In this document: positions 1 through 64,000 of the stretch, one piece after another
Numbering within the stretch: the stretch's first letter is position 1
Layout: the number at the start of each line of letters is the position of its first letter
NCBI GenBank assembly: GCA_001769535.1
Contig: MEOH01000002.1
Coordinates: 186,001-250,000 of the forward strand
From: Bacteroidetes bacterium GWF2_38_335
GTDB lineage: Bacteria; Bacteroidota; Bacteroidia; Bacteroidales; GWF2-38-335
DNA length: 64,000 nt
Direction: 5' to 3'
Notes under the pieces: model-generated
Seen by the model: only the letters and a program-made list of their open reading frames with translations
Told to the model about the DNA's origin: nothing
Databases searched by the model: none
Position numbers and translations under genes: made by a program

Positions 1-1
1 C

Positions 2-2605
2 ATCCAAACAGGAACAATCAGGTTAAAGGAACAATCTAACATCCTGAACGAAGTTGTGGTCTTGCAAAATGCCAGAATAGTCGAGATAAAAGGCGATACA
101 TCAGAGTATAAAACCCAATCCTTTAAAACCAATCCTGACGCCACTGCCGAAGATTTAATAAAGAAAATGCCGGGAGTAAGTATCGAAAACGGAACCGTAA
201 ATATTCAGGGTGAGGAAGTTAAAAAGGTACTAGTAAACGGAAAAGAATTTATTGGCAATGATGCCAGTGTCACGCTCAAGACAATTCCGGCTGAAATGAT
301 CGAAGCCATCCAGGTTTATGATGAAATGAGCGAACAGGCAAAATTCACTGGTTTCAACGATGGTGAAACATCAAAAACCGTTAACCTAAAAACTTTTTCC
401 AATAAATCAAAAGGTACTTTTGGAAAAGTATTTGCAGGTTACGGGACTGATGAAAGATATTCACTGGGCGGAAATATCAATATTTTCAATGGTGACAGGC
501 GCATATCCATTCTCGGAATGTCAAACAATATCAATCAACAAAACTTTTCATCTCAGGATTTGTTTAATCTAGCTACCGGAGGACGGGGCGGCTCAGGCCG
601 GATGGGCGGCCCTCCGATTGGAGGAAATATTCCGGGTCCTCCCTCGGGAACAGGAGGAATGAGTGAAAACATGCGCAGTCCTTCCGATTTCCTTGTTGGC
701 CAGAACTCAGGCATAAACACTAACAACTCCCTAGGGATTAACTATGTTGATCTGTGGGGCAAAAAATGGGATGTTTCAGGCAGTTATTTTTACAATTCGA
801 CCATTAACAACACTACTTCGACTACAGACAGGACTTATTTCCTTGACAATAATATCAGACAATACTATGACGAAAGCAGCGAAAGTATAGGAAACAACTA
901 TAACCACAGGATTAATGCCCGTGTCGAATATAAGATTGACAGCATGAATTCCTTACTGATTATACCATCCATGAACATACAGAAAAACAAGAGCAATAGC
1001 AATACCAATGGTTTGTCATATTATGCTTTAAATGATCTGTTGAACAGTACAGAAAACAGTACTGACAATGATGTTTCGGGCTATAACTTTTCAAACAACC
1101 TGCTCTTCAGGCACAAATTCGACAAATCAGGCAGGACTTTATCAGTTTCTGTCAATAATAATTTAAGCAAAAAAAACACAGATAATTACTTGTTATCAGG
1201 CACAGAATATTTTTCGGAATATATTACAACTGAAATGACAAACCAGCATACCGATGGAAAAACAACAAGTTCAGGTATCAGTTCCAATATCAGCTATACT
1301 GAGCCTGTTTCAAAAACCTCACAATTGATGGCATCCTGGAACCCTTCATATACAAAGAACAATTCCGACAACATGGTAAACCAATATGACAGCATCAATT
1401 ATACTTATGCTGACCTTGATACATTATTATCAAATGTTTACAGAAACACTATAGTAAAACAGAGGGGCGGTTTTTCGATTAGAAAAAACACAGAAAAAAT
1501 CAATCTGAATGCCGGAATTGATTACCAGATTGCTTATCTGTCAGGTTCAAACACATGGCCTGAAGAATCGGTTACTGAAAAAGAATTCAGCAATTTCATG
1601 CCCAAAGCAGACATGTTTTATCATTTTTCCAAATCCGGCTTTTTACATCTCAATTACCGCACGACTACAACAACACCATCTGTGAATCAATTGCAAAATG
1701 TGATTGACAACAGCAATCCTCTGAGCATGACAAGCGGGAACCCCGATTTGGACCAGCAATTCAATCATTCTATACACACTGCCTATAACCGTACAAATCA
1801 GGCAAGGACGAAAATGTTTTTCATGGTGTTTTCGGGAAGCATATCAGATAATTATATCGGTAATTCCACTTTCACTTCTCTATCTGATACTGTTCTGCCC
1901 AACGGGATACAAATGAATAGCGGATCTCAATTAACAGCTCCGGTCAATCTGGAAGGTTACAAAAATGTACAGGGGTTCTTTACTTATGGATTTCCTGTTT
2001 ATTTAATAAAATGCAACATGAATGTAAACGGATCATACATATATTCAGAAACACCTGCACTGATAAACGCAATAAAGAATCTTTCAATGAATAACACTTA
2101 TAAGGGCGGGTTGTCGGTGACAAGCAATATTTCAAAAGAATTTGATTTTACGCTGGCATATAATGGGTCGTATAATAAAGTAATCAATTCAATTCAGTCT
2201 TCGCTGGATGAAAACTATTATACAGGAAACTTATCATTCAAATCGAATATGATTTTAATCAAACATCTTGTTTTTAATAACAATATAACCTATACAAGGT
2301 ATTATGGCTTAAGTGAATCGTATGATGAGGATTTGGTAATATGGAACATGGGGGTTGGCTATAAGTTTTTGAAAAACAATGCTGCAGAACTGCAATTGTC
2401 GGTTTACGACTTACTTGACCAAAATGAAAGTTTTGTCAGAAATGTAAATTCATCCTATGTAGAAGATGTCAAGACAAAACTTTTACAACAATATTTTATG
2501 CTGACATTGACTTATAATATACGTAATTTTGATGCTGAAAAAGAAGCTGAAAAAAACGATATGGAGCGACCGCCATTTCCTCCGCCGTTTAAACAAGGTA
2601 TTTAG
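2..2605 (+). CDS. Outer-membrane beta-barrel (TonB-receptor-like) protein, 5' truncated
   Basis: The reading frame is open to the left edge of the window, and the residues before the first possible GTG at 56 read RLKEQSNILNEVVVLQNAR. This is the usual junction between a CarboxypepD-regulatory-like domain and the plug, so the true start lies outside the window. The plug-like part (about residues 25-110 counted from position 56) contains DLIKKMPGVSIENG and VLVNGKEFIGND. The rest is a long series of alternating aromatic/polar strands typical of the outer-membrane beta-barrel families (OMP_b-brl_3 type). A Gly/Pro-rich insert lies near residues 175-205. The C-terminus (MERPPFPPPFKQGI) extends past the last strand. 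By family it sits in the outer membrane. The substrate cannot be inferred, and no SusD partner is visible downstream. Confidence 0.8.
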   Translation: MQTGTIRLKEQSNILNEVVVLQNARIVEIKGDTSEYKTQSFKTNPDATAEDLIKKMPGVSIENGTVNIQGEEVKKVLVNGKEFIGNDASVTLKTIPAEMIEAIQVYDEMSEQAKFTGFNDGETSKTVNLKTFSNKSKGTFGKVFAGYGTDERYSLGGNINIFNGDRRISILGMSNNINQQNFSSQDLFNLATGGRGGSGRMGGPPIGGNIPGPPSGTGGMSENMRSPSDFLVGQNSGINTNNSLGINYVDLWGKKWDVSGSYFYNSTINNTTSTTDRTYFLDNNIRQYYDESSESIGNNYNHRINARVEYKIDSMNSLLIIPSMNIQKNKSNSNTNGLSYYALNDLLNSTENSTDNDVSGYNFSNNLLFRHKFDKSGRTLSVSVNNNLSKKNTDNYLLSGTEYFSEYITTEMTNQHTDGKTTSSGISSNISYTEPVSKTSQLMASWNPSYTKNNSDNMVNQYDSINYTYADLDTLLSNVYRNTIVKQRGGFSIRKNTEKINLNAGIDYQIAYLSGSNTWPEESVTEKEFSNFMPKADMFYHFSKSGFLHLNYRTTTTTPSVNQLQNVIDNSNPLSMTSGNPDLDQQFNHSIHTAYNRTNQARTKMFFMVFSGSISDNYIGNSTFTSLSDTVLPNGIQMNSGSQLTAPVNLEGYKNVQGFFTYGFPVYLIKCNMNVNGSYIYSETPALINAIKNLSMNNTYKGGLSVTSNISKEFDFTLAYNGSYNKVINSIQSSLDENYYTGNLSFKSNMILIKHLVFNNNITYTRYYGLSESYDEDLVIWNMGVGYKFLKNNAAELQLSVYDLLDQNESFVRNVNSSYVEDVKTKLLQQYFMLTLTYNIRNFDAEKEAEKNDMERPPFPPPFKQGI

Positions 2606-3272
2606 TAATATTAGTTTATTGGAAGTTTTTAGAAATACCTTACGAAACCATTTGTCAATGGCTTTGAAATGCTTTTCATGCATAAATACAAAAAAAAATT
2701 CAGCATAAAATTATTTACGAACCTTGATTAGTGGGGATTGTTTAATAATAACATTTGGTATAAGAAATTTTTGGTATAAAGACTGATCAGCTTTTTCGTG
2801 TTTTCCCCTTCATTTTGCCCAGGAATTATATCTCAATCATTATGGTTTTAAACAGGTGTTTTGCACTAATCATCTATAATTTTTACCCCTCCCGTCTATA
2901 TTGTTTTTATTTTACATTATAAACCATTTATCTTGATTGAATATTTTTCATAAACAGGGATAAAAAGTTGACCATGGGCGAGTATTCTCAATCCTTTTTA
3001 ATCAACGTTCTGTTATTATTGAGGTAATTAGTTTGATTGTTTTAACAAACAGGTTTGGTTTTTCATTGCTCCCCATGGTCTTTTTCAAATTTTTCGCTGT
3101 TAATAAGTGTTTTTTTGTCAGAATTTAAAAATTAGAAAATCACACAGCAAGAGGAATAACCGTGAAATTTATTGATTTTGGCTTAAAAAATTTATCTCGA
3201 AATATCCGGGTATATCGGGATAAATCGAGCTTATACGGATAAATCGGAATTTTCCAGGCATATCTCGATAAA
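2606..3272. other. AT-rich intergenic region with short GATAAATC repeats
   Basis: No convincing gene is seen. Near the recombinase stop codon there are three copies of GATAAATC, within 3217-3229, 3236-3248 and 3263-3276. They are spaced 19-27 bp apart and a related inverted copy lies at 3191-3200. They might be recombinase arm-type sites, but this is inference. The remainder shows nothing recognisable. Confidence 0.4.
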
Positions 3273-4553
3273 TCAGTCTGCTTTTTCGGGCTGTTTGTTT
3301 ATTAATTTCCAGAACTCTTTCATTTTTTCTGCAGCTTCTTTTCCGTCAATCTTTAGGTAGCGGAGAAAGTTTTTTTCCGATTTATGGCCCGATATCCTCA
3401 TGATGAGCTGGGCAGGCACACCTTTCATAAACTGGTTGGTGCAAAATGACCTGCGACAGGTATGTGAAGCAATTAGTTCATATTTTTTAAAGGTAGTTTC
3501 TTTAGTGACAGCCCCCCTCTTTTTTGTAATTACAACCCCCTCATCAATTCCGGCCATCCTGCCAAGTTCCTTGACAATCACGTTGAACTTGAAATAATCG
3601 ATGGAAGGCAGATTGTTTTCGTATTTTTTCAGTATTTTTTCGGCATTGGCGTCAAGTGGGATAACCACCGGTTTCTGAACTTTTTTCTGACGAATATGGA
3701 TAAACCCGTTTTTGATATGATCAGGCCCTAGTCGTTCAAAGTCAGAATACCTTAACCCTGTTGAGCACCCAAGGACAAAAATATCCCTATAGAGAATGTA
3801 ATCGGGAAACCCTAATTTTTCAAGGTCAAGCTTAGAAATACGAGATATTTCATCCTCGTTCAGATAAATGGTCTCGGTGTATTCAGATGGCGATTTGAAA
3901 TCAGCCAGGCTGAAAGGAGTAACAATTTCTCTTTTAAAACAATCACGCAAAAATATCTTAAGGTTTTTTATTTGTTTTCCAATGGTGTTGGTCGAAAGCC
4001 CTATGCCTTTGTCGGGTTTAATTACATCATAAGCAAGGTAGTCGACAAAATCCATATAAAAATTGTAGTTGATATTCTTAAAAGTCAAAATCTGCCGATA
4101 TTTCTTTTCAAACCCCATCAGATGTTTTTTAAGGGCCCTGTAATCTTTTACCGTATCATTGGCAACCCTGTTAACGCTTTTTTCTATAAACCTGTCCAGG
4201 GCATCAAAAAAACGCAAAGGCTGGTTTTCTTCGGCAACTGGCCTCCTGCCGTTCAATCTTGAATTAAATTCCTTCTTGAGTTCTTCCGGGTAGGGATCTA
4301 TTAGCTGATCTGTAAAATACTCAAAGCATTCGTTAATCAGCTTACGGTACTTATCTATTTTGCTGTTAATCTCGGCGTAAGCAGGAAAATCGCTTACCTC
4401 CCGGACATATTGTTCCTTCGGGTTCCAAAATTTTGGTTTCACTTTTTCCTCGAGAGATATTTTAATCCTTTTCAAATTGTAATTAAAAAACATAACAATG
4501 AGTTGCTCATCATTCTGTTTTGCATTTTTCAAATTGAACCTTGCTTTTGGCAT
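3273..4553 (-). CDS. Tyrosine recombinase / site-specific integrase
   Basis: At 426 residues this has the usual length of Bacteroidota mobile-element integrases. The N-terminus (about 1-90) is a small arm-binding-like domain with the motif VKPKFWNPKEQ. Residues about 105-215 form a SAM-like core-binding domain. The catalytic domain follows, with the first arginine in TGLRYSDFERL, the H-x-x-R box in SHTCRRSF, and the GH-plus-tyrosine region SGHKSEKNFLRYLKI. All the expected catalytic residues appear present, so it is probably active. It catalyses strand exchange between attachment sites through a 3'-phosphotyrosine. A tRNA-3'-end-like fragment lies about 170 bp upstream of its start, which fits a tRNA-integrating element extending leftwards. 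Its protein family is clear; which element it mobilises is inference. Confidence 0.9.
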   Translation of the reverse strand: MPKARFNLKNAKQNDEQLIVMFFNYNLKRIKISLEEKVKPKFWNPKEQYVREVSDFPAYAEINSKIDKYRKLINECFEYFTDQLIDPYPEELKKEFNSRLNGRRPVAEENQPLRFFDALDRFIEKSVNRVANDTVKDYRALKKHLMGFEKKYRQILTFKNINYNFYMDFVDYLAYDVIKPDKGIGLSTNTIGKQIKNLKIFLRDCFKREIVTPFSLADFKSPSEYTETIYLNEDEISRISKLDLEKLGFPDYILYRDIFVLGCSTGLRYSDFERLGPDHIKNGFIHIRQKKVQKPVVIPLDANAEKILKKYENNLPSIDYFKFNVIVKELGRMAGIDEGVVITKKRGAVTKETTFKKYELIASHTCRRSFCTNQFMKGVPAQLIMRISGHKSEKNFLRYLKIDGKEAAEKMKEFWKLINKQPEKAD

Positions 4554-4723
4554 TTTTTTTCTTCAAATATACAAAAAAAATTCAAATTGGTGGTCAGATG
4601 GTGGTCATTTTAACTTATTTTAGGTCATTTTTAGACTATATAATAAATTTAGTCCAAATCACATAAACCCTATATATCAAGGGATACAGAAGCTAATTTA
4701 AACGAACTTAGACGAAATACGAA

Positions 4724-4744
4724 CGAGTCCCGTCCGCACCGCCA
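4724..4744 (+). other. tRNA 3'-end-like fragment, candidate attachment site
   Basis: Read 5'->3' this segment fits the last part of a tRNA: T-loop positions 56-60 (CGAGT), a T-stem 3' strand (CCCGT), an acceptor 3' strand (CCGCACC), a discriminator G and an encoded CCA. The bases to its left do not form the rest of a tRNA: the T-loop starts AA instead of TT and no anticodon arm is found. A terminator hairpin follows at once. A tRNA 3' terminus without its tRNA, next to an integrase, is what integration into a tRNA gene leaves behind. Recombination history is inferred. Confidence 0.5.
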
Positions 4745-4776
4745 AAAAGCCCTGATTTTCAGGGCTTTTTTGTTTT
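4744..4776 (+). terminator. Rho-independent terminator after the tRNA-like fragment
   Basis: A 12-bp perfect stem (4744-4755 with 4759-4770, core AGCCCTGA/TCAGGGCT) has a 3-nt loop and is followed by TGTTTTT. It directly abuts the CCA of the tRNA-like fragment, as terminators of tRNA transcription units commonly do. Confidence 0.7.
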
Positions 4777-4917
4777 TAGGGGACGGAATAGGGGTCAGAA
4801 TGATTCGTTTTATTATCCGATTAGGTACACTTCCACCCTGCTTTTTTCTCTTTTTGACCTCATACAGTTTTACACAAGTTTTTTGGTTTGCACAATATCC
4901 CACATCATTATTATCCC

Positions 4918-5079
4918 TCATCCCTCAAGATACTTTACAATGTCATCATATTTGAATTTTGAAACAGTCGGATTCAGCTTAATAAATTTATCAATGATAT
5001 AAATATAAGCTTCAGCAGTTTTTTTGGTGTGAAATTGTCTGATATATTGGTCCAATATTATTTTAAAACCCGCTGCAAA
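4918..5079 (-). pseudogene. Remnant of a tyrosine recombinase N-terminal domain
   Basis: A minus-strand frame without a good start codon encodes about 53 residues, including LDQYIRQFHTKKTAEAYIY and IDKFIKLNPTVSKFKYDDI, and then stops. The pattern (short helix, Lys/Thr-rich turn, AxxYIxxIDKFI helix) resembles the SAM-like core-binding domain of XerC/D-type integrases. The catalytic domain is absent. I read it as a decayed fragment; the similarity is judged by eye only. The rest of the 4554-5262 gap holds no other recognisable gene. Confidence 0.35.
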
Positions 5080-5109
5080 TCATATTTTGCAGCGGGTTTT
5101 TGTTTTGTC
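5065..5109. terminator. Strong hairpin, probable bidirectional terminator
   Basis: A 15-bp perfect stem (5065-5079 with 5086-5100, core CCCGCTGC/GCAGCGGG) has a 6-nt loop and ends in T runs on the plus strand. It lies about 160 bp downstream of the DUF3494 gene on the minus strand and could end that transcript. Confidence 0.55.
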
Positions 5110-5262
5110 ACCTACAGATTTACATACACTTTTTATTCGTCCACTATAAAAATAATAGAGTTTTTTTAAAGCTCATAAGATCTGTCGATTGACATCATTA
5201 TTGTATTTTTTTTGAGCCCCTTGTACTGTGGCGGAACAAGTGGCTCGTTAATTGTTTCTATA

Positions 5263-6867
5263 TTACTGTGATACAATTCGCCCTGTTTGCAGTGTACCAT
5301 TTTGGTCAAATACATTGTAAAAGTAAATTCCCGATGGAAGTCCACTTGTTTCAACAGTATTAAATGATGTAACTAAAGATTTTTTTATCACTACCTCTCC
5401 TACCACATTATAAATACTTATCTGAACATGATTGGCAGTAGAGATATTATTTAAGTTGATATTAATATAAGTGTTAAATGGATTTGGATAAACTGAGATT
5501 TCGTTTTTTACATCATAAGAACAAACATCTACAGAGCTACACATTGTAGGAACAATAGCAGAAATGTTATTTGTAGTAAAAATACCGTTTGTAGTAAGTG
5601 CTCTACCGTCAAGATCAGCTTCCATTGCTATATCTATCGTTCCATTGTCAGAAACTATTGTGCCTATGAATTTAGAATTGGTGTTTAAACTAACATTTCC
5701 ATTCACCACCCAAAACACATTTTTTGCCTGTGCCCCATTCATTAATGCAACCGTTGCACCAACACTTGTACTAAGTGCTCCAGTGATTGACAGAACAAAA
5801 ACAGCATCCGCATTATTTTGAGCATTCAAAAATAAAGTGTCAGTAATAACAGTTTCAGCATCTAATAAATAAGTGTGCGGAGTAAGTACTAGTTTGTTAC
5901 CTACAGTTGCTGGATACAACAATTCAATATCAACCAATAATGTATTCAGATACGTATGCAGAAGTGTAAGATCGGTTGCACATGTAGCGGTGGCAGCATC
6001 TGGCACAAGATGTATGGTTCCAACAACATCTTCCGAAACAAATCCCGTTGTTGCACCGACATTGGTTCCAACATCTCCGGTAACATTAGTTACAGCCGTA
6101 TTTGTGAGCGCTCCGTTAGCAGTATACAATGCAAAACACTCAGTTGTTGCAAGAGTTGGTGTTACAGGGCCGTTAAGAATTGGAAGATCGCAACCCAAAG
6201 GCAAACGTGCAGTCGTTCCATCAATCGCCACAGCGCCAATAGTAGAAAACATTCTTCCTTCCAACAGACCACCGGCTGCCATTGAAATTGCAGCATTATT
6301 TGCAATAAGTGTTCCTTTCATAATGGTTCCTGCTGCCATTCCAATCGCTCCTTCTGCGATCCAAAAAACGTTGCAAGCTTTCGCATTGTTTAATAAAATA
6401 ACTTCCGTTCCGGCAGCAGTTGTAAAAGCACCACCTATTTTGAAAATAAACAGTGCATTTTCATCACCCCCGGCATCTAATGTAAGTGTTCCGGTGATGG
6501 ATCCGGCTGCAGCAATTTGATAAACTCCCGGAACAAGAATTTCTCCTGTTCCAAGTACAGCTTCATGTGTGGCAGTTGTGGTTGTTGTACTTAATTCAGA
6601 GTATAATGCAGCCAAATCAGTTGCTGCAGTTGTTGTAGATAGATCAGCAGTATGCAATACACCATCCACATTTCCGAATGTCGTAATGGCTCCTACTTGT
6701 GTCCCAACATTTCCAGTAATGTGAGAAATACCGGTATTTCCAACTGCTCCTGACGAAGTAAACAAAACATAGTCGACTGTGCTTCCCATTGTAGGCGCTT
6801 GTCCGAAACTAATGTTAGTAAAAAATAATACTGTAGCAGCTACAGTAAAAAGTAATTTTTTTTTCAT
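5263..6867 (-). CDS. T9SS-secreted protein with two DUF3494 (ice-binding-like) domains
   Basis: A clear signal peptide (residues 1-22, ending NISFGQ) is followed by two tandem copies of the DUF3494 beta-solenoid fold (about 25-230 and 240-445). Each copy has the family pattern: an opening with G-N-T-G/A-I-S/T plus VTGDVGTNVG or ITGNVGTQVG, a central GxFxFKIGGA-like or AVFVLSITGALS strand, then NVFWIAEGA or NVFWVVNGN. Residues about 455-534 form a T9SS type A sorting domain (VYPNPFNTYININL, GLPSGIYFYNV). The protein should be exported across both membranes and then anchored or released. DUF3494 proteins bind ice crystals in cold-adapted microbes, but the domain also occurs in mesophiles, possibly in adhesion. 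The Ala/Thr-rich composition suits a beta-solenoid. Domain assignment is strong; ice binding is untested. Confidence 0.85.
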   Translation of the reverse strand: MKKKLLFTVAATVLFFTNISFGQAPTMGSTVDYVLFTSSGAVGNTGISHITGNVGTQVGAITTFGNVDGVLHTADLSTTTAATDLAALYSELSTTTTTATHEAVLGTGEILVPGVYQIAAAGSITGTLTLDAGGDENALFIFKIGGAFTTAAGTEVILLNNAKACNVFWIAEGAIGMAAGTIMKGTLIANNAAISMAAGGLLEGRMFSTIGAVAIDGTTARLPLGCDLPILNGPVTPTLATTECFALYTANGALTNTAVTNVTGDVGTNVGATTGFVSEDVVGTIHLVPDAATATCATDLTLLHTYLNTLLVDIELLYPATVGNKLVLTPHTYLLDAETVITDTLFLNAQNNADAVFVLSITGALSTSVGATVALMNGAQAKNVFWVVNGNVSLNTNSKFIGTIVSDNGTIDIAMEADLDGRALTTNGIFTTNNISAIVPTMCSSVDVCSYDVKNEISVYPNPFNTYININLNNISTANHVQISIYNVVGEVVIKKSLVTSFNTVETSGLPSGIYFYNVFDQNGTLQTGRIVSQ

Positions 6868-7038
6868 AATTCTTTTTTTTTATATGAGTAATAATTCACA
6901 CAGCAAAATTGAATTATATCTTATTAAAAAGTATTACAGAATTTTTTCTTATTGTTGAATAATTCATAGATTAATTCTATGATGACTCATGAGGAGTGGT
7001 CATTTTGAGTCAAGAGACTGGAAAGTCTGGAAAGTTTG

Positions 7039-7452
7039 TTACCTATTCAATAAATAGTTTGCAAGTTTTAAAGCATTCTCCTGATATTTATTCTCAAATG
7101 GTACTGTTAAAGAATTCTTTTTATAATAAGCTGTAAGAGTTCTCGGTGAAACAAATTCAACTTCTAACCGGTCATAGCATTGAATTAATCCTTCAAGCTT
7201 AAACGAAAATGTAGAAGAAGAGAATTTTCCCTTTGGTTGTCTTGAGATAATAGCAATTGCATCAGGGCTTATACTGTTGAAAAAAGCGTGTATTGCTGAT
7301 TGAAAATTTCTAATCTCTCCGTTATCCTGGTCTTCTTGGATTTCAAGATATCTGAATTTCCCTGTTAAATTGATATAAGTCCCTTGACTGTCTTGTTCTA
7401 AAGCAAAACAGACAGCTCTTTTCTTTTCAATTTCAATTCCGATTACTTTCAT
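7039..7452 (-). CDS. DUF3010 family protein
   Basis: The 137-residue length and the pattern MKVIGIEIEKKRAV, then SRQPKGKFSSSTFSFKLEG, then a C-terminal helix (KYQENALKLANYLL) match DUF3010. This small family is predicted to adopt an RNase H-like fold and its function is unknown. It has no signal peptide or membrane segment, so it is probably cytoplasmic. It stands alone between the DUF3494 gene and the divergent DUF4139 gene. Plasmid or phage association is possible but not shown here. Confidence 0.7.
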   Translation of the reverse strand: MKVIGIEIEKKRAVCFALEQDSQGTYINLTGKFRYLEIQEDQDNGEIRNFQSAIHAFFNSISPDAIAIISRQPKGKFSSSTFSFKLEGLIQCYDRLEVEFVSPRTLTAYYKKNSLTVPFENKYQENALKLANYLLNR

Positions 7453-7830
7453 TTCGTTTCGTTTTCTTAATTGTGCACAGCTCTTTTATAACCATGAAAA
7501 CAAAAATATCTCTCAAAATATTTGTGGATAAGCATGATAATATCAAAATCAATTTTTGATTAGCTACAAACAATGCTACAAATATTACTCCACAACTCCA
7601 AACAAAATCCACTAAATCAAGCGAGCTGCCACAAAAAAACAGGGGATTTTTTCTTTTAATAAGACAGCACCCCATTTATGTCGCAATAGTCGGAAAATTA
7701 ATTTCACTGATTATCCAGAGGAACTTGAGTTAACAACCTTCTCCCCATCTCAAAAGCCCCGTTCACCAAGTATTGGTTTTTTAACAACTGTTCTGATTCT
7801 ATCTTTCCCGAAAAATTAATTTATTGAATT
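7453..7830. other. Divergent intergenic region
   Basis: This 378-bp gap separates two divergent genes. The only promoter-like element seen is TATCTTTC at 7799-7806, one base off the Bacteroidota -7 consensus, 24 bp before the DUF4139 start. An overlapping minus-strand frame at 7433-7675 has no family features and is not called. Confidence 0.35.
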
Positions 7831-9636
7831 ATGAAAACAATAATCACAAGTATCGTCCTGCTCTTTTTGGCCTCATGTGTTTTTGCAACCGAAGAGGTGA
7901 AAATCAACAGCAAGGTTTCTGAAGTAACAGTTTTTTTTAAAGGGGCACAGGTAATGAGAACCGGTGAGGTGAACCTTAAAAAAGGGACCACCAAAATCGT
8001 TTTTTCAAATGTTTCGCCGCTGATAAACCCTAAAAGTCTGCAGGCAAAATGCGGAACGGGTGTTGATATTCTCGATGTTAAGCACCGGGTTATTTATCCC
8101 AATCCGGGTGACCTGGTCATTGCTGTTCTACCCGAATCGGTGAATGCCGGTCTGCAACGCACCAATGACTCATTGCTGCGGCAACAATTAAAATACGAGT
8201 TACTGGATAGCCGGCTGCAAAACCTTTATGCAGAAAAGAACCTGCTTACTCAAAGTGAATTAATGACCAAAAAAGCCTCAGACACCATGCCCTCTCTTAA
8301 ACTGGCATTGATGTTTTACCGCGAAAAACTTGATGACATTGAATCAAGAATCGAGGATGTCCGGTGGAAAAGCCACCTCTGTCAAAAAAGACTGGCCGAG
8401 CTGAATAAAAAGATGATTGAATTTCAGAACTATAATCAGGGCAACACAGAATCCAAACCTTTAAAAATCATCCATGAAGTTATCGTTACGGTAGATACCG
8501 ATTTACCCCAGACAACCACGCTGACCATGAGTTATCTTGTTTCGAACGCAGGATGGATTCCGGGCTACGACCTGAAAGCCGAAGAAGATCAGTCTAAACT
8601 GGCCCTTACCTACAAAGCCAGTGTTTATCAGGATACTGATGAGGATTGGAAAGATGTAACACTTAGTCTGAGCACCTTCAACTACGACGTATCAGGTAAA
8701 CTGCCGGAGCTCGCACCAAAAAAGCTGTCATACAAGACCGCCATTGAAAGCGCACAGCGAAAATATCAGCAAGCAGGGAGGCAAAAAGCGGTGTGGGACA
8801 ATAATTTCTGCAATCAGGCAACATTCAGTGCATCCCATTCGAATGATGCAAGTGTCAATCTGGCTTCCTCGTTCGATCCTGCCACCTGCAACTATACATT
8901 CAGGTCGCTTGATCAGGTATCACTTGCAACAATGGAGTTTAATCTGGAAATTCCGGCTTTACGGAACCAGACCGTGGAGGTTTTTACCCCGAAATCAATT
9001 CCGGAATATAATTTCATCAATGATTCATACCTGAATACAAGGTTTAACATCAAGAAAAAGTATGATATTCTTTCAGATGCGACAGAAACTATAGTAATCA
9101 TTAAGGAGACCGATATCAGTGCAGACTTTGCCCATTTTCTTGTTCCCAAAATGGATAACAGCGCATTTCTTGTAACCCGGATCAACAACTGGGAAGAGCT
9201 GAATCTGCTGAAGGCCAATGCCAATATTTACATGAACAACACTTTTGTTGGCGAAACAGGAATTGATCCGGCGCAGATCAGTGACACCATGCAGCTTTCA
9301 CTGGGCAGGGACAACGGACTATTTTGCATCAGAAAAAAGGTAAAAGACGAGGTAAAAACCGGAACCTTCAGTAAAAATATCGAGCAGATTGAGGAATATG
9401 AGATCACCATAAAAAACACCAATAATCACGAGATGAAAATCTTCATCAAAGACCAGATTCCGGTCACCGAGGAACAAGGCATTGAGATTGTTTTCAATAA
9501 CCCGTCGAAGGGAGAGCTTGACAGTGAGACCGGAGAAATATTATGGGAAGTTGAGTTAAAGCCCAAGCAGGTAAAAACGTTGAAATTTGGTTTTTCGGTA
9601 ACATATAATAAGGAGAAAAATCTGGCGGCACAGTAA
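7831..9636 (+). CDS. Exported DUF4139 protein (mucoidy inhibitor MuiA-like family)
   Basis: The protein has 601 residues and a signal peptide (1-19, ending ASCVFA). Residues about 22-120 match the DUF4140 N-terminal domain (VSEVTVFFKGAQVMRTGEV, FSNVSPLINPKSLQ). About 100-200 is a predicted coiled coil (RLQNLYAEKNLLTQSEL, IESRIEDVR). About 205-600 matches DUF4139 (MSYLVSNAGWIPGYDLKAE, YKASVYQDTDEDWKDVTLSLS, WEVELKPKQVKTLKFGFSVT). Such proteins are periplasmic or envelope associated and their biochemical role is unknown. The name comes from a Proteus-type mucoidy inhibitor annotation. It stands alone on the plus strand, followed by a repeat-rich gap. Confidence 0.85.
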   Translation: MKTIITSIVLLFLASCVFATEEVKINSKVSEVTVFFKGAQVMRTGEVNLKKGTTKIVFSNVSPLINPKSLQAKCGTGVDILDVKHRVIYPNPGDLVIAVLPESVNAGLQRTNDSLLRQQLKYELLDSRLQNLYAEKNLLTQSELMTKKASDTMPSLKLALMFYREKLDDIESRIEDVRWKSHLCQKRLAELNKKMIEFQNYNQGNTESKPLKIIHEVIVTVDTDLPQTTTLTMSYLVSNAGWIPGYDLKAEEDQSKLALTYKASVYQDTDEDWKDVTLSLSTFNYDVSGKLPELAPKKLSYKTAIESAQRKYQQAGRQKAVWDNNFCNQATFSASHSNDASVNLASSFDPATCNYTFRSLDQVSLATMEFNLEIPALRNQTVEVFTPKSIPEYNFINDSYLNTRFNIKKKYDILSDATETIVIIKETDISADFAHFLVPKMDNSAFLVTRINNWEELNLLKANANIYMNNTFVGETGIDPAQISDTMQLSLGRDNGLFCIRKKVKDEVKTGTFSKNIEQIEEYEITIKNTNNHEMKIFIKDQIPVTEEQGIEIVFNNPSKGELDSETGEILWEVELKPKQVKTLKFGFSVTYNKEKNLAAQ

Positions 9637-10251
9637 AATATAACCAAGTTTATCAAAACTCATTGGGTTGCGCAAAGCTTTGCTTTTGACTTCGTCACGG
9701 AAAAACAATGCTAATACCAAAGCATTAAATACCAAATAGATATAAAAAACTAAACTAAGAGTTGGGGGGCGCATTGACGAAGTCAAGAGGGCAAAACACA
9801 TTGCAAATCTGCGTATAATAATGGCTTTTTACGCACAGGGTTACACTACCAGGGCTTTACCCTTGCTGCATCTGAATTTAAGGTCTGAAAGACCGATTTG
9901 TATCAACACAGGGTGAAACATAGTGGAACCCTGTGTATAGAAAACCAGAAAATCTCATCGGGTTGCGCAAAGCTTTGCTTTTGCTCCACCCGATGTTTTT
10001 GCAAAACGGTCTTTCAGACCTTATGAGTTATACCAATTATAAAACAGTCCCCCGACAAGCGAGGGTATTGAAACAAACTGTTTTATAATTACAATGGCAG
10101 TATGTGCACGAATTTTTATTCGGCATTAATCCTCGAAATGCATTACAAAACAATTAGTCAATGGATCATTTCGGTATTGCAAATACAACCGACAGTTGTT
10201 ATATAACAACTATAAATAGCGCAATTACAACCAACGGGATATACTTTTTTA
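9637..10251. repeat. Non-coding stretch packed with inverted repeats
   Basis: No gene is supported here. A 12-bp inverted pair TTGACTTCGTCA/TGACGAAGTCAA lies at 9686-9697 and 9775-9786. TAAGGTCTGAAAGACCG at 9879-9895 and its exact reverse complement at 10007-10023 are each also self-complementary. ACACAGGGT...ACCCTGTGT pairs around 9905-9940. GGGTTGCGCAAAGCTTTGCT occurs twice as a direct repeat (from about 9665 and 9960). The layout suggests a small non-autonomous or REP-like element or several nested ones; the class is not identified. Confidence 0.6.
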
Positions 10252-10282
10252 TTGATCTGTGATGTTTTACTGAATATCTTTG
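10252..10282 (+). promoter_or_regulatory. Bacteroidota-type promoter for the XRE/pentapeptide gene
   Basis: TTG at 10252-10254, 20 bp, then TATCTTTG at 10275-10282 match the sigma-ABfr consensus exactly. The element ends 27 bp before ATG 10310. It overlaps the alternative TTG start at 10280 and so argues against that start. Confidence 0.7.
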
Positions 10283-10309
10283 CTGAAACAAAAAACAAAA
10301 AAGATTTTT

Positions 10310-11185
10310 ATGGAAACGAAAATGATAGGTAATAAAATAGCAGAAGCGAGAAAGAAAATTCAAATATCGCAAGCACAACTGGCAGAGCGCTTGTTTATCA
10401 GTGCACAGGCAGTTGGAAAATGGGAACGTGGCGAATCCATGCCGGATATCATTACATTTAACCGCATGGCTGAAATTTTGGGTGTTGACCTAAACTATTT
10501 TTCAAACAGTTTTAATTCTGTACCCGTTGCAGCGAACAACGGGAATCCCTCAGAAAAGCAAAAAAGAAAACCACTCAAGGATATGTCGCTGGGAAACTGG
10601 ACAGGTGCTGACTTTTCGGGTTTGAAAAACCTGCATAAAAAATTCAGTTCTGCCAATTTGAAAAACTGCATTTTCGCGGGTTCAGAGTTATCCGGACTTC
10701 AACTGAAAGGCAATCATGTTGATGGATGTGACTTTTCGGATTCTGATCTGTCAGTCAGCCAAATAAATAATTCATACTTAGCCAATAACAATTTCAGGGA
10801 CTGTTCGCTAAAGGAAACTGAGTTCTCAAAAAGTTTTATCAGGAGATGTGATTTTTCAGGAGCAGATTTTACCGGTGCGGTAATCAAATCGGGCGGATTT
10901 GAGAAAAACACCATTTCCGGGGCCATTTTGAATGGAACTTCCTTTATCGGGACAGCGCTTGCAGAGATTGTTTTTGATGGCAAAATAGAAGACTGCATTT
11001 TTGAAAACTGTGCTTTTTCGGGCGTAACTTTCCAAAACGCCACACTCATTGACACTTTCTTTAAAAACAAAAGTCTGAAACGAATCAGATTTATTGACTG
11101 CCATGCAGATCGTATCACCTATGCGTTTTTAAAGAATGGTAAGGCTGATTTGAATGGTGTGGAGTTGATAAATAATCAGTTTTGA
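10310..11185 (+). CDS. XRE-type HTH regulator fused to pentapeptide repeats
   Basis: Starting at ATG 10310 gives 291 residues. Residues about 1-65 are a classic Cro/C1 helix-turn-helix (IAEARKKIQISQAQLAERLF, SAQAVGKWERGESMPD). From about 90 onwards the protein is a quadrilateral beta-helix of degenerate pentapeptides with repeated A/C-x-F/L units such as FSGADFTGA, FRDCSLKETEF and FENCAFSGVTF. No signal or membrane segment is present. The likely role is a DNA-binding protein whose repeat domain mediates dimerisation, a ligand response or DNA mimicry; this is inference. Proteins of this layout recur in Bacteroidota. It is monocistronic, with a perfect promoter upstream. Confidence 0.8.
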   Translation: METKMIGNKIAEARKKIQISQAQLAERLFISAQAVGKWERGESMPDIITFNRMAEILGVDLNYFSNSFNSVPVAANNGNPSEKQKRKPLKDMSLGNWTGADFSGLKNLHKKFSSANLKNCIFAGSELSGLQLKGNHVDGCDFSDSDLSVSQINNSYLANNNFRDCSLKETEFSKSFIRRCDFSGADFTGAVIKSGGFEKNTISGAILNGTSFIGTALAEIVFDGKIEDCIFENCAFSGVTFQNATLIDTFFKNKSLKRIRFIDCHADRITYAFLKNGKADLNGVELINNQF

Positions 11186-11314
11186 ATTCAGAAAGCATGA
11201 AAAGCAGCTATTCATAGTCAGGACTTGACTTCGAGTCGTTTTCTGACTATGAATACACAATAAAAAAGTATTTCTGCTAATATCTGTTCTATAAAATACT
11301 TTAAGTGATCATAT

Positions 11315-13561
11315 TTATTTTTCCTCAAAAACCAGCCGGTCTCCGCGAAATGAGACAAAACGGTAAATATTGGTATTATAAAGTTTATTTCGCTCATCCG
11401 AATATTCCCTGTATTTAAACTCCGAGCCGCTGCCATGCATGGGCAATACCATGGTCGGACTGAATCGGGAAACCAGATAATCGTTACCTTTTTTCAGAAC
11501 TGTTTTGTCTCTGAAATTGCATCCGGAAATGGGAACAAAGGCAATATCAATTTTTTTGTATTTTTCAGCAAGAAAATCGATCTCTGAAGTAAAATCCTTG
11601 TCCTCATCCTGAAACCTGTTGGCATGATCACCCGGGTGGTAAATTACCAGTCCGTCCACTTCAATCATAAACCCTTCGCCGCTGTCGGTCGAAGCAATAG
11701 CAGTTATTTTTACGCCATCAATGTTTTTTTCCTCATGAGGGGCAATATATGTACAATTGGCGTTCTGAGAGTTATTGAAGCCCAAAACATAGTTGATATT
11801 TCCTATGGTTTTTGTCCAGCCAAAAATCCTTTGATCAAAGTGATCCTGATGGTTGTGTGACGCAATAGCTGTGACTTTTAGTCCGGCAATTTCTTCCGGA
11901 TTGATAAACCCGTTATTCAGGCAGAGTTTATCAGGATTAACATTGTTATCCCAGTAGTCAATGACCAGCAGATGGTTTTTTGTTTTTATGGCCCAACCAC
12001 TGTGGTTCAAATACCAGACAACCGCTTCCTTTTCTTTCAGTTCCTTTTTTAGTAAACCTGTATTTTCAGGTGCTTTTTCATTTGCAGTTCCCTTTGTCAT
12101 CAGGACTTTTTTGATTTCGTCGTTTCCATAATACGCTGCATAATATTCCGGCATATGACCTTCGGCATCTTTAGCGGAAGAATTGGCTCCATTTTCGGTC
12201 AGAATAGTAAATATCTCCCCAAATCCATAAATAGCGGCATAATGTAGGGCTGTTTTACCAGAATTGTCGGTAAGGTTAACATCTGCCTTATATTCAATCA
12301 TTTTTTTCAGCATTCCGGGTTTCTTTCTCTGAACAGTCCTGATAAGTGCTGTTTCGCCCAATTTGTTTTTAGCATTGATATTGCATTTGTTTTTGACAAG
12401 AATATCAATTGTTTCGAGACTGTCGCCCCATGTGGCATTGTGGAGGGCGGTATTCCCCTCGAGGTCGGTTTTATTGACATCAGCCCCTTTGGATATAAGA
12501 TATTTTGCAATGGAAGGGTTCCGGCTAGCAGCAGCCATTAAGGGAGTTCTTCCACTATTTGTACATGATTCCCTTTTACAAATACCGGGTTCAGTTTTCG
12601 CTCCATTTTCAACCAAAAGCTTTACAATATCTAATCTTCCGAAAGCAGATGCCATGATCAGCGGGTTGTTGCCATAATCGTCAAAAGCGTTAATATCACT
12701 GCCTTTTTCAATGAGAAGTTTAACGAGTTCGGGACTGCCGCTTTCAGCTGCCATGATGAGCCATGTGGAATGATCATTCAGCTGCTGATTGATATCTGCA
12801 CCTTTATCCAGAAGATATTTGGTCACATCGTAAAATCCATAATTGATGGGCGTCATCAGAAGACAGGACCCATCCTTTGTTTTGGAATTTACATCAACCC
12901 CTTTTTCCTCAACCAGATATTTTACAATATCCAGTTTGTTTGAAGAAGCTGCCCAAAAGACAGGAGATATTCCGTCGTTATCGAGTGCGTTGTATTCAAG
13001 ACCCTTTGACTCCAGATGTTTGAAAAGCTCAATATTTCCGCCGTTGGCAGCCCAATGGATAAGTTTCGAGCCATCGTCAGATTTTTCCATGATATCCATG
13101 CCCTTGTCAACACAATATCTGAAAATATCCATATTGCCACCCATGCATGCATACTGCAGGCAATTCTGACCTCTGGAGTTTTTTGCTGCCATGTTAGCCC
13201 CTTTTTCACTGAGTGTTCTGAATGATTCCAGATCACCCTTCCAGGCAGCGTAATGCAACGGGGTATTCCCGTAATTATTGGCTGCATTGACATTAGCCCC
13301 TTTTTTAATCAGGAATTTTACAAGATCGGTGTGACCGTCGGCTGCAGCAATAATAAGCGGAGTTGAGCCGCGCGGACTTCGTGCCTCCAGCAATGCAGGA
13401 TCTTTGTTAATGAGCTCCATTACCTGTTCAATACGCGCGCTGTCGAGCAGTCGGAACAGATCAGCTCCGGGCACGGGAGACTGGGAAAAAGATGATTTGA
13501 TAAAAATTAAGAGAAGTGCAAAAGTTAAAGTTTGAGAACTGAGGAGTTTCTTACATTTCAT
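11315..13561 (-). CDS. Exported ankyrin-repeat / metallo-beta-lactamase fusion protein
   Basis: A signal peptide (1-26, ending SSFSQ) is followed by about 13 ankyrin repeats of 33 residues (about 65-500; for example NTPLHYAAWKGDLESF, GKTALHYAAIYGFGEIF). Residues about 525-748 form an MBL-fold domain of the UlaG-like type. It has the zinc motif H-N-H-Q-D-H in IASHNHQDHFDQ, a further Asp in IYHPGDHANRF and a histidine in VLPMHGSGSEF. The zinc ligands look intact, so hydrolase activity is plausible, but the substrate is unknown. No T9SS sorting domain is present, so a periplasmic location is likely. Ankyrin arrays usually bind proteins; here they may present partners to the hydrolase. It is monocistronic. 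Confidence 0.85.
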   Translation of the reverse strand: MKCKKLLSSQTLTFALLLIFIKSSFSQSPVPGADLFRLLDSARIEQVMELINKDPALLEARSPRGSTPLIIAAADGHTDLVKFLIKKGANVNAANNYGNTPLHYAAWKGDLESFRTLSEKGANMAAKNSRGQNCLQYACMGGNMDIFRYCVDKGMDIMEKSDDGSKLIHWAANGGNIELFKHLESKGLEYNALDNDGISPVFWAASSNKLDIVKYLVEEKGVDVNSKTKDGSCLLMTPINYGFYDVTKYLLDKGADINQQLNDHSTWLIMAAESGSPELVKLLIEKGSDINAFDDYGNNPLIMASAFGRLDIVKLLVENGAKTEPGICKRESCTNSGRTPLMAAASRNPSIAKYLISKGADVNKTDLEGNTALHNATWGDSLETIDILVKNKCNINAKNKLGETALIRTVQRKKPGMLKKMIEYKADVNLTDNSGKTALHYAAIYGFGEIFTILTENGANSSAKDAEGHMPEYYAAYYGNDEIKKVLMTKGTANEKAPENTGLLKKELKEKEAVVWYLNHSGWAIKTKNHLLVIDYWDNNVNPDKLCLNNGFINPEEIAGLKVTAIASHNHQDHFDQRIFGWTKTIGNINYVLGFNNSQNANCTYIAPHEEKNIDGVKITAIASTDSGEGFMIEVDGLVIYHPGDHANRFQDEDKDFTSEIDFLAEKYKKIDIAFVPISGCNFRDKTVLKKGNDYLVSRFSPTMVLPMHGSGSEFKYREYSDERNKLYNTNIYRFVSFRGDRLVFEEK

Positions 13562-13756
13562 GAATCGTTTTTAGTTTGCTGAATAAAAATACAACATAAA
13601 ATATTGATATCAAAGAAAATGTACGGAATCGGACAGAGAAAAATGTTTTGAAAGCGGGGTTTGGGATTTACCGGTTTTGTCATTCCTTTCCGCCGGAAAA
13701 AATGTATAATTCTATAGGATTTTTGGCCGGAGGTTTGGCTTAATTGGTCTTTTCCC

Positions 13757-14269
13757 CTACTCCCCAACCAGCAAACTCTTCAACCGGCTAAGTTCATACA
13801 AAACCTCATCAGCTCTGATGGTATACTCCTCTGTAGTACTATCAACCCTGGCACGCCTTGTATCAAGCCAGATCGTCATCTTTCCCTCAGAAAAATAATA
13901 TCTGTTCTCTTCGGGGGATAGTCCGGGCATAGTCGGATCATACATTGGTCCCATAGACGGGGTAATTATCGAATATACAAAAAACAATTTGCCATCTTTA
14001 AAATAGTAATCATCGGATGTCTTTCCACTGGCCACCTCATATTCGGCATGAAACAAAACAATGGAGTCCTTTTCATAATAAACCTTCATATACCCGCCCT
14101 TTTGAGTACCGTCTTCAAATTTTTTTGTCACCAACCTGAAGCTATCCAGATTGTCATTGATGGCAAAATACCAATCCCTGTATTTGGTCGGAATGTTTCC
14201 TTCATTCTGGGCCATTAATGTACCCTGAAAAAGAAATGGCAGCAGCATGAGATATATTAATCTTTTCAT
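13757..14269 (-). CDS. Exported protein of unknown function
   Basis: The 170-residue protein has a signal peptide (1-20, ending TLMAQ). The body is rich in short beta strands and acidic/aromatic residues (GGYMKVYYEKDSIVLFHAEY, DDYYFKDGKLFFVYS, EENRYYFSEGKMTIWLD), ending with a short helix (ADEVLYELSRLKSLL). I recognise no family. The strand pattern resembles small periplasmic repeat folds of MORN-like or lipocalin-like type, without firm support. Confidence 0.65.
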   Translation of the reverse strand: MKRLIYLMLLPFLFQGTLMAQNEGNIPTKYRDWYFAINDNLDSFRLVTKKFEDGTQKGGYMKVYYEKDSIVLFHAEYEVASGKTSDDYYFKDGKLFFVYSIITPSMGPMYDPTMPGLSPEENRYYFSEGKMTIWLDTRRARVDSTTEEYTIRADEVLYELSRLKSLLVGE

Positions 14270-14357
14270 TTGAATATTTTTATGGAATAAAGATACGATA
14301 TTTTTTATAATTGATCAATATCCTCCTCCGTCCGTACGGCCATGCAGAGGCATGTCC

Positions 14358-16172
14358 CTACGGCGTGTGCACAAATTTAACCACCCGGGAGCCATTTTTA
14401 CCCGTGATTTTGACCAGATAAATACCTTTTTCAAATCCGCTCACATCAATCGTTTTTGTTTGAGTGCAAAAGCTTCCTTTATAAACAACATTTCCGGTAA
14501 TTCCGTATATCACCAATTCGCAGGACTCTGAACTTTCCTGACTGACATTCAATAAATCCTGCGCCGGATTTGGCCAGATCATGAATTTCCTTTGTGGAAA
14601 TAATGTTTCCTCCACCCCGCTGAACTCCATGGTATTGATCTCATAGGTTGGCAATCCGCCGTTGGGCATACCCTCATAAGTATATCCTGCCATGCTTACT
14701 TTATATGGATTGGCCATCCTGATTTTCACCTTAACATCCGAAGCAAACATGTCAAAAGTCGTATCTCGGTATGGAATGGACACGTACATGGCATTTCGGT
14801 AGATATCTCTTTTTGAAGTTGTTGTATTGAGCATAAACCGTTCGAATAATTTTCTTCCCCCATCATATTTATACATCCGTTTTGCCGTATCTGATTCAAT
14901 TTCATTATGCCCGAACACATAAATGTAATGCATTCCCCCAAGCCACGGGTATCCTGCTGTCTGGCCCGAGCTTTCAAACAATTCAGAGTACAGCTCGCCA
15001 GTGGGATTCCACATCATATCATTGCCATTTTGTCCGGAATACCATGAATTCTCGCCAAAAGCCATGTTCAACCGTTCGCCGGTTTCTATGTCAATGGCGT
15101 AGCCAGGAAACCAGCTCATACCCCGCGAACCGATATAGTTTGAAAGATTTTCGTTAATGAGGGTATCTTCATCTGCTCCCACATTCATTGCATTCCCGTC
15201 TTTATCCACCGAGGGCGCATTTCTCAGATCAAATTTCCATACACCGGACGGACCGGGTTGTGTATCATCCATTTCACCATCGCCGTCGGTATCAATGGAA
15301 TCATCCTCGCATAATTCGATGACCGGACAACGTGTCCATTTGCTGCTGTCGCCGGTAATTATGATGTCAATGCTGGCCGGACGCTGTTTGGCCAGTGTTT
15401 GCAGACTCCAGCTTGAATTATTATAGCACGGGCCATATTTATCGTGGGATGCATATTTATAGAGCGACCATTTGCCCTCGCAAATATTTTCATAATATTC
15501 TTCCGGATCGCCCTTATCATTCACCCGCGGATAATTTTCATCTATCTGGGTTCCGCACCTGATCCAGTTTGAAACATATTGAGCAATATCGGTATCTTCA
15601 AAAAATTTCAGCCAGGGTTTTGACGGGTCTGAATACTCGATGACCGAACCCAAAACACCACCATTTTCCACTTCCAAATCTTCGGGATCAGGAAAATCAA
15701 CCCAGTTTATCGTAATAGATATTCCCCATTCGGGAATCAACTGCTCATTATGAAAATTGATCCAGTGATCGGCATAAATCGTATCACCGCCGGGCTGATA
15801 CACATACCATTTCGAACTTTTGCCGTCGTTGGGTTTTATTACACCCGTCGGAAAATAAGTGACACTGTAAAAAACCAGGTAAAACTTACCCTGTACCAGA
15901 TTGAGCGGGTCAATAACCTTGACGGATATGGGTCCATACCCCGGTTTGTAATCGGGTGTGAAATCGCGCCATGGAAAGCCAGCCATGATGGTGTCAATTG
16001 ACTCGGCCGACAGCTCGAGGATATTTTCGCCACCGCTGTAACCTGCGAGTTGCGTAATGGCCGGCTGGTCGCCATAGTTGATGCCATCAAGCCAGTCCTG
16101 CAGGTTTTTTGACTGACTGTGGGCAATCACTGTTTGGGTGATTATTGCTATGAATAATATTGTTTTTTTCAT
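14358..16172 (-). CDS. Large T9SS cargo protein, unknown function
   Basis: ATG 16172 is chosen because the sequence from there is a signal peptide (MKKTILFIAIITQTVIAHSQ); the in-frame extension to 16241 reads through the upstream hairpin repeat. The mature region has acidic, Trp/Tyr-rich segments and a calcium-binding-like DTDGDGEMDD stretch near residue 300. Residues about 530-604 are a T9SS type A sorting domain (MIWPNPAQDLLNVSQ, GFEKGIYLVKITGKNGSRVV). The protein is not closely related to the four large paralogs upstream but follows them at 79 bp spacing in the same orientation, so it may be the last gene of that operon. Function is unknown. Confidence 0.75.
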   Translation of the reverse strand: MKKTILFIAIITQTVIAHSQSKNLQDWLDGINYGDQPAITQLAGYSGGENILELSAESIDTIMAGFPWRDFTPDYKPGYGPISVKVIDPLNLVQGKFYLVFYSVTYFPTGVIKPNDGKSSKWYVYQPGGDTIYADHWINFHNEQLIPEWGISITINWVDFPDPEDLEVENGGVLGSVIEYSDPSKPWLKFFEDTDIAQYVSNWIRCGTQIDENYPRVNDKGDPEEYYENICEGKWSLYKYASHDKYGPCYNNSSWSLQTLAKQRPASIDIIITGDSSKWTRCPVIELCEDDSIDTDGDGEMDDTQPGPSGVWKFDLRNAPSVDKDGNAMNVGADEDTLINENLSNYIGSRGMSWFPGYAIDIETGERLNMAFGENSWYSGQNGNDMMWNPTGELYSELFESSGQTAGYPWLGGMHYIYVFGHNEIESDTAKRMYKYDGGRKLFERFMLNTTTSKRDIYRNAMYVSIPYRDTTFDMFASDVKVKIRMANPYKVSMAGYTYEGMPNGGLPTYEINTMEFSGVEETLFPQRKFMIWPNPAQDLLNVSQESSESCELVIYGITGNVVYKGSFCTQTKTIDVSGFEKGIYLVKITGKNGSRVVKFVHTP

Positions 16173-16190
16173 GGTATTTGTTTTTTGTTG

Positions 16191-16251
16191 CGCCATCAAA
16201 TATTTGTTAAAGGCAAATATTTGATGGCGGGGCAGACACAAGGTCTGCCCC
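16191..16251. repeat. Two adjacent intergenic hairpins
   Basis: The first hairpin has a 16-bp perfect stem (16191-16206 with 16214-16229, core CGCCATCAAATATTTG). The second is GGGGCAGAC/GTCTGCCCC (16229-16237 with 16243-16251) and touches the stop codon of the preceding minus-strand gene. The same arrangement with a different stem sequence occurs at 18683-18753. It could act as a terminator/attenuator or an mRNA-stabilising element between cargo genes. Confidence 0.7.
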
Positions 16252-18665
16252 TACCGTATTTTTACCAATTTGTATATTTTTTCAAATCCAATGTATTTTA
16301 TTTTTATCAGATAAACTCCGTTTATGTAACCGCTAACATCCAACACATTTTCCCTGCCGTTTGCTTTTCCTGAAAATACCTTTTCTCCCGACAACCTGTA
16401 AATGTCAATGGTGTAATTATCAATTTCATTGGTATTGAAATACACTTTATCCCTTGCGGGGTTGGGCCAGAACATTACCGAGGGTTCGGCGGGGAATTCT
16501 GCGGCATCCGGATTGCTTTGCCATACCTTCACCTTTGTCATTCCGTACGATCGTGTGCTGGGCTTGTACGGCATTTTCTGTCCGCGCACACTGGTCAGGT
16601 CGGCTAGGTTGTATTTTGAAAACTCGTTGTGCGCATAGGCCACAGCCATGAAACAGTAATTTTTTCCTGTATCAATTGGCTCGCCGGTAAAGGCATCGGT
16701 TTTCATGCTGAAAGAACGTTTTAACCCGTCGTTTTCGGCATCAACAGCCAGATATGGATCATAATTATCTGAGGCAGGATTGTACCGGTGGTTGACCAGA
16801 TCGCCAATACCGTCTTTGATATCGCTCTGAAAAACACAGATAGCCTTTTCGGGATTTTGCAAATCGGCCACCGTAACATTGGTATCAACCACCTGAAAGA
16901 CCTGATATCCCTGAAAGCTGTAATAAGTATCGCAAAATTCCTGTGAAGTCAAACATTTAATCGTGGGCTCCTGCTTGTGAAAAGATTCAAGATAGTTATT
17001 GGACTCCGGCCTGTTAAACAAAAGCACGATCAGTTCGCTGGTGGTCTGAATCAGTTTGAGTTCCGGCGCATCCGGACCATCAATCAACCTGAAGCAGTTA
17101 TTGAAATATGATTGGGCTATGTCGTCGGCGCGGCGCACCTCCCTCACTGATTGCACACTATCACCATTTTGTGCTTGATCCCAAACAGCAGTAAATTTAA
17201 AATCAATTACTTCTCCGGGTGCCATTGACCCCGGGCCAGAGCTTAAAATAAAGTCCCTGTAATAGCCGTCGCCATGATTTGCCGATTCTTCGGACCATGG
17301 AAGCATTGGTATTCCGCCTTGCCCCCAACCACATGGATCAGAATCACCGGGCACATTGAAATTGGTTGGCACATCAGTTGATCCCCAGCTGGGATGTCCA
17401 CCTCCTCCATACATCAGATGCGTATTATCTTTCCAAATGCACTGCATACTTTTATAGGCCTGAGCAGCATTATAAGGAAAATCCATTACTCCACTCGGAT
17501 CATCAAAAACCCAATTAAAATTTGTAGCACCATATTTTTCATTATCAGCAATTCCGTCGCCAAAATTCAAACCGTTTATTCCGGCATTACAAGCAGCAAC
17601 ATCATCTATCCCATTTGGTTCTATTAACAGCCCTTCTAAAATATCAAATCCAATTGCAGGGGTTGGAGGACTTGAGCTATTGTAAACACTTCCATAACCT
17701 TCATCTGTACCATGACTTTTATATAAAAGAGCCATTGCCCGTTGAACATCCATGGCAACATAATTATTCAAATTTTGCCCCTGCATACCCACATTAAACA
17801 ATCCGGCATAAACTCCATGGTACGACTCAGTTGAACGGTTAATGATCTGATAATAGTAAAAAGTACAATTATTCAATTCATCAAAGCTTCTATATGCAAA
17901 TGCCTGTTGCCTTATTTCAATTTTAAAGCCCTCTCCACCATAACCTTCATGTACGTTTCCATTGTCATTATATACAAACCAAAGGTTCTGATCTCCCCAT
18001 AACCGCGATTGTTCGCTTTCAGGAGAATAACTGCACACAAGCGATTCATCCAGATCATAATAAGGATAATCCCCATCGTTTGGATTGTAATTGCCATCCT
18101 CATTATTATCAAAGAAAGGAGCCAGATAATAATCATATCCATCAGCCATATTGCTATGTGCAGGCCAGTTTAATATGATATCCGGAATCTCATATCCGGG
18201 AAAATTTCTAACTTTTTCTTCTTCACTTGAATTAAACCAGTTTCTGAAAGTTGCAATTTCACTTTTATAGGTTGTATATATTTTATCGTATTCCTCGCAA
18301 TTATCCACATCAGTTGTCCCCTGCATTTCAGGATCGGACCTTAACGGCCCCGGCCAAAAGTTGTCACCATCAAACCTGTAATGTATTCCTGAAAATTTTA
18401 CATTTCCATCATAATCAAGTCCCCCGATCCAAAATGAGCCAAAACCTGTATTTTGATAACCAGATCCTTTTGGTGCCTCATAACATCTTTCATTGGTTGA
18501 ATAATCGAACCACATGTCAGATGCATTAAATATCAAAGCCCTGATATTGTTTATTTCAAGATAAGCTGATGAGGTAGGCATAGAGCACCCCGCAGTAACC
18601 CCTTTCTGTGCATTTCCAATTTCACAGAAAACCAAAAACAACAATATGATGGTATAAATTTTCAT
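16251..18665 (-). CDS. Large T9SS cargo, paralog 1 of the four-gene family
   Basis: ATG 18665 begins a signal peptide (MKIYTIILLFLVFCEIGNA); the longer frame to 18743 reads through hairpin repeats. The mature protein begins with the family signature GVTAGCSMPTSSAYLEINN. About residues 160-185 hold APFFDNNEDGNYNPNDGDYP, resembling a calcium-binding Asp-rich loop. Residues about 245-265 hold NNCTFYYYQIINRST. The last 75 residues form a T9SS sorting domain (SVMFWPNPARDKVYFN). The family is widespread in Bacteroidota cargo, but I know no function. From RRADDIAQ to the end (about 295 residues) it differs from the next paralog at only four positions, whereas the N-terminal half has diverged strongly. 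Confidence 0.8.
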   Translation of the reverse strand: MKIYTIILLFLVFCEIGNAQKGVTAGCSMPTSSAYLEINNIRALIFNASDMWFDYSTNERCYEAPKGSGYQNTGFGSFWIGGLDYDGNVKFSGIHYRFDGDNFWPGPLRSDPEMQGTTDVDNCEEYDKIYTTYKSEIATFRNWFNSSEEEKVRNFPGYEIPDIILNWPAHSNMADGYDYYLAPFFDNNEDGNYNPNDGDYPYYDLDESLVCSYSPESEQSRLWGDQNLWFVYNDNGNVHEGYGGEGFKIEIRQQAFAYRSFDELNNCTFYYYQIINRSTESYHGVYAGLFNVGMQGQNLNNYVAMDVQRAMALLYKSHGTDEGYGSVYNSSSPPTPAIGFDILEGLLIEPNGIDDVAACNAGINGLNFGDGIADNEKYGATNFNWVFDDPSGVMDFPYNAAQAYKSMQCIWKDNTHLMYGGGGHPSWGSTDVPTNFNVPGDSDPCGWGQGGIPMLPWSEESANHGDGYYRDFILSSGPGSMAPGEVIDFKFTAVWDQAQNGDSVQSVREVRRADDIAQSYFNNCFRLIDGPDAPELKLIQTTSELIVLLFNRPESNNYLESFHKQEPTIKCLTSQEFCDTYYSFQGYQVFQVVDTNVTVADLQNPEKAICVFQSDIKDGIGDLVNHRYNPASDNYDPYLAVDAENDGLKRSFSMKTDAFTGEPIDTGKNYCFMAVAYAHNEFSKYNLADLTSVRGQKMPYKPSTRSYGMTKVKVWQSNPDAAEFPAEPSVMFWPNPARDKVYFNTNEIDNYTIDIYRLSGEKVFSGKANGRENVLDVSGYINGVYLIKIKYIGFEKIYKLVKIR

Positions 18666-18682
18666 TTTTTTCTTTTTTCCTG

Positions 18683-18753
18683 CGCCATAAGATTTGCCAG
18701 AGGCAAATTTTATGGCGGGGCAGACACAAGGGGGCAGACACAAGGTCTGCCCC
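18683..18753. repeat. Intergenic hairpin pair, second copy
   Basis: The first stem pairs 18683-18698 with 18702-18717 (CGCCATAAGATTTGCC), with one wobble/mismatch. It shares the CGCCAT ends but not the inner stem of the copy at 16191. The second stem GGGGCAGAC/GTCTGCCCC pairs 18731-18739 with 18745-18753. Its left arm is duplicated in tandem starting at 18717. Different stem sequences with preserved pairing suggest that structure matters. Confidence 0.7.
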
Positions 18754-21167
18754 TACCGTATTTTTACCAATTTATATGTTTTTTCAAATCCAATGTATTT
18801 TATTTTTATCAGATAAATTCCGTTTATGTAACCGCTCACATCCAACACATTTTCCCTGCCGTTTGCTTTTCCTGAAAATACCTTTTCGCCTGATAACCTG
18901 TAAATGTCAATGGTATAATTATTAATCTCATTGGTATTGAAATAGACCTTATCTCTTGCGGGGTTGGGCCAGAACATTACCGAGGGTTCGGCGGGGAACT
19001 CTGCGGCATCCGGATTGCTTTGCCATACCTTCACCTTTGTCATTCCGTAAGACCGGGTGCTGGGTTTGTACGGCATTTTTTGTCCGCGCACACTGGTCAG
19101 GTCGGCTGGGTTGTATTTTGAAAACTCGTTATGCGCATAGGCCACAGCCATGAAGCAGTAATTTTTTCCTGTATCAATTGGCTCGCCGGTAAAGGCATCG
19201 GTTTTCATGCTGAAGGAACGTTTGAGACCGTCGTTTTCGGCATCAACAGCCAAATATGGATCATAATTATCTGAGGCAGGATTGTACCGGTGGTTTACCA
19301 GATCGCCAATCCCGTCTTTGATATCGCTCTGAAAAACGCAGATGGCCTTTTCGGGATTTTGCAAATCGGCCACCGTAACATTGGTATCAACCACCTGAAA
19401 GACCTGATATCCCTGAAAACTGTAATACGTATCGCAAAATTCCTGTGAAGTCAGACATTTAATGGTGGGCTCTTGTTTGTGAAAAGATTCAAGATAGTTA
19501 TTGGACTCCGGCCTGTTAAACAAAAGCACAATCAGCTCGCTGGTGGTCTGTATCAGTTTGAGTTCCGGTGCATCCGGACCATCAATCAACCTGAAGCAGT
19601 TGTTGAAATAGGACTGGGCTATGTCGTCGGCGCGGCGGAGTTCTTCCACCGAAGAATATGGGGTACCGGATAAAGCCCTATCCCAAATTGCTCCAAAGTG
19701 CACTGTTGCTATTGCACCGGGTTCTAACACTCCCGGACCATTTGAAATGACAAATCTTCTGTCATAAGGACTGTTATCACATGAATATTCGTCCCATGGT
19801 GGCATTGGAACACCTCCCTGCCCAAAACCGCAAGGATCGGAAGTCCCCGGAAACATAAAATCAGTAGGAATATCCGTTGAACCACCCGAGGGATGACCTG
19901 TTCCGCCATACATCATATGAGTATTGTCTTTCCATACACACCTCAAATAATTATATGTTTCCAAAGCAGTAGTTGGATCTTGTGTTGAGGGACTACCCTC
20001 ACCAGTTCCGTTAAAATATATGAAGCTTGTTAGACCATAGCGTTCATTGTCAACAATTCCATCGCCAAAATTCAATCCATTTATTCCATTATTGCAAGCA
20101 ACAACATCGTCAATGCCGTTATCAGGAATATATAAACCTGCCATTACATCAACACCAAAAGCCGGAGGGGGCGGGTCAGGTCCTCCATATCCATAAATAA
20201 CCCCTTCATCCACTGGCAGCCCGTTAAATAGAATTCCCAATCCTCTGCTTACATCTGATTCAAGGTAATCATCATAAGCGTACCCCATATCTGCATCACT
20301 CCAAAATCCCACATAAAAATCATGATAAGTATTCACCGACCTGTTTATTATCTGATAAGAATAAAATGTACAATTATTTATTTCATCCATTGTTCTGAAA
20401 GCATATGCTTGTGCACGAATTTCTATCTGAAGGGCTTCACCATCAAATTCTGAATGTGTATTGCCGTTATCATTGAAAACAAACCAAATGTTCTGGTCAC
20501 CGCGCAGACAAGAATTTTCAGTTTCAGGCGAATACCCACAGGGTAGTTCATTAATAAGATCATAATATGGATAATCACCATCAGCAGGGTTATATGTTCC
20601 ATCTTCATTGTTGTCAAAAAAAGGAGCCAGATAATAATCATATCCCTCTGCAATATTTCCATGAGCAGGCCAGTTTGTGATTATGTCCGGAATAGAATAT
20701 TCAGGAAAATTGCTTTCTCGTTCAGCAATTGAAGAATTAAACCAATTTCGGAAAGTCAGAATATCCTTTTTATAAGTCACATATTGTTTGTCATATTTGG
20801 CGCAGTTTTCCACATCTGTATTTCCCAAATTTTCTGTAGTAGACTTCAAATGTCCTGCAAAAAAATCGCAGCCATTTGATCGATATCTCACCCCCGAAAA
20901 TTTTAATTGTTCTGATTCATCAATACCCCCAATCCAAAGAGCACCAGCAAAAGAACAATGCTTCCCCGACCCCTTAGGTATTTCATACCTTGGACTGCCC
21001 TGTAAATCCCACCACATATCCCCACCATTGTGAATCAGCGTCCGCACATTGTTCACTTCAAGAAAAGCAGAAGATGTGGGAGCGCTGCACCCGGCTGTAA
21101 TCCCTTTCTGCGGTTTGGCCGGAATGAAAAGCAATAATAACAGTAATAAACTAAGTGCAATTTTCAT
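18753..21167 (-). CDS. Large T9SS cargo, paralog 2
   Basis: The 804-residue protein has a Leu-rich signal peptide (1-19, ending FIPAKP) and the family signature GITAGCSAPTSSAFLEVNN. Further family features are GDMWWDLQGSPRYEIPKGSG, the Asp-rich FFDNNEDGTYNPADGDYPY near residue 170, GDQNIWFVFNDNGNTH, and a T9SS sorting domain in the last 75 residues (FWPNPARDKVYFNTNEINNY). The 3' half is nearly identical to paralog 1 while the 5' half is closer in style to paralogs 3 and 4 (WWD, SGKH). It is probably the first gene of a minus-strand operon with paralog 1 and the 14358 cargo gene. Confidence 0.8.
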   Translation of the reverse strand: MKIALSLLLLLLLFIPAKPQKGITAGCSAPTSSAFLEVNNVRTLIHNGGDMWWDLQGSPRYEIPKGSGKHCSFAGALWIGGIDESEQLKFSGVRYRSNGCDFFAGHLKSTTENLGNTDVENCAKYDKQYVTYKKDILTFRNWFNSSIAERESNFPEYSIPDIITNWPAHGNIAEGYDYYLAPFFDNNEDGTYNPADGDYPYYDLINELPCGYSPETENSCLRGDQNIWFVFNDNGNTHSEFDGEALQIEIRAQAYAFRTMDEINNCTFYSYQIINRSVNTYHDFYVGFWSDADMGYAYDDYLESDVSRGLGILFNGLPVDEGVIYGYGGPDPPPPAFGVDVMAGLYIPDNGIDDVVACNNGINGLNFGDGIVDNERYGLTSFIYFNGTGEGSPSTQDPTTALETYNYLRCVWKDNTHMMYGGTGHPSGGSTDIPTDFMFPGTSDPCGFGQGGVPMPPWDEYSCDNSPYDRRFVISNGPGVLEPGAIATVHFGAIWDRALSGTPYSSVEELRRADDIAQSYFNNCFRLIDGPDAPELKLIQTTSELIVLLFNRPESNNYLESFHKQEPTIKCLTSQEFCDTYYSFQGYQVFQVVDTNVTVADLQNPEKAICVFQSDIKDGIGDLVNHRYNPASDNYDPYLAVDAENDGLKRSFSMKTDAFTGEPIDTGKNYCFMAVAYAHNEFSKYNPADLTSVRGQKMPYKPSTRSYGMTKVKVWQSNPDAAEFPAEPSVMFWPNPARDKVYFNTNEINNYTIDIYRLSGEKVFSGKANGRENVLDVSGYINGIYLIKIKYIGFEKTYKLVKIR

Positions 21168-21185
21168 CGTTCAGGATTGATTTAC

Positions 21186-21193
21186 CAAATATA
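21186..21193 (-). promoter_or_regulatory. -7 promoter element for the cargo operon
   Basis: Read on the minus strand this is TATATTTG, an exact TAnnTTTG match 18 bp upstream of the start of paralog 2. No TTG was found at the expected -33 spacing, so the call is tentative. Confidence 0.4.
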
Positions 21194-21283
21194 AGAAATT
21201 TTTGTAATTATTGCATTATTAATTTATTAACGGCTGTTCACAGATTGTTTTCGGTAGGTTTTCAGTCATGAGCGGCTTTTTTT

Positions 21284-21341
21284 GTCGGAGCGCGACTCCA
21301 AGTCGTGTTAGTCGGAGTGCGACTCCAAGTCGCGCCCCGAC
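21284..21341. repeat. Dispersed GTCGGAGTGCGACTCC repeat, copy 1
   Basis: Two tandem units of GTCGGAG(T/C)GCGACTCCAAGTCG, each containing the self-complementary GGAGTGCGACTCC core, end with CGCCCCGAC. Related copies lie at 24015-24074 and 27673-27732, always next to a large cargo gene. Confidence 0.7.
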
Positions 21342-21363
21342 TAAGAAAAGTCGCACCCCAACC

Positions 21364-21403
21364 CAAAAAACAAATCCGCCCCACTGCTGCAGTGAAAGGC
21401 GGA
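21364..21403 (-). terminator. Terminator after paralog 3
   Basis: On the minus strand TCCGCC pairs with GGCGGA (21398-21403 with 21375-21380) around an inner CACTGC/GCAGTG hairpin, and is followed by TTTGTTTTTT. An exact copy lies 3679 bp away, downstream of paralog 4. Confidence 0.65.
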
Positions 21404-21436
21404 CTGTCTTCTATCATTGGCAATAAGGCGGGACTT

Positions 21437-23839
21437 TTATTGCCTTACAATTTTGTGTACCTCTTTCTTTCCGTTTTTCTCTAAATTCAGATAATATATT
21501 CCTTTTGAAAAATCACTCATATCAATGGTATTCAATCCCTCACGAACCACAAAATTCCTTAACTCTTTCCCGTGGATGTCATAGATGGTCAGATTAAGAT
21601 TCAATGAACTTTCTGACTTTACATACACCACATCGGTTACCGGATTGGGATATACCGAAATCTTTATCTCAACGGGCAATTCTTCGGCATATACGGCATC
21701 CGGATTGGTTTCATATACCTTAACATGATTCATGCCCGGCGTACGGCGGCTGGGCTTGTATGGCCTGCGTTGACCGTATAAGGTACCCGGATCAGTGGGA
21801 TTGTAATGCAGATAATCATTATGTGCATAGGCAATGGCCATATAGTAATAATTAACCTCCGGATCAAGTGCCAGTCCGGTAAACAAATCAGTGCCGGCAG
21901 TAAACACATGACCGATGCCCTCATCTGCCGCATCAACCATCAGCTTCGGCTCAGAAACTCCGGTTTCCATATTGTTAGAATAGTTGTACAGATCGCCAAT
22001 TCCATCGGCAAGGTCGCACTGATAAACCAGCCGGGCTTTGGTTTCATCGGTCAGTTCAGACACCCTGACGTCCAGTCCGGTTACCTGATAAACCTGATAT
22101 CCCTGGAAAGTGTAGAATGAATCACAATCGGGTAAACCTTCAGGAATCAGCATGGTGTAATCCTTTTTATGATATCCTTCCAGATAATTATTTGAGTTGA
22201 TGGTATTGAACAGATTGAAAAGAAACTCTCCGGAAGCAGTTGTAATCTCCATTTCGGGGGCATCCGGACTATCAGTCACCCTGAAACAATTGTCGAAATA
22301 GACCTGGGCGAGATCATCAGCCCGATTGAGTTCGGCAACCGATGGGTAAGAATTTGTCTCTACTCCCCTTGCCCACACAACACCATAGGAAAAGTCCTCG
22401 ACCTGACCGGGTTCCATGGTAAAAGAACCGGATCCCAAAACTAACCTTCTGTCACCAGAAGTATTTTCAGTGGTGATTTCGTCCCATGCCGGCATTGGAG
22501 TACCGTTCTGGCCAAACCCGCAGGGATCGGATGTTCCGGGGAACATAAACTTAGTTTCAGTGGAAGTGGCAACAGGGTCTTCAAAATAGCCGCAACCTCC
22601 ATAAACAAGATGCGAAGCATCGGTCCAAATGGACTGCAGATACATATAATAATGATAGGCAGTCCCAGGGTCGCCGGTTTCAGGGTAAACCCCACCTGAA
22701 TTACTATAATACATACTTGAATTTAACCCTGACCTTTCATTATCAGCTATTCCATCTCCAAAATTCAGTCCGTTTACCGATTCATTGCACCCGGCAGCAT
22801 TATCAATTCCGTCATTGATCATGTACGGACCTTCAAAAAAATCAATTCCGACAGCCGGCGGATTATCTCCATAAGCTGTGGCAGCCCCAAGGTCGCCTCC
22901 AGCCTGATTGAAAAAGTAACCCATTCCTCGTTGAACATCAGTTCCGACAAAATCATCCCATGGTGATCCAAGGTCAGCATCAGCAAACATTCCTGCAACC
23001 ATCTGGGTATAGGTGTGTGTTGAACGGTTTATTACTTCGTATTTATAAAAAGTACAATTATTTACTTCGTCTTCAGTACTGAGAGCAAAGGCCTGAGCTC
23101 TGATTTCCAAACCTATGGCATCACCAAAAGTTTCGCCGTGCGTGTTCCCTTTGTCATTGAAAACCCACCAGATATTTTGATCGCCATATAACCTTGGAAA
23201 CCTGTCCTCGCGTGAAAATCCACAGGGAACAGTACCTGTCAGGTCATAATATGGATAATCTCCATCTTCGGGATTGTATGCCCCATCAAGATTATAATCG
23301 AAAAAAGGAGCAAGATAATAGTCATACCCTGCGGCCTGATCACCATTGCCGGGCCAGTTCAGAATGGAGGCCGGAATTTCATATCCGGGATATTCGGCTG
23401 CCTGGGTTTCGGGATCAGAGTTATACCAGTTCACAAAAGTTTCCACTTCATCCCTATAGGTGACAAAAAGCTGGTCGTAAGCACTGCACACATCGGGTGT
23501 TACTTCGGCAGAGGAATTGAGCGGTCCGGGCCAGAAATCCACTCCGCTCATCCTGTATCTCTGGGCAGCCACATGCAGGTTTCCCGAACCATCCAGTCCG
23601 CCAAACCACATAGCTCCAACAAACATTGAATGTTTACCCGATCCTTTGGGAACTTCATATTCCGGACTTCCTGACAGATCCCACCACATATCACCGCCCG
23701 AATGAATCATGGCCCTTACATTATTTATTTCGAGGAATGCTGAGGATGTTCCGGGAGTACAACCCGCCTTGACATCCTTCTGGCAAAATGCATAATTAAA
23801 TGCGTTTACCAGGATTAGGAAAAGGAAAAGTTTCTTCAT
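21437..23839 (-). CDS. Large T9SS cargo, paralog 3
   Basis: The 800-residue protein has a signal peptide (1-19, ending NYAFCQ), then KDVKAGCTPGTSSAFLEINN and GDMWWDLSGSPEYEVPKGSG. The Asp-rich loop YNLDGAYNPEDGDYPYYD is near residue 170, and DADLGSPWDDFVGTDVQRGM is near 295. The last 75 residues are a T9SS sorting domain (ISVYPNPVTDVVYVKSE, DFSKGIYYLNLEKNG). It is most similar to paralog 4, including the last codons and 3' flank. By family knowledge the protein is translocated by the T9SS and exposed or released. The catalytic or binding role is unknown. Confidence 0.8.
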   Translation of the reverse strand: MKKLFLFLILVNAFNYAFCQKDVKAGCTPGTSSAFLEINNVRAMIHSGGDMWWDLSGSPEYEVPKGSGKHSMFVGAMWFGGLDGSGNLHVAAQRYRMSGVDFWPGPLNSSAEVTPDVCSAYDQLFVTYRDEVETFVNWYNSDPETQAAEYPGYEIPASILNWPGNGDQAAGYDYYLAPFFDYNLDGAYNPEDGDYPYYDLTGTVPCGFSREDRFPRLYGDQNIWWVFNDKGNTHGETFGDAIGLEIRAQAFALSTEDEVNNCTFYKYEVINRSTHTYTQMVAGMFADADLGSPWDDFVGTDVQRGMGYFFNQAGGDLGAATAYGDNPPAVGIDFFEGPYMINDGIDNAAGCNESVNGLNFGDGIADNERSGLNSSMYYSNSGGVYPETGDPGTAYHYYMYLQSIWTDASHLVYGGCGYFEDPVATSTETKFMFPGTSDPCGFGQNGTPMPAWDEITTENTSGDRRLVLGSGSFTMEPGQVEDFSYGVVWARGVETNSYPSVAELNRADDLAQVYFDNCFRVTDSPDAPEMEITTASGEFLFNLFNTINSNNYLEGYHKKDYTMLIPEGLPDCDSFYTFQGYQVYQVTGLDVRVSELTDETKARLVYQCDLADGIGDLYNYSNNMETGVSEPKLMVDAADEGIGHVFTAGTDLFTGLALDPEVNYYYMAIAYAHNDYLHYNPTDPGTLYGQRRPYKPSRRTPGMNHVKVYETNPDAVYAEELPVEIKISVYPNPVTDVVYVKSESSLNLNLTIYDIHGKELRNFVVREGLNTIDMSDFSKGIYYLNLEKNGKKEVHKIVRQ

Positions 23840-24014
23840 AGCATGTTTTTCTTAAAGATACGTACAAAACCAAAAATTATGTTGACCAATTAACAAGTAC
23901 CATACTTCAGTTACCGAAAGGGGCTTTTTTATCTACTAACGGTCGCTCGCTCCACTCCGCTCACCCAAGTCTCCCGACTTGAGTGCTTTGCTTCCCGACT
24001 TGGGTGCTTTTTTA

Positions 24015-24074
24015 GTCGGAGTGCGACTCCAAGTCGTGCCCCGACTAAAAAAAAACTCCAAGTCGCGCCCCGAC
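24015..24074. repeat. Dispersed GTCGGAGTGCGACTCC repeat, copy 2
   Basis: This unit reads GTCGGAGTGCGACTCC followed by AAGTCGTGCCCCGAC and a second partial unit (ACTCCAAGTCGCGCCCCGAC). It is upstream of paralog 3. Confidence 0.7.
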
Positions 24075-24083
24075 AATAAACGT

Positions 24084-24167
24084 AACCATCATTCAGTTAT
24101 AAATAACCATCCTCCAATTATAAACAACCATAGTTCAGTTATAAATAACTATTGACCAATAATATTT
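24084..24167. repeat. 21-bp tandem repeats, candidate operator array
   Basis: Units start at 24084, 24105, 24126 and 24147, with the pattern AACCATnnTnCARTTATAAAY; the fourth is degenerate. The 21-bp period equals two helical turns, so the units face the same side of DNA. Single related sequences (ACCATACTTCAGTTAC) lie just upstream of paralogs 3 and 4. Binding by the neighbouring HTH protein is a guess. Confidence 0.55.
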
Positions 24168-24510
24168 TTTTATCCCTTTCATATATCTGTTTATTACGTT
24201 TTGATAACATTTACTTATTTTTTTATTATTTAAGATGCTGTTTATTTCTTTATTATCTTATTTATATATAGTTTTAATATTTATTGATAACTTTTTGTCA
24301 TTTTTAAATATTTAGTTATTAATAAGTAAAATTATTTTATCAGTTTTAAATATTAATTTATATTATAATATTCATAATATATATATTTTTTCTATATAAA
24401 TATAATTTTTTGCTATTTTGTTATAATATAATTGAATTTTATAAGATTTTTAAATATTTTTATGTTAGATATTAATAATATTATTAACTGATTATTTAAA
24501 AACAAATAAA

Positions 24511-24858
24511 ATGATTACCTACAACCTCCAAAGAATGTTTCGATTAAGGTCTATCGGAAAACCCTTTACATTCCTGCGCCAAAACGGCTTTACCTACGCC
24601 ATTGCACACCGGCTGGCATCGGGCAAGTTCAAGGGGATGAACAACCAGCACCTCTATAAACTCTGTCAATTACTTTATTGCACTCCAAACGACCTCATGG
24701 ATTACACCCCCGGCAACGACCCCGAAGACCACCCCCTACACACACTTATAAAAGACAACCCAACCCACAACTACACCTCCGAGATGCGCAAAATGTCCCT
24801 CGAAAAACTTAAAAAACTCGACCAGTTCCTCACTGACCTGAAAAATGACGACATATAA
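24511..24858 (+). CDS. Small XRE/Cro-type HTH regulator
   Basis: The 115-residue protein has an HTH_26-like domain over about residues 5-70 (MFRLRSIGKPFTFLRQNGF, HRLASGKFKGMNNQHLYKLC, LYCTPNDLMDYTPG). A short helical tail follows (SLEKLKKLDQFLTDLKN), similar to tails that mediate dimerisation. It lies between the two copies of a segmental duplication, on the opposite strand to the cargo genes, behind a very AT-rich leader. Codon choice (many ACC, CAC, CCC) is more GC-rich than the leader. It could regulate the flanking cargo genes through the 21-bp repeats (inference). Confidence 0.8.
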   Translation: MITYNLQRMFRLRSIGKPFTFLRQNGFTYAIAHRLASGKFKGMNNQHLYKLCQLLYCTPNDLMDYTPGNDPEDHPLHTLIKDNPTHNYTSEMRKMSLEKLKKLDQFLTDLKNDDI

Positions 24859-24863
24859 CCGTT

Positions 24864-24887
24864 CACCCAAGTCTCCAGACTTGGGTG
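24864..24887. repeat. CACCCAAGTC hairpin
   Basis: An 11-bp stem CACCCAAGTCT/AGACTTGGGTG has a 2-nt loop just after the HTH stop codon. The same hairpin with small changes is found near 23962 and at 27637-27660, upstream of paralogs 3 and 4. It lacks a T run, so it is listed as a repeat rather than a terminator. Confidence 0.6.
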
Positions 24888-24965
24888 TCGTTATCAAGTC
24901 TCCCTGCCAACCTCCGGTCAAGCACTTCCAAAACAAAGTTTTCAGGATATTACCATTCTACCATT

Positions 24966-25036
24966 TAACTATTTTGTCACACATCACCCATAACCCATAA
25001 CCCATAACTTATAACCCATAACTCATAACCCAAAAC
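24966..25036. repeat. 7-bp tandem repeats (CCCATAA)n
   Basis: About nine imperfect units of CCCATAA/CTCATAA. This is the complement of the (GTTATGA/G)n tracts at 53457-53612 and near 61295. Confidence 0.75.
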
Positions 25037-25042
25037 CCAACC

Positions 25043-25082
25043 CAAAAAACAAATCCGCCCCACTGCTGCAGTGAAAGGCGGA
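25043..25082 (-). terminator. Terminator after paralog 4
   Basis: Identical to the terminator at 21364-21403: nested TCCGCC/GGCGGA and CACTGC/GCAGTG stems followed on the minus strand by TTTGTTTTTT. It lies inside the 105-bp identical block 25039-25143. Confidence 0.65.
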
Positions 25083-25115
25083 CTGTCTTCTATCATTGGC
25101 AATAAGGCGGGACTT

Positions 25116-27521
25116 TTATTGCCTTACAATTTTGTGTACCTCTGACTTGCTGTTTTGTTCGATCTTCAGATAATAAACCCCGGGAGCAAAATCTGAAAAA
25201 TCTACAGATAAACTTCCTTCAACCGATTCAACTTTTCGCATCATTTTTCCGCGACTGTTGTATATTGATATGGTTAATGGATAATCCTCAATTGTATTAA
25301 TATAAACTATTCCATTTGTTGGATTTGGATATACATTGGCATTTAATCCAGCTATCTCTGCAATTGAATTTACTGCATTCATATTTGTCTGGTAAACTCT
25401 TACATAATTCAGTCCTACCGACCTGCGACTTGGTTTGTACGGTTTTTTCTGTCCGGTGAAAGTAGCAGGATCAGCCGGATTATAATGCAGGTAATCATTA
25501 TATGCATAGGCAATGGCCATGTAAAAATAATTGTTTCCTGTATCCAGCGGTTCACCGGTAAATTTATCTTCATTTGCCGTGAAATAATGATCAATCCCGG
25601 TGTTTGCAGCAGTAACCATTAAAGTGGGTGTGCTTGTTCCGGAACTAATATCAACAATATAATTGATCAGATCTTCAATTGCATCATTCACATCGCACTG
25701 AAACACCAAACGTGCTTTTGTATCATCATTCAACTCATTAACGGTTATGCTTGTATCGGTAACCTGATATACCTGATATCCCTGAAAAGTAAAAAATGAA
25801 TCGCATTCTGTTGTTCCCACGGGAGCAGAAATTGTATAATCAAGTTTGTGATACAATTCCAGATAATTATTTGAAGCTGCAGTATTAAATAAATTGAACT
25901 GAAATTCACCCGGAGCAGTGGTGATGGTCATATCCGGGGCATCCGGACCATCAATCAACCTGAAACAGTTATCAAAATATGCCTGAGCAATATCATCGGC
26001 ACGCATGAGTTCGGCAAGAGATGCCAGTGAATCGCCGGTCTCTGCCCTTGCCCAAACCGCTGCGTATGAAATATCATCTACTTGGCCGGGTTCCATCCTG
26101 AATTCACCGGTAGCCATCAGAATTCTTCTGTCATAGGGCACATTGCTTTCAGTGATTTCATCCCACTGAGGCATAGGTATGCCGCCCTGACCAAAGCCGC
26201 ATGGATCTGAAATTCCTGGGAAAATAATATCAGATTGTGTTGTTGTGGAACCGGCATTTGAATAATGTCCGGTTCCCCCGTAAAACAAAGGAGAACCATC
26301 TTTCCAAATTGACTGCAAGTACTGATAGTATTCAAGCGCCGAGGAAGGATCCTGAGTTGCCGGATTCCCTTCACCCATATTATTTATAAATATGCAATGA
26401 TTTAAACCAGACCTTTCATTATCAATAATTCCGTCATCAAAATTTAAACCTGTAATTGAAGAATTGCAACCTGTAAGGTCATCCATTCCATTATTTTCAA
26501 GATATGGCCCTTCAAAAAAGTCAATCCCAATGACAGGTGGTCTTTCACCATAACTGTAAACAACCCCCTCATCAACAGCTCTTCCATTGTAGAAATAACC
26601 CAAACCTCTTTGTACATCACAACCTCCGTAATCATCATAACTATAACCCAAATCACCATCAGTCCAGATACCAGCATACATTTGAGTATAAGTAGTTGAA
26701 GAACGGTTAATAATCTGATATGAGTAAAAAGTGCAATTATTCAGTTCATCGGTTGTTGAAAAAGCAAAAGCCTGCGCCCTGATTTCAAGTCCGATTGAAT
26801 TTCCTCCACTTTCAGTATGATCATTCCCTTTATCATTATACACCCACCAGATATTTTGATCACCATACAAGCGCGGCACCCTGTTCTCCCTTGAAAAACC
26901 ACATGGAACATCATCGTTTAAATCATAATATGGATAATCACCGTCATTCGGATTATAATTACCATCCTGATTGTTATCAAAAAAAGGAGCCAGATAATAA
27001 TCATAACCCGATGCCACATCGCCATGAGCAGGCCAATTAATAATTGATTCAGGAATCACATAATCGGGATATTCTGATGCCTGAGTTGCAGGGTCAGAAT
27101 TAAACCAATCATTGAAAGTTTCTACTTCCTCCCTGAAGGTGACAAAAAGATAATCGTATGATGAGCATACATCCGGACTGACCTCTGCATCTAGAGTGGT
27201 TAATGGTCCGGGCCAATAATCAACTCCTTCGCTGCGGTAACGCTGAGCAGCCAGATGAAGATTGCCTGATTCATCAATTCCTCCGAACCATAAAGATCCT
27301 GCAAACAAGGAGTGTTTTCCAGAGCCTTTAGGAACTTCATACTGCGCATTTCCTGAAAGATCCCACCACATATCACCGCCTGAATGAATCAGTGCCCTTA
27401 CATTATTTATTTCGAGGAATGCTGAGGATGTTCCGGGGGTACAACCTGCTTTGACATCCTTTTGGCAATATGTAATATTATATACAAAAGCCATGGTAAT
27501 AAGTAAAAGTAGATTTTTCAT
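25116..27521 (-). CDS. Large T9SS cargo, paralog 4
   Basis: The 801-residue protein has a signal peptide (1-19, ending NITYCQ), then KDVKAGCTPGTSSAFLEINN and DMWWDLSGNAQYEVPKGSGK. Other family features are FFDNNQDGNYNPNDGDYPYY near residue 170, GDQNIWWVYNDKGNDH, and DGDLGYSYDDYGGCDVQRGL near 290. The last 70 residues are a T9SS sorting domain (ANVYPNPTNGIVYINTIE, DFAPGVYYLKIEQNS). It has an intact TTG-N21-TAGTTTTG promoter, unlike paralog 3. Function is unknown. Conserved Asp-rich loops suggest calcium-stabilised repeats. Confidence 0.8.
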   Translation of the reverse strand: MKNLLLLITMAFVYNITYCQKDVKAGCTPGTSSAFLEINNVRALIHSGGDMWWDLSGNAQYEVPKGSGKHSLFAGSLWFGGIDESGNLHLAAQRYRSEGVDYWPGPLTTLDAEVSPDVCSSYDYLFVTFREEVETFNDWFNSDPATQASEYPDYVIPESIINWPAHGDVASGYDYYLAPFFDNNQDGNYNPNDGDYPYYDLNDDVPCGFSRENRVPRLYGDQNIWWVYNDKGNDHTESGGNSIGLEIRAQAFAFSTTDELNNCTFYSYQIINRSSTTYTQMYAGIWTDGDLGYSYDDYGGCDVQRGLGYFYNGRAVDEGVVYSYGERPPVIGIDFFEGPYLENNGMDDLTGCNSSITGLNFDDGIIDNERSGLNHCIFINNMGEGNPATQDPSSALEYYQYLQSIWKDGSPLFYGGTGHYSNAGSTTTQSDIIFPGISDPCGFGQGGIPMPQWDEITESNVPYDRRILMATGEFRMEPGQVDDISYAAVWARAETGDSLASLAELMRADDIAQAYFDNCFRLIDGPDAPDMTITTAPGEFQFNLFNTAASNNYLELYHKLDYTISAPVGTTECDSFFTFQGYQVYQVTDTSITVNELNDDTKARLVFQCDVNDAIEDLINYIVDISSGTSTPTLMVTAANTGIDHYFTANEDKFTGEPLDTGNNYFYMAIAYAYNDYLHYNPADPATFTGQKKPYKPSRRSVGLNYVRVYQTNMNAVNSIAEIAGLNANVYPNPTNGIVYINTIEDYPLTISIYNSRGKMMRKVESVEGSLSVDFSDFAPGVYYLKIEQNSKSEVHKIVRQ

Positions 27522-27544
27522 AGACTGTTTTTTTTATATACGTT

Positions 27545-27576
27545 CAAAACTAAAAATTATGTTGACAAATTAACAA
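27545..27576 (-). promoter_or_regulatory. Promoter for paralog 4
   Basis: On the minus strand TTG (27574-27576), 21 bp, then TAGTTTTG (27545-27552), 23 bp before the start codon. The equivalent site of paralog 3 has one substitution in the -7 element. Confidence 0.5.
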
Positions 27577-27672
27577 TTACCATACTTCAGTTACCGAAAG
27601 GGACTTTTTTATCTACTAACGGTCGCTCGCTCCGCTCACCCAAGTCTCCCGACTTGGGTGCTTTGCTTAATA

Positions 27673-27732
27673 GTCGGAGTGCGACTCCAAGTCGCACCCC
27701 GACTAAAAAAAACTCCAAGTCTCGCCCCGACT
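27673..27732. repeat. Dispersed GTCGGAGTGCGACTCC repeat, copy 3
   Basis: Same two-part structure as the copy at 24015-24074, upstream of paralog 4. Confidence 0.7.
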
Positions 27733-28043
27733 AAAAAACCCGCCGAACAATTGCTTCAACCATCCGGCGGGGTTCAATCTATCATTGATTGTGGTGGGGC
27801 ATTTTATGCGCATTCTCTTGCGGCGTACCTTTCTTTAGGTAAATATACGCCCTGTTTCAGGATTTTAAGTCGGCCAATTTGCAGACAACCGGAATGGCTT
27901 TCCGAATAACCGGAATTGGGACTTGATTTGCTTATATCTTGGATATTTTTATTATTTCATAATTCGAAATTACATTTTATTGTTTCGGTGCGCTGCACAT
28001 AGCCGTCAGGTTAAGGTTTTTCAATATCAAATATCGTTAAAAT

Positions 28044-28194
28044 AAAAAGAGATCCCTCACCGCTTTCGGGCGGTTCGGGATGACAATGGTCATTTTTGAA
28101 TGGGTAGGTAGGTTGAGGAAGGCTAGCCTTCCTCAACCTACCTACCCAACACACAATATGAATTGTCATCTCGAGCGGAGCGAGAGATCTTTTT
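28044..28194. repeat. Nested inverted repeat with 48-bp perfect palindrome
   Basis: A perfect 48-bp palindrome spans 28101-28148, half-site starting TGGGTAGGTAGGTTGAGG. It is enclosed by GATGACAAT (28079-28087) / ATTGTCATC (28162-28170) and by imperfect AAAAAGAGATC...GATCTTTTT ends. The same architecture recurs at 42770-42892 and 55759-55908 with different inner palindromes. Confidence 0.75.
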
Positions 28195-28367
28195 GTTATA
28201 ACTTGATAATCATTTTGTTGTAAAATTAACCTGACGACAATGTGCGCTGCACATTATCCACAATGAGTTAAATATTGCTCCATATACGGTAACGTGTGGT
28301 TGCACAATGACACCAAAATAAGATAATAATCCTTCCTCCGCAGATTTCATAACCATTCAATATTTTT

Positions 28368-28375
28368 TACCTTTG
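28368..28375 (+). promoter_or_regulatory. -7 element upstream of the MBL-fold gene
   Basis: TACCTTTG matches TAnnTTTG but lies only 4 bp before ATG 28380. The transcript would therefore start at or after that codon, favouring ATG 28401 or 28464 as the real start, or a leaderless mRNA. No TTG is found at -33. Confidence 0.35.
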
Positions 28376-28379
28376 CAAC

Positions 28380-29102
28380 ATGATGCAAAAACTGAACAAT
28401 ATGATATGGATGCTTGTTACTATCGGACTGCTCGTCAATTGTTCAACTAAAAATTCAGATTCTATGGTAACGGTAAAAAAATTCATCTTCAACGACTTTC
28501 AGGAAAATACTTACGTTTTATATGACGAAACGGGCGAATGTGTCATCATTGACTGCGGCTGCTATTACGATGATGAACAATCCAAACTGAAAAACTTTAT
28601 CGCTGACAACAAACTGAAACCCGTGAAAATACTCACTACCCATGGTCATATTGACCATATTCCCGGCAACAGATTCGTTAAGGAAACTTATAAAATACCC
28701 ATCGCCATGCATCAGGCCGATCAGTTTCTGGTGGACAGCGTGAAAGCTTATGGAGCCACTTTTGGTTTTGATGTGGATGAACAACCCAAGGCCGACGAAC
28801 TCATCAATGACGGGGATACCATACGCTTTGGAAACTCGGAACTTATTGCCTTTCATGTGCCCGGACATTCGCCCGGCAGCATAGTTTTCTACAACAAACA
28901 AAAACAGTTTATCATTGCCGGCGATGTTTTATTTTATGGCAGCATCGGACGAACCGATTTACCCGGTGGCAGCTACGAAACACTGATTTCAGGAATCAAA
29001 TCCAAACTGCTTGTGCTGCCCGATGAGGTTCTTGTTTATTGTGGTCACGGACCGGAAACAACCATTGGTGCGGAAAAAAGAGGTAATCCGTTTTTGAAGT
29101 AG
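28380..29102 (+). CDS. MBL-fold metallo-hydrolase (glyoxalase II-like), possibly lipoprotein
   Basis: The catalytic core (from about residue 29) has the zinc motif in TTHGHIDHIPG, HVPGHSPGSIVF, the bridging Asp in IIAGDVLFYGSIGRTDLPGG, and the terminal histidine in YCGHGPETTIGAEKRGNPF. This is the standard pattern of the small glyoxalase-II/YcbL-like hydrolases of Bacteroidota, acting on thioesters such as hydroxyacyl adducts. The N-terminal 25 residues (MIWMLVTIGLLVNCSTKN) look like a lipoprotein signal with Cys at about 21, which is unusual for this family. If translation begins at ATG 28464 the protein is cytoplasmic. The promoter position leaves both options open. Confidence 0.85.
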   Translation: MMQKLNNMIWMLVTIGLLVNCSTKNSDSMVTVKKFIFNDFQENTYVLYDETGECVIIDCGCYYDDEQSKLKNFIADNKLKPVKILTTHGHIDHIPGNRFVKETYKIPIAMHQADQFLVDSVKAYGATFGFDVDEQPKADELINDGDTIRFGNSELIAFHVPGHSPGSIVFYNKQKQFIIAGDVLFYGSIGRTDLPGGSYETLISGIKSKLLVLPDEVLVYCGHGPETTIGAEKRGNPFLK

Positions 29103-29104
29103 TA

Positions 29105-31126
29105 CTAATACAATTCCAGCTTAAAATCATCATAACACAATCTGCCGTGCTGTTTGTTGGTTATATAAACACTTAAACTTGCATTATTTTTGACTTCCGG
29201 AACCGGTATCATAATACTCACACTGTACCATTTTTCTGTAACCGGAACCAATTGCCTGATATCCCTGGCATCGTAAATAACGGTCTTTTCTCCTTCATTG
29301 AGCTGAAAAACAAGCCTAAAATCCTTGTTTTTATTGTATAAATAAAATTTCCCGCTGAAAAGCACATATCTGTTCTGCATAAACAGACTGTCATTGTCAA
29401 TCTTCAGGGTTGCGCCATAGCCAAGGTCCCTGTTTACATATCCGTAAAAGTCTTTTTTTAGGACTTTTTCAATCATTCCGTTGTTTTTCCATATCGTATC
29501 AACAGGATTATCAAAAGCCGATTTGGCTGAAAAAACGGGAATACCCCTGTCAATTCCCAAAAAAGGCATCAGTTTTTGCGGTTCTTTTGTCGGTTTATAA
29601 ACTGAAATTTTACCGTTCCCTCCCACTCTTTCTATCCGGTTTAGTATTTCTGAAAATGAGTTAACCACATCTGACAAAATCCAACGATCCTGCATTACCA
29701 CAAAGTCATAATTAATTTCCAGTGATTTTTTTATTGTTTCTGGACGGGTATTCAGAATTGCCCATCCTTTCCTGTCCATTAAAATGAGCGCTGTATTTGA
29801 GGTATAGGCATCAATTACCAATATTTTATCATTTCTGCTGATGCCAAGCGAATCAAGCAATTTATCACTTCCTTCAAAATTTTCTGCGGTAATGGTGGCC
29901 CGATCCCAATCTCCTCCGGTTCTTCGCAATTCCTGTATTTTACTGTTTCCAAAACCTGAAAAACCCAATAGGATAATTAATGCGGAAAAAGCTGTATATC
30001 TGACAACCCTGTTATTAAATTGAATTCGGCCTGTTACCATTGCCAGAAAAAGCACAATAGCAGGAAAAAAACTGTCAAGAAAATAATAATCATGATCGGC
30101 ATATTGTCTGGCCATCAAAATGGAATAAAAAATAGCGGCACAAAACAGGCAAGCCGGGAAATACAATGAGATTTTCATGGAGTTTTTCTTTCCCAAACCT
30201 GTAAAAAGCATAATAAAATATCCCGACACCATCAATAAAATAAATATGTATTGGGCAGATGTAAAATATTGAAATTTCCAGTTTTCAAGCGTTTTTCCAA
30301 TGATGCTTTTTAATTCACCAAAATTCTCAGCGGGCATAAAACCCGAAAGGAAACCCGATCCGAACTTCTCTGACAGATGTCTTTTCCATAAATAAAAAGC
30401 CACAATCAATAACAAACCTGAAAATGCCACAACCAGCTCACGAATGTTTATTTTTCTGAGTTTATAGTACTTCATGATCACAGGTATGGCAAAGGCAGGA
30501 ACAAAAATGATGAATGAAAATCTTGGGATTACAGCAAGACAGAGGAACAAAACCATTATGATAAAATCATTCGGGTTCTCTTTCTCAAAATATCTGTAAA
30601 AAAACCACGCCGCTATAAAAATACTCGAAACCGAAGTCACCGATGGAATAAAACCATTTAAATAATAATGATATACCGGTGATAAAAACACAAAAACAGG
30701 TATTACGTAAGCAAGTAAATAATTTTTTGAAATCCTTTTAACCAACAAGCCCAGAAAAAACAAGCCCAGCAAGCCATACAACAGATTATACATTCTGAAA
30801 ATAACCGGAAAAGTGCTTCCCGTGACTTTCATTACCAACGCTATCAAATATTCGTGGATGGGCATGTCAACTCCGGTGATTCCGGTTTCCCCGACCGGAA
30901 TAAAATCTTCCTGTGGCCTGAGGTTGTAGGTTGCCGGATAAAAAAAATCAAGTCCGTTGTCAACATACCCCAAAGCCAAAGCATAGCGATCGCTTTGCGA
31001 CCATGAATGAAGGTGTTTTGGAAACTCATTTAAAGAGTTTCTGTACGAAAAAATACTCAGCAATGAAAAAATCAGCACAAACCCGCATGCAAATAGCAAG
31101 GTCTGCTTCTTTTCGGCATTTACCAT
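29105..31126 (-). CDS. Polytopic membrane protein, GT-C (family 39-like) glycosyltransferase candidate
   Basis: The 673-residue protein has about ten hydrophobic segments over residues 10-440, then a soluble C-terminal region of about 230 residues with a beta-rich end (RLVFQLNEGEKTVIYDAR, YSVSIMIPVPEVKNNASLSV). The first loop after TM1 carries HLHSWSQSDRYALALGY, and a later one GVDMPIHEYLIAL. An acidic residue in the first periplasmic loop is typical of GT-C enzymes that use lipid-linked sugars. The RQYADHDYYFLDSFFP stretch is also seen in Bacteroidota proteins annotated as family 39 glycosyltransferases. It is the last gene of a four-gene operon. Substrate and acceptor are unknown. Confidence 0.6.
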   Translation of the reverse strand: MVNAEKKQTLLFACGFVLIFSLLSIFSYRNSLNEFPKHLHSWSQSDRYALALGYVDNGLDFFYPATYNLRPQEDFIPVGETGITGVDMPIHEYLIALVMKVTGSTFPVIFRMYNLLYGLLGLFFLGLLVKRISKNYLLAYVIPVFVFLSPVYHYYLNGFIPSVTSVSSIFIAAWFFYRYFEKENPNDFIIMVLFLCLAVIPRFSFIIFVPAFAIPVIMKYYKLRKINIRELVVAFSGLLLIVAFYLWKRHLSEKFGSGFLSGFMPAENFGELKSIIGKTLENWKFQYFTSAQYIFILLMVSGYFIMLFTGLGKKNSMKISLYFPACLFCAAIFYSILMARQYADHDYYFLDSFFPAIVLFLAMVTGRIQFNNRVVRYTAFSALIILLGFSGFGNSKIQELRRTGGDWDRATITAENFEGSDKLLDSLGISRNDKILVIDAYTSNTALILMDRKGWAILNTRPETIKKSLEINYDFVVMQDRWILSDVVNSFSEILNRIERVGGNGKISVYKPTKEPQKLMPFLGIDRGIPVFSAKSAFDNPVDTIWKNNGMIEKVLKKDFYGYVNRDLGYGATLKIDNDSLFMQNRYVLFSGKFYLYNKNKDFRLVFQLNEGEKTVIYDARDIRQLVPVTEKWYSVSIMIPVPEVKNNASLSVYITNKQHGRLCYDDFKLELY

Positions 31127-31132
31127 ATCAAT

Positions 31133-31588
31133 TTATTTCGGAAAAGACCCGAAGAATTTCCTGATGCTTTTGTGAAAATTATGAATACCTTTTGGCTGTG
31201 TGTGCATAAAAATGCATTCTCCATTAACTACATTTATTCCGGCACTCTTAGCTTTTTCAATGGTTTCCTTTGTAGCACATTCCTGTTGCAGCCAAAGGTT
31301 TTTGATTCCTTTTGCCATTGCCTGATCGACAATTGCATCGGTATACTGTTTTTTTGTAATCACAAGTAAATGTGTGAATTCGGCCGGAATATCCGCAACC
31401 GATTTTACGCATTTATCGCCTTCGATGTCAGCAGCTTCGGGATGCACAGGAAGCAGTTGATAACCTTTTTCTTTCAAACTGCGGTACACCTGACTGCCAA
31501 ATTTCTTTTTATTACGGGATGCTCCGGCAACCGCAATGTTTTTTGCTGAAGTAAAATCAGTGATTTCTTTTAATGTAAGCTTATTCAT
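31133..31588 (-). CDS. CoA-binding domain protein (YccU-like)
   Basis: The 151-residue protein has a Rossmann-type CoA-binding fold: IAVAGASRNKKKFGSQVYR near the start, GYQLLPVHPEA, and NLWLQQECATKETIEKAKSA, ending with NVVNGECIFMH. These match the CoA_binding_2 family, cytoplasmic proteins that bind CoA-like nucleotides and whose role is not settled. Its ATG overlaps the end of the lipoprotein gene by 8 bp, so translation is probably coupled. The next gene starts 6 bp downstream. Confidence 0.85.
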   Translation of the reverse strand: MNKLTLKEITDFTSAKNIAVAGASRNKKKFGSQVYRSLKEKGYQLLPVHPEAADIEGDKCVKSVADIPAEFTHLLVITKKQYTDAIVDQAMAKGIKNLWLQQECATKETIEKAKSAGINVVNGECIFMHTQPKGIHNFHKSIRKFFGSFPK

Positions 31589-32000
31589 TTTTTCTTAGTT
31601 TAATATCATTTCCGTTAAAGTTGACCTGTTCGTCGTTATCATGTCCGGAGGAGTTTGCATTTACCTGAATGCTTTTGCTGAAATACTTGCCATTAAGGGT
31701 ATCATCAACATCGTTGGCCGTGAAATTGACGGTGTAAGTACCTGCCAGATCCCAAAACTCAATCACATACTGACCCGATGCATCGGTCTGGACCGAATCG
31801 CGCCATCCGTCAGTTAAACTCATCACAACATTGATGTCCTTTATTGGTTCACTGGTAACCGAATCGGTAACCGTTCCCCTGAATACATGACCAACCTGAT
31901 CGGTTCCATATTTACAATTTGTGCAGGCGATAGTAATACCCAGAATACTCAGTATTACCACAAAAATTTTAGACAGTTTTTTTAAGAAAAATCGTTTCAT
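31581..32000 (-). CDS. Small lipoprotein with a CarboxypepD-regulatory-like domain
   Basis: ATG 32000 is preferred: it is one base after the TGA of the helicase gene and begins a signal peptide. The longer frame to 32012 overlaps that gene. The N-terminus (KRFFLKKLSKIFVVILSILG) is followed by IACTNCKYG, consistent with lipidation. The mature part has one beta-sandwich repeat (FRGTVTDSVTSEPIKDINV, DASGQYVIEFWDLAGTYTV). It resembles small Bacteroidota lipoproteins linked elsewhere to radical-SAM genes, but none is seen here. Confidence 0.7.
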   Translation of the reverse strand: MKRFFLKKLSKIFVVILSILGITIACTNCKYGTDQVGHVFRGTVTDSVTSEPIKDINVVMSLTDGWRDSVQTDASGQYVIEFWDLAGTYTVNFTANDVDDTLNGKYFSKSIQVNANSSGHDNDEQVNFNGNDIKLRKNE

Positions 32001-32001
32001 A

Positions 32002-35000
32002 TCAAAAATCAATTTTAACGGTTTTTAAAGACGGAATATACAGCAGATATCCCGAAATTCCGGGAAATCCCATCTGCCTGAAATATCCCATATATTCCTT
32101 TACCTGTGTAATGTACGACTGGCTTTCCTTATCGGTAACTTTATAATCAATGATGATGGTTTCATTTTCATTGTAGATAATCCGGTCCGGACGTTTAACC
32201 TCGCCCGTAGTAAGCAATACCGATGTTTCGTTTTTCACCTGCCAGGATGGTTTAAACCATGAAGCGGTTGGGTCATCCGAGATAATTTTTTCAATATCCT
32301 TTTTTACATCTTCCAGATTTTCAACTCTGATTAAGCCGCTGAACACCGCATTTTGCAAAGCTTTTTCGACATCCCCGGCATATCTTACGGATGCAAGGAT
32401 TTCGTGCAGAATCTTGCCTTTATTGATATTTTCCTTTTGTTTTCCCTCAAAATAATTGTCCCCGCTGCGCTTGATGATCACCCGGCTTTCGGAAGTGTTG
32501 AACGGAACAAATCCGGCCTGAAGGGTAATTTGCCTGCTTTCGGATTTTTCTTCAGGAATTGCCGGAATACCTGATTCAAAGCGCATTAATTCCTGATTCC
32601 AGCAGGATGAATAATCAAAATCAGTATACAAAGGCGATTCCTGATTATTCATGTAGGTATATAACAGCTGACCAATATTGCTAATGTTTCCTGTGTCGGG
32701 AATATCTCCGGGAGCTATAACATAAAGGTTGTGCCTTGCCCGGGTAAAAGCCACATACAGCAGGTTAATGCTGTCAATGTACGACATGATTTTTTCGCGC
32801 AGGTAATCTTCCCTGAAATGGGTATCCATCAATCCGGATGAAAATTTCATGGGAATTTTTTCCAGTCCGTCAAACGGCTTAACCTTAGGTTTGCACCAGA
32901 AAAAATCGCGCATCTCTGAGTTATCCATGCTCCATCCGCAGAAAGGAATGAGCACATTGTCATATTCCAGTCCCTTTGCCTTGTGGATGGTCAGCACCCT
33001 GATGGCATCCTGACCTTCGGAGGGCGAAACAGCTTTACCAACGCCTTCCTCTTCCCACCATTCGAGGAACGGAATGATTCCTGCAGCATGGTTTTTTGAA
33101 AAATCGTACACCATATTTTTAAAGGAAAGCAGGTAAGGAATTTCCTTTTCCATGATTGCCAGGTCAAGCACATTGATGATTTTCTCCACCAGATCGTGAA
33201 ACGAGAGCCATGCTTTTTCGGCTTTTATTTCCTTAAAACTTTCGGGAAGAAGGGAAAGCACATCCTTTTCGCTGAACACCTTGTGCAACAGACTTTCATC
33301 GTAATTTCCGGTATAAACAAGATGGTTGTACACCAGTGAAGCGGCGGTAAGGCCATCTTCGGGTGCCGAAAGATATTTTAAGGCAAGGACAATGATTTTT
33401 ACAGCTTCGGAAGATGAAATATATAAAGCCTCATCTGAAAGCACATCTCCTTTAAAACCAGGATTTTCGCTTTTGTAGTTGATGAGATAATCGGTCACTG
33501 CCTTGGCATCTTTTTTCGTCCTGACCAGCACCACAAAGCTACCCGGACTGTATCCCCTGCCAATGCCTTCGGCAATTACGGCGGTCATTTTTTCCAGTGC
33601 TTTTTCCTTCCATTCCTGGTCTTTTAAAAACGAAACATTTACATATCCGCCATCGGGAGTTTTTTCGGGAATAAGCTGCTCGCTATCGCTGTAGGCACCG
33701 GTGATCAGTGCGTGCAGATACGAAAAACCGGTTCCACATTCCTTATTGAAAATATCCTGCAAAAACACCGGCAATCCCTCAAACATACTGTTGTTGAAGC
33801 CAATCACTTCAGGCAGACTGCGCCAGTTATACCTGAGAATTTTCTCATCTATATCAAACCCGCTCAGATCGCGCTGCATGCGGCCTCCCAGCAAAGTCCA
33901 GTCAGAACTGCGCCAACGGTAAATAGACTGTTTTATATCGCCCACAACCAAATCGGGGTTGCCTTCGGAGAGGGAATTAATGAGCAGCGGCTTGAAATTT
34001 TCCCACTGGAACCCTGAGGTATCCTGGAATTCGTCAATCATGAAATACCGGTACACATGTCCGGTTTTTTCATAGATAAAAGGCGCATCATTGCTGTCAA
34101 TGACTCCTCTGATCAGTTCAGCCGCATCGGCCAGCAGGAAAATATTTTCCTCGTTAAGGATTTTTCGTATTTCCCGTGAGATATCAGATAAAATGCCGAG
34201 TGTATAAATCTCACCCTGTATTTTTTTAGCCGTAAGATATCCGGGAAGGTTTGTATCAATATACTGAACCACATCATACAAGGCCGCATAAACTCCGTTA
34301 TCGCGGGCAGTTTCAATTTCCTTCTGGTATGGATCATTCTTTTTGTGCCATGCTGATGGATCTTCCAGCACATTTTTAACAGTCTTGGTATATTCGTAAT
34401 AATCAGGTTTCTGCTTCTGAATTTTAATAAAAAAAGTGGCGAAACTTCTGGAGCCTCCTGCAAAACTTTCAACGGTGAGACCAAAATGTTCAATCAGGTC
34501 GACGGCATTTTTGCCCATACTTTTGAGTTCTGTATCAAACAAGGCAATAATTTCATTCAGTTCATCTGAATAGTTTTTAAGGTATTTGCGGTCAGAAAGT
34601 TTACGTGTATATTCGGGACTGAAGCTTTTAAATTCCTCGTTGAAAATTTGTTTACCCAGTTTAACAATTTCGTTTCGCACGTTCCAGGATGAACCGCCCT
34701 CAATTTTCGAAAAGGTAAAATCGGACAGCCATTTATCGAGGTCGGGGTTGGCATCCGGACTGTCCAAAAGGTTGTCAACGGCTTTGCCAAGGATTCCGCC
34801 GCTGCTCAGCTCGATATCAAAACCAAATCGCAGGTTCAGTTCGCGGGCAAAAGACCGAAGCACCTGTTGAAAAAAGCTGTCGATGGTAGAAACAGAAAAC
34901 CGTGAATAATCGTGCAATATTTTTTTCAGGATAAGCTTCGCCCTGTAGATGATTTGTTTGTCATCAAGTTTAAGCTCATTCCTGAGCATTTCGACGTAAT

Positions 35001-35202
35001 TTGATTCAGTTCCGCAGGAAAGTTTATACAGTTCTTTAATAATCCTGCCTTTCATCTCATCAGTGGCTTTATTGGTAAAAGTCACGGCAAGGATGTTGCG
35101 GTAGCTTGCAGGGTTTTTAAAAACCAGTCTGAGATACTCCCCTGTAAGCTGGAAAGTCTTTCCCGAACCAGCCGAAGCGCGATATATTGAAATGGTTGAC
35201 AT
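32002..35202 (-). CDS. AddA/RecB-like UvrD helicase with C-terminal nuclease domain
   Basis: The 1066-residue protein is a superfamily 1A helicase with all main motifs: Walker A in RASAGSGKTFQL, motif Ia TFTNKATDEMKGRI, motif II MIDEFQDTS, motif III VVGDIKQSIYRWR, motif V VLTIHKAKGLEYDNV and motif VI LLYVAFTRARHNLY. The C-terminal 200 residues carry a PD-(D/E)XK nuclease (RPDRIIYNENETIIIDYKV). By family this is the AddA-type subunit of the AddAB recombination nuclease, which resects double-strand breaks. The AddB partner is not in the window. It is the first gene of a tight operon with the lipoprotein, CoA-binding and membrane genes. Confidence 0.9.
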   Translation of the reverse strand: MSTISIYRASAGSGKTFQLTGEYLRLVFKNPASYRNILAVTFTNKATDEMKGRIIKELYKLSCGTESNYVEMLRNELKLDDKQIIYRAKLILKKILHDYSRFSVSTIDSFFQQVLRSFARELNLRFGFDIELSSGGILGKAVDNLLDSPDANPDLDKWLSDFTFSKIEGGSSWNVRNEIVKLGKQIFNEEFKSFSPEYTRKLSDRKYLKNYSDELNEIIALFDTELKSMGKNAVDLIEHFGLTVESFAGGSRSFATFFIKIQKQKPDYYEYTKTVKNVLEDPSAWHKKNDPYQKEIETARDNGVYAALYDVVQYIDTNLPGYLTAKKIQGEIYTLGILSDISREIRKILNEENIFLLADAAELIRGVIDSNDAPFIYEKTGHVYRYFMIDEFQDTSGFQWENFKPLLINSLSEGNPDLVVGDIKQSIYRWRSSDWTLLGGRMQRDLSGFDIDEKILRYNWRSLPEVIGFNNSMFEGLPVFLQDIFNKECGTGFSYLHALITGAYSDSEQLIPEKTPDGGYVNVSFLKDQEWKEKALEKMTAVIAEGIGRGYSPGSFVVLVRTKKDAKAVTDYLINYKSENPGFKGDVLSDEALYISSSEAVKIIVLALKYLSAPEDGLTAASLVYNHLVYTGNYDESLLHKVFSEKDVLSLLPESFKEIKAEKAWLSFHDLVEKIINVLDLAIMEKEIPYLLSFKNMVYDFSKNHAAGIIPFLEWWEEEGVGKAVSPSEGQDAIRVLTIHKAKGLEYDNVLIPFCGWSMDNSEMRDFFWCKPKVKPFDGLEKIPMKFSSGLMDTHFREDYLREKIMSYIDSINLLYVAFTRARHNLYVIAPGDIPDTGNISNIGQLLYTYMNNQESPLYTDFDYSSCWNQELMRFESGIPAIPEEKSESRQITLQAGFVPFNTSESRVIIKRSGDNYFEGKQKENINKGKILHEILASVRYAGDVEKALQNAVFSGLIRVENLEDVKKDIEKIISDDPTASWFKPSWQVKNETSVLLTTGEVKRPDRIIYNENETIIIDYKVTDKESQSYITQVKEYMGYFRQMGFPGISGYLLYIPSLKTVKIDF

Positions 35203-35227
35203 TTGGGGATGAAGTTACTAACAAATA

Positions 35228-35262
35228 TGTTGATTAGCAAATTAGCAGATTAGCAGATTAGA
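35228..35262. repeat. GATTAGCA short tandem repeats
   Basis: Several copies of (A)GATTAGCA/AAATTAGCA occur in tandem upstream of the helicase gene. The same word builds the large palindrome at 57894-57953. Confidence 0.6.
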
Positions 35263-35327
35263 TGATCTTTTTACCCTATTACCAACATTCCACTTTATGT
35301 ATATTAATCTCTTCAAAATAAACCGGT

Positions 35328-35924
35328 TTACTCAGCCCCTGCCCCGATAAAAATATTGACGACCTTGTCGTTTTCAAGAGTAAAGGTCATTCCGCCGTAA
35401 AGTGATCCGGCAATAATAATATCTCCTCCGGCAATATTTGTGTCAATGGATTCCTTGTATGCAGCTTTTAATTCCTCAAGTCTGCTTCCTACGCCGATTT
35501 GCTTTTTGGTTTTTAATTTGCAGGGTTTATAAATAGTGATACAGTAAATTTCCAGATCAGCTTCTTTCTCCCCAATAATATCCAGATCAAACCCTTCTTT
35601 TGTATACGTCCACACCTGATGATAATCACCATCAGCAGCCCACTGTTCGGGTTCGGTTTTTTTATCGGGCTTGCCAAAAAGTTTAATAACTTCTATAGCT
35701 TTTAATCCGATTTTAAGATCGCCAAAACTTTCGTTTTCCATCAGTTCAAAGCCCAGGGCAAGATAGTCCTTATCAGTAACAACAGTATCATTTTGAACAG
35801 AATCCGTTTGAACAGAATCTTTTGTCTGATCAGTTTTTTTATCTGATTTTTCAGTATTGTTGCAGGAAATTATCAAAAATGATGCGATGCAAAGGGTGGT
35901 GATTTTTAGTAGTGCTGATGTCAT
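35328..35924 (-). CDS. Putative lipoprotein
   Basis: The 198-residue protein has a lipoprotein signal (LCIASFLIISC, Cys about 21), then a Lys/Asp/Thr-rich low-complexity linker (about 25-50). The folded domain begins at FGDLKIGLKAIEVIKLFGKP, which recalls the start of BamE/SmpA-like domains, and includes YHQVWTYTKEGFDLDI and SRLEELKAAYKE. Its ATG lies one base after the hepT stop, so it is probably cotranscribed with the toxin-antitoxin genes. Function is unknown. Confidence 0.65.
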   Translation of the reverse strand: MTSALLKITTLCIASFLIISCNNTEKSDKKTDQTKDSVQTDSVQNDTVVTDKDYLALGFELMENESFGDLKIGLKAIEVIKLFGKPDKKTEPEQWAADGDYHQVWTYTKEGFDLDIIGEKEADLEIYCITIYKPCKLKTKKQIGVGSRLEELKAAYKESIDTNIAGGDIIIAGSLYGGMTFTLENDKVVNIFIGAGAE

Positions 35925-35925
35925 T

Positions 35926-36264
35926 TTAGTCTTCGCTTATTAGTTGAATTATTTCTTTATGAAGTTTTTTTAAATCCCTGGTAACTATTGTCCAGATAAT
36001 ATCATCTGAAATAGTGCTATATCCGTGGCTGATTCTATTTCTTGTATCAACAATTTTTCTGGCATTTGTAATACTGATTTCATTATTAACCTTTAATATT
36101 CTGTTTACAGCTTCTCCAATTATTTCAATATTTCTTTCGATGGCTCTTTTACTTTTAAGGTCTTTTTGAAATTCAAAAAAGTTCCTTTTAGTTGGTAAAA
36201 AGGATTCAATTTCTTCAATAGCCTGATTAATATCTTCAAGCCAGGTTTGTACTTCCTTTTCCAT
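35926..36264 (-). CDS. hepT: HepT-like toxin (DUF86, HEPN ribonuclease)
   Basis: ATG 36264 (MEKEVQTWLEDI) is preferred to the longer frame at 36294. The 112-residue all-helical protein has the HEPN catalytic motif R-x4-6-H-x-Y as RNRISHGY, preceded by ERNIEIIGEAVNRIL, both typical of HepT. HepT proteins are ribonuclease toxins kept inactive by AMP addition to the motif's tyrosine by MntA. It overlaps mntA by 29 bp and is followed by a lipoprotein gene. Confidence 0.88.
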   Translation of the reverse strand: MEKEVQTWLEDINQAIEEIESFLPTKRNFFEFQKDLKSKRAIERNIEIIGEAVNRILKVNNEISITNARKIVDTRNRISHGYSTISDDIIWTIVTRDLKKLHKEIIQLISED

Positions 36265-36559
36265 AGATTTGAACTTTTGTCCGGTCAATTTCACTTTTAA
36301 GAAATCGATTTTTTAAAGCTTTTTGTTCTAAAAGGTCTATTTGCCTTTTTAACAATTCTTCAAGTTGAAATTTTAGATTAAAATAATTATCGGAATATAA
36401 ATATGGATCATTTTCATCAATATCAACAATTAAGTCAATATCGCTATCTGGCATGAATTTATCTGTTGTTACTGAACCAAATGCAAATAGAGATTTTACT
36501 TTGTTTAATTCACAAAGAATAATTATTTGTTTAATATGTTGACTTAAAATATTCATCAT
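36236..36559 (-). CDS. mntA: MntA-like minimal nucleotidyltransferase antitoxin
   Basis: The 107-residue protein has the nucleotidyltransferase signature GS-x10-D-x-D as GSVTTDKFMPDSDIDLIVD. This defines MNT-type antitoxins that AMPylate HepT. The preceding helix (VKSLFAFGS) and C-terminal ROIDLLEQ-like segment (RQIDLLEQKALKN) also fit. A TATCTTTG element (36565-36572) lies just upstream but too close to the ATG for a normal leader. Confidence 0.88.
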   Translation of the reverse strand: MMNILSQHIKQIIILCELNKVKSLFAFGSVTTDKFMPDSDIDLIVDIDENDPYLYSDNYFNLKFQLEELLKRQIDLLEQKALKNRFLKSEIDRTKVQIYGKGSTNLA

Positions 36560-36640
36560 TTACACAAAGATAGATATAAAATTTGATTCTATTTAAAACT
36601 TTTTATTTGCAATATTCTCACAGTCCTTTTCAATCAGCTT

Positions 36641-36964
36641 TCAATCAATATAAGTTTCTTTCAAAACTGCTTTTACTTCTTTGATTTCGGGGTTTGAAAG
36701 TCTTCCGAGAATTTTCACAATTCTTTGTTTGTCAATGGTTCTTATTTGGTCAATTACAGCCCAACCTATTTTATTTTCATGTTTAATTTCAATTCTGGTC
36801 GGATATTTTTTTGACGTTTTTGTCATAGGTACCACAACAATTGTCTGTAAATATTTATTCATCTCATTTGGCGAAATAACAATGCATAACCTTGTTTTTT
36901 TTATTTCACTCACAATTGTGGGATCCAAATTAACGAGAACGATTTGATATTGACTTAAGTCCAT
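36641..36964 (-). CDS. mazF: MazF/PemK-type mRNA interferase toxin
   Basis: The 107-residue protein has the PemK/MazF fold: YQIVLVNLDPTIVSEIKKTR at the N-terminus, the RLCIVISPNEMN strand, VVVPMTKTSKKYPTRIE, and GWAVIDQIRTIDKQRI near the end. The arginine after the first loop and the Thr in PMTKT correspond to the usual RNase site. It overlaps the antitoxin gene by 10 bp. Confidence 0.9.
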   Translation of the reverse strand: MDLSQYQIVLVNLDPTIVSEIKKTRLCIVISPNEMNKYLQTIVVVPMTKTSKKYPTRIEIKHENKIGWAVIDQIRTIDKQRIVKILGRLSNPEIKEVKAVLKETYID

Positions 36965-37200
36965 TCTTCTAAATTTTCATTTTCAAAAACGTCATTAATT
37001 AAAAGTTGATCATCCCCGTTTTCATTCATTTTCTTAAATGCTTTTTCCCAACCTTTTCGAGGTTCCGGAATGGGTTTAAGAATAAAATATCCTTTTTCCA
37101 AAATAAGTTCAACCTTGTCTTTTATGTTGTACTTTTCTAAAAGATCTTTGCTTAATCTAAAACCCTTTGAATTTCCAATTTGTATAATTGACAGTTCCAT
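36955..37200 (-). CDS. mazE: MazE-type antitoxin (AbrB/SpoVT fold)
   Basis: The 81-residue protein begins with a swapped-hairpin DNA-binding domain (IIQIGNSKGFRLSKDLLEKY, KDKVELILEKGYFILKP), followed by an acidic, disordered toxin-binding tail (NGDDQLLINDVFENENLEEW). It is the first gene of the mazEF pair and has a perfect Bacteroidota promoter, where it probably autoregulates. Confidence 0.88.
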   Translation of the reverse strand: MELSIIQIGNSKGFRLSKDLLEKYNIKDKVELILEKGYFILKPIPEPRKGWEKAFKKMNENGDDQLLINDVFENENLEEWT

Positions 37201-37222
37201 AAAATATGCTTTGATGTAATTA

Positions 37223-37253
37223 CAAAGTTAATACATTGATTTTGATTTTGCAA
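37223..37253 (-). promoter_or_regulatory. Promoter for mazEF
   Basis: On the minus strand TTG (37251-37253), 20 bp, then TAACTTTG (37223-37230), 22 bp upstream of the mazE ATG. This is an exact match to the sigma-ABfr consensus. Confidence 0.65.
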
Positions 37254-37299
37254 GGTTTTTTTCTTGTCATTTTCAACATTCAGTCAATCACAGAAAATA

Positions 37300-37947
37300 T
37301 CAATTAAACGAATATCCTATTGAAAAACTGTTCATTAAAAAGAAATTGCTGCCCCACCTGGTTTCTTCAATATTAGCTTTAACCATATAGCCATTCTCAT
37401 AAACATTTTCAAGAAACCTGTTTTCGTAATACAAATAACATGAACTTTCTACAGAAATGAAAAATCTTTTTGTCATTTTTAATTGAAAATTGACAAAAGG
37501 CATTATTCCATATCTAAATCCATGATAATATGTTAATGTGTTGGTTCCGTAAATTCCTCCTGTTATCTCATTATGTCCGGAAAAAAAATTATAAAAAATA
37601 TTAAGTCCTGCATGCATGAATAGTTTATATTCAGAAAAAAACCGTCTGTAGTAGCCAACATGAAATGATCTGTTTTTTTCACGTCCTGATGTAACAAATG
37701 CATCTCCAAAGGGATTTTCAGGTCTGTTATGCATAGTGTATAAAAAAAATGAAGTCCTGATCCCATTGTTATTAAAATTGTGGTTGTATTCTATTCCATG
37801 AAAAAAAGCATAATTCAACTTTTCACCCCCTTTTATTTCGTCAATTTTAGCAAAATGAAAAACAAATTGATTCTTAAATCCGGTGGTATCTGGCTGTCCA
37901 TTCAATAAACCAGGAACAAAAAGTATCAGATAGAAAATTCGCCACAT
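37300..37947 (-). CDS. Predicted small outer-membrane beta-barrel protein
   Basis: The 215-residue protein has a signal peptide (1-17, ending GLLNGQ). The mature part alternates aromatic and polar residues in strands about every 20 residues (NGIRTSFFLYTMHN, RSFHVGYYRRFFSEYKLFMH, RYGIMPFVNFQLKMTKRFFI) and ends with an amphipathic strand ending in Phe-Asn (MNSFSIGYSFN). This fits an 8-10 strand outer-membrane barrel. No family is recognised. Confidence 0.65.
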   Translation of the reverse strand: MWRIFYLILFVPGLLNGQPDTTGFKNQFVFHFAKIDEIKGGEKLNYAFFHGIEYNHNFNNNGIRTSFFLYTMHNRPENPFGDAFVTSGREKNRSFHVGYYRRFFSEYKLFMHAGLNIFYNFFSGHNEITGGIYGTNTLTYYHGFRYGIMPFVNFQLKMTKRFFISVESSCYLYYENRFLENVYENGYMVKANIEETRWGSNFFLMNSFSIGYSFN

Positions 37948-38066
37948 TACAAATAGAGCTTAATGAGTTGATTACAAAAAGTAAATATATGAGTAACAAT
38001 GAAAATAAATAATTATTGTTTCGGTTTTTGACTTAATAAATAATTGTAAATTTTTTACTGCTATTT

Positions 38067-40274
38067 TCAAACCCGAATCCCCAAAACAGTAACATCATCA
38101 ATCTGGTCGTTATGTCCTTTCCAGTTATCAAAAGTACTGTTCAGAATTTCCTGTTGTTCTTTCATGGGTTTGGGGGCAATTTGCACGAATAATTCTTTAA
38201 GCTGCCTGACCATAAACTTTTTGTTTTGTGGTCCGCCAAACTGATCTTCAAACCCGTCGCTGGCCAGATAAACCATATCGCCTTTCTGAAGCTGAATCAC
38301 ATGGTTGGTATAGGGTTTCATGTTTTCATAAATGGCTACGGGCTGCTTATCGGGGGCGATTTCTTTCAATTCATTATTGGTAGTCACGATAAACAGCGGA
38401 TTGTTTGCTCCTGCAAATTCAAGAACATCGTTGTCGCAATTAAGCACACAAAGGACTACATCCATTCCATCTTTTTGCTCACCATAATGGCCTCTCTGAT
38501 GCAGGGCTTCGATGATTGATTCGCGCAGGTTATCGAGTACATCACTGGCTTTCCGCACCTCTTTCTTCCTTACAATTTCGTTTAAAAACGACACGCCGAG
38601 CATGCTCATAAACGCTCCGGGCACCCCATGACCGGTGCAATCGACCACAGTAATTATCAGATATTCGTTGATGCGGGTGGCCCAGTAAAAATCGCCCGAA
38701 ACAATATCCTTAGGTTTGAAAAGAATCAAATGTTCGCCCAATACTTTTTCGGCCGATTCGCCTGAGGGCAGCACAGCTTCCTGAATTCGTTTGGCGTAAT
38801 TGATGCTGTCGGTGATTCTTTGTTTCTGGACCTCGAGCATGTCTTTCTGAGTACTCAACAGGTCGCGTTGGGCCTCAATCTCATCGCGTTGCGCACTAAT
38901 TTCCTCAATATGCTGGTTGAGCATGACATTTTTTTCATCCACAAGCAATTTCTGACTTTCGATAATTTTTTTCTGCTTTTTTGAAATCCTTAAACGGTGC
39001 ACGATAAATATGGCAAAAACGGCAACCAGAACAAGTCCGGCAATAATAAAAACAATAGTCATGCGCTGCCTTTCACTGTGCTCCTTCTGCGCCAAAATCT
39101 CGGTTTCATTAAGTTTCTTTTCTTTATTGAGTTTTTCAATCAGCAGTTGATTTTTTTCAGTCTCGAACTTTTTTTCCGCATCAGCTACAGCTTTTGTTTT
39201 TTCCTCCATAAACATGCTGTCTTTTGTAGCCATAAACACTTCGGCATAAATCAAAGCTTCTTTATAATTGTTCAATCTTTTGTATGCCCGCATCAGAGTG
39301 TTAGAAGCGGGATTTTCGAGCGGAACAGCCTTAATTTCACGGGCAATGCCAATGGCCTTCAATCCGAAGGTCAGAGCCAGATTCAAATGTTCGTTTCTTT
39401 TTGCAGGGGAATTATAATAAACCGAATCGGCCAATAAAACATGCATTTCAGCAATATTGGCATTGACCATGGCTACCCCGTAGCGATCGCCCGATTCTTC
39501 CTTTATTTTCATGGCTTTCAGGTAATAATCAATAACCTCATCATATTTACCCTGAAACAGAAGAACGTTGCCAATATTATTATAACACTTTGAAAGTGCT
39601 TTTTTATCACCAATTTCTTCGGCAATCTTCATTCCTTTAAAATAAAATTCCAGTGATTTTTCGAGCAATCCCTGATCAAAGTAGACATTGCCGATATTTA
39701 CATAGCAACCGGATATCTGCGGAGTATTTCCAAGCTCCTTATGTAAGACAAGAGCTTTATTGAAATAGCCCAGTGCCACATCAAAATTTCCCTGATCGTA
39801 TTGGATATTTCCAAGAGGCACAAAGCAAAATGTCATTCCATTTTTACAATCAATGATGTTATTTTTTGAAGGATCAGATTTAATCAGTTCCTCATAAATT
39901 TTAAGGGATTTCATCACAAACTGAATTGCCTTGTCAAAAGTTCCGCTTTCGTAATGGACAATTCCAATGTATCTTAACGAATTGGCTTTATGTTTTAAAA
40001 AAATGTTTTTTTGTTTTTTATCATTTTTATCCAGGTCAGAAAGATTTTTATCGGCTAAATCAACCGCAATTTTATAATAATAAATAGCCGAATCAGGGTC
40101 ATTTCTTTCATAAAACAGTCCGATCTCATCATTAAGCATCCTTATTTTCATGGAATCCTGCATCAGACTGTTGTATGACTTCAACATCTGGCTGATGTCC
40201 TTATCTTGTCCCACAATGGGGAAAAAAGAAAATCCAAGAAAAAAAATCAGCAATATCTTTATTTCTGTTTTCAT
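38067..40274 (-). CDS. TPR sensor with SpoIIE-type PP2C phosphatase output
   Basis: The 735-residue protein has a signal peptide (1-22), about seven TPR units (about 55-355; IGNVYFDQGLLEKSLEFYFK and relatives), one transmembrane helix (about 405-425) and a coiled coil (about 425-495). A SpoIIE phosphatase domain occupies about 500-735. Metal-binding motifs are present: SGDFYWA, VVDCTGHGVPGAFMSM, YLASDGFEDQFGG and NDQIDDVTVLGIRV. Such proteins sense signals in the periplasm through the TPRs and dephosphorylate serine residues of anti-sigma-factor antagonists in the cytoplasm. No partner-switch gene is adjacent. Confidence 0.88.
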   Translation of the reverse strand: MKTEIKILLIFFLGFSFFPIVGQDKDISQMLKSYNSLMQDSMKIRMLNDEIGLFYERNDPDSAIYYYKIAVDLADKNLSDLDKNDKKQKNIFLKHKANSLRYIGIVHYESGTFDKAIQFVMKSLKIYEELIKSDPSKNNIIDCKNGMTFCFVPLGNIQYDQGNFDVALGYFNKALVLHKELGNTPQISGCYVNIGNVYFDQGLLEKSLEFYFKGMKIAEEIGDKKALSKCYNNIGNVLLFQGKYDEVIDYYLKAMKIKEESGDRYGVAMVNANIAEMHVLLADSVYYNSPAKRNEHLNLALTFGLKAIGIAREIKAVPLENPASNTLMRAYKRLNNYKEALIYAEVFMATKDSMFMEEKTKAVADAEKKFETEKNQLLIEKLNKEKKLNETEILAQKEHSERQRMTIVFIIAGLVLVAVFAIFIVHRLRISKKQKKIIESQKLLVDEKNVMLNQHIEEISAQRDEIEAQRDLLSTQKDMLEVQKQRITDSINYAKRIQEAVLPSGESAEKVLGEHLILFKPKDIVSGDFYWATRINEYLIITVVDCTGHGVPGAFMSMLGVSFLNEIVRKKEVRKASDVLDNLRESIIEALHQRGHYGEQKDGMDVVLCVLNCDNDVLEFAGANNPLFIVTTNNELKEIAPDKQPVAIYENMKPYTNHVIQLQKGDMVYLASDGFEDQFGGPQNKKFMVRQLKELFVQIAPKPMKEQQEILNSTFDNWKGHNDQIDDVTVLGIRV

Positions 40275-40338
40275 TGGGTCAAATGAGTATGCTAAGATAT
40301 TGATTTTTTTTTACACCTGAAATGTGAGGCAATTTTTA

Positions 40339-40391
40339 ATTTGCCTTGTGTTTTTAAAGTTATAATACAATATTTGCCTTGTGTTTTTAAA
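40339..40391. repeat. Two 20-bp direct repeats
   Basis: ATTTGCCTTGTGTTTTTAAA occurs at 40339-40358 and 40372-40391, about 65 and 100 bp upstream of the SpoIIE gene start. Possible regulator sites for that gene. Confidence 0.6.
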
Positions 40392-40459
40392 TCATATGAC
40401 TATCCGGAAACACTAATAATAGGATGAAAATTCAGGTTAACCAGTCTATCCTCAGACAT

Positions 40460-40487
40460 AATAACCCCGGCCTTAAGGCCGGGGTTA
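40460..40487. terminator. Perfect 28-bp palindrome
   Basis: ATAACCCCGGCCTT and its reverse complement form a strong GC-rich hairpin without a long T run. It may be a bidirectional transcription barrier or a REP-like unit. Confidence 0.4.
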
Positions 40488-40531
40488 TGTCGGTCAGAAG
40501 TAATTAATAATATGATGGCATTATTCATAAT

Positions 40532-40568
40532 GAGATTCCGAACGAAACGCAGTGTAGTGAGGAATCTC
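40532..40568. repeat. Short GAGATTCC...GGAATCTC element
   Basis: The 8-bp arms and the phrase CCGAACGAA...AGTGAGGAATCTC match the ends of the nested element at 55759-55908. This looks like a minimal or deleted member of that family. Confidence 0.6.
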
Positions 40569-40571
40569 TAA

Positions 40572-40748
40572 AACAATTTGCTAATCTTTCCTGATAATCA
40601 TACAAAATATTTGATTTTAAAGGAATATCCCCAAACAAAAGAGGGTTATGTTCTTTCTTCAGCACCTATTGCTGAGCTGAAGGAACAAAACCTGAAATTT
40701 ATTCCGGTTTATTTTGCTTATTCGGTTGGGATGAATTTTAGGGATTGA
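40572..40748 (+). pseudogene. 3' remnant of an unidentified protein gene
   Basis: An open frame without a start codon encodes KYLILKEYPQTKEGYVLSSA followed by PIAELKEQNLKFIPVYFAY and SVGMNFRD, then stops. The amino-acid pattern is protein-like, and the frame begins exactly where the GGAATCTC repeat ends. The 5' part of the gene appears lost. The family is not recognised. Its stop overlaps the stop of the convergent gene by 11 bp. Confidence 0.35.
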
Positions 40749-41508
40749 TGTTTTTTGTGGTTGAATCCTTCGCTAATGATTTAAATGCTTTAGCTATTCT
40801 TTTCTTTGCTTCCTCTACTTTTTCACCTTCGATTACTTCACGCTTAAGAACTTCTTTTTGTATTAATTCAATTACCTCCTGATTTGATACTTTAATATCG
40901 GGAGACAGTTTCTTTAAAGTCTTTCTTATAGCATCAACTATTGGTTCAGAAATAATTAATTGACCAACAAAGAATTTACTAAATGTTTGCTTTTGAATAT
41001 AATAATTTTCAAGATTTGCTTTTGCCAGACTTTCCTTGCAGAAATAGAATAACTGATCAAGATCTGTATCTTTTTTTGAATTTAACTGACTAAAATCAAA
41101 TTCATAAATCAACTCATGACCTACGGGTTTACCAAATATTATTTTAAAAACTTTCCAACAATAACTATTTGTTAAAATAACCCAATCAACTCCTGCATTT
41201 GAGCCATAATCAACGGCCTGTCGAATATGATCCGCCTTTAGATCGAGACCGGCCGCTTTAACTTCAATAAAGAATTTAATTTTTTCATTGACTTTAATAG
41301 CCAAATCGCAATATGTTTTTTTGACTGCTTTTTCAGAAGTTATTTCAGAATATTTATCATATCCAAAAAGTTCAGAGAGCATATCAGTTATTATAACTAC
41401 TGTATCTGATTCATTGATGTCTTTTGCTTTAGCAGAAATAACAATTGGTTGAAATTTCTTCAATCCTGATACCAATCTTGCCTGAACTTTTGATGGAATA
41501 TTTGCCAT
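40738..41508 (-). CDS. HsdR N-terminal-like nuclease-domain protein
   Basis: The 256-residue protein has a type I restriction HsdR-N-like PD-(D/E)XK domain (about 35-140): ITDMLSELFGYDKYSEITSE, then the catalytic YCDLAIKVNEKIKFFIEVKA, DHIRQAVDYGSNAGVDWVIL and TNSYCWKVFKI. The C-terminal half is helical and highly charged. It lacks helicase motors, and no HsdM or HsdS is nearby. Such solitary proteins are common and their role is unclear (restriction remnant, defence or DNA repair). The Asp and Glu-Val-Lys residues look intact. Confidence 0.75.
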   Translation of the reverse strand: MANIPSKVQARLVSGLKKFQPIVISAKAKDINESDTVVIITDMLSELFGYDKYSEITSEKAVKKTYCDLAIKVNEKIKFFIEVKAAGLDLKADHIRQAVDYGSNAGVDWVILTNSYCWKVFKIIFGKPVGHELIYEFDFSQLNSKKDTDLDQLFYFCKESLAKANLENYYIQKQTFSKFFVGQLIISEPIVDAIRKTLKKLSPDIKVSNQEVIELIQKEVLKREVIEGEKVEEAKKRIAKAFKSLAKDSTTKNINP

Positions 41509-41672
41509 TTTCTAATTGTTAATACGAATTAATAATTGATTTTATCATACAATTTTAAACAATAAAATGATTTGAAACAAAATTTTCAATGTATTTTAAA
41601 ACCTGAAACCTCAATTACTCTTTAAAAATAAAATATTTCACTACCTTTAATTTCAATTTTTAATGAACTATC

Positions 41673-42635
41673 ATGAAAAAACTAATTTCAATACTATTTA
41701 TTTTTATTTGCTTCAATGGCTTTTCGCAGGATTACATTTCAGCCGAAGATGTGGATCAGGAAAACGTGGTTACCATGCAAATCGACAGCTTTCCTGCTGA
41801 TTTATTGCCAAAAGGGTTTTCTGAACTCAGAATACTGATTGATGTTGAAAACAATGTATTTCATCTTATCGGTAAAATAAAAGACGGCAGATACAAGGTG
41901 ATCCATGAAATGGGCAATGAAATTACCTACAACCATGCTAAAAACTTTGGAAACGCAGTTTACAGCAAAGGGTTTGTAAGTTTTTGCTCCGAAATGCCTT
42001 TCAGGGCTTCGCAGTATTGCCCATATTACAAATGGGAAAAAGGACAATTGGTATTTGACCACGAGGATTATTCCGACCCCAGTGCCGAAGCGGTTGAAGC
42101 GGGCAATAAATATCTTGAGGAAGGCAAAATTTCTCAGGCCATTAACTCCTTTTATAGCGTTTTTTATCCGATGAATTATATGAATGAGGCAGAAACCGGA
42201 ATGAGGCTTTTGTTTAAAGCACATGAAATCGGAATGAAGTTTTATCAGGAAAAAGATTACAAAAATGCAGCGGCGATCATGGATACTGCCTATGAATACT
42301 GGTACTGGGAACTAAAGAGCATTGATGACCTGAACAATTTACTTGATGGTGTTGAGAATTATACACCAGAAAAATTTACCGGTGTTTTGGCCGATTACGG
42401 ACTATTTCTGCTGAAAGCTGAAAATCATGAAAAATGTATAACTGTAAATACTTTGGTAAATAATCTTATGCCTGCATTATCAGGCCCATACCTTCAGCTT
42501 GCTGATGCATGTTACAAACTGGGCAAAAAGACCGAAGCAAAAGTTGCCTATAATAAATATAAGGAGCTGATGATCAAGGAAGGAAAGGAAGCTAAAATTC
42601 CGGAACGGGTTGGACAAAGGATTGGGGAAAAGTGA
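41673..42635 (+). CDS. Exported TPR-like protein of unknown function
   Basis: The 320-residue protein has a signal peptide (1-18, ending NGFSQ). Residues about 30-125 form a beta-rich region (FSELRILIDVENNVFHLIGK). From about 135 the protein is a helical TPR-like array (AGNKYLEEGKISQAINSFYS, YQEKDYKNAAAIMDTAYEYW, LADACYKLGKKTEAKVAYNK). It is probably a periplasmic scaffold. A near-consensus TACCTTTA lies about 30 bp upstream of the start. Confidence 0.7.
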   Translation: MKKLISILFIFICFNGFSQDYISAEDVDQENVVTMQIDSFPADLLPKGFSELRILIDVENNVFHLIGKIKDGRYKVIHEMGNEITYNHAKNFGNAVYSKGFVSFCSEMPFRASQYCPYYKWEKGQLVFDHEDYSDPSAEAVEAGNKYLEEGKISQAINSFYSVFYPMNYMNEAETGMRLLFKAHEIGMKFYQEKDYKNAAAIMDTAYEYWYWELKSIDDLNNLLDGVENYTPEKFTGVLADYGLFLLKAENHEKCITVNTLVNNLMPALSGPYLQLADACYKLGKKTEAKVAYNKYKELMIKEGKEAKIPERVGQRIGEK

Positions 42636-42949
42636 TTTTTTTCTAAATAGGTAAACAACAAAAATTATTATTGGAAAGTGCTTTCAAAGTCTCTGATGAA
42701 AAGTTTTGTTTACTAATTTGAAAGGCAGGCAAATATAATAATATGACGATCGTAAAAAATAATAAATGGACCGTCATTGCGAGGAACGAAGCAATCTCAT
42801 AATTGAAACCAAAAAATTAATTATGAGATTGCTTCATCGCATCGACTATTTATAAATCTATAAAATCTGCTTACGCTCTTCGCAATGACGGTTAAATTAT
42901 GTGCTTATAGGGCTATTTATAAAAAATCCCGGCGAACCGGGATTAAATA
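42636..42949. other. Intergenic region with a nested inverted repeat
   Basis: Apart from the element at 42770-42892 nothing is recognised. Confidence 0.5.
42770..42892. repeat. Nested inverted repeat (GTCATTGCGA type)
   Basis: Outer arms ACCGTCATTGCGA (42770-42782) / TCGCAATGACGGT (42880-42892) enclose inner arms GAAGCAATCTCATAATT (42788-42804) and its exact complement (42819-42835). The GTCATTGCGAGGAACGAAGC wording is a known dispersed repeat type in many environmental genomes. Confidence 0.75.
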
Positions 42950-45448
42950 TTACTCAATCCTAAACGGCTTAGCTTTCCATATTTTTTGGCAATACTCCCT
43001 GATGGAGCGGTCGGAAGAAAATTTACCCATGCGGGCAACATTCAGGATTGCCATTTTATCCCATTTTGCCGGGTTCTTCCATGTTTCCGAGACCATATCC
43101 TGGCATGCAATATAAAGCGGGTAGTCGGCCATAAGCATGAATGTGTCGTGGCACACCATGGTATCGGTAAGTGGACGGAACAGGTCGGGATCGCCGTTGG
43201 AGAACAAACCTGAATTGATCATATCAATAACTTCCATCAACTCTTCATTGTGCTGATAAATGTAATATGGATCATAACCGTTACGGCGTGCTTCTTCAAC
43301 CTGAGCAGCAGTGAGACCGAAGAGGAAGAAATTTTCATTTCCAACTTCTTCTCTGATTTCAATATTGGCACCGTCGAGCGTTCCGATGGTCAGTGCTCCG
43401 TTCATTGAAAACTTCATGTTTCCTGTTCCACTGGCTTCATAACCAGCAGTGGATATCTGCTCTGACAAATCGGCTGCAGGGTATATATGCTGTGCATTGG
43501 AGACATTAAAATCGGGGAAGAAAACCACTTTTAAGCGATCTTTAACATCGGGATCGTTGTTTACCACCTCGCCAACCGAATTAATAAGCTTTATCATCAG
43601 CTTGGCCAAACGGTATCCAGGGGCAGCTTTACCACCGAAAATAAAGGTTCTTGGGGCAATTTCCACAGAAGGATTTTGCTTGATGCGTAAATACTGGGTT
43701 ACAATGTTCAGCACATTCAAATGCTGTCTCTTATACTGGTGAATACGTTTTACCTGAATATCAAACAGGGAATTCGGATTTACAACAATACCTGTTCTGT
43801 CTTTTATGAGGACAGCGAGTTTTTTCTTGTTTTCGAGTTTTACTTTCCTGAATTCTTTTCTGAAAGTCTCATTTCCGGCAAAATCCTCTAATCTGCGAAG
43901 TTCATCCAGTTTTCCAGGCCAGGTGTCACCTATTGATTTGGTAATAAGTTTGCTTAGTCCGGGATTGCTTAAAACAATAAAACGCCGGGGTGTAACTCCG
44001 TTTGTCACGTTAAAAAACCTGTTGGGATACATGGCAACCCAATCCTGTAAAACCTGCTGTTTCAAAAGTTCGGTATGCAATTCGGCCACGCCGTTAATGG
44101 CATAACTACCGGCACAGGCAAGATTGGCCATACGCACATAACGTGGTCCGGCTTCATCTATGATCGACATTCTGGATAATCGGGCATCATCACCTGGAAA
44201 TCTGCTACGCACTTCATCAAGATGGCGGCGGTTTATCTCATAAATAATTTCCATAACCCTTGGTAAAAGGTGGCTAAACAAATCAATGGGCCATTTTTCC
44301 AGAGCTTCGGGAAGCAAGGTATGGTTTGTATAGCTCATGGTTTTGCAGGTGGTGTTCCATGCTGTTTCCCAGTCAAGTTTATGTTTGTCAACAAGCAGTC
44401 GCATGAGTTCGGCAACAGCCACCGAGGGATGAGTATCATTAAGCTGTATAGCCCATCTTTTATTAAAATCCTTTGCTTTTCCGCCATGTTCCAGATGCAT
44501 GCGCATCATATCCTGTAAGGAACAGGAAACAAAGAAATATTGTTGTTTCAGGCGCAGTTCTTTTCCCTGCAACATCTCATCATTGGGATAAAGTACTTTG
44601 CTGATGTTTTCAGATTCTACTTTTTGCATTACTGCCTTAAAATAGTCGCCATGATTGAAAGCTGAAAAGTCAAAAGATTCAACCGCTTCAGATTTCCACA
44701 AGCGCAGGAAATTGCATGAATAAACCCCATAGCCCATTTCGGGGGTATCAAAAGGAACTCCTTTTACCATGTGTGCAGGCACCCATTTTACGCGGGTACA
44801 GCCGTCGGTATCGGCAAATTGTTCGGTATGTCCGCCAAACTTAACATCCACAGAATGTTCGGGTTTGGAGATTTCCCATGGGTTTCCATAGCGAAGCCAT
44901 TTATCTGTAATTTCAACCTGCCAGCCATCTGCAATTACCTGATCAAAAATTCCGAATTCATAACGAATTCCGTAACCCAATGCGGGTATTTCGACTGATG
45001 CAAGTGAATCCATATAACAGGATGCCAAACGACCCAGTCCCCCATTTCCCAATCCGGGCTCCGGTTCCTGAGCAATGACCTTTTCCAGATCAAATCCCAG
45101 TTCCTCCACCGCCTGTTTCATTTCGTCATAAATATCCAGGTCAACGAGGTTTGCACCAAGTTGCGGACCAGCAAGAAATTCTGCTGAGAGATAGCTTACC
45201 AGACGAACATCTTTCTGATGCAAAACTGTGTCGATGGTTTTTAAACCATGCTGCATTAATCTGTCACGTACTGCCAGAGAAACGGCCTGATACACATCAT
45301 TTAGCGAAGCATCTTCAATTCCAATACCTTGTTGAAAAAGCAAATGTTCATTAATGCCGAGTTTTAAAGAAGCAACATCCATGCCTGTTCTTACTACACT
45401 GACATCGACAGGGGCTTTATGGTTCTTTTTTTTGTTAGTTTTTTCCAT
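42950..45448 (-). CDS. glgP: Glycogen/starch/alpha-glucan phosphorylase
   Basis: ATG 45448 (MEKTNKKKNHK) is preferred; the upstream extension to 45490 is atypical. The 832-residue length suits GT35. Hallmarks include QEPEPGLGNGGLGRLASCYM, ALGYGIRYEFGIF, QLNDTHPSVAVAELMR, NVTNGVTPRRFI, IQVKRIHQYKRQHLNV and the PLP-lysine region EASGTGNMKFSMNGALTIGT. It releases glucose-1-phosphate from alpha-1,4-glucans in the cytoplasm. It stands alone here; no other glycogen gene is adjacent. Confidence 0.96.
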   Translation of the reverse strand: MEKTNKKKNHKAPVDVSVVRTGMDVASLKLGINEHLLFQQGIGIEDASLNDVYQAVSLAVRDRLMQHGLKTIDTVLHQKDVRLVSYLSAEFLAGPQLGANLVDLDIYDEMKQAVEELGFDLEKVIAQEPEPGLGNGGLGRLASCYMDSLASVEIPALGYGIRYEFGIFDQVIADGWQVEITDKWLRYGNPWEISKPEHSVDVKFGGHTEQFADTDGCTRVKWVPAHMVKGVPFDTPEMGYGVYSCNFLRLWKSEAVESFDFSAFNHGDYFKAVMQKVESENISKVLYPNDEMLQGKELRLKQQYFFVSCSLQDMMRMHLEHGGKAKDFNKRWAIQLNDTHPSVAVAELMRLLVDKHKLDWETAWNTTCKTMSYTNHTLLPEALEKWPIDLFSHLLPRVMEIIYEINRRHLDEVRSRFPGDDARLSRMSIIDEAGPRYVRMANLACAGSYAINGVAELHTELLKQQVLQDWVAMYPNRFFNVTNGVTPRRFIVLSNPGLSKLITKSIGDTWPGKLDELRRLEDFAGNETFRKEFRKVKLENKKKLAVLIKDRTGIVVNPNSLFDIQVKRIHQYKRQHLNVLNIVTQYLRIKQNPSVEIAPRTFIFGGKAAPGYRLAKLMIKLINSVGEVVNNDPDVKDRLKVVFFPDFNVSNAQHIYPAADLSEQISTAGYEASGTGNMKFSMNGALTIGTLDGANIEIREEVGNENFFLFGLTAAQVEEARRNGYDPYYIYQHNEELMEVIDMINSGLFSNGDPDLFRPLTDTMVCHDTFMLMADYPLYIACQDMVSETWKNPAKWDKMAILNVARMGKFSSDRSIREYCQKIWKAKPFRIE

Positions 45449-45557
45449 AGTTCTAATAGTTTGTTCAGGATTTTTTTTAGAAAAATACAAATTGTTTTTT
45501 TAAGATAAAAATTTGACGGGGTGTTTTTTTTGATTTATGTGACGTAAGTATTAACCT

Positions 45558-45622
45558 GTCTGAAGTTGCAAACTTCAGACGGCTTAATAAGTAATAACTG
45601 TTCGAAGTTGCAAACTTCGAAC
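45558..45622. repeat. Twin hairpins with shared core GAAGTTGCAAACTTC
   Basis: GTCTGAAGTT-GCA-AACTTCAGAC (45558-45580) and GTTCGAAGTT-GCA-AACTTCGAAC (45600-45622). The core is the same while the outer stem bases changed on both strands. A related hairpin is at 57765-57793. Confidence 0.7.
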
Positions 45623-45640
45623 AACAATAAGTAATAAAAT

Positions 45641-45668
45641 AAAAAAGCACCGTTTCCGGTGCTTTTTT
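45641..45668 (-). terminator. Terminator of the oxidoreductase/ferritin operon
   Basis: Stem AAAAAAGCACCG/CGGTGCTTTTTT with loop GAAA on the minus strand, ending in T6, located 11 bp after the ferritin-like stop codon. It could also serve the plus strand. Confidence 0.75.
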
Positions 45669-45678
45669 ATTCCAATGA

Positions 45679-46134
45679 TTAGTTTTCTCTGAGTACGAAT
45701 TCGTCGTATTCAATTTCGAATCTTAGCTTGTGCTTTGATTCTTCCATGGCCAATCCTTTAAAGATGTTTTTTAAACTTTCATCAGGAGCTTTTTCGGCAA
45801 GTCTTGAATACAGTTTGAAAGCTGCCTTTTCGCGTTTCATTGCTAAAACAAGTGCTTCCTCATAACTCATGTCGGGTTTTGCCTCAGTTTTCACAATATA
45901 ATCGGAAATATTCAAGGTTTTTACAATTTCAACAGGCATATTAAAAATACCTTCTTCCTTGATTTTTGTCAGCCGTGCTTTATGAGCAATCTCTTCTCTG
46001 GCAAATGCTTCGAATGTATGACGCATATCTTCGGTGCGGGCATTTTTTGCCAATGAAGTATAGAAATCAACGGCTCCCTGCTCATTCTTAATGGCAAAGT
46101 CCAGTATGTCGTTAATATTTTTAAAATCTTCCAT
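45679..46134 (-). CDS. Ferritin-like diiron (rubrerythrin-domain) protein
   Basis: The 151-residue four-helix protein has two diiron half-sites: E in KNEQGAVDFYTSLAK plus EEIAHKARL, and E in MKREKAAFKLYSRLAEKA plus MEESKHKLRF. It lacks the rubredoxin tail of classical rubrerythrin. By family it may act in peroxide reduction or iron handling in anaerobes. It is the last gene of the operon, 10 bp after the large oxidoreductase subunit, so it is probably coexpressed with it and might protect or take electrons from it. Confidence 0.82.
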   Translation of the reverse strand: MEDFKNINDILDFAIKNEQGAVDFYTSLAKNARTEDMRHTFEAFAREEIAHKARLTKIKEEGIFNMPVEIVKTLNISDYIVKTEAKPDMSYEEALVLAMKREKAAFKLYSRLAEKAPDESLKNIFKGLAMEESKHKLRFEIEYDEFVLREN

Positions 46135-46144
46135 GTTTTTTTAT

Positions 46145-49100
46145 TTATTTGTTAAATGCATTTTGAAAATAATCAGCAAACTTCTTGTTTACTATGTCAC
46201 AGCCGTGATTAAATATGCGGTGTGCATTGTCTTTTTCGGTAAATATGAACGAAGCTTTTCGGTCACCGTTAGCCGGAAGAAGCTTAAATGCTTCGGTCTG
46301 AACATCGCTGACTGTCGGATTGCCATTGATACCAAAGTAAGCCAAAAGATCAACCAGTTGCCTGTAGGTTTCTTTTTCAACCTTCGAGGTGCGCTGGCTG
46401 TAGAATTCCTGAATCACTTTCTGGGTATTCGTAAAGCTTCCGTCGGTTTCATAAGGAACTGAGGCGGGCAGAATTACATCGGCCATTTCAGCGGTTTCGG
46501 TCATGAACAAGTCGTGAACAACTTTGAAACTTACTTTATCGAGCCATGCTTTTACCTCATTTTTATTGATTGCACAACCAACAGGATCTTCGCCAAAAAT
46601 AAACATGTTTTTATGCTTGCTGTTTTTGACGTTGTCGCACTGACAGGCGCCCTTTGATGGCAGATTGTCAATTCCCCACACCGATTTCACTTTTTCAAGA
46701 TATTCTTCGCTGGAAATTTCCTGTAATCCGATTCCATGAGTGGGCCTGATTCCCATATCATACAAACCCTGTGAATTGTTTTTCTCTTTCAGCGCAATGA
46801 TGCCGCTTGATGTTTTGCCCAACTTTCCGGTTAATCTGACCAGATTGTGAAGTTCGAAAGAAACATTCGAAGAGGCTTCTTTTTCTGAGAACACAATAAT
46901 GGCATTGTTTTCTTCATTGAATTCCTTTACAAATTTTTCAATGCATGAACCTGAGCCATCCGGACAGTCACAGGCAAGTTTAACCAGAGCTTTATAATCT
47001 TCGGCAAGAACCTGTTTTTTATAATCTTCAAATCCTTCGCAGTTGTCGTTGATAAACATCATGTTCTGCAGATTGTTTGAAAGAATATAATGGTTGGCAG
47101 CTTTCACAAAGTGGTATATGGATTTTACCCTGGTCTTTTTTGAAACCTTGTGATCAAGTTTTGTTTCACCTTTGGTTGTGATGTACTCAACCTGAGTTTT
47201 ATTCAGATGTTTTGCGTTGAATATCATGTGGTTTACAAGCGAATGATCGCGATTGATCTCTGTTTCGAGGATATAAATCCTTCCGGCTTTTCCGATTTGT
47301 TCAAAAGGAACATTCTTGTAAGCATTGTTCATGTAGCCTGAACCTCTGCCCAGATAATGGAAACTGTTAACATTATTTGTTTTAACCGCCCCTCTGGCAA
47401 GTTTCTGTACAAGATAAAGCTCCTCATTCGATAAACGGGCACCGGCCATGAACATGTTGTCATCAGGAGAAACGGCTTTGATTTTTTCAACGATCACATC
47501 ATAAGCTTCCTGATAGCTGACTTCAACAAACTTACCGCCTACTTTTAACAACGGCTTGGTTAGTCTGGTTTTATCATTAAGGAAGTGATAGCCGAATTTG
47601 GCTTCGCGACTGATATTTCCTGAGAAATTAACCGCACTTTTTTTGGCTGTGGCTTTCATGAAATAGCCGCCTTTTGAGTGCAGGGTGATGTCAAATCCCT
47701 CGGAACCAAACATGTCAATGGTATCAACCTTTTTCATTTCAACCGGACCCGGTTTAAAAGGAACGTTTTCGGTGATGGCACCGGTCGGACAAGCAGAGAT
47801 GCATGATCCGCATGATTCGCAGGTAGATTGAGTAAGTGAATCGCCCATAGCCGGAGCAACATAGGTATTAAAACCACGCTGTACCAGTCCGAGTGCATTG
47901 GCGCCAACAACTTCGCGGCAAATCCTTACACATCTTGAACAAAGCACACATTTGTTGCTGTCAATTTCAATGAACGGATGCGAAAAGTCAATTGTATATT
48001 CCTTGTATCCGCCTGCATATTTTTTCTGATCTACCTTATATTCTGTTGCATATTTTTTCAGATCGCAGGTAAAATATTCGGTACAGCCACATTCCAGACA
48101 CCTGTGAGTTTCCTGATTTGCCACTTCCTCGTTTTCGTAGCCCAGCTCAACTTCTTTAAAGTTTACCCTGTTTTTCGGGTCCATGGTAGGCATTTCATGG
48201 CGCATCTGCTGCTGGTAACGAACAACGTACTCATCAGTAATTTGCTTTTTGAAATTGTCTTTTTTGCTGACAAATTCTTTGCACTTTGGTTCCAGTGGCA
48301 ATCCACTGAGATACTGATGGCAGCTGCGGGATGCTTTTCCAGCCTGAGCAACTGCTTCGATCAGAGTTGCCGGACCGGTTACTCCGTCGCCTGCTGCAAA
48401 AACATTGGGAATGCCTGTTTGCAAGGTTTCAGGATTGGCATCAACATCACCCCATTTAGTGGGTTTCAGTTGGCCGCCTTTTGCGTATATATTAATGTCT
48501 TCGAGGAAATTGATCTCTGTTTTTTGTCCGATGGCTGCGAGGATATAATCCACTTCCATTTCAAACTCAGAACCTTCAACAGTCACAGGCCTTCTTCTGC
48601 CCGAAGCATCCGGCTCACCAAGTTCCATTCGAATAACAGTCACAGATTTCAGTCTGCCATCAGGATGTTTATTAACCAAAACAGGGTTGTGCAAAAATTT
48701 ATATTCAACACCCTCGAGCTTTGATTCATGTATTTCGATGGGGTTGGCCGGCATTTCCTTTTCGGTACGGCGATACACAACTTTTACATCGGTAGATCCG
48801 CAGCGCAAGGAAGTACGGCAGCAGTCCATGGCAGTGTTACCACCACCAACAACGATTACCTTTTTGCCTTTAAAATCATAGCGTTGGCCTGTCATTTCCA
48901 TGTTACGGAGGAAATCAATTCCTGAGAAAACGCCATCGGCATCTTCGCCGTCACAGCCAAGCAGAGTACCACGTTGCGATCCTATTGTGAGGATAGTTGC
49001 ATCATATTTGCTTTCTATTTCTTTATAGGACAGGTTATCACCAAGTTTTTTATTATAAAAAATATTCACTCCCAGTTCGGTAATGGAATCAACCTCTTTC

Positions 49101-49849
49101 TGGATGATGTCATTGGGAAGGCGGTATTCGGGAATACCATATCTGAGCCAGCCGCCGGCATAGGGAGCTGCTTCATAAATATCACACTGATGTCCTTCCT
49201 GCTGCAGAAAATATGCGGCAGACAGTCCACCCGGACCAGCACCAATAATGGCCACTTTCTTTCCGGTAGATGGTTTAATATCAGGAACAAATTTAGTAGT
49301 TGAAGCCAAATCCTGGTCAGCAGCAAACCTTTTCAGATAATCGATGCCCACGCCTGTACCCTCATCCATGAGGTTTCTGCGACAAACAGCTTCACACGGA
49401 CGAACACAAACACGTCCGCAAATGGCAGGAAGCGGATTGGTTTTTTTAATCAAGCCAATGGCATCATTATAAAGGCCTTTTTCAATTAAAGAAATGTATC
49501 CCTGAACATCAACGTTGGCGGGGCATTTTTCTTTACAGGGAGCCACACAATCGGCATAGTGATTGCTCAACATCAGGTCGAGTGCAGTTTTGCGGGCTGC
49601 TTTAACTTTATCGGTATCGGTATTGATCACCATTCCTTCGGTGATCCTTGTTGAACATGAGGGCTGCAATCCACGCATTCCGGCTACCTCAACGACGCAA
49701 ACATAGCATGATGAGTAGGGTTCCAGACGCGGGTCATTGCAGAGGGTTGGTATTTCAATTCCATTTCGCGCGGCAACAGCAAGGATATACTCTCCTTTTG
49801 TGCCGGTAAGGTTTTTACCATTCAATATTATATTAACTTTTTCGCTCAT
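46145..49849 (-). CDS. NuoG/GltD-like fusion subunit with degenerate molybdopterin domain
   Basis: Domains in this 1234-residue protein, in order: a 2Fe-2S ferredoxin domain (1-80; LCNDPRLEPYSSCYVC), a GltD-type cysteine-rich domain (about 95-190; DCVAPCKEKCP, CGRVCVRPCEAVC) and an FAD- and NADPH-binding GltD-like module (about 195-530; VAIIGAGPGGLSAAYF, VIVVGGGNTAMDCC). A small Cys cluster (CLECGCTEYFTC) and two 4Fe-4S sites (CVLCSRCVRIC, CESCGSCISACP) follow, then a MopB-like domain (about 745-1234; FGYHFLNDKTRLTKPL, ILPASVPYETDGSF). The MopB part has no cysteines where formate dehydrogenases bind their cluster. It has Gly-rich YLGRGSG at the catalytic Cys/Sec position and lacks the C-terminal cofactor-binding domain. 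The subunit probably links NADP(H) and iron-sulfur centres to the NuoEF-like pair (inference). Confidence 0.85.
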   Translation of the reverse strand: MSEKVNIILNGKNLTGTKGEYILAVAARNGIEIPTLCNDPRLEPYSSCYVCVVEVAGMRGLQPSCSTRITEGMVINTDTDKVKAARKTALDLMLSNHYADCVAPCKEKCPANVDVQGYISLIEKGLYNDAIGLIKKTNPLPAICGRVCVRPCEAVCRRNLMDEGTGVGIDYLKRFAADQDLASTTKFVPDIKPSTGKKVAIIGAGPGGLSAAYFLQQEGHQCDIYEAAPYAGGWLRYGIPEYRLPNDIIQKEVDSITELGVNIFYNKKLGDNLSYKEIESKYDATILTIGSQRGTLLGCDGEDADGVFSGIDFLRNMEMTGQRYDFKGKKVIVVGGGNTAMDCCRTSLRCGSTDVKVVYRRTEKEMPANPIEIHESKLEGVEYKFLHNPVLVNKHPDGRLKSVTVIRMELGEPDASGRRRPVTVEGSEFEMEVDYILAAIGQKTEINFLEDINIYAKGGQLKPTKWGDVDANPETLQTGIPNVFAAGDGVTGPATLIEAVAQAGKASRSCHQYLSGLPLEPKCKEFVSKKDNFKKQITDEYVVRYQQQMRHEMPTMDPKNRVNFKEVELGYENEEVANQETHRCLECGCTEYFTCDLKKYATEYKVDQKKYAGGYKEYTIDFSHPFIEIDSNKCVLCSRCVRICREVVGANALGLVQRGFNTYVAPAMGDSLTQSTCESCGSCISACPTGAITENVPFKPGPVEMKKVDTIDMFGSEGFDITLHSKGGYFMKATAKKSAVNFSGNISREAKFGYHFLNDKTRLTKPLLKVGGKFVEVSYQEAYDVIVEKIKAVSPDDNMFMAGARLSNEELYLVQKLARGAVKTNNVNSFHYLGRGSGYMNNAYKNVPFEQIGKAGRIYILETEINRDHSLVNHMIFNAKHLNKTQVEYITTKGETKLDHKVSKKTRVKSIYHFVKAANHYILSNNLQNMMFINDNCEGFEDYKKQVLAEDYKALVKLACDCPDGSGSCIEKFVKEFNEENNAIIVFSEKEASSNVSFELHNLVRLTGKLGKTSSGIIALKEKNNSQGLYDMGIRPTHGIGLQEISSEEYLEKVKSVWGIDNLPSKGACQCDNVKNSKHKNMFIFGEDPVGCAINKNEVKAWLDKVSFKVVHDLFMTETAEMADVILPASVPYETDGSFTNTQKVIQEFYSQRTSKVEKETYRQLVDLLAYFGINGNPTVSDVQTEAFKLLPANGDRKASFIFTEKDNAHRIFNHGCDIVNKKFADYFQNAFNK

Positions 49850-49882
49850 TTTTTTCGTTTTTAAATGTTGTTAATCCATTGA

Positions 49883-51658
49883 TTAAGTTAAGGAGATTGC
49901 TTCAAATTTACATCTGTTGTAGCAATCACCACATTTGATACAATCTGCCTGTCTGATGGTGTGAACTTCTTTTCTGGCACCGTCGATGGCTTTCACCGGG
50001 CATTTTACCGCACAAACGGTACAGCCGGTACATTTTTCAGCCAGAATAGTGTAAGTAAGTAGGGGTTTACAGTTCAGAGCAGGACATTTTTTATCGCGTA
50101 TATGAGCTTCGTATTCATTTCTGAAATACTTAATGGTAGTGAGAACGGGGTTCGGAGCAGTTTGTCCGAGTCCGCAAAGCGAGCTGTCTTTAATTTGCTG
50201 AGCCAGTTCCTCAAGTTTTTCGATATCACCTTCTTCTCCATGTCCTTCGGTGATGCGGGTAAGGATTTCGAGCATTCTCATGGTGCCGATGCGGCAGAAA
50301 GTGCATTTTCCGCATGATTCCTTGGCAGTAAAATCGAGGAAGAATCTGGCGATGTCAACCATACAGGTGGTTTCGTCCATCACAACCATACCTCCCGAGC
50401 CCATGATGGCCCCGGTAGCTGTTACCTTGTCGTAATCAACTTCGGTATCAATGAGGTGTTTGGGGATACATCCGCCCGACGGACCGCCAAGTTGAACAGC
50501 TTTGAATTCCTTGTCATTCTGGATTCCGCCGCCCAATTTATAAATGATATTGCGAATGGTCATTCCCATGGGAACTTCGACCAATCCGCCCTTTTTAATT
50601 TTTCCGGTTAGTGCAAAAACCTTGGTACCTTTTGATTTTTCGGTACCATATTTATTGTAAGATTCTGGGCCGTTGGCAATGATATAAGGAATATTTCCGA
50701 ATGTTTCAACGTTGTTGATGTTCGATGGTTTTTGCCATAGCCCCTTTTCTGCAGGGAACGGCGGACGTTTACGTGGCATGCCGCGTTCGCCTTCGATGGA
50801 GGCCATCAGAGCGGTTTCTTCACCGCAAACAAAAGCACCGGCGCCTTCTTTAACGTAAATATCGAGATTGAAACCTTTGATACCCATGATGTCTTTTCCC
50901 AGATATCCCCTTTCGCGTGCCTGAGCCAATGCGTTATTCAGACGTTTAATGGCAAGCGGATATTCAGCACGGCAATAAATAACCCCACCGGTAGCACCAA
51001 TGGCATAAGCGCCAATGATCATGCCTTCGATAACAGCGTGAGGATCGCCTTCGAGCAAAGATCTGTCCATAAATGCGCCCGGGTCACCTTCGTCGGCATT
51101 GCAGATGATGTATTTTTCATCAGATTTGCTGGCATTGGCAAATTTCCATTTCATTCCGGTTGAAAAACCTCCGCCTCCCCTGCCACGCAGTCCGGAATCC
51201 ATGACTGTTTGAATAATTTGTTCCTGAGTAAGTTTTTCGGCAGCAATTTTTTTCAATGCTTTATAACCGCCTTTGGCTTCGTACTCTTCAACTTTATCGG
51301 GATCAATGTATCCGCAGTTTCTGAGCGCAATTTTTACCTGGCCCTCGAAATAGCTTTTTTCGGGTGAGTCGAACTGATCGGTAAATACGATGTATTCTTT
51401 AACCGGACTGTTGTTGCTCACATGCTGTTCGAGGATATCGAGGATTTTTTTCTCATCCACATCTCCGTAAAGGTATGAACCTGATTCGTCGATAATTTCA
51501 ACAAGCGGTTCGCGGTAGCACATACCCACGCAACTGGTTTTTTTCAGCTCGAAATCAAGTTTTTCGGCTTCCTTAACCGCTGCAATTTTATTATAAACTT
51601 TATTGGCTCCGGCTGCAATACCGCAACTGCCTAAACCAACTATTACCTGTTTTTTCAT
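49883..51658 (-). CDS. NuoF/HydB-like NADH- and FMN-binding subunit
   Basis: ATG 51658 (MKKQVIVGLGSCGIAAGA) is preferred to the longer frame at 51736. The 591-residue protein begins with a thioredoxin-like 2Fe-2S domain (GSCGIAAGA, TSCVGMCYREP). The NuoF core follows: DSGLRGRGGGGFSTGMKWKF for NADH, CNADEGDPGAFMDRSLLEGD for FMN, and the 4Fe-4S ligands in ESCGKCTFCRIGT and SSLCGLGQTAPNP. It ends with two ferredoxin-type 4Fe-4S motifs (CTGCTVCAVKCP, CIKCGDCYNRCK). This order is that of HydB-like subunits of soluble bifurcating enzymes rather than complex I NuoF. It accepts or donates electrons at NAD(H). Confidence 0.92.
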   Translation of the reverse strand: MKKQVIVGLGSCGIAAGANKVYNKIAAVKEAEKLDFELKKTSCVGMCYREPLVEIIDESGSYLYGDVDEKKILDILEQHVSNNSPVKEYIVFTDQFDSPEKSYFEGQVKIALRNCGYIDPDKVEEYEAKGGYKALKKIAAEKLTQEQIIQTVMDSGLRGRGGGGFSTGMKWKFANASKSDEKYIICNADEGDPGAFMDRSLLEGDPHAVIEGMIIGAYAIGATGGVIYCRAEYPLAIKRLNNALAQARERGYLGKDIMGIKGFNLDIYVKEGAGAFVCGEETALMASIEGERGMPRKRPPFPAEKGLWQKPSNINNVETFGNIPYIIANGPESYNKYGTEKSKGTKVFALTGKIKKGGLVEVPMGMTIRNIIYKLGGGIQNDKEFKAVQLGGPSGGCIPKHLIDTEVDYDKVTATGAIMGSGGMVVMDETTCMVDIARFFLDFTAKESCGKCTFCRIGTMRMLEILTRITEGHGEEGDIEKLEELAQQIKDSSLCGLGQTAPNPVLTTIKYFRNEYEAHIRDKKCPALNCKPLLTYTILAEKCTGCTVCAVKCPVKAIDGARKEVHTIRQADCIKCGDCYNRCKFEAISLT

Positions 51659-51754
51659 TTTATATATTTTTGGATTTTTAATTACAGGATTATTACGATA
51701 GAAAACAGATTCAACCTGACAAACAGGCCAACCCACCTTAAATCATAAAAACCC

Positions 51755-52273
51755 TTAATTACTTTCGCTGATTCGTATTTCTTTAATGATTTTAACTGCA
51801 TCGGCGCCTTTAAGTTTACCGTATGACTCTGAACCGATCATCATGACCGGAGCCAGAGAACAGCATCCTAAACAGGCAACTGACTCGAGTGTAAACATTC
51901 CGTCTTCGGTAGTTTCACCGTCGTTAACATTCAGAGCTTCTTTTAGCGCATCGGTGATGGCATTGGCGTTCTGAACGTGGCAGGCAGTGCCATGGCAGAC
52001 TTTAATGATGTGTTTACCCACAGGATTTAATCTGAACTGGGCGTAGAAAGTTGCCACACCATACATATCGGACAGTTTAAGGCCTGTCCTTTCCGACAAT
52101 TTAATAAAAGCTTCTTTTGGAATATATCCATAAAGCTCCATCGTACCCTGTAACAAAGGAATCATGTTTCCTTTTTTACTCTTGTACTTTTCGATTAAGG
52201 GATCCATCAAAGCAAGATCTTCCTGCTTTTGCACTTCATCCGGATTCCTTTGTAAAATTCTTTGAATACGCAT
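51755..52273 (-). CDS. NuoE/HydC-like thioredoxin-fold 2Fe-2S subunit
   Basis: The 172-residue protein has helices SKKGNMIPLLQGTMELYGYI and ERTGLKLSDMYGVATFYAQF, then the 2Fe-2S ligands C-x4-C in VCHGTACHVQNA and C-x3-C in VACLGCCSLAP. This is the standard NuoE/HydC layout. It is the first gene of the operon and partners the NuoF-like subunit 97 bp downstream. Confidence 0.92.
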   Translation of the reverse strand: MRIQRILQRNPDEVQKQEDLALMDPLIEKYKSKKGNMIPLLQGTMELYGYIPKEAFIKLSERTGLKLSDMYGVATFYAQFRLNPVGKHIIKVCHGTACHVQNANAITDALKEALNVNDGETTEDGMFTLESVACLGCCSLAPVMMIGSESYGKLKGADAVKIIKEIRISESN

Positions 52274-52326
52274 CGTTTAATTCGTTTGTTAGTTGTTAAC
52301 TTGATCTAAAATCTTTTGCACGATAA

Positions 52327-52355
52327 CAAACATAAAAAATTTATTCAACACCCAA
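52327..52355 (-). promoter_or_regulatory. Promoter of the oxidoreductase operon
   Basis: On the minus strand TTG (52353-52355), 18 bp, then TATGTTTG (52327-52334), 53 bp upstream of the NuoE-like ATG. Confidence 0.6.
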
Positions 52356-52554
52356 GATGTTTTGCAATATTCAAACAACAAGATTAATGCAGACTAATTA
52401 TAAATAGATAAGATAATTATAGCCATAGGATTTAATCATGAAAAAATGACTTTTCTCATATTTCATGTTTTCAGATGATTACAAAAAAAAGAACTTTATA
52501 TAATGCTCAAATTGAGGTTGCGTACCCATTTTTTTTCTATGTTTATAAGCGAAA

Positions 52555-53454
52555 ATGAAAAATATATTTAAAAACATATTTTTATTGATTGCAATGATTT
52601 TGATTAATCAAAATGTCATTGCACAGCAAACTGATTCCATTAACAAAAAAAGACTGTATACCATTGTTGCAGCCGAATCAGGAGCATTCTGCATTTCATT
52701 GACAGGTTTATATGCAGCATGGTATAAAGGTTATCCCTCCTCCTCGTTTCACTGGTTTGACGATTCGGATGAGTGGCTGCAGATGGATAAATGCGGACAT
52801 GCATACTCATCCTATTACTTTAACACAATATTGACTGAAGGTTTTCGATGGACAGGCATGAGCAATAAAAAATCTGTTTTGTGGGGCAGCGGACTGGCTT
52901 TTCTGTTTATCGGTTCCATAGAAGTATTTGACGGGTTTTCAGCCAAATGGGGGGCTTCGTGGACTGACCTGACGGCCAATACCTCGGGCATTGCGCTGTA
53001 CGGAGTTCAGCAATATTTTTGGGAAGATCAGCGGATAAAACTGAAATATTCATTTCGAAAATCATCGTATGCTAAATATCGTCCGGATGCCCTGGGAAAC
53101 AATTTTGCCGAATATCTGATCAAAGACTACAATGGACAAACCCAGTGGCTGTCGGTCAACCTCAAGTCATTTGCAAAAAACAGTAACATTCCAAAATGGC
53201 TGAACATCGCAATTGGCTATGGCGGCGACGGCATGGTAAGCGGTGAAGAATTCGTTGATCCTGAAGTTTATCCCGGACCCTATTTTGAAAGATACAGGCA
53301 GTTTTATATTTCTCCGGATATTGACCTGAGTCGCATTGATACCAAATCGAAATTCTGGAATACCTGTCTGAAAGTGGTCAATTGTTTGAAGGTGCCGTTG
53401 CCGGCGGTGGAGGTTGGTGAGGGGAAGGTTAAGGGGATTTGGTTGGGGTTTTGA
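52555..53454 (+). CDS. DUF2279 family protein
   Basis: The 299-residue protein has a signal peptide (1-23, ending QNVIAQ). The DUF2279 signature is WLQMDKCGHAYSSYYFNTIL, LWGSGLAFLFIGSIEVFDGF and ASWTDLTANTSG, as in YfiM-like predicted periplasmic or outer-membrane-associated proteins. A hydrophobic stretch near 105-120 could be a membrane contact. The C-terminus has alternating strands that may be barrel-like. Function is unknown. TTG-N17-TATGTTTA upstream is a near-consensus promoter. Confidence 0.8.
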   Translation: MKNIFKNIFLLIAMILINQNVIAQQTDSINKKRLYTIVAAESGAFCISLTGLYAAWYKGYPSSSFHWFDDSDEWLQMDKCGHAYSSYYFNTILTEGFRWTGMSNKKSVLWGSGLAFLFIGSIEVFDGFSAKWGASWTDLTANTSGIALYGVQQYFWEDQRIKLKYSFRKSSYAKYRPDALGNNFAEYLIKDYNGQTQWLSVNLKSFAKNSNIPKWLNIAIGYGGDGMVSGEEFVDPEVYPGPYFERYRQFYISPDIDLSRIDTKSKFWNTCLKVVNCLKVPLPAVEVGEGKVKGIWLGF

Positions 53455-53456
53455 TT

Positions 53457-53612
53457 AGTTATGAGTGATGAGTTATGAGTTATGAGTTATGAGTTATGGG
53501 TTATGGGTTATGGGTTATGAATTATGGGTTATAGGTTATAGGTTATAGATTATGAATTATGAATTATGAGTTATGAGTTATGAGTTATGAGATGTGAGAT
53601 GTGAGATGTGAG
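53457..53612. repeat. 7-bp tandem repeat tract (GTTATGA/GTTATGG)n
   Basis: About twenty imperfect heptamers, changing to GTTATAG and GATGTGA near the end. It lies in the gap between DUF2279 and the next plus-strand gene. The complementary version is at 24966-25036 and a short one starts at about 61295. Confidence 0.85.
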
Positions 53613-53643
53613 GTATTTTATAGCTTTTCAGATGTTTATAGAG

Positions 53644-53651
53644 TATATTTG
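53644..53651 (+). promoter_or_regulatory. -7 element for the 53687 gene
   Basis: TATATTTG matches TAnnTTTG, 35 bp before the ATG; no clear TTG at -33. Confidence 0.4.
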
Positions 53652-53686
53652 TTTTATTGATTTATTTTGAAATGTTGTAATATAGT

Positions 53687-54418
53687 ATGAATAGAATCAC
53701 CTTTATATTACTTTTTTGTTTGGCTATGATTTTTGGTTTTGGGCAGGAATCGGAGTATGTGACGGTATGGGGACAAATCCAATCCGATTACCCTTGCAAT
53801 AATAATAATTTGTGTCATTATTCATTCACTTATGGGGATGGTTCATCTGAAAACTTTTTTGTAGACTCAAATGGTGGATTTAATATACGGATTAAAAAAG
53901 TGGAGGCAGAGAAAGGAATTTTGGTGGAACTGAGGCAAGATATTAAAACCTGTATCAATCCTGCATGCCCCGAGGAACAGATTGGGCCTTACAAAGTTTT
54001 TACAGGAAACCTGAAAATTAATTCAAAAGAACTTCTAGCCAAAGACACAATAAATAGAACCATTTACCTGAAACAAAAAGAAAATCCGACAACCGCTCCG
54101 TATTTTGTTGTTGAAAAAGAAAGCATAAAAGTTGATCAAAAACACCAATATTCATATGAAAAAGCCATTTGCATTATTGCCACTTTAATGATTTGTGAAC
54201 AGGTTAGTCTGGTCGTATTTGCAGTTTATGATTCAACGATAACAGAAAACAGGGAAATGGTAATCATGGGTGCTGAAAAAATAAAGGCCGACCTGATATT
54301 AAAAGGTGTCAGTCCAGATAGACTTTCCACTTCCTGCAATACTTATTATAAAAGTGAGTATTATATTGAGAAAAACTATATTACATTTCAAATAACATCA
54401 ATTAACAATGAAAATTAA
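53687..54418 (+). CDS. Exported protein with a divergent OmpA-like C-terminus
   Basis: The 243-residue protein has a signal peptide (1-20, ending IFGFGQ). Residues about 25-140 form a beta-sandwich-like region (YVTVWGQIQSDYP, GDGSSENFFVDSNGGFNIRI). The C-terminal 90 residues have the alpha/beta rhythm of OmpA domains: VSLVVFAVYDSTITENREMV, then GAEKIKADLILKGVSPDRLS, where a peptidoglycan-binding domain would have a D...R pair. It is weakly OmpA-like and the key residues are not conserved. It is paralogous to the next gene. Confidence 0.65.
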   Translation: MNRITFILLFCLAMIFGFGQESEYVTVWGQIQSDYPCNNNNLCHYSFTYGDGSSENFFVDSNGGFNIRIKKVEAEKGILVELRQDIKTCINPACPEEQIGPYKVFTGNLKINSKELLAKDTINRTIYLKQKENPTTAPYFVVEKESIKVDQKHQYSYEKAICIIATLMICEQVSLVVFAVYDSTITENREMVIMGAEKIKADLILKGVSPDRLSTSCNTYYKSEYYIEKNYITFQITSINNEN

Positions 54419-54441
54419 GGCAAGTTTATGAAAAAAAAATA

Positions 54442-55161
54442 TTGCCCATTTTATTTCTGTTTTCATTTCTTTCTTCATTATGCCAGGAATCTGGATATTT
54501 GACGGTTTATGGGCAGGTTAAAAGCAACGATGATGACAGCATCATTAAAAAATGCCATTATACATTGATTTTATACAATGGAATCACTGAAAAATATTCA
54601 GTTGACTCAAATGGTTGGTATAAGTTGACCATCAAAAAAGAGGAATGTGTCAATGGAGTAAGAATTGAGTTTGGGCAGGATGGGTCTGACAAAGAATATT
54701 ACCGTAATATTCATTGTCCTGATGAAATGTTAGAAATTTCAAGTTTTTTAAAAGGGGTTTTGAAAATTGAGCCCGAGGAATATCAAAATAATGATTCTAT
54801 TTATAAAAACGTGTTTCTAATTCCAAAGTCAGCCTCAATTGCTCTTCCTTATTTTATTATTGAAAATGATTCCATTAAACTAAGTGGTAATTGGTCCAAA
54901 CCCTATGAAAAAACTATTTGCTGGCTTTCTACTTTAATGATTTGTGAAAAAATCGACATTGAATTAATGGGGTTTTATGATATAGATGTTTCCGGCAACA
55001 AAGAAATGGTTCTAAAAGCCGCAGAAAAAATCAGAAGTGACATGGTTTCAAAGGGAGTTTTACCTGAGAGAATTTTGATTTCCAGCGCAGAATATGTACC
55101 CGACAAGTACCGGACAGAAAAAAACACGGTAGACATAAAAATCATTGCCAATTATAATTAA
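54442..55161 (+). CDS. Paralog of the preceding exported protein, start out of frame at an A9 tract
   Basis: The frame from TTG 54442 encodes the end of a signal peptide (PILFLFSFLSSLCQ), then ESGYLTVYGQVKSN and a C-terminal OmpA-like segment (ADEIRSD-type helix as AAEKIRSDMVSKGVLPERIL). It is clearly related to the 53687 protein. The natural start ATG 54428 is followed by nine A residues and is one base out of frame; a tenth A would give MKKKILPILFLFSFLSS, a proper signal peptide. Either the A tract varies by slippage (on/off switching), or this is a sequencing error, or the gene is newly inactivated. Confidence 0.6.
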   Translation: MPILFLFSFLSSLCQESGYLTVYGQVKSNDDDSIIKKCHYTLILYNGITEKYSVDSNGWYKLTIKKEECVNGVRIEFGQDGSDKEYYRNIHCPDEMLEISSFLKGVLKIEPEEYQNNDSIYKNVFLIPKSASIALPYFIIENDSIKLSGNWSKPYEKTICWLSTLMICEKIDIELMGFYDIDVSGNKEMVLKAAEKIRSDMVSKGVLPERILISSAEYVPDKYRTEKNTVDIKIIANYN

Positions 55162-55553
55162 TGCGAATCAAGGGGTGCATTTACTTCTAATGTTTATGTG
55201 TAGTGATTTGGATTAAAACTAATTGATAGCTGCTGATTAAATAAAAATGCAAACTGCAAAAAAAATGGCACGGTCCCGAAGAAAATTCGAGGATCAATGA
55301 TACTCTGTACCTTTTTATTTTTCGTTTTAATAATCTCTACAGAGGATTAGGTGCTCTGCACCTACTAAATTTTCAATCAAGGTGCAGAGCACCGTTCTCT
55401 CTGTAGAAAATGTATTATAAAAATAAAAACCGCCGCCCAGAATTAATTTAATAACCTGTATGCTATTGCGGCGGAAATGAAAACGAAAGCTAGTGCATGA
55501 AAATTTGATAATTGAAACACAATTACTAGTTTTTCAACCCTTGATTCGCATTA
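55159..55553. mobile_element. MITE-like element with 16-bp terminal inverted repeats
   Basis: TAATGCGAATCAAGGG (55159-55174) and its perfect reverse complement (55538-55553) bound 395 bp without a transposase gene. If the termini are ATGCGAATC..., both ends are flanked by TA, the target duplication typical of IS630/mariner-type MITEs. Inside are nested arms GGTGCTCTGCACCT (55350-55363) / complement (55380-55393) within TCTACAGAG/CTCTGTAGA, and a CCGCCGC...GCGGCGG pair. The left end coincides with the stop codon of the preceding gene. Confidence 0.55.
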
Positions 55554-55576
55554 TTAGTTTGAGTTTACACCGCCTT

Positions 55577-55605
55577 ATGTTCCAAAATGGAACATCTGTT
55601 TTTTT
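55577..55605 (+). terminator. Terminator-like hairpin
   Basis: ATGTTCCA-AAA-TGGAACAT followed by CTGTTTTTTT, just beyond the MITE-like element; it may end transcription of the upstream exported-protein genes. Confidence 0.55.
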
Positions 55606-55758
55606 ACTTAATTCATTTTTTTAAAAATATTATAACTGATTTGCATATGTTGGAAGCATATTTTTATTGAGACAAGATGCAAACTTGTCTCAGAGCGGGA
55701 CAGACAGTGTTACAATAAATAAAGAAAATTACCTTCAGATAAAAACAAATAATAATTA

Positions 55759-55908
55759 TGAGATTCCTCACTTCGTTCGGAATGACAAGGTTTATGGTTG
55801 TGGTTAGGGAGAGAGGGATTGGATGCGCGAAGCGCATCCAATCCCTCTCTCCCATTACAAAAAAACTAATTGTCATTCTGAACAAAACAAAGTGAAGTGA
55901 GGAATCTC
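55759..55908. repeat. Nested inverted repeat with 22-bp inner stem
   Basis: Outer arms GAGATTCCTCACTTCGTTCG (from 55759) and its imperfect complement ending GTGAGGAATCTC at 55908 enclose a perfect 22-bp stem (55807-55828 with 55832-55853, core GGATTGGATGCGC) with a GAA loop. It is of the same class as 28044-28194 and 42770-42892. The remaining sequence up to 56112 shows nothing further. Confidence 0.75.
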
Positions 55909-56112
55909 CAAAACATCTTGATAATCTATTCTATGGACATACTATATCAATTGTAATTAAAAAATTGTTCAAAGGGCATTTTGTCATTACAATGGTAAAC
56001 ACCGATGCTATATATGTTTAGTCCAATTTGCAAGTAATGATTATTGGACTCATACATATATGCAATCGGTATTAAAGAAAAAATGTACTTTTATAATCCA
56101 AATTTTTCGTTC

Positions 56113-56616
56113 ATGAACAAAATAGAAATACAGCTCGCCGACATCACCACCCTTACAGTGGATGCAATTGTAAACGCAGCCAACAACACCCTCTTAGGCG
56201 GTGGTGGGGTTGACGGAGCCATTCACAGGGTAGCCGGAAAGGGATTGCTTGAAGAATGTAAAACACTTAACGGCTGCGAAACCGGTGAGGCAAAAATTAC
56301 CAAAGGATACAATCTGCCTGCAAAATATGTCATTCATACTGTTGGTCCGGTTTGGCACGGAGGAAAAAACAGTGAGGATAAATTGCTTGCCAATTGCTAC
56401 CTCAATTCATTGAAACTGGCCATTGAAAACGGAATAAAAACCATTGCTTTTCCAAACATCAGCACAGGTGTTTATGGGTTTCCTAAAGACAGAGCTGCCA
56501 TTATTGCATGCCATAATGTTGCTTCATTTCTGAAAGAACACCCGGAAATTGAAAAAGTTGTTTTTTGCGTTTTTGATGATGAAAACCTGAAACTATACAG
56601 GAAAATTCTGGATTAA
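56113..56616 (+). CDS. Macrodomain protein (O-acetyl-ADP-ribose deacetylase-like)
   Basis: ATG 56113 ([12 protein letters not shown]) is preferred; the frame open to 56044 lacks a good start. The 167-residue macro domain has [20 protein letters not shown] with the ADP-ribose-binding glycines, [20 protein letters not shown], and [13 protein letters not shown]. By family it binds ADP-ribose and removes acetyl or ADP-ribosyl groups (YmdB/AF1521-like). It stands alone, upstream of the PyrD-like gene in the same direction, with an independent promoter between them. Confidence 0.93.
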
Positions 56617-56722
56617 TCCCCTGTTCTCCTTAAATCAGACAAACTCCAGAACCTACACCCCAGATATTAACACCCTGTTAATAAATATCTTGAATTTTTT
56701 ATTTAGAATTATTCCAAATTAT

Positions 56723-56753
56723 TTGGAAAATGAACTTTTATTATTTATATTTG
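56723..56753 (+). promoter_or_regulatory. Promoter of the PyrD-like gene with overlapping palindrome
   Basis: TTG (56723-56725), 20 bp, TATATTTG (56746-56753), 30 bp before the ATG. The palindrome CCAAATTATTTGG (56714-56726) overlaps the -33 element and may be an operator. Confidence 0.65.
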
Positions 56754-56783
56754 TTCTAAATTAAAATAACAAAAATTGACATC

Positions 56784-57767
56784 ATGAACAAATTAGAAAC
56801 AACATATATGGGTTTGACTTTAAAAAACCCGCTTATTATAGGATCGAGCAACCTCACCGCTTCATTATCAAACATTAAGAAACTGGAGCAGGCGGGAGCC
56901 GGAGCAATAGTATTAAAATCCCTTTTCGAAGAGCAGTTTTTGGTCGACGAAGATCGATTGTTAAATGAAGATGACCATTACTATTGGTACCGTGAGGCCA
57001 TAGATTACCTAAACAATTATTCAAAGAATTTTGGTGTAAAGGAATATATTCAACTGATCAGGGATGCAAAAAAAGAAGTTTCCATTCCGATAATCGCCAG
57101 CATCAACTGCGTTTCGGCGGTTGAATGGCCCAAATTCGCATTGCAGCTTGAATATGCGGGAGCAGATGGTATTGAGCTGAACATTTCTGTTCCGGCTTTC
57201 CAAAAAGACCTTACATCCGAACAAATAGAAAGCAATTACGCAGACATTTTACTAAAAGTAAAATCATACGTTTCGATTCCTGTTTCGGTAAAAATCGGAG
57301 CAAATTTCACAAACATCACACGGCTTGCACACCAGCTTGCAGCAGCCGGAGCCGATGGTATTGTCCTGTTCAACAGATTTTATAGTCCGGACATAGATAT
57401 ATACCGAGCAAATGTGATCAGCGATAAAGCATTAAGCAATCCGGTTGAACTGGCCCAATCGCTTCGATGGATCGGACTTCTTTCAAAAGAAGTGAAAACT
57501 GATTTTGCAGCCTCAACCGGAATACATGACAGCAATTCAATAATAAAACAAATACTTGCAGGTGCTGCTGCAGTACAAGTAGTTTCAGCGATTTATGAAA
57601 ACGGTGTGGATTATGCCATTGATTTGGTTCGCGGGGTTGATCAATGGATGAAATTGAAGGGATACAACAGCATTGACGAGTTCAAGGGTCTGGTCGCTAT
57701 CAAAAGCGAAAGTGCTGCAGCATTTGAGAGAGTACAGTATATGAAAAAGTCGTATTCGAAGATGTGA
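56784..57767 (+). CDS. Dihydroorotate dehydrogenase-like protein lacking the catalytic cysteine
   Basis: The 327-residue TIM barrel has the class 1 DHODH pattern: TYMGLTLKNPLIIGSSNLTA at the start, PIIASINCVSAVEWPKFALQ, GADGIELNIS, PVSVKIGANFTN with the FMN-binding lysine, and ASTGIHDS, AAAVQVVSAI for the phosphate site. In class 1 enzymes the loop after ELNLS begins Cys-Pro-Asn, with Cys as the catalytic base. Here it is ELNISVPAF, so the Cys and Asn are both replaced. It probably binds FMN but does not oxidise dihydroorotate in the usual way. Such PyrD-like proteins are common in Bacteroidota. A strong promoter precedes it and a terminator follows. Confidence 0.88.
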   Translation: MNKLETTYMGLTLKNPLIIGSSNLTASLSNIKKLEQAGAGAIVLKSLFEEQFLVDEDRLLNEDDHYYWYREAIDYLNNYSKNFGVKEYIQLIRDAKKEVSIPIIASINCVSAVEWPKFALQLEYAGADGIELNISVPAFQKDLTSEQIESNYADILLKVKSYVSIPVSVKIGANFTNITRLAHQLAAAGADGIVLFNRFYSPDIDIYRANVISDKALSNPVELAQSLRWIGLLSKEVKTDFAASTGIHDSNSIIKQILAGAAAVQVVSAIYENGVDYAIDLVRGVDQWMKLKGYNSIDEFKGLVAIKSESAAAFERVQYMKKSYSKM

Positions 57768-57793
57768 TATTCGAAGTTACAAACTTCGGATAT
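57765..57793. repeat. CGAAGTT...AACTTCG hairpin
   Basis: The stem begins in the stop codon of the PyrD-like gene and resembles the twin hairpins at 45558-45622. Confidence 0.55.
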
Positions 57794-57838
57794 AAAAGGT
57801 TAGTTGTTTATAGTTTTTTTTCATAGCTGTTTAGGGGT

Positions 57839-57876
57839 GAATACCGGTGAGGAGCAATCTGAGCCGGTATTCTTTT
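57839..57876 (+). terminator. Terminator of the PyrD-like gene
   Basis: GAATACCGG (57839-57847) pairs with CCGGTATTC (57864-57872), followed by TTTT. Confidence 0.6.
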
Positions 57877-57893
57877 GATTAGCAGATGTGTTG

Positions 57894-57953
57894 ATTAGCA
57901 GATTTACAAATAAATTATTTGCAAGCAAATAATTTATTTGTAAATCTGCTAAT
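57894..57953. repeat. 60-bp near-perfect palindrome
   Basis: The 29-bp arm beginning ATTAGCAGATTTACAAATAA (57894-57922) is exactly complementary to 57925-57953, with a 2-nt loop. Further GATTAGCA words flank it, and CCCGATAGCTATCGGG follows at about 57967. It could cruciform in DNA or form a very stable RNA hairpin between convergent genes. Confidence 0.85.
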
Positions 57954-57991
57954 TTGCTAATTTGCTTCCCGATAGCTATCGGGACTGCTAA

Positions 57992-58483
57992 TCATTCAGA
58001 GAGTGTAAATCCGTTTTTATCAGCAAACCGTTTTTGCGCACCTAAAAAAGCCTCATCCAGTGCAGCTTCGCGGGTGACAATGCCCGATTGTATCTCGGAA
58101 AATTCAGTCAGCTCAACATCTGTAAGTTCCGTTTTCAATGCCAGCTTGATCATTTTATTGTAATCATCTTCAAAAATCAGGGCATAAAAAGCGAAGAGTT
58201 TTCGGGCTGCATCAATCATTTCACAATCGCCTTTGTGGCAGGGCATATTATCAAGCTCATCAATGGCACGGGCTGTTCTTTCCTGTAATTGGTTCAGTGC
58301 TGTGTAAACTTCTTCGGCAGTACCTGTTTCAAGGGCTGTGTTCATTTCAAGGATCAGTGTCATGAGGTCCGTTTGCTGCTCAACAATAAAGTCGTTATAA
58401 AAAATGGGGTCATCCCAATCCTCATCCTGGGCATTAATAACAAAAGGAATAATCGCAAATAAAATCAAAAAAAGCTTTTTCAT
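57992..58483 (-). CDS. Exported helical protein, relative of the next gene
   Basis: The 163-residue protein has a signal peptide (1-18, ending FVINAQ). The mature part is helical with FYNDFIVEQQTDLMTLILEM, then LNQLQERTARAIDELDNM, and two Cys in CHKGDC. The end REAALDEAFLGAQKRFADKN is shared with the neighbouring 58529 protein (ESKLDEAFYNAQQEFATKHQ). No named family is recognised with confidence. The length and helices recall small periplasmic bundle proteins. Confidence 0.65.
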   Translation of the reverse strand: MKKLFLILFAIIPFVINAQDEDWDDPIFYNDFIVEQQTDLMTLILEMNTALETGTAEEVYTALNQLQERTARAIDELDNMPCHKGDCEMIDAARKLFAFYALIFEDDYNKMIKLALKTELTDVELTEFSEIQSGIVTREAALDEAFLGAQKRFADKNGFTLSE

Positions 58484-58496
58484 AATGGAGAAAAAA

Positions 58497-58518
58497 AAAG
58501 CCGCATTGCTGCGGCTTT
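58497..58518 (-). terminator. Terminator between the paired genes
   Basis: AAAGCCGCA/TGCGGCTTT with a 4-nt loop, ending on the minus strand in a run of nine T. It lies between the 59302 gene stop and the 58483 start, so the downstream gene is either separately transcribed or reached by readthrough. Confidence 0.65.
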
Positions 58519-58528
58519 AGTTAATTTT

Positions 58529-59302
58529 TTATTTCAAACAATCAACAGCCCATTCGTTCATTTCGGCCTGACTGATGTTTTGAGCATCCATATAGTTTGG
58601 ATATTCAATTTCAATTTTTTCGAGCATGCAGCTGCAGTATTTTTCTGCATCAATGGTTGGCTGATCTTTCAAACCATTCTGGCATTCTTCGAGGAAAATA
58701 CTTCTTTCTTCATCTGCCCAAACGCCACCTGAAGTAGCATCTTCAAATTCTTTAGCTTTTGGATTTTCAGTAAGAGTCATTTGATGTTTTGTGGCAAATT
58801 CCTGCTGAGCATTATAGAAAGCTTCATCAAGTTTTGATTCGCGTTCAACGATTCCGTCGCGGATTTCAAGCAACTTTGACTCGTTTTCTTCATAATTGGT
58901 TGTATCAAGATACAAATCAATCATCATCGGATATTCCTTGTTAAAAAGATCTTTGTAAAATTTAAATAAATCTTCGGCAGCATCCCTGAGTTTGGTGTCG
59001 CCATCGTAATCTTTAACGCCCTGAATTGCTTTCAGTGACTCATCTGATTGTTTTTGAAGCTGACTTAAAAGATCTCTGAGGGTTGCTTCATCACCTGTAT
59101 TAAATGCAGCATTTAATTCAATGATAATACTCATCAGTTTTTCCTGTTCACCAACAATAAAATCGTTATATTCAATGGGAGATGCAAACTGGCTTTCTTC
59201 AGTTTCTTTTGTATCACCTTTATCATCACATGAGTAGAATGAAACCAGCGACACTAATGCAAGAGCAAAAAATAAGAAGGAGAATTTTTTCATCGTTTTC
59301 AA
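58529..59302 (-). CDS. Putative lipoprotein, helical, unknown function
   Basis: The 257-residue protein may start at 59302 or at ATG 59293 (MKKFSFLFFALALVSLVSF). A Cys after the hydrophobic segment (FYSCDDKGD) suggests a lipoprotein. The middle domain (about 40-190) matches the neighbouring 163-residue protein (IEYNDFIVGEQEKLMSIIIE, ESKLDEAFYNAQQEFATKHQ). The C-terminal 70 residues add a Cys-containing helical region (FLEECQNGLKDQPTIDAEKY, CSCMLEKIEIEYPNYM) absent from the paralog. Function is unknown. It is divergent from the Tim44/TerB gene across a 164-bp gap. Confidence 0.7.
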   Translation of the reverse strand: MKTMKKFSFLFFALALVSLVSFYSCDDKGDTKETEESQFASPIEYNDFIVGEQEKLMSIIIELNAAFNTGDEATLRDLLSQLQKQSDESLKAIQGVKDYDGDTKLRDAAEDLFKFYKDLFNKEYPMMIDLYLDTTNYEENESKLLEIRDGIVERESKLDEAFYNAQQEFATKHQMTLTENPKAKEFEDATSGGVWADEERSIFLEECQNGLKDQPTIDAEKYCSCMLEKIEIEYPNYMDAQNISQAEMNEWAVDCLK

Positions 59303-59466
59303 TATTAGTTATTAATTAAAATGTCCGATACAAAGTACTTAAAAATAAATGATATGAAAAAATTTTACAGTTAAATATTTGAATTTTTATCCATGCGTGG
59401 ATTTTTTTTTTACTTTTAACAAAAATTAAGATGAGGTCTTGATTTAAACTTTTTAATACTAAAACT

Positions 59467-61293
59467 ATGACTCAAACAAAAAAAAATCCGGTAAACCGCA
59501 AGTACATTTTTGCGCTGCTGATGGTTGTCGTCAGTATATTAATCTTTAGTCTGGACACCTATGCCCGCGCAGGTGGCGGCGGTGGCGATTCCGGTGGTGG
59601 CGGTGATGCCGGTGCACTGTTTGAAATTCTTTTTTATATTTTCTGGCTGATCCCGTCTCCATACAATTTTGTTGTGGCTGCTGTTGTTATTTTCGTATTT
59701 TACTTTTATGGAAAGAAGTGGAAACAATCGGCCAAGGCAAAATCCATACTTAATACATTGCCTACCGGCGAAGGTGTAAAAAATGTTCCGGGCTTTGCTT
59801 CGTTCCAGCTTAACAATCCTGAGTTTAACGAAAACGATTTCAAAAACAAGGTTAAAATTGCATTTACTGATATCCAGAATGCCTGGGCCAGTAAAGACAT
59901 GACAAAAGTAAGAAAGTATATTTCCGATGGTATGTACCAGCGTTTGAACACCCAGTTTAAAATGATGGACCTGCTTGAACAGACCAACAAACTTGAAAAA
60001 ATACACATTAAAAACGTTTACATCGACAAGATTGACACAGATGGTTCATTTGACGTGATCCACTGCGCTGTTCATGCAACTATCAATGATAAATTTGTTT
60101 CGGAAAAATATTCAAACCTGAACTCCGGTGGCAGCGAAGAATTCGTTGAATACTGGTCGTTTATCAAAAAACGCGGTGCGGCCGAAAAAGACATGTACTC
60201 GACCGACAACTGTCCGAATTGCGGAGCCCAGATTAAAAACTCGGGCGAGATGTGCAAATGTGAGTATTGCGGTGCCATGACCAACTCGGGTGAATACGAC
60301 TGGGTACTTGCCGAAATCACACAGGCCGATGATTACATCACAACCAATCCCAAAGTATTTAAATCAGCCAACCTTGAAGATAAAGTTTACGAATTGTTTG
60401 CCGGAGTTGATGATTTCAGCATCCAGGGCATAGAAGACAAGGTTAGCAATGGTTATCTGCAAATCCAGACTGCTTTGGTTTACAAAGATCCAAAGATCAT
60501 GAGGAGGTTTGTATCAGACAGTCTGTTTGAAAAAGTAAGCAAGCAAATCGAAACCGAGCAGAAATATGTTTACAACCGTATTTATCTGAACGATGTAACC
60601 CTTATAGGTGCAAGCAAATCAAACAACAAGCATGTACTTACTGTTGCCGTTAAATCATCATATCAAAGAGTTTCAATTGATGGAAATAAAGCAACAAAAA
60701 TTGATGCCGCAGTGAATTCAGGGACCGAAATTGTATTCGTTTCAAGAGACATCAATGCCGGGACAAACAAAGGTTCAATTTATTCGCACTCCTGTCCAAG
60801 TTGTGGCGGACCAATCGGTGACACTATCGAACTGAAATGCCAGTACTGCGGTGCCGACGTGAACAGCACAGCCAACGAGTGGATCATCACCGACATCATG
60901 AATCCGGGTGCATACATGAATTACTATTCTGCCCACGCAGTGGAATTCATTGCACAGGTTGACCCATCCAAAATGGACAGCATGTACAAAGTGCGCGACT
61001 ATGCATTCAACAACCTGTTGATTATGATTGCAGCCGACGGAGTATTTGATTCAGAAGAGCAAAAATACGCTGAAAAAATGGCCAAAAAGTGGGGATACAA
61101 TGTCAGCAAACTGGAGCCTATGTTTAAAATGGCACAAGGCGGCAGCTTAACCCTCCGTATGCCTGATGATCCAAAAGACCGCGAAAAGATTTACAAGATG
61201 ATGGAAAAAGCAGCAAACGCTGACGGAAGCATTGGCAAAGAAGAACAGGAACTTTTGGATTACATGAAAAACACTTATGGAATTGCGGGGTAG
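59467..61293 (+). CDS. Membrane protein with Tim44-like, zinc-ribbon and TerB-like domains
   Basis: The 608-residue protein has TM1 (about 12-30), a Gly-rich loop (RAGGGGGDSGGGGDAGA), and TM2 (about 55-80). A Tim44-like domain follows (about 95-250; FKNKVKIAFTDIQNAWASKD), then a zinc ribbon (CPNCGAQI, CKCEYCGA). A second Tim44-like domain (about 300-430; IEDKVSNGYLQIQTALVYKD) and a second zinc ribbon (CPSCGGPIGDTIELKCQYCG) come next, then a TerB-like helical domain (about 510-605; LLIMIAADGVFDSEEQKYAE, AANADGSIGKEEQELLDYM). The duplicated Tim44/ribbon pair is clear. It is probably an inner-membrane protein with a large cytoplasmic part; the role is not known. Confidence 0.8.
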   Translation: MTQTKKNPVNRKYIFALLMVVVSILIFSLDTYARAGGGGGDSGGGGDAGALFEILFYIFWLIPSPYNFVVAAVVIFVFYFYGKKWKQSAKAKSILNTLPTGEGVKNVPGFASFQLNNPEFNENDFKNKVKIAFTDIQNAWASKDMTKVRKYISDGMYQRLNTQFKMMDLLEQTNKLEKIHIKNVYIDKIDTDGSFDVIHCAVHATINDKFVSEKYSNLNSGGSEEFVEYWSFIKKRGAAEKDMYSTDNCPNCGAQIKNSGEMCKCEYCGAMTNSGEYDWVLAEITQADDYITTNPKVFKSANLEDKVYELFAGVDDFSIQGIEDKVSNGYLQIQTALVYKDPKIMRRFVSDSLFEKVSKQIETEQKYVYNRIYLNDVTLIGASKSNNKHVLTVAVKSSYQRVSIDGNKATKIDAAVNSGTEIVFVSRDINAGTNKGSIYSHSCPSCGGPIGDTIELKCQYCGADVNSTANEWIITDIMNPGAYMNYYSAHAVEFIAQVDPSKMDSMYKVRDYAFNNLLIMIAADGVFDSEEQKYAEKMAKKWGYNVSKLEPMFKMAQGGSLTLRMPDDPKDREKIYKMMEKAANADGSIGKEEQELLDYMKNTYGIAG

Positions 61294-61345
61294 ATATGAG
61301 TTATGAATTATAAGTTATAAGTTATAAATTGAAAGTTTATATTGT

Positions 61346-61376
61346 AAAAAAGCCACCGGTGGTGGCTTTTTTCTTT
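61346..61376 (+). terminator. Terminator of the Tim44/TerB gene
   Basis: AAAAAAGCCACC-GGT-GGTGGCTTTTTT, a 12-bp stem ending in T6, 52 bp after the stop codon. The A-rich left arm also allows minus-strand use for the convergent cargo gene. Confidence 0.75.
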
Positions 61377-61540
61377 TATCTGCAAACCACAAGTTAACCC
61401 GCAGGGTTCAACAACAATAGCCGTAGGTGAAACCTACTGGGAAATAATAAGTCAGAAAAAAGTGAACCCATGATAATGGGTTCAATCTGAATAAATAAAT
61501 ATGATGTATAAAATTAAGCAATTACCTTTTTTATGGTTTT

Positions 61541-63970
61541 TTACCTGCAAACCACAAATTTCTTCCTATACCCCATTCCTTTGTGATTCCATTCGAGGAA
61601 GTAGATGCCGGGGGATAAATCCTCAACATTCATAAGCAATCTGTTTTCGTTTATGGTTTGGGATTTTATGGTTATTCCCGTCAGGTTTTTGATTGTAATG
61701 TTATCATCAGATATTGGTTCGTTTATTAATAATAACTGGGCTTGCAGTTGGGTTGTGATGGGATTTGGGAAGATTTGGAGGTTTTGATTGTCGGGAATTT
61801 CGGAAACAGAATTCGAGATAACCTGATAGGCATATCCTTTGATGGTTACCTGACAGGAATTGACATATCCAAAGCTTATCCAACCATATAATGTGTCAAC
61901 TGGTGTGATAAGCAATAATCCTGTATAATAGTTTGATAAAGGATTCCAAATTCCAATATTAAAGTCAGTATAAGGATTACCAGTAAAAAAATAATCTCCA
62001 AAACTTAAATCTTCTGAAGTCCAATACAAATCCTCATTTATCATATAATATGCACGAAGAGTGTCCGGACTATTAGTATTCTGAATGAAAGATATTTCGT
62101 TTGTCAAGAATGAATTCATACCACTATAACATCTTTGAAACCCAGGGCTACCATTTTGATATGCACTTATAATAAAATCAGAAGTCCCATCATTGTTCAA
62201 ATCTAATTCATATGACTCAGTGATTCCAAAATAAGTATTTAATGATATATCAGGTTCAATATCCGTATAATAAATACCCTCTCCAGTTGTTTGTCCGGCA
62301 TAGATTCTGTTTGGTTCTTCAATGGTAATTATGTTTGACCCGATTGAAAGTGCATTGATATCCTTTATAATCATATCTGCAACGGATAGGATAAAAAAAC
62401 GATACGGTTGGCCTGAAACAATGTTATCTCCATCACTATCCAAAAAGGTGTCATCAAGGATCAGTTCATGATTTGCTCCGGTAGGAAGTACTTGAAGATA
62501 TTTTTCTTCAGTAAGCAGGTTGGCAGATTCCATATTGAAAGCTGATACCGCTTCTTTTTTAACAGCAATAATCCTGTATTCAGCCAATCCTGTTTCATCC
62601 GCACGCTTAAAAAAACTAATTTTTATGTCCCTGCCATCACCAAAATCTGAATTATCAATAACCAATGGCCCTTTTACCTGCAATAAAGGTGAAGCAAGCT
62701 TAAATGATGCCGAAAATGCCGAAAAAGTATTCACATTTGTCTGACTTCCATTGGCAATGCTCATGACAACAAAAACGTAATTGACATTGTGTGATATCAA
62801 ACCGGATGTAAAATCATTCAACGAATCCGAATTAACCATCACTGAAACATTTTCACCGGATGGAAAATGACTAATGTATGACCCGTGTGTAAGAGCAGAA
62901 GCATAATCGACCGTAAACATTGTCATGGAATCTTCTTTAACAAAGTAAACCCTGTATTCAACAATCGCTGATTCGTCGATTGCCTTTTCAAACGAATAGT
63001 TGATATCATATCTTGTACCTCCGGAATATATCCATTCAATCTGAAGGTTGCTTGCTGTATCGCATGGTGAAGTCAAAATAATTTCTTGTGATGGTGAAGA
63101 AAGGACGTTTTCATTCAGATTTATGCCATCCGCAACTGATAAAACAAATATTTTGTATGGAATAAACTCATTGATAATGGCTCCATCTGCTGAAGTTGAA
63201 AATTCACTAAAAACAGTATCAATACTTGAGCCGTCAGACAACACTTCAATGTAATCGGAGGAAATAACATTGTTAGCATCTTCAACATCAAAAGTATCTG
63301 CCATCCCAGATTTTACTGCCATAATTCTGTAGGATTGAATCCATGAGTTCCACATGCTTTTTTCTGCTGTAATCCTCAGGTCGAGGCCATTTTGATTATC
63401 TCCTGCATCAAAGGCAGCCACTCTTTCTGCAGCAGCAGGCAAACCTTCACCGGCAACAATAGGGTCATTGGGAATCTGGTTAATGGCAAAATCACTTATA
63501 GTGTTGTAATTCCTGAAACGAATCCATCCATAGAAATAATCTGTACCTGATTTAACTCTGAATCCTGCAAATCTATTAAAGCAATTGTACCATAAACAAT
63601 AAATTGACGGTAATCCCGAATAATTTTGACAAAGGAACAATTCAGAACTAGTCCATAAGCAATTGTTATTAATACTATCATTTAACTGAAGCGTGTCTAC
63701 TCCATTAACTGTTTCATGTCTAATAAACTCGAAATTTTCTAATGGACAAGCTGAAATGGCACCCTCCCCCCAATTAAGTTCAAAATGAATTTTAAAATCA
63801 TCTATCCCATCGCTGTTAACATCAAAGAAATAATAATCATCAGAAATAAATGGTAAAACAAAAATCATTGTGGTATCAGGCTCAATATCAGTATAAACAA
63901 TCTGCGACTGAGCTTTTTCACCAAACAAAAGTGAAAGCAGGACTATGATTGTTAGCAGAAATTTTCTCAC
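61541..63970 (-). CDS. T9SS cargo protein with repeated YTDIEPD and Fn3-like domains
   Basis: The 809-residue protein has a signal peptide (1-22, ending KAQSQ). A domain starting VYTDIEPDTTMIFVLPF (about 25-170) has an Asp-rich FDVNSDGIDDFKIHF loop and the phrase YGWIRF. It recurs at about 575-740 (YYTDIEPDISLNTYFGITES, LDLNNDGTSDFIIS, YGWISF). Between them lie about three 100-residue Fn3-like repeats (LRITAEKSM, YRIMAVKSG, YKIFVLSVADG and relatives). The last 75 residues form a T9SS sorting domain (LQIFPNPITTQLQAQ, DLSPGIYFLEWNHKG). The Asp-rich loops look like calcium-binding FG-GAP/VCBS-type repeats. It is extracellular, probably adhesive (inference). The start lies 30 bp from the window edge. 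Confidence 0.8.
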   Translation of the reverse strand: MRKFLLTIIVLLSLLFGEKAQSQIVYTDIEPDTTMIFVLPFISDDYYFFDVNSDGIDDFKIHFELNWGEGAISACPLENFEFIRHETVNGVDTLQLNDSINNNCLWTSSELFLCQNYSGLPSIYCLWYNCFNRFAGFRVKSGTDYFYGWIRFRNYNTISDFAINQIPNDPIVAGEGLPAAAERVAAFDAGDNQNGLDLRITAEKSMWNSWIQSYRIMAVKSGMADTFDVEDANNVISSDYIEVLSDGSSIDTVFSEFSTSADGAIINEFIPYKIFVLSVADGINLNENVLSSPSQEIILTSPCDTASNLQIEWIYSGGTRYDINYSFEKAIDESAIVEYRVYFVKEDSMTMFTVDYASALTHGSYISHFPSGENVSVMVNSDSLNDFTSGLISHNVNYVFVVMSIANGSQTNVNTFSAFSASFKLASPLLQVKGPLVIDNSDFGDGRDIKISFFKRADETGLAEYRIIAVKKEAVSAFNMESANLLTEEKYLQVLPTGANHELILDDTFLDSDGDNIVSGQPYRFFILSVADMIIKDINALSIGSNIITIEEPNRIYAGQTTGEGIYYTDIEPDISLNTYFGITESYELDLNNDGTSDFIISAYQNGSPGFQRCYSGMNSFLTNEISFIQNTNSPDTLRAYYMINEDLYWTSEDLSFGDYFFTGNPYTDFNIGIWNPLSNYYTGLLLITPVDTLYGWISFGYVNSCQVTIKGYAYQVISNSVSEIPDNQNLQIFPNPITTQLQAQLLLINEPISDDNITIKNLTGITIKSQTINENRLLMNVEDLSPGIYFLEWNHKGMGYRKKFVVCR

Positions 63971-64000
63971 AGCAATAATTTATTGGTAATCAACTAAAAG

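Follow-up and report, generated by a model that had tools for sequence, protein, structure and literature searches.

What does a protein do that carries a signal-peptide-like start, a long ankyrin array and a metallo-β-lactamase (MBL)-fold domain in one reading frame, where in the cell would it act, and on what? Such a frame lies in the stretch of DNA analysed here (hereafter the window), which covers 64,000 nucleotides of contig MEOH01000002.1 from Bacteroidetes bacterium GWF2_38_335 (positions 186,001 to 250,000).

Anatomy of the fusion and its export signal

A 748-aa frame, ATG to stop, occupies exactly 11315..13561 on the minus strand, and its parts and immediate neighbours are listed below with the evidence for each.

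11315..13561, minus strand: whole ORF, consisting of signal peptide, 13 ankyrin repeats and MBL-fold domain, 748 aa (ORF list, Pfam, model)
13484..13561, minus strand: predicted Sec signal peptide, approximately aa 1–26 (hydropathy heuristic; model helix 9–25)
12095..13471, minus strand: ankyrin solenoid, aa 31–489, with 13 in-register repeats and an N-terminal helix pair (Pfam, model)
11318..12049, minus strand: MBL-fold domain (PF13483), aa 505–748 (Pfam, model, fold search)
11840..11857, minus strand: HNHQDH metal motif, aa 569–574 (sequence, family residue count)
11684..11686, minus strand: Asp626, aligned with UlaG Asp184, replacing the remaining metal histidine (profile alignment)
11627..11629, minus strand: Asp645 of the GDH motif, predicted bridging metal ligand (residue alignment)
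11519..11521, minus strand: Cys681 of the fusion-specific Gly-Cys motif (residue count, fusions against unfused relatives)
11435..11437, minus strand: His709 (PMH), predicted last metal ligand (residue alignment)
10280..11185, plus strand: flanking HTH–pentapeptide protein, 301 aa
13757..14269: flanking small exported-looking protein with no Pfam match

In Pfam, Ank_2 matched the protein with 292 bits across seven stretches, and Lactamase_B_3 (PF13483) matched aa 516–709 with 51.5 bits, above its cut-off of 24. Thirteen ankyrin repeats could be placed in register along the sequence, and the full-length AlphaFold2 model (pLDDT 88.3, pTM 0.78; 15-row alignment) gives 14 helix pairs at aa 31–489 followed by an α/β MBL domain from approximately aa 505, with a less certain link at approximately aa 490–500. 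Modelled alone, the MBL domain gives a confident fold (pLDDT 90.3) that opens with a strand at residues 9–15. The first-pass annotation of this DNA, which had described a fusion of 13 ankyrin repeats with an MBL-fold hydrolase over this interval, is therefore borne out in its anatomy by the ORF, Pfam, the repeat register and the model.

The N terminus, MKCKKLLSSQTLTFALLLIFIKSSFSQ, has a mean hydropathy of 3.09 over its best 10-mer, with three K/R residues ahead of it, compared with 1.85 for the best 10-mer elsewhere in the protein, and cleavage would be expected near SFSQ. Signal-peptide calls were made with a hydropathy heuristic, by which a signal-peptide-like N terminus is present in 26/26 fusions with a readable start, sequences that have otherwise diverged; this supports the export that had been claimed for the protein. 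No type IX sorting tail (Por_Secre_tail, CHU_C) was matched by Pfam in the fusion, and several neighbouring genes carry one, among them 5263–6867 (minus strand), which encodes an ice-binding-like domain in two stretches together with such a tail.

Distribution and descent

Ankyrin–MBL fusions of this kind were found at 27 non-redundant loci, including that of the window, and this count is a lower bound because the scans favour close relatives. The architecture, which had been called unusual and for which a survey of domain architectures had been proposed as a check, is thus recurrent, yet no paper describing it, or any exported ankyrin–MBL family, was found in the literature; the fusion is well conserved, new as a combination and built of known parts. 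A pattern scan of GTDB genome contigs returned 30 loci, including 18 with signal peptide–ankyrin–MBL or 5′-cut fusions (L028–L039, L042–L044, L048, L055, and L056), five with unfused exported MBL proteins (L040, L041, and L045–L047), six with short cytosolic-type MBL proteins of Clostridium and a relative (L049–L054), and one partial locus (L057). Before the total of 27 was reached, L032 (a near copy of L031), L057 (partial frame), L010/L026 (the same locus as L043), and L091 (the same as L028) were left out. Conservation of the KTKN stretch was set aside as evidence because the scan pattern itself selected for KTKN.

The record titles span approximately 10 phyla, including Bacteroidales, Aminicenantes, WOR-3, Phycisphaerae, Zixiibacteriota, Acidobacteria, Gemmatimonadota, Krumholzibacteriia, KSB1, Fischerbacteria, and one “Alphaproteobacteria” bin, and these assignments are only as reliable as the metagenome bins from which the titles derive. 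The near-identical loci L031 and L032 are in bins titled Alphaproteobacteria and Bacteroidales, and the contig in the Alphaproteobacteria bin is probably misbinned. Within the order of the window's genome, the MBL profile matched 49 of 393 genomes at 1e-10, and the fusion was present in 11 of the 393 at 12 loci (own genome, G774, G057, G490, G734, G588 with two loci, G547, G528, G590, G736, and G606). Single-sequence searches recovered fusions only in the own genome and G057 among 60 relatives, and none besides that of the own genome among 395 genomes of the phylum. A pattern search of viral contigs gave no relative, and seven plasmid records matched, all at <60% identity.

Mean identity over six relatives is 0.46 in the MBL domain versus 0.39 in the ankyrins. 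In a tree of 32 MBL domains, exported and cytosolic relatives are split at 100/100, and the tree is compatible with one origin of the fusion or with several. A second exported-looking type of ankyrin–MBL fusion (L045:3388–4908 and L046:3253–4554) immediately precedes the gene of an unfused, exported MBL protein of UlaG-like type; because this type uses another MBL family (PF00753), ankyrin arrays and MBL enzymes have probably been joined more than once. Fusions to repeats or propellers were also seen in other hydrolases that look exported, at L102:6493–8175, L095:12365–14347, and L029:494–2113, where the types are UlaG-like MBL with PD40, α/β hydrolase with TPR and SMP-30, and serine β-lactamase-like with TPR. 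In addition, the own genome (C7, near 104992–107702; L003/L007) encodes a pair of adjacent, exported-looking proteins that consist of ankyrins only and carry no enzyme domain.

Metal site and fold relatives

All of the ligands H569, H571, D573, H574, D645, and H709 are present in the window's protein, and the set HxHxDH, D645, and H709 is retained in 24/27 fusions, with losses in L055, L056, and L101; this retention supports the hydrolase-type domain that had been read from the sequence. In a profile of 26 MBL domains, Asp626 aligns with UlaG residue 184, although the local alignment is weak. UlaG and 3BV6 are described as carrying Asp184, and CmlA Glu377, at the position occupied by histidine in zinc enzymes (PMC7846560), and UlaG is reported to be Mn2+-dependent, with sequence-based metal prediction being error-prone (PMC3219644). 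Since Asp626 aligns with this Asp184, zinc is not to be assumed, and of the “intact zinc motif” claimed for the protein, the HxHxDH signature stands while the full ligand set is non-canonical, with Asp626 replacing the usual histidine. Of the 27 fusions, 22 have Asp at residue 626, L043 has Glu, and L048 has His; among the ligand-less L055, L056, and L101, one has Lys and two have Glu. A histidine is found at or near this position in four of six unfused exported relatives (column 624 in L045–L047 and 626 in L100).

A Gly-Cys pair at 680–681 is present in 23/23 readable ligand-intact fusions, a count that leaves out L048, where it is masked, and the three fusions that have lost their ligands. 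Cys681 is absent from all 23 unfused relatives (0/6 exported and 0/17 cytosolic, 17/20 cytosolic controls having been recognised); the Fisher test of this contrast takes no account of common ancestry. As judged from the fold, the Cys681 loop, which follows the strand ending in FVPIS, probably borders the pocket. The fusion bears marks of its own, namely the Gly-Cys motif and Asp for His.

UlaG, a cytosolic lactonase and sugar-acid enzyme not known to carry ankyrins, is the top Foldseek match of the domain in the PDB (1.1e-13), followed by Igni18 (4e-13), TM1162 (6.4e-12), 3kl7 (2.1e-10), and NAPE-PLD (8.5e-10). It shares HxHxDH and the Asp184-type ligand with the fusion, but the sequence match is weak: the profile of 26 domains, searched against solved structures, matched UlaG at only 0.0088, with 3kl7 also matched and TM1162 at the top (3.8e-8). 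UlaG is further described as hexameric, with an arm of three helices at its N terminus (PMC3219644); this arm is absent from the fusion, in which the MBL-domain model starts with a strand and is preceded by the ankyrins. The UPF0173/TM1162 metal-dependent hydrolase (PDB 3x2x–3x30), the top sequence match, differs in retaining a histidine at the position of Asp626 (PMC7846560), and the UPF0173 equivalog PRK00685 (NCBIfam) scored 26.9 bits, short of its cut-off of 144. The nearest sequence relatives are cytosolic MBL hydrolases of Bacteroidales and Clostridium with GSTDxG and IFHAGDLNNWHW motifs, which also have Asp at 626 but lack the signal peptide, ankyrins, and Cys681 and form a separate group at 100/100.

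VIA-align gave Z scores of 19.7–20.9 for Igni18, UlaG, NAPE-PLD, and TM1162, and families absent from the structure listings were not counted as evidence of absence. The substrate is not settled by the fold because CPSF-type nucleases match equally well (Z 20.6, up to 22.1). Igni18 itself is described as promiscuous, acting on lactones, phosphodiesters, and phospholipids (PMC7846560). No class B β-lactamase model was among the 13 NCBIfam matches with E values of up to 0.1, and the MZA anti-phage equivalog MzaA reached 147.7 bits against 800. The PADLOC candidate PDC-M72A matched the whole protein with 251 bits, its best stretch lying in the ankyrins, and the MBL domain alone had no PADLOC match. 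A giant-virus MBL-fold sequence carries an ankyrin-repeat annotation (PMC10340364), so that both parts are named for one protein as in the fusion, but that sequence is viral.

Neighbouring genes and possible roles

In the window, the fusion gene is convergent with the flanking gene at 10280–11185 (plus strand), which joins an Xre-type HTH to a pentapeptide-repeat (Qnr/MfpA-like) region. Scanning the window for what we take to be the Bacteroidota-type promoter motif gave two matches compared with 4.8 expected, none near the fusion gene. Further along, four related proteins of approximately 800 aa are encoded in tandem at 16251–27521 (minus strand; 44–72% identity), and two of these neighbours (16251–18743 and 18753–21167) have 885 bases in common at 95% in their 3′ parts, which looks as it might after recent gene conversion or duplication.

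Elsewhere in the family, seven of the 27 fusions have a histidine kinase gene (PF06580) next to them, with a LytTR response regulator gene after it. This pair is divergent from the fusion in L028, L029, L035, L092, L094, and L101, and in L031 it lies downstream of the fusion on its strand. Three kinases and two regulators were run against Pfam, and the remainder were recognised by BLAST. No such pair adjoins the unfused controls (0/6 exported and 0/19 cytosolic; Fisher p = 0.010 for 7/27 versus 0/25, the seven loci not being independent events because their kinases fall into two types). Control locus L141, whose MBL gene was missed by ORF picking, was left out beforehand, so that 19/20 cytosolic loci were scored, and the fusion loci L048, L056, and L093 are truncated at one end. 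Neither the window's copy nor many other fusions have a two-component system beside them, and nothing in the own genome comes closer to the L028 kinase than 30% identity, which leaves it without a close orthologue there. A kinase ≥49% identical to that of L028 occurs in four genomes, in three of them beside a fusion and in G489 without one, and the fusion adjoins the kinase at none of eight further kinase loci, G489 included. Linkage to a two-component system as a rule of the family (7/27 only, absent in the window) and exclusive pairing of kinase and fusion (G489 and 0/8) were thus both ruled out. Other neighbours include exported-looking serine β-lactamase-like proteins with TPRs, PD40 and SMP-30 propeller proteins, choloylglycine-type amidases, and isochorismatase-like proteins.

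The reading we favour, to which we give about an even chance, is that the fusion is a Sec-exported, soluble periplasmic metallo-hydrolase that belongs to the UlaG/TM1162/NAPE-PLD-like branch of the MBL fold and docks through its ankyrin rod, sometimes linked to a sensor. Sec export would deliver the soluble protein to the periplasm or, less likely, to the surface, and the rod of 14 helix pairs would dock the enzyme at an envelope partner, either a protein or a polymer. The catalytic domain would probably cleave a small phosphoester, lactone, or amide/ester compound at a UlaG-type, Mn/Fe-leaning metal site formed by HxHxDH, Asp626, Asp645, and His709. In part of the family, the window's copy not being included, the histidine kinase/LytTR pair may control the gene on sensing the substrate or product. 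Speaking for this reading are the shared export signature, the retained ligands, the UlaG-like fold, the better conservation of the MBL domain, the split between exported and cytosolic relatives, the kinase linkage, the second fusion type with PF00753, and the precedent of AnkB and KatB; against it stand the variable paratope positions of the ankyrins, the window's copy with no two-component system beside it, and the kinases that occur away from any fusion. Catalysis is not needed everywhere, because the site is lost in three of the 27 fusions, one of which still stands beside a two-component system.

That locus, L101, favours the main rival, a receptor role, which we consider unlikely on balance and in which the MBL domain would bind a small molecule and the ankyrin rod would present it to a LytTR-type kinase or Cache-domain sensor, with cleavage secondary or lost. 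L101 lacks the metal ligands and keeps its divergent kinase/regulator pair, L055 and L056 are likewise without ligands, and a Cache/PAS/GAF sensor diverges from the fusion in L043, which would fit this role together with the seven kinase-linked loci. On the other hand, the ligands persist in most fusions, no sensor stands beside the window's copy, and the kinase family is often found without a fusion.

At the DARPin paratope positions, which we take to be 2, 3, 5, 13, 14, and 33, mean identity between orthologues is 0.26 versus 0.39 overall; no fixed ankyrin partner is therefore evident, and a conserved paratope as a sign of one was ruled out. The ankyrins are nevertheless plausible as a recruitment surface. 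Variable paratope positions would also suit an array without an external partner, which stabilises or orients the MBL domain or aids metal loading within the molecule, and the invariant ankyrin columns (15-row alignment) are concentrated in the last repeats ahead of that domain. Periplasmic ankyrin proteins are reported to promote catalase activity in trans, as AnkB does for KatB (as cited in PMC10294975). Such proteins resemble the fusion in tying an exported ankyrin array to enzyme function, but their partner is a separate catalase, whereas that of the fusion is its own MBL domain, and no catalase gene adjoins the fusion in the window, both flanking genes encoding other proteins. Because unfused exported relatives exist, the MBL domain can fold alone, and the array varies widely in length (complete fusion proteins of 540–793 aa), both of which speak against a self-chaperoned enzyme and leave it distinctly improbable.

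Effectors of bacteria that live inside host cells often contain ankyrin repeats, and NCBIfam models of Dot/Icm ankyrin effectors (AnkH and others) did match the fusion. A secreted effector or toxin acting on a host or competitor cell is nonetheless very improbable, as the best of these scores, 151.8 bits, falls far below the cut-off of 600 and is due entirely to the ankyrins, the protein has no type IX sorting tail, and its relatives are scattered over many uncultured lineages; the effector-like role suggested earlier thus found no support, nor did a specific envelope-stress role. A cytosolic protein with a non-functional signal peptide is hardly credible in view of the start shared by otherwise diverged fusions, even if the heuristic is the sole source of the export call and the MBL domain has numerous cytosolic relatives.

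Bacterial envelope ankyrin arrays are known mostly as catalase helpers, and here such an array shares one protein with a hydrolase domain, a combination that persists, by record titles, across approximately 10 phyla. A broader interpretation, which is speculative and which we think doubtful, is that repeat-tethered envelope hydrolases are wired to LytTR systems across phyla, the fusion removing the kinase's signal and its ligand-less forms only reporting it. If true, this would be a hitherto undescribed periplasmic circuit for clearing signals, acting on an extracellular small molecule. The family's own marks and its recurrent two-component neighbour make substrate, docking partner, and regulation each testable, and the members that lack the ligands could serve as natural controls in asking whether binding is enough by itself.

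Follow-up and report, generated by a model that had tools for sequence, protein, structure and literature searches.

In Helicobacter pylori, the 3' segments of babA/babB and homA/homB are in concerted evolution while their 5' segments diverge, a pattern that has been ascribed to intragenomic gene conversion (PMC2795765, PMC3960876). In Porphyromonas gingivalis, the gingipains and HagA, which are exported by the T9SS, have undergone rearrangement of domains and exchange of alleles, and their near-identical repeats break short-read contigs within genes (PMC5266723). The locus analysed here, centred on two neighbouring genes that we call g1 and g2, resembles both systems. Like babA/babB and homA/homB, g1 and g2 are surface-protein paralogues whose 3' parts have been homogenised within a genome while the 5' parts diverge. 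However, the Helicobacter proteins are outer-membrane beta-barrel proteins compared across strains, whereas the g1/g2 family is T9SS-exported, belongs to Bacteroidota, has no sequence kinship to them and is represented by one genome per species. With the gingipains and HagA it shares the status of T9SS cargo, a conserved C-terminal domain and exchanged domains, but the gingipain catalytic and adhesin domains belong to other families, and exchange there takes place mostly between strains and among adhesin repeats. The T9SS type A sorting domain (TIGR04183 / PF18962), which g0-g4 all carry, indicates the export route and not the function of the head. This kind of event is already known; what is new is the protein family and the recurring boundary.

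Results

The window, that is, the whole 64,000-nucleotide stretch of DNA that was analysed, carries the following genes of the family:

14358..16173, minus strand: g0, module B of the long family form, here a gene in its own right that has a T9SS tail (Por_Secre_tail)
16251..18665, minus strand: g1, 804-aa T9SS cargo (Por_Secre_tail), start set by alignment to the paralogues; head 17136-18665, tail 16251-17135
18753..21167, minus strand: g2, 804-aa paralogue of g1; head 19638-21167, tail 18753-19637
21437..23839, minus strand: g3, 800-aa paralogue whose tail has not been homogenised with those of g1/g2
25116..27521, minus strand: g4, 801-aa paralogue whose tail has not been homogenised with those of g1/g2

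Thus g1-g4 form a tandem series of four minus-strand paralogues, each ~800 residues long and carrying a T9SS type A sorting domain. Por_Secre_tail scores above its curated cut-off in all of g0-g4 (34.8 bits in g2 and 32.6 in g1, cut-off 23). The open reading frame of g1 (16251-18743) has an upstream TTG; the start at 18665 was chosen, which matches the paralogues in the alignment. In Pfam and NCBIfam, no family covers the heads of g1 and g2. A protein of ~1440 residues on another contig of the same genome, L048, matches the heads and the first part of the tails of the array genes over its residues 34 to ~750, and g0 is 51-56% identical to residues 753-1382 of this 1437-aa protein. The long form (~1440 aa) is common across the order, and the window thus holds this form split and amplified: module A is present four times and module B once, and every copy has its own sorting domain. 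The C-terminal domain of L048 (L048:6309-10622, G000:C10) and of its orthologues L047, L109 and L049 is weakly PorZ-like (27-38 bits), and two of the four also match PorU, of the T9SS attachment complex, at 14-16 bits, all of these scores lying far under the cut-offs. These long forms also have a conserved C-terminal end, GEKxLKWFGxxRPxDL. The long form may be a T9SS-associated surface protein instead of ordinary cargo.

The pair itself is carried by one genome only. The closest relative found in the contig scan of the genome collection was 42% identical, the collections searched contained no orthologous g1/g2 pair, and the family of the source genome has only two genomes in the collection. 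A plasmid origin gave no match.

The tract shared by g1 and g2 comprises the following parts:

16229..17135, minus strand: homogenised block in g1, covering the C-terminal ~294 codons, the stop region and the downstream hairpin
18731..19637, minus strand: homogenised block in g2
16229..16251, minus strand: hairpin GGGGCAGACCTTGTGTCTGCCCC downstream of g1
18731-18753: identical GGGGCAGACCTTGTGTCTGCCCC copy downstream of g2
16188..16228, minus strand: 3' extension of the tract past g1, through a second hairpin to ~15 bp before the next gene's start codon
about 18681-18730: counterpart of this extension beyond g2

The two blocks align over 907 bp with no indels and 44 mismatches (95.1% identical). 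Identity per 60 bp is 0.90-0.98 within the block; in the ~60 bp next to 17135/19637 it drops to 0.68, then to 0.50, and left of 16200 it is down to 0.23-0.38. From RRADD onward, Nei-Gojobori counts give 39 silent and 5 non-silent differences (pS 0.213, dS 0.25, dN 0.007), and 290 of 294 residues are identical, whereas the heads are saturated (pS 0.74) with 283 of 508 residues identical. The sequence-only reading of this DNA had described colinear, indel-free blocks whose proteins differ at about four of 295 residues, and both descriptions agree with these counts; its term "almost identical" suits the protein but not the DNA, where 21% of silent sites differ. It had named an equally low silent divergence in the 5' halves as evidence against exchange, and the halves proved to differ greatly (heads pS 0.74, tails 0.21). 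Because about 20% of silent sites but almost no residues have changed since the event, both tails are functional and under strong purifying selection.

The top segment of silent identity starts at about codon 523 and reaches the end of the gene, with a score of 121.9 compared with at most 48.4 in 5000 shuffles, a test that assumes codons to be exchangeable; chance is excluded as the source of the shared tract (0/5000 shuffles reach the score). The 44 differences, of which 37 are third-position changes, are evenly spread, with at most 75 bp between neighbours (P 0.69), and this even spread fits one tract of one age. None of the other five pairs in the array has a tract like that of g1/g2; in g3/g4 there is a weak tract, which spans codons 26-63 (p about 0.02-0.03 without correction). 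As a separate observation, g3 and g4 have flanks that are 89-91% identical around diverged middles, namely the 3' end plus downstream DNA (21357-21514 vs 25036-25193) and upstream noncoding DNA (23848-23957 vs 27528-27637); these may stem either from a further exchange, weaker than that of g1/g2, or from conservation of regulatory DNA.

A likelihood change-point places the switch between head and tail at codon 511 (support 501-524), in agreement with the sharp boundary that had been noted at the RRADD codons. At the other end, the homology passes the stop codon through GGGGCAGACCTTGTGTCTGCCCC, so that the stop region and downstream hairpin belong to the block as had been claimed, and it continues with indels for a further ~40-50 bp, via the second hairpin, nearly to the next start codon. 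Since noncoding DNA after the stop codon is included, protein constraint cannot explain the tract. A repeat found throughout the genome was rejected as the explanation of the 3' boundary, since GGGGCAGACCTTGTGTCTGCCCC occurs at these two sites only in the 5.27-Mb genome.

An AlphaFold2 model of g2, built from 15 sequences and of moderate confidence (mean pLDDT 66.9), predicts a short hydrophobic helix at the N terminus (residues 2-13; the signal peptide was judged by inspection only), a beta-rich head to about residue 500, one long helix at 505-524, and then another beta-rich domain followed by the sorting domain. The change-point at 511 sits inside this predicted helix, which joins head and tail. 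At that model confidence and at about 11% identity, the head with its helix (residues 26-527) aligns to 9ju0 (Z 17.7, rmsd 3.5, 251 residues) and to 5npf (Z 17.6 over 271 residues). These structural matches of the head are N-terminal domains of the GH94/GH116 supersandwich type, from carbohydrate phosphorylases and GH116 glucosidases, and the catalytic barrel is absent from g2, going by length and order only. For the modelled sorting domain, the structural matches are solved T9SS C-terminal domains (8qb1, Z 10.5). From the predicted fold, we infer that the head might bind glycans.

Head and tail trees, each built with 11 relatives, both place g1 and g2 as sisters, with the short form of the genus's other genome and g3/g4 as neighbours. 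The end branches of g1 and g2 are 0.93 and 0.22 in the head tree but 0.005 and 0 in the tail tree, which indicates that the duplication is old and that the tails were equalised later. The long orthologues of the genus's two genomes have a pS of 0.69, and the tail event, with a pS of 0.21, thus postdates the genus split, though it is not fresh. To call it "recent", as had been done, is too strong without qualification, given a dS of 0.25 and ~39 silent changes since the event. Identity of the tail to g4, L045 and L048 is 0.51, 0.51 and 0.40, near the values predicted from the g2 head and above those predicted from the g1 head, which weakly suggests that g2 may have been the donor and g1 the recipient. 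The idea that the g1 head was imported from a different lineage is not supported, as no match closer than g2 (56%) was found in 198 genomes of the order, although unsampled donors are possible.

General conservation of the tail was rejected: g1/g2 and g3/g4 differ as much in their tails as in their heads, or more. The tails of g3 and g4 are 41-44% identical in residues to those of g1/g2 over the whole C part, and the orthologous long proteins of the genus are 82% conserved in the head vs 77% in the tail. The earlier picture of variable heads on a fixed tail cassette therefore holds for the g1/g2 pair and for pairs in other genomes, but not array-wide, because g3 and g4 have tails of their own.

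The same tests were applied to ~40 pairs, each within one genome, from elsewhere in the order. Saturated heads with a homogenised 3' segment were found in eight within-genome pairs from five families, the window pair included; the set consists of draft genomes, several tracts end at contig breaks, and genomes of the same family are not independent. In g2 numbering, the changes lie as follows:

G232: residue 499 (support 498-509)
G310: residue 511 (support 509-517)
G023: residue 527 (support 507-531)
G086: residue 587
G374: residue 640
G286: residue 746
G090: residue 747

The switch falls at the linker helix in two families, that of the window and that of G232, G310 and G023. In the family f23, of G023, G232, G310 and G374, the head and tail trees conflict (AU test). 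A single clade of the G023 heads L078 and L079 was rejected (p 6.5e-66), yet their tails, 95-96% identical over a short comparable stretch only, are grouped with support 80/84. Similarly, L096+L113 of G374 was rejected for the heads at 2.9e-5 while the tails are grouped (support 96/95), and the head grouping L097+L113 was rejected by the tail data at 0.0011. In G023 and G374, closeness within the genome beats that between orthologues in the tract, but not in the flank (AU tests). Homogenised tails also occur between copies on separate contigs, and shorter internal tracts were found in G023, G047, G040 and G374. In several of these genomes, different heads run into contig ends at one and the same residue (748 in G310, 679 in G374), which is what near-identical tails would cause if they defeated assembly. 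The pairs kept as negative controls, a tandem one in G085 and others in G065 and G069, have no step between head and tail.

Discussion

Recombination that copies the tail but spares the head explains both g1/g2 and the recurrent pairs. We consider it very probable that this took the form of gene conversion in the tails of old tandem duplicates. By this account, g1 and g2 arose long ago by tandem duplication of a gene for a T9SS-secreted surface protein, and their heads diverged first, to silent-site saturation. Approximately 950 bp would then have been copied between the adjacent copies via homologous recombination, one gene overwriting the other, and the copied stretch would have run from the linker helix at codon 511 across the next domain and the T9SS sorting domain, past the stop codon and over most of the intergenic hairpins. 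The likely outcome would be an exported, surface-anchored tail common to the pair, together with two heads of separate binding specificities. The head might have been spared because its exchange is selected against when heads have separate functions, or because divergence blocks strand exchange; the data fit either.

Gene conversion or unequal exchange had both been proposed in the sequence-only reading, and intragenomic exchange of the C-terminal part is borne out, whereas unequal exchange needs two events. Unequal crossing-over of sister arrays at the linker helix could have produced a chimera of g1 head and g2 tail, after which the original g1 would have been deleted. The genes are in tandem, two such rounds would yield the same product, and the tract resembles a duplicated unit in that it holds the intergenic hairpins and stops near the next start codon. 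However, a duplication would have to be followed by an exact second deletion, and the homogenisation of tails across contigs in other genomes is a less natural result of sister exchange in one array; we regard this route as unlikely. A greater departure would be a recent duplication of the whole gene, with fast divergence of the head by diversifying selection or targeted mutagenesis and a constrained tail. The branch of the g1 head is indeed ~4x that of g2 (0.93 vs 0.22), but silent sites in the heads are saturated (0.74), as in old paralogues, against 0.21 in the tail, protein selection does not shift silent sites so far, and the noncoding 3' flank is conserved as well. The silent-site step rejects this scenario, unless the mutation rate of the head were exceptional, and we judge it very improbable. 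An assembly or binning artefact is harder still to credit: both copies lie on one contig of a 29-contig assembly, and collapse would not produce as many as 44 evenly distributed mismatches, of which 37 are third-position changes.

Favoring tail gene conversion between old duplicates, we note that tail-restricted concerted evolution is hereby shown in a widespread, unnamed family of Bacteroidota surface proteins, and that the linker helix after the head provides a concrete, testable boundary. Because short-read assemblies break inside genes of the family, they probably lead to underestimates of both copy number and head repertoire. It would be tempting to generalise to an order-wide T9SS family that diversifies by repeatedly re-homogenising its tail while the supersandwich head is spared and the boundary stays fixed at the linker helix, that is, to a head display maintained by conversion; we hold this extension to be rather doubtful.

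Additional observations

A repeated hairpin unit (TTAGTCGGAGTGCGACTCCAAGTCG..., family D6) lies by the array genes at 21281-21349, 24012-24053 and 27670-27739. At 11315-13561, on the minus strand, a metallo-beta-lactamase-fold domain is fused to ankyrin repeats. Farther along the window, positions 53430-53644 contain a degenerate array of GTTATGA-like heptamers, an inverted counterpart of which is found at 24970-25055, just 3' of g4 and upstream of 25.1 kb.
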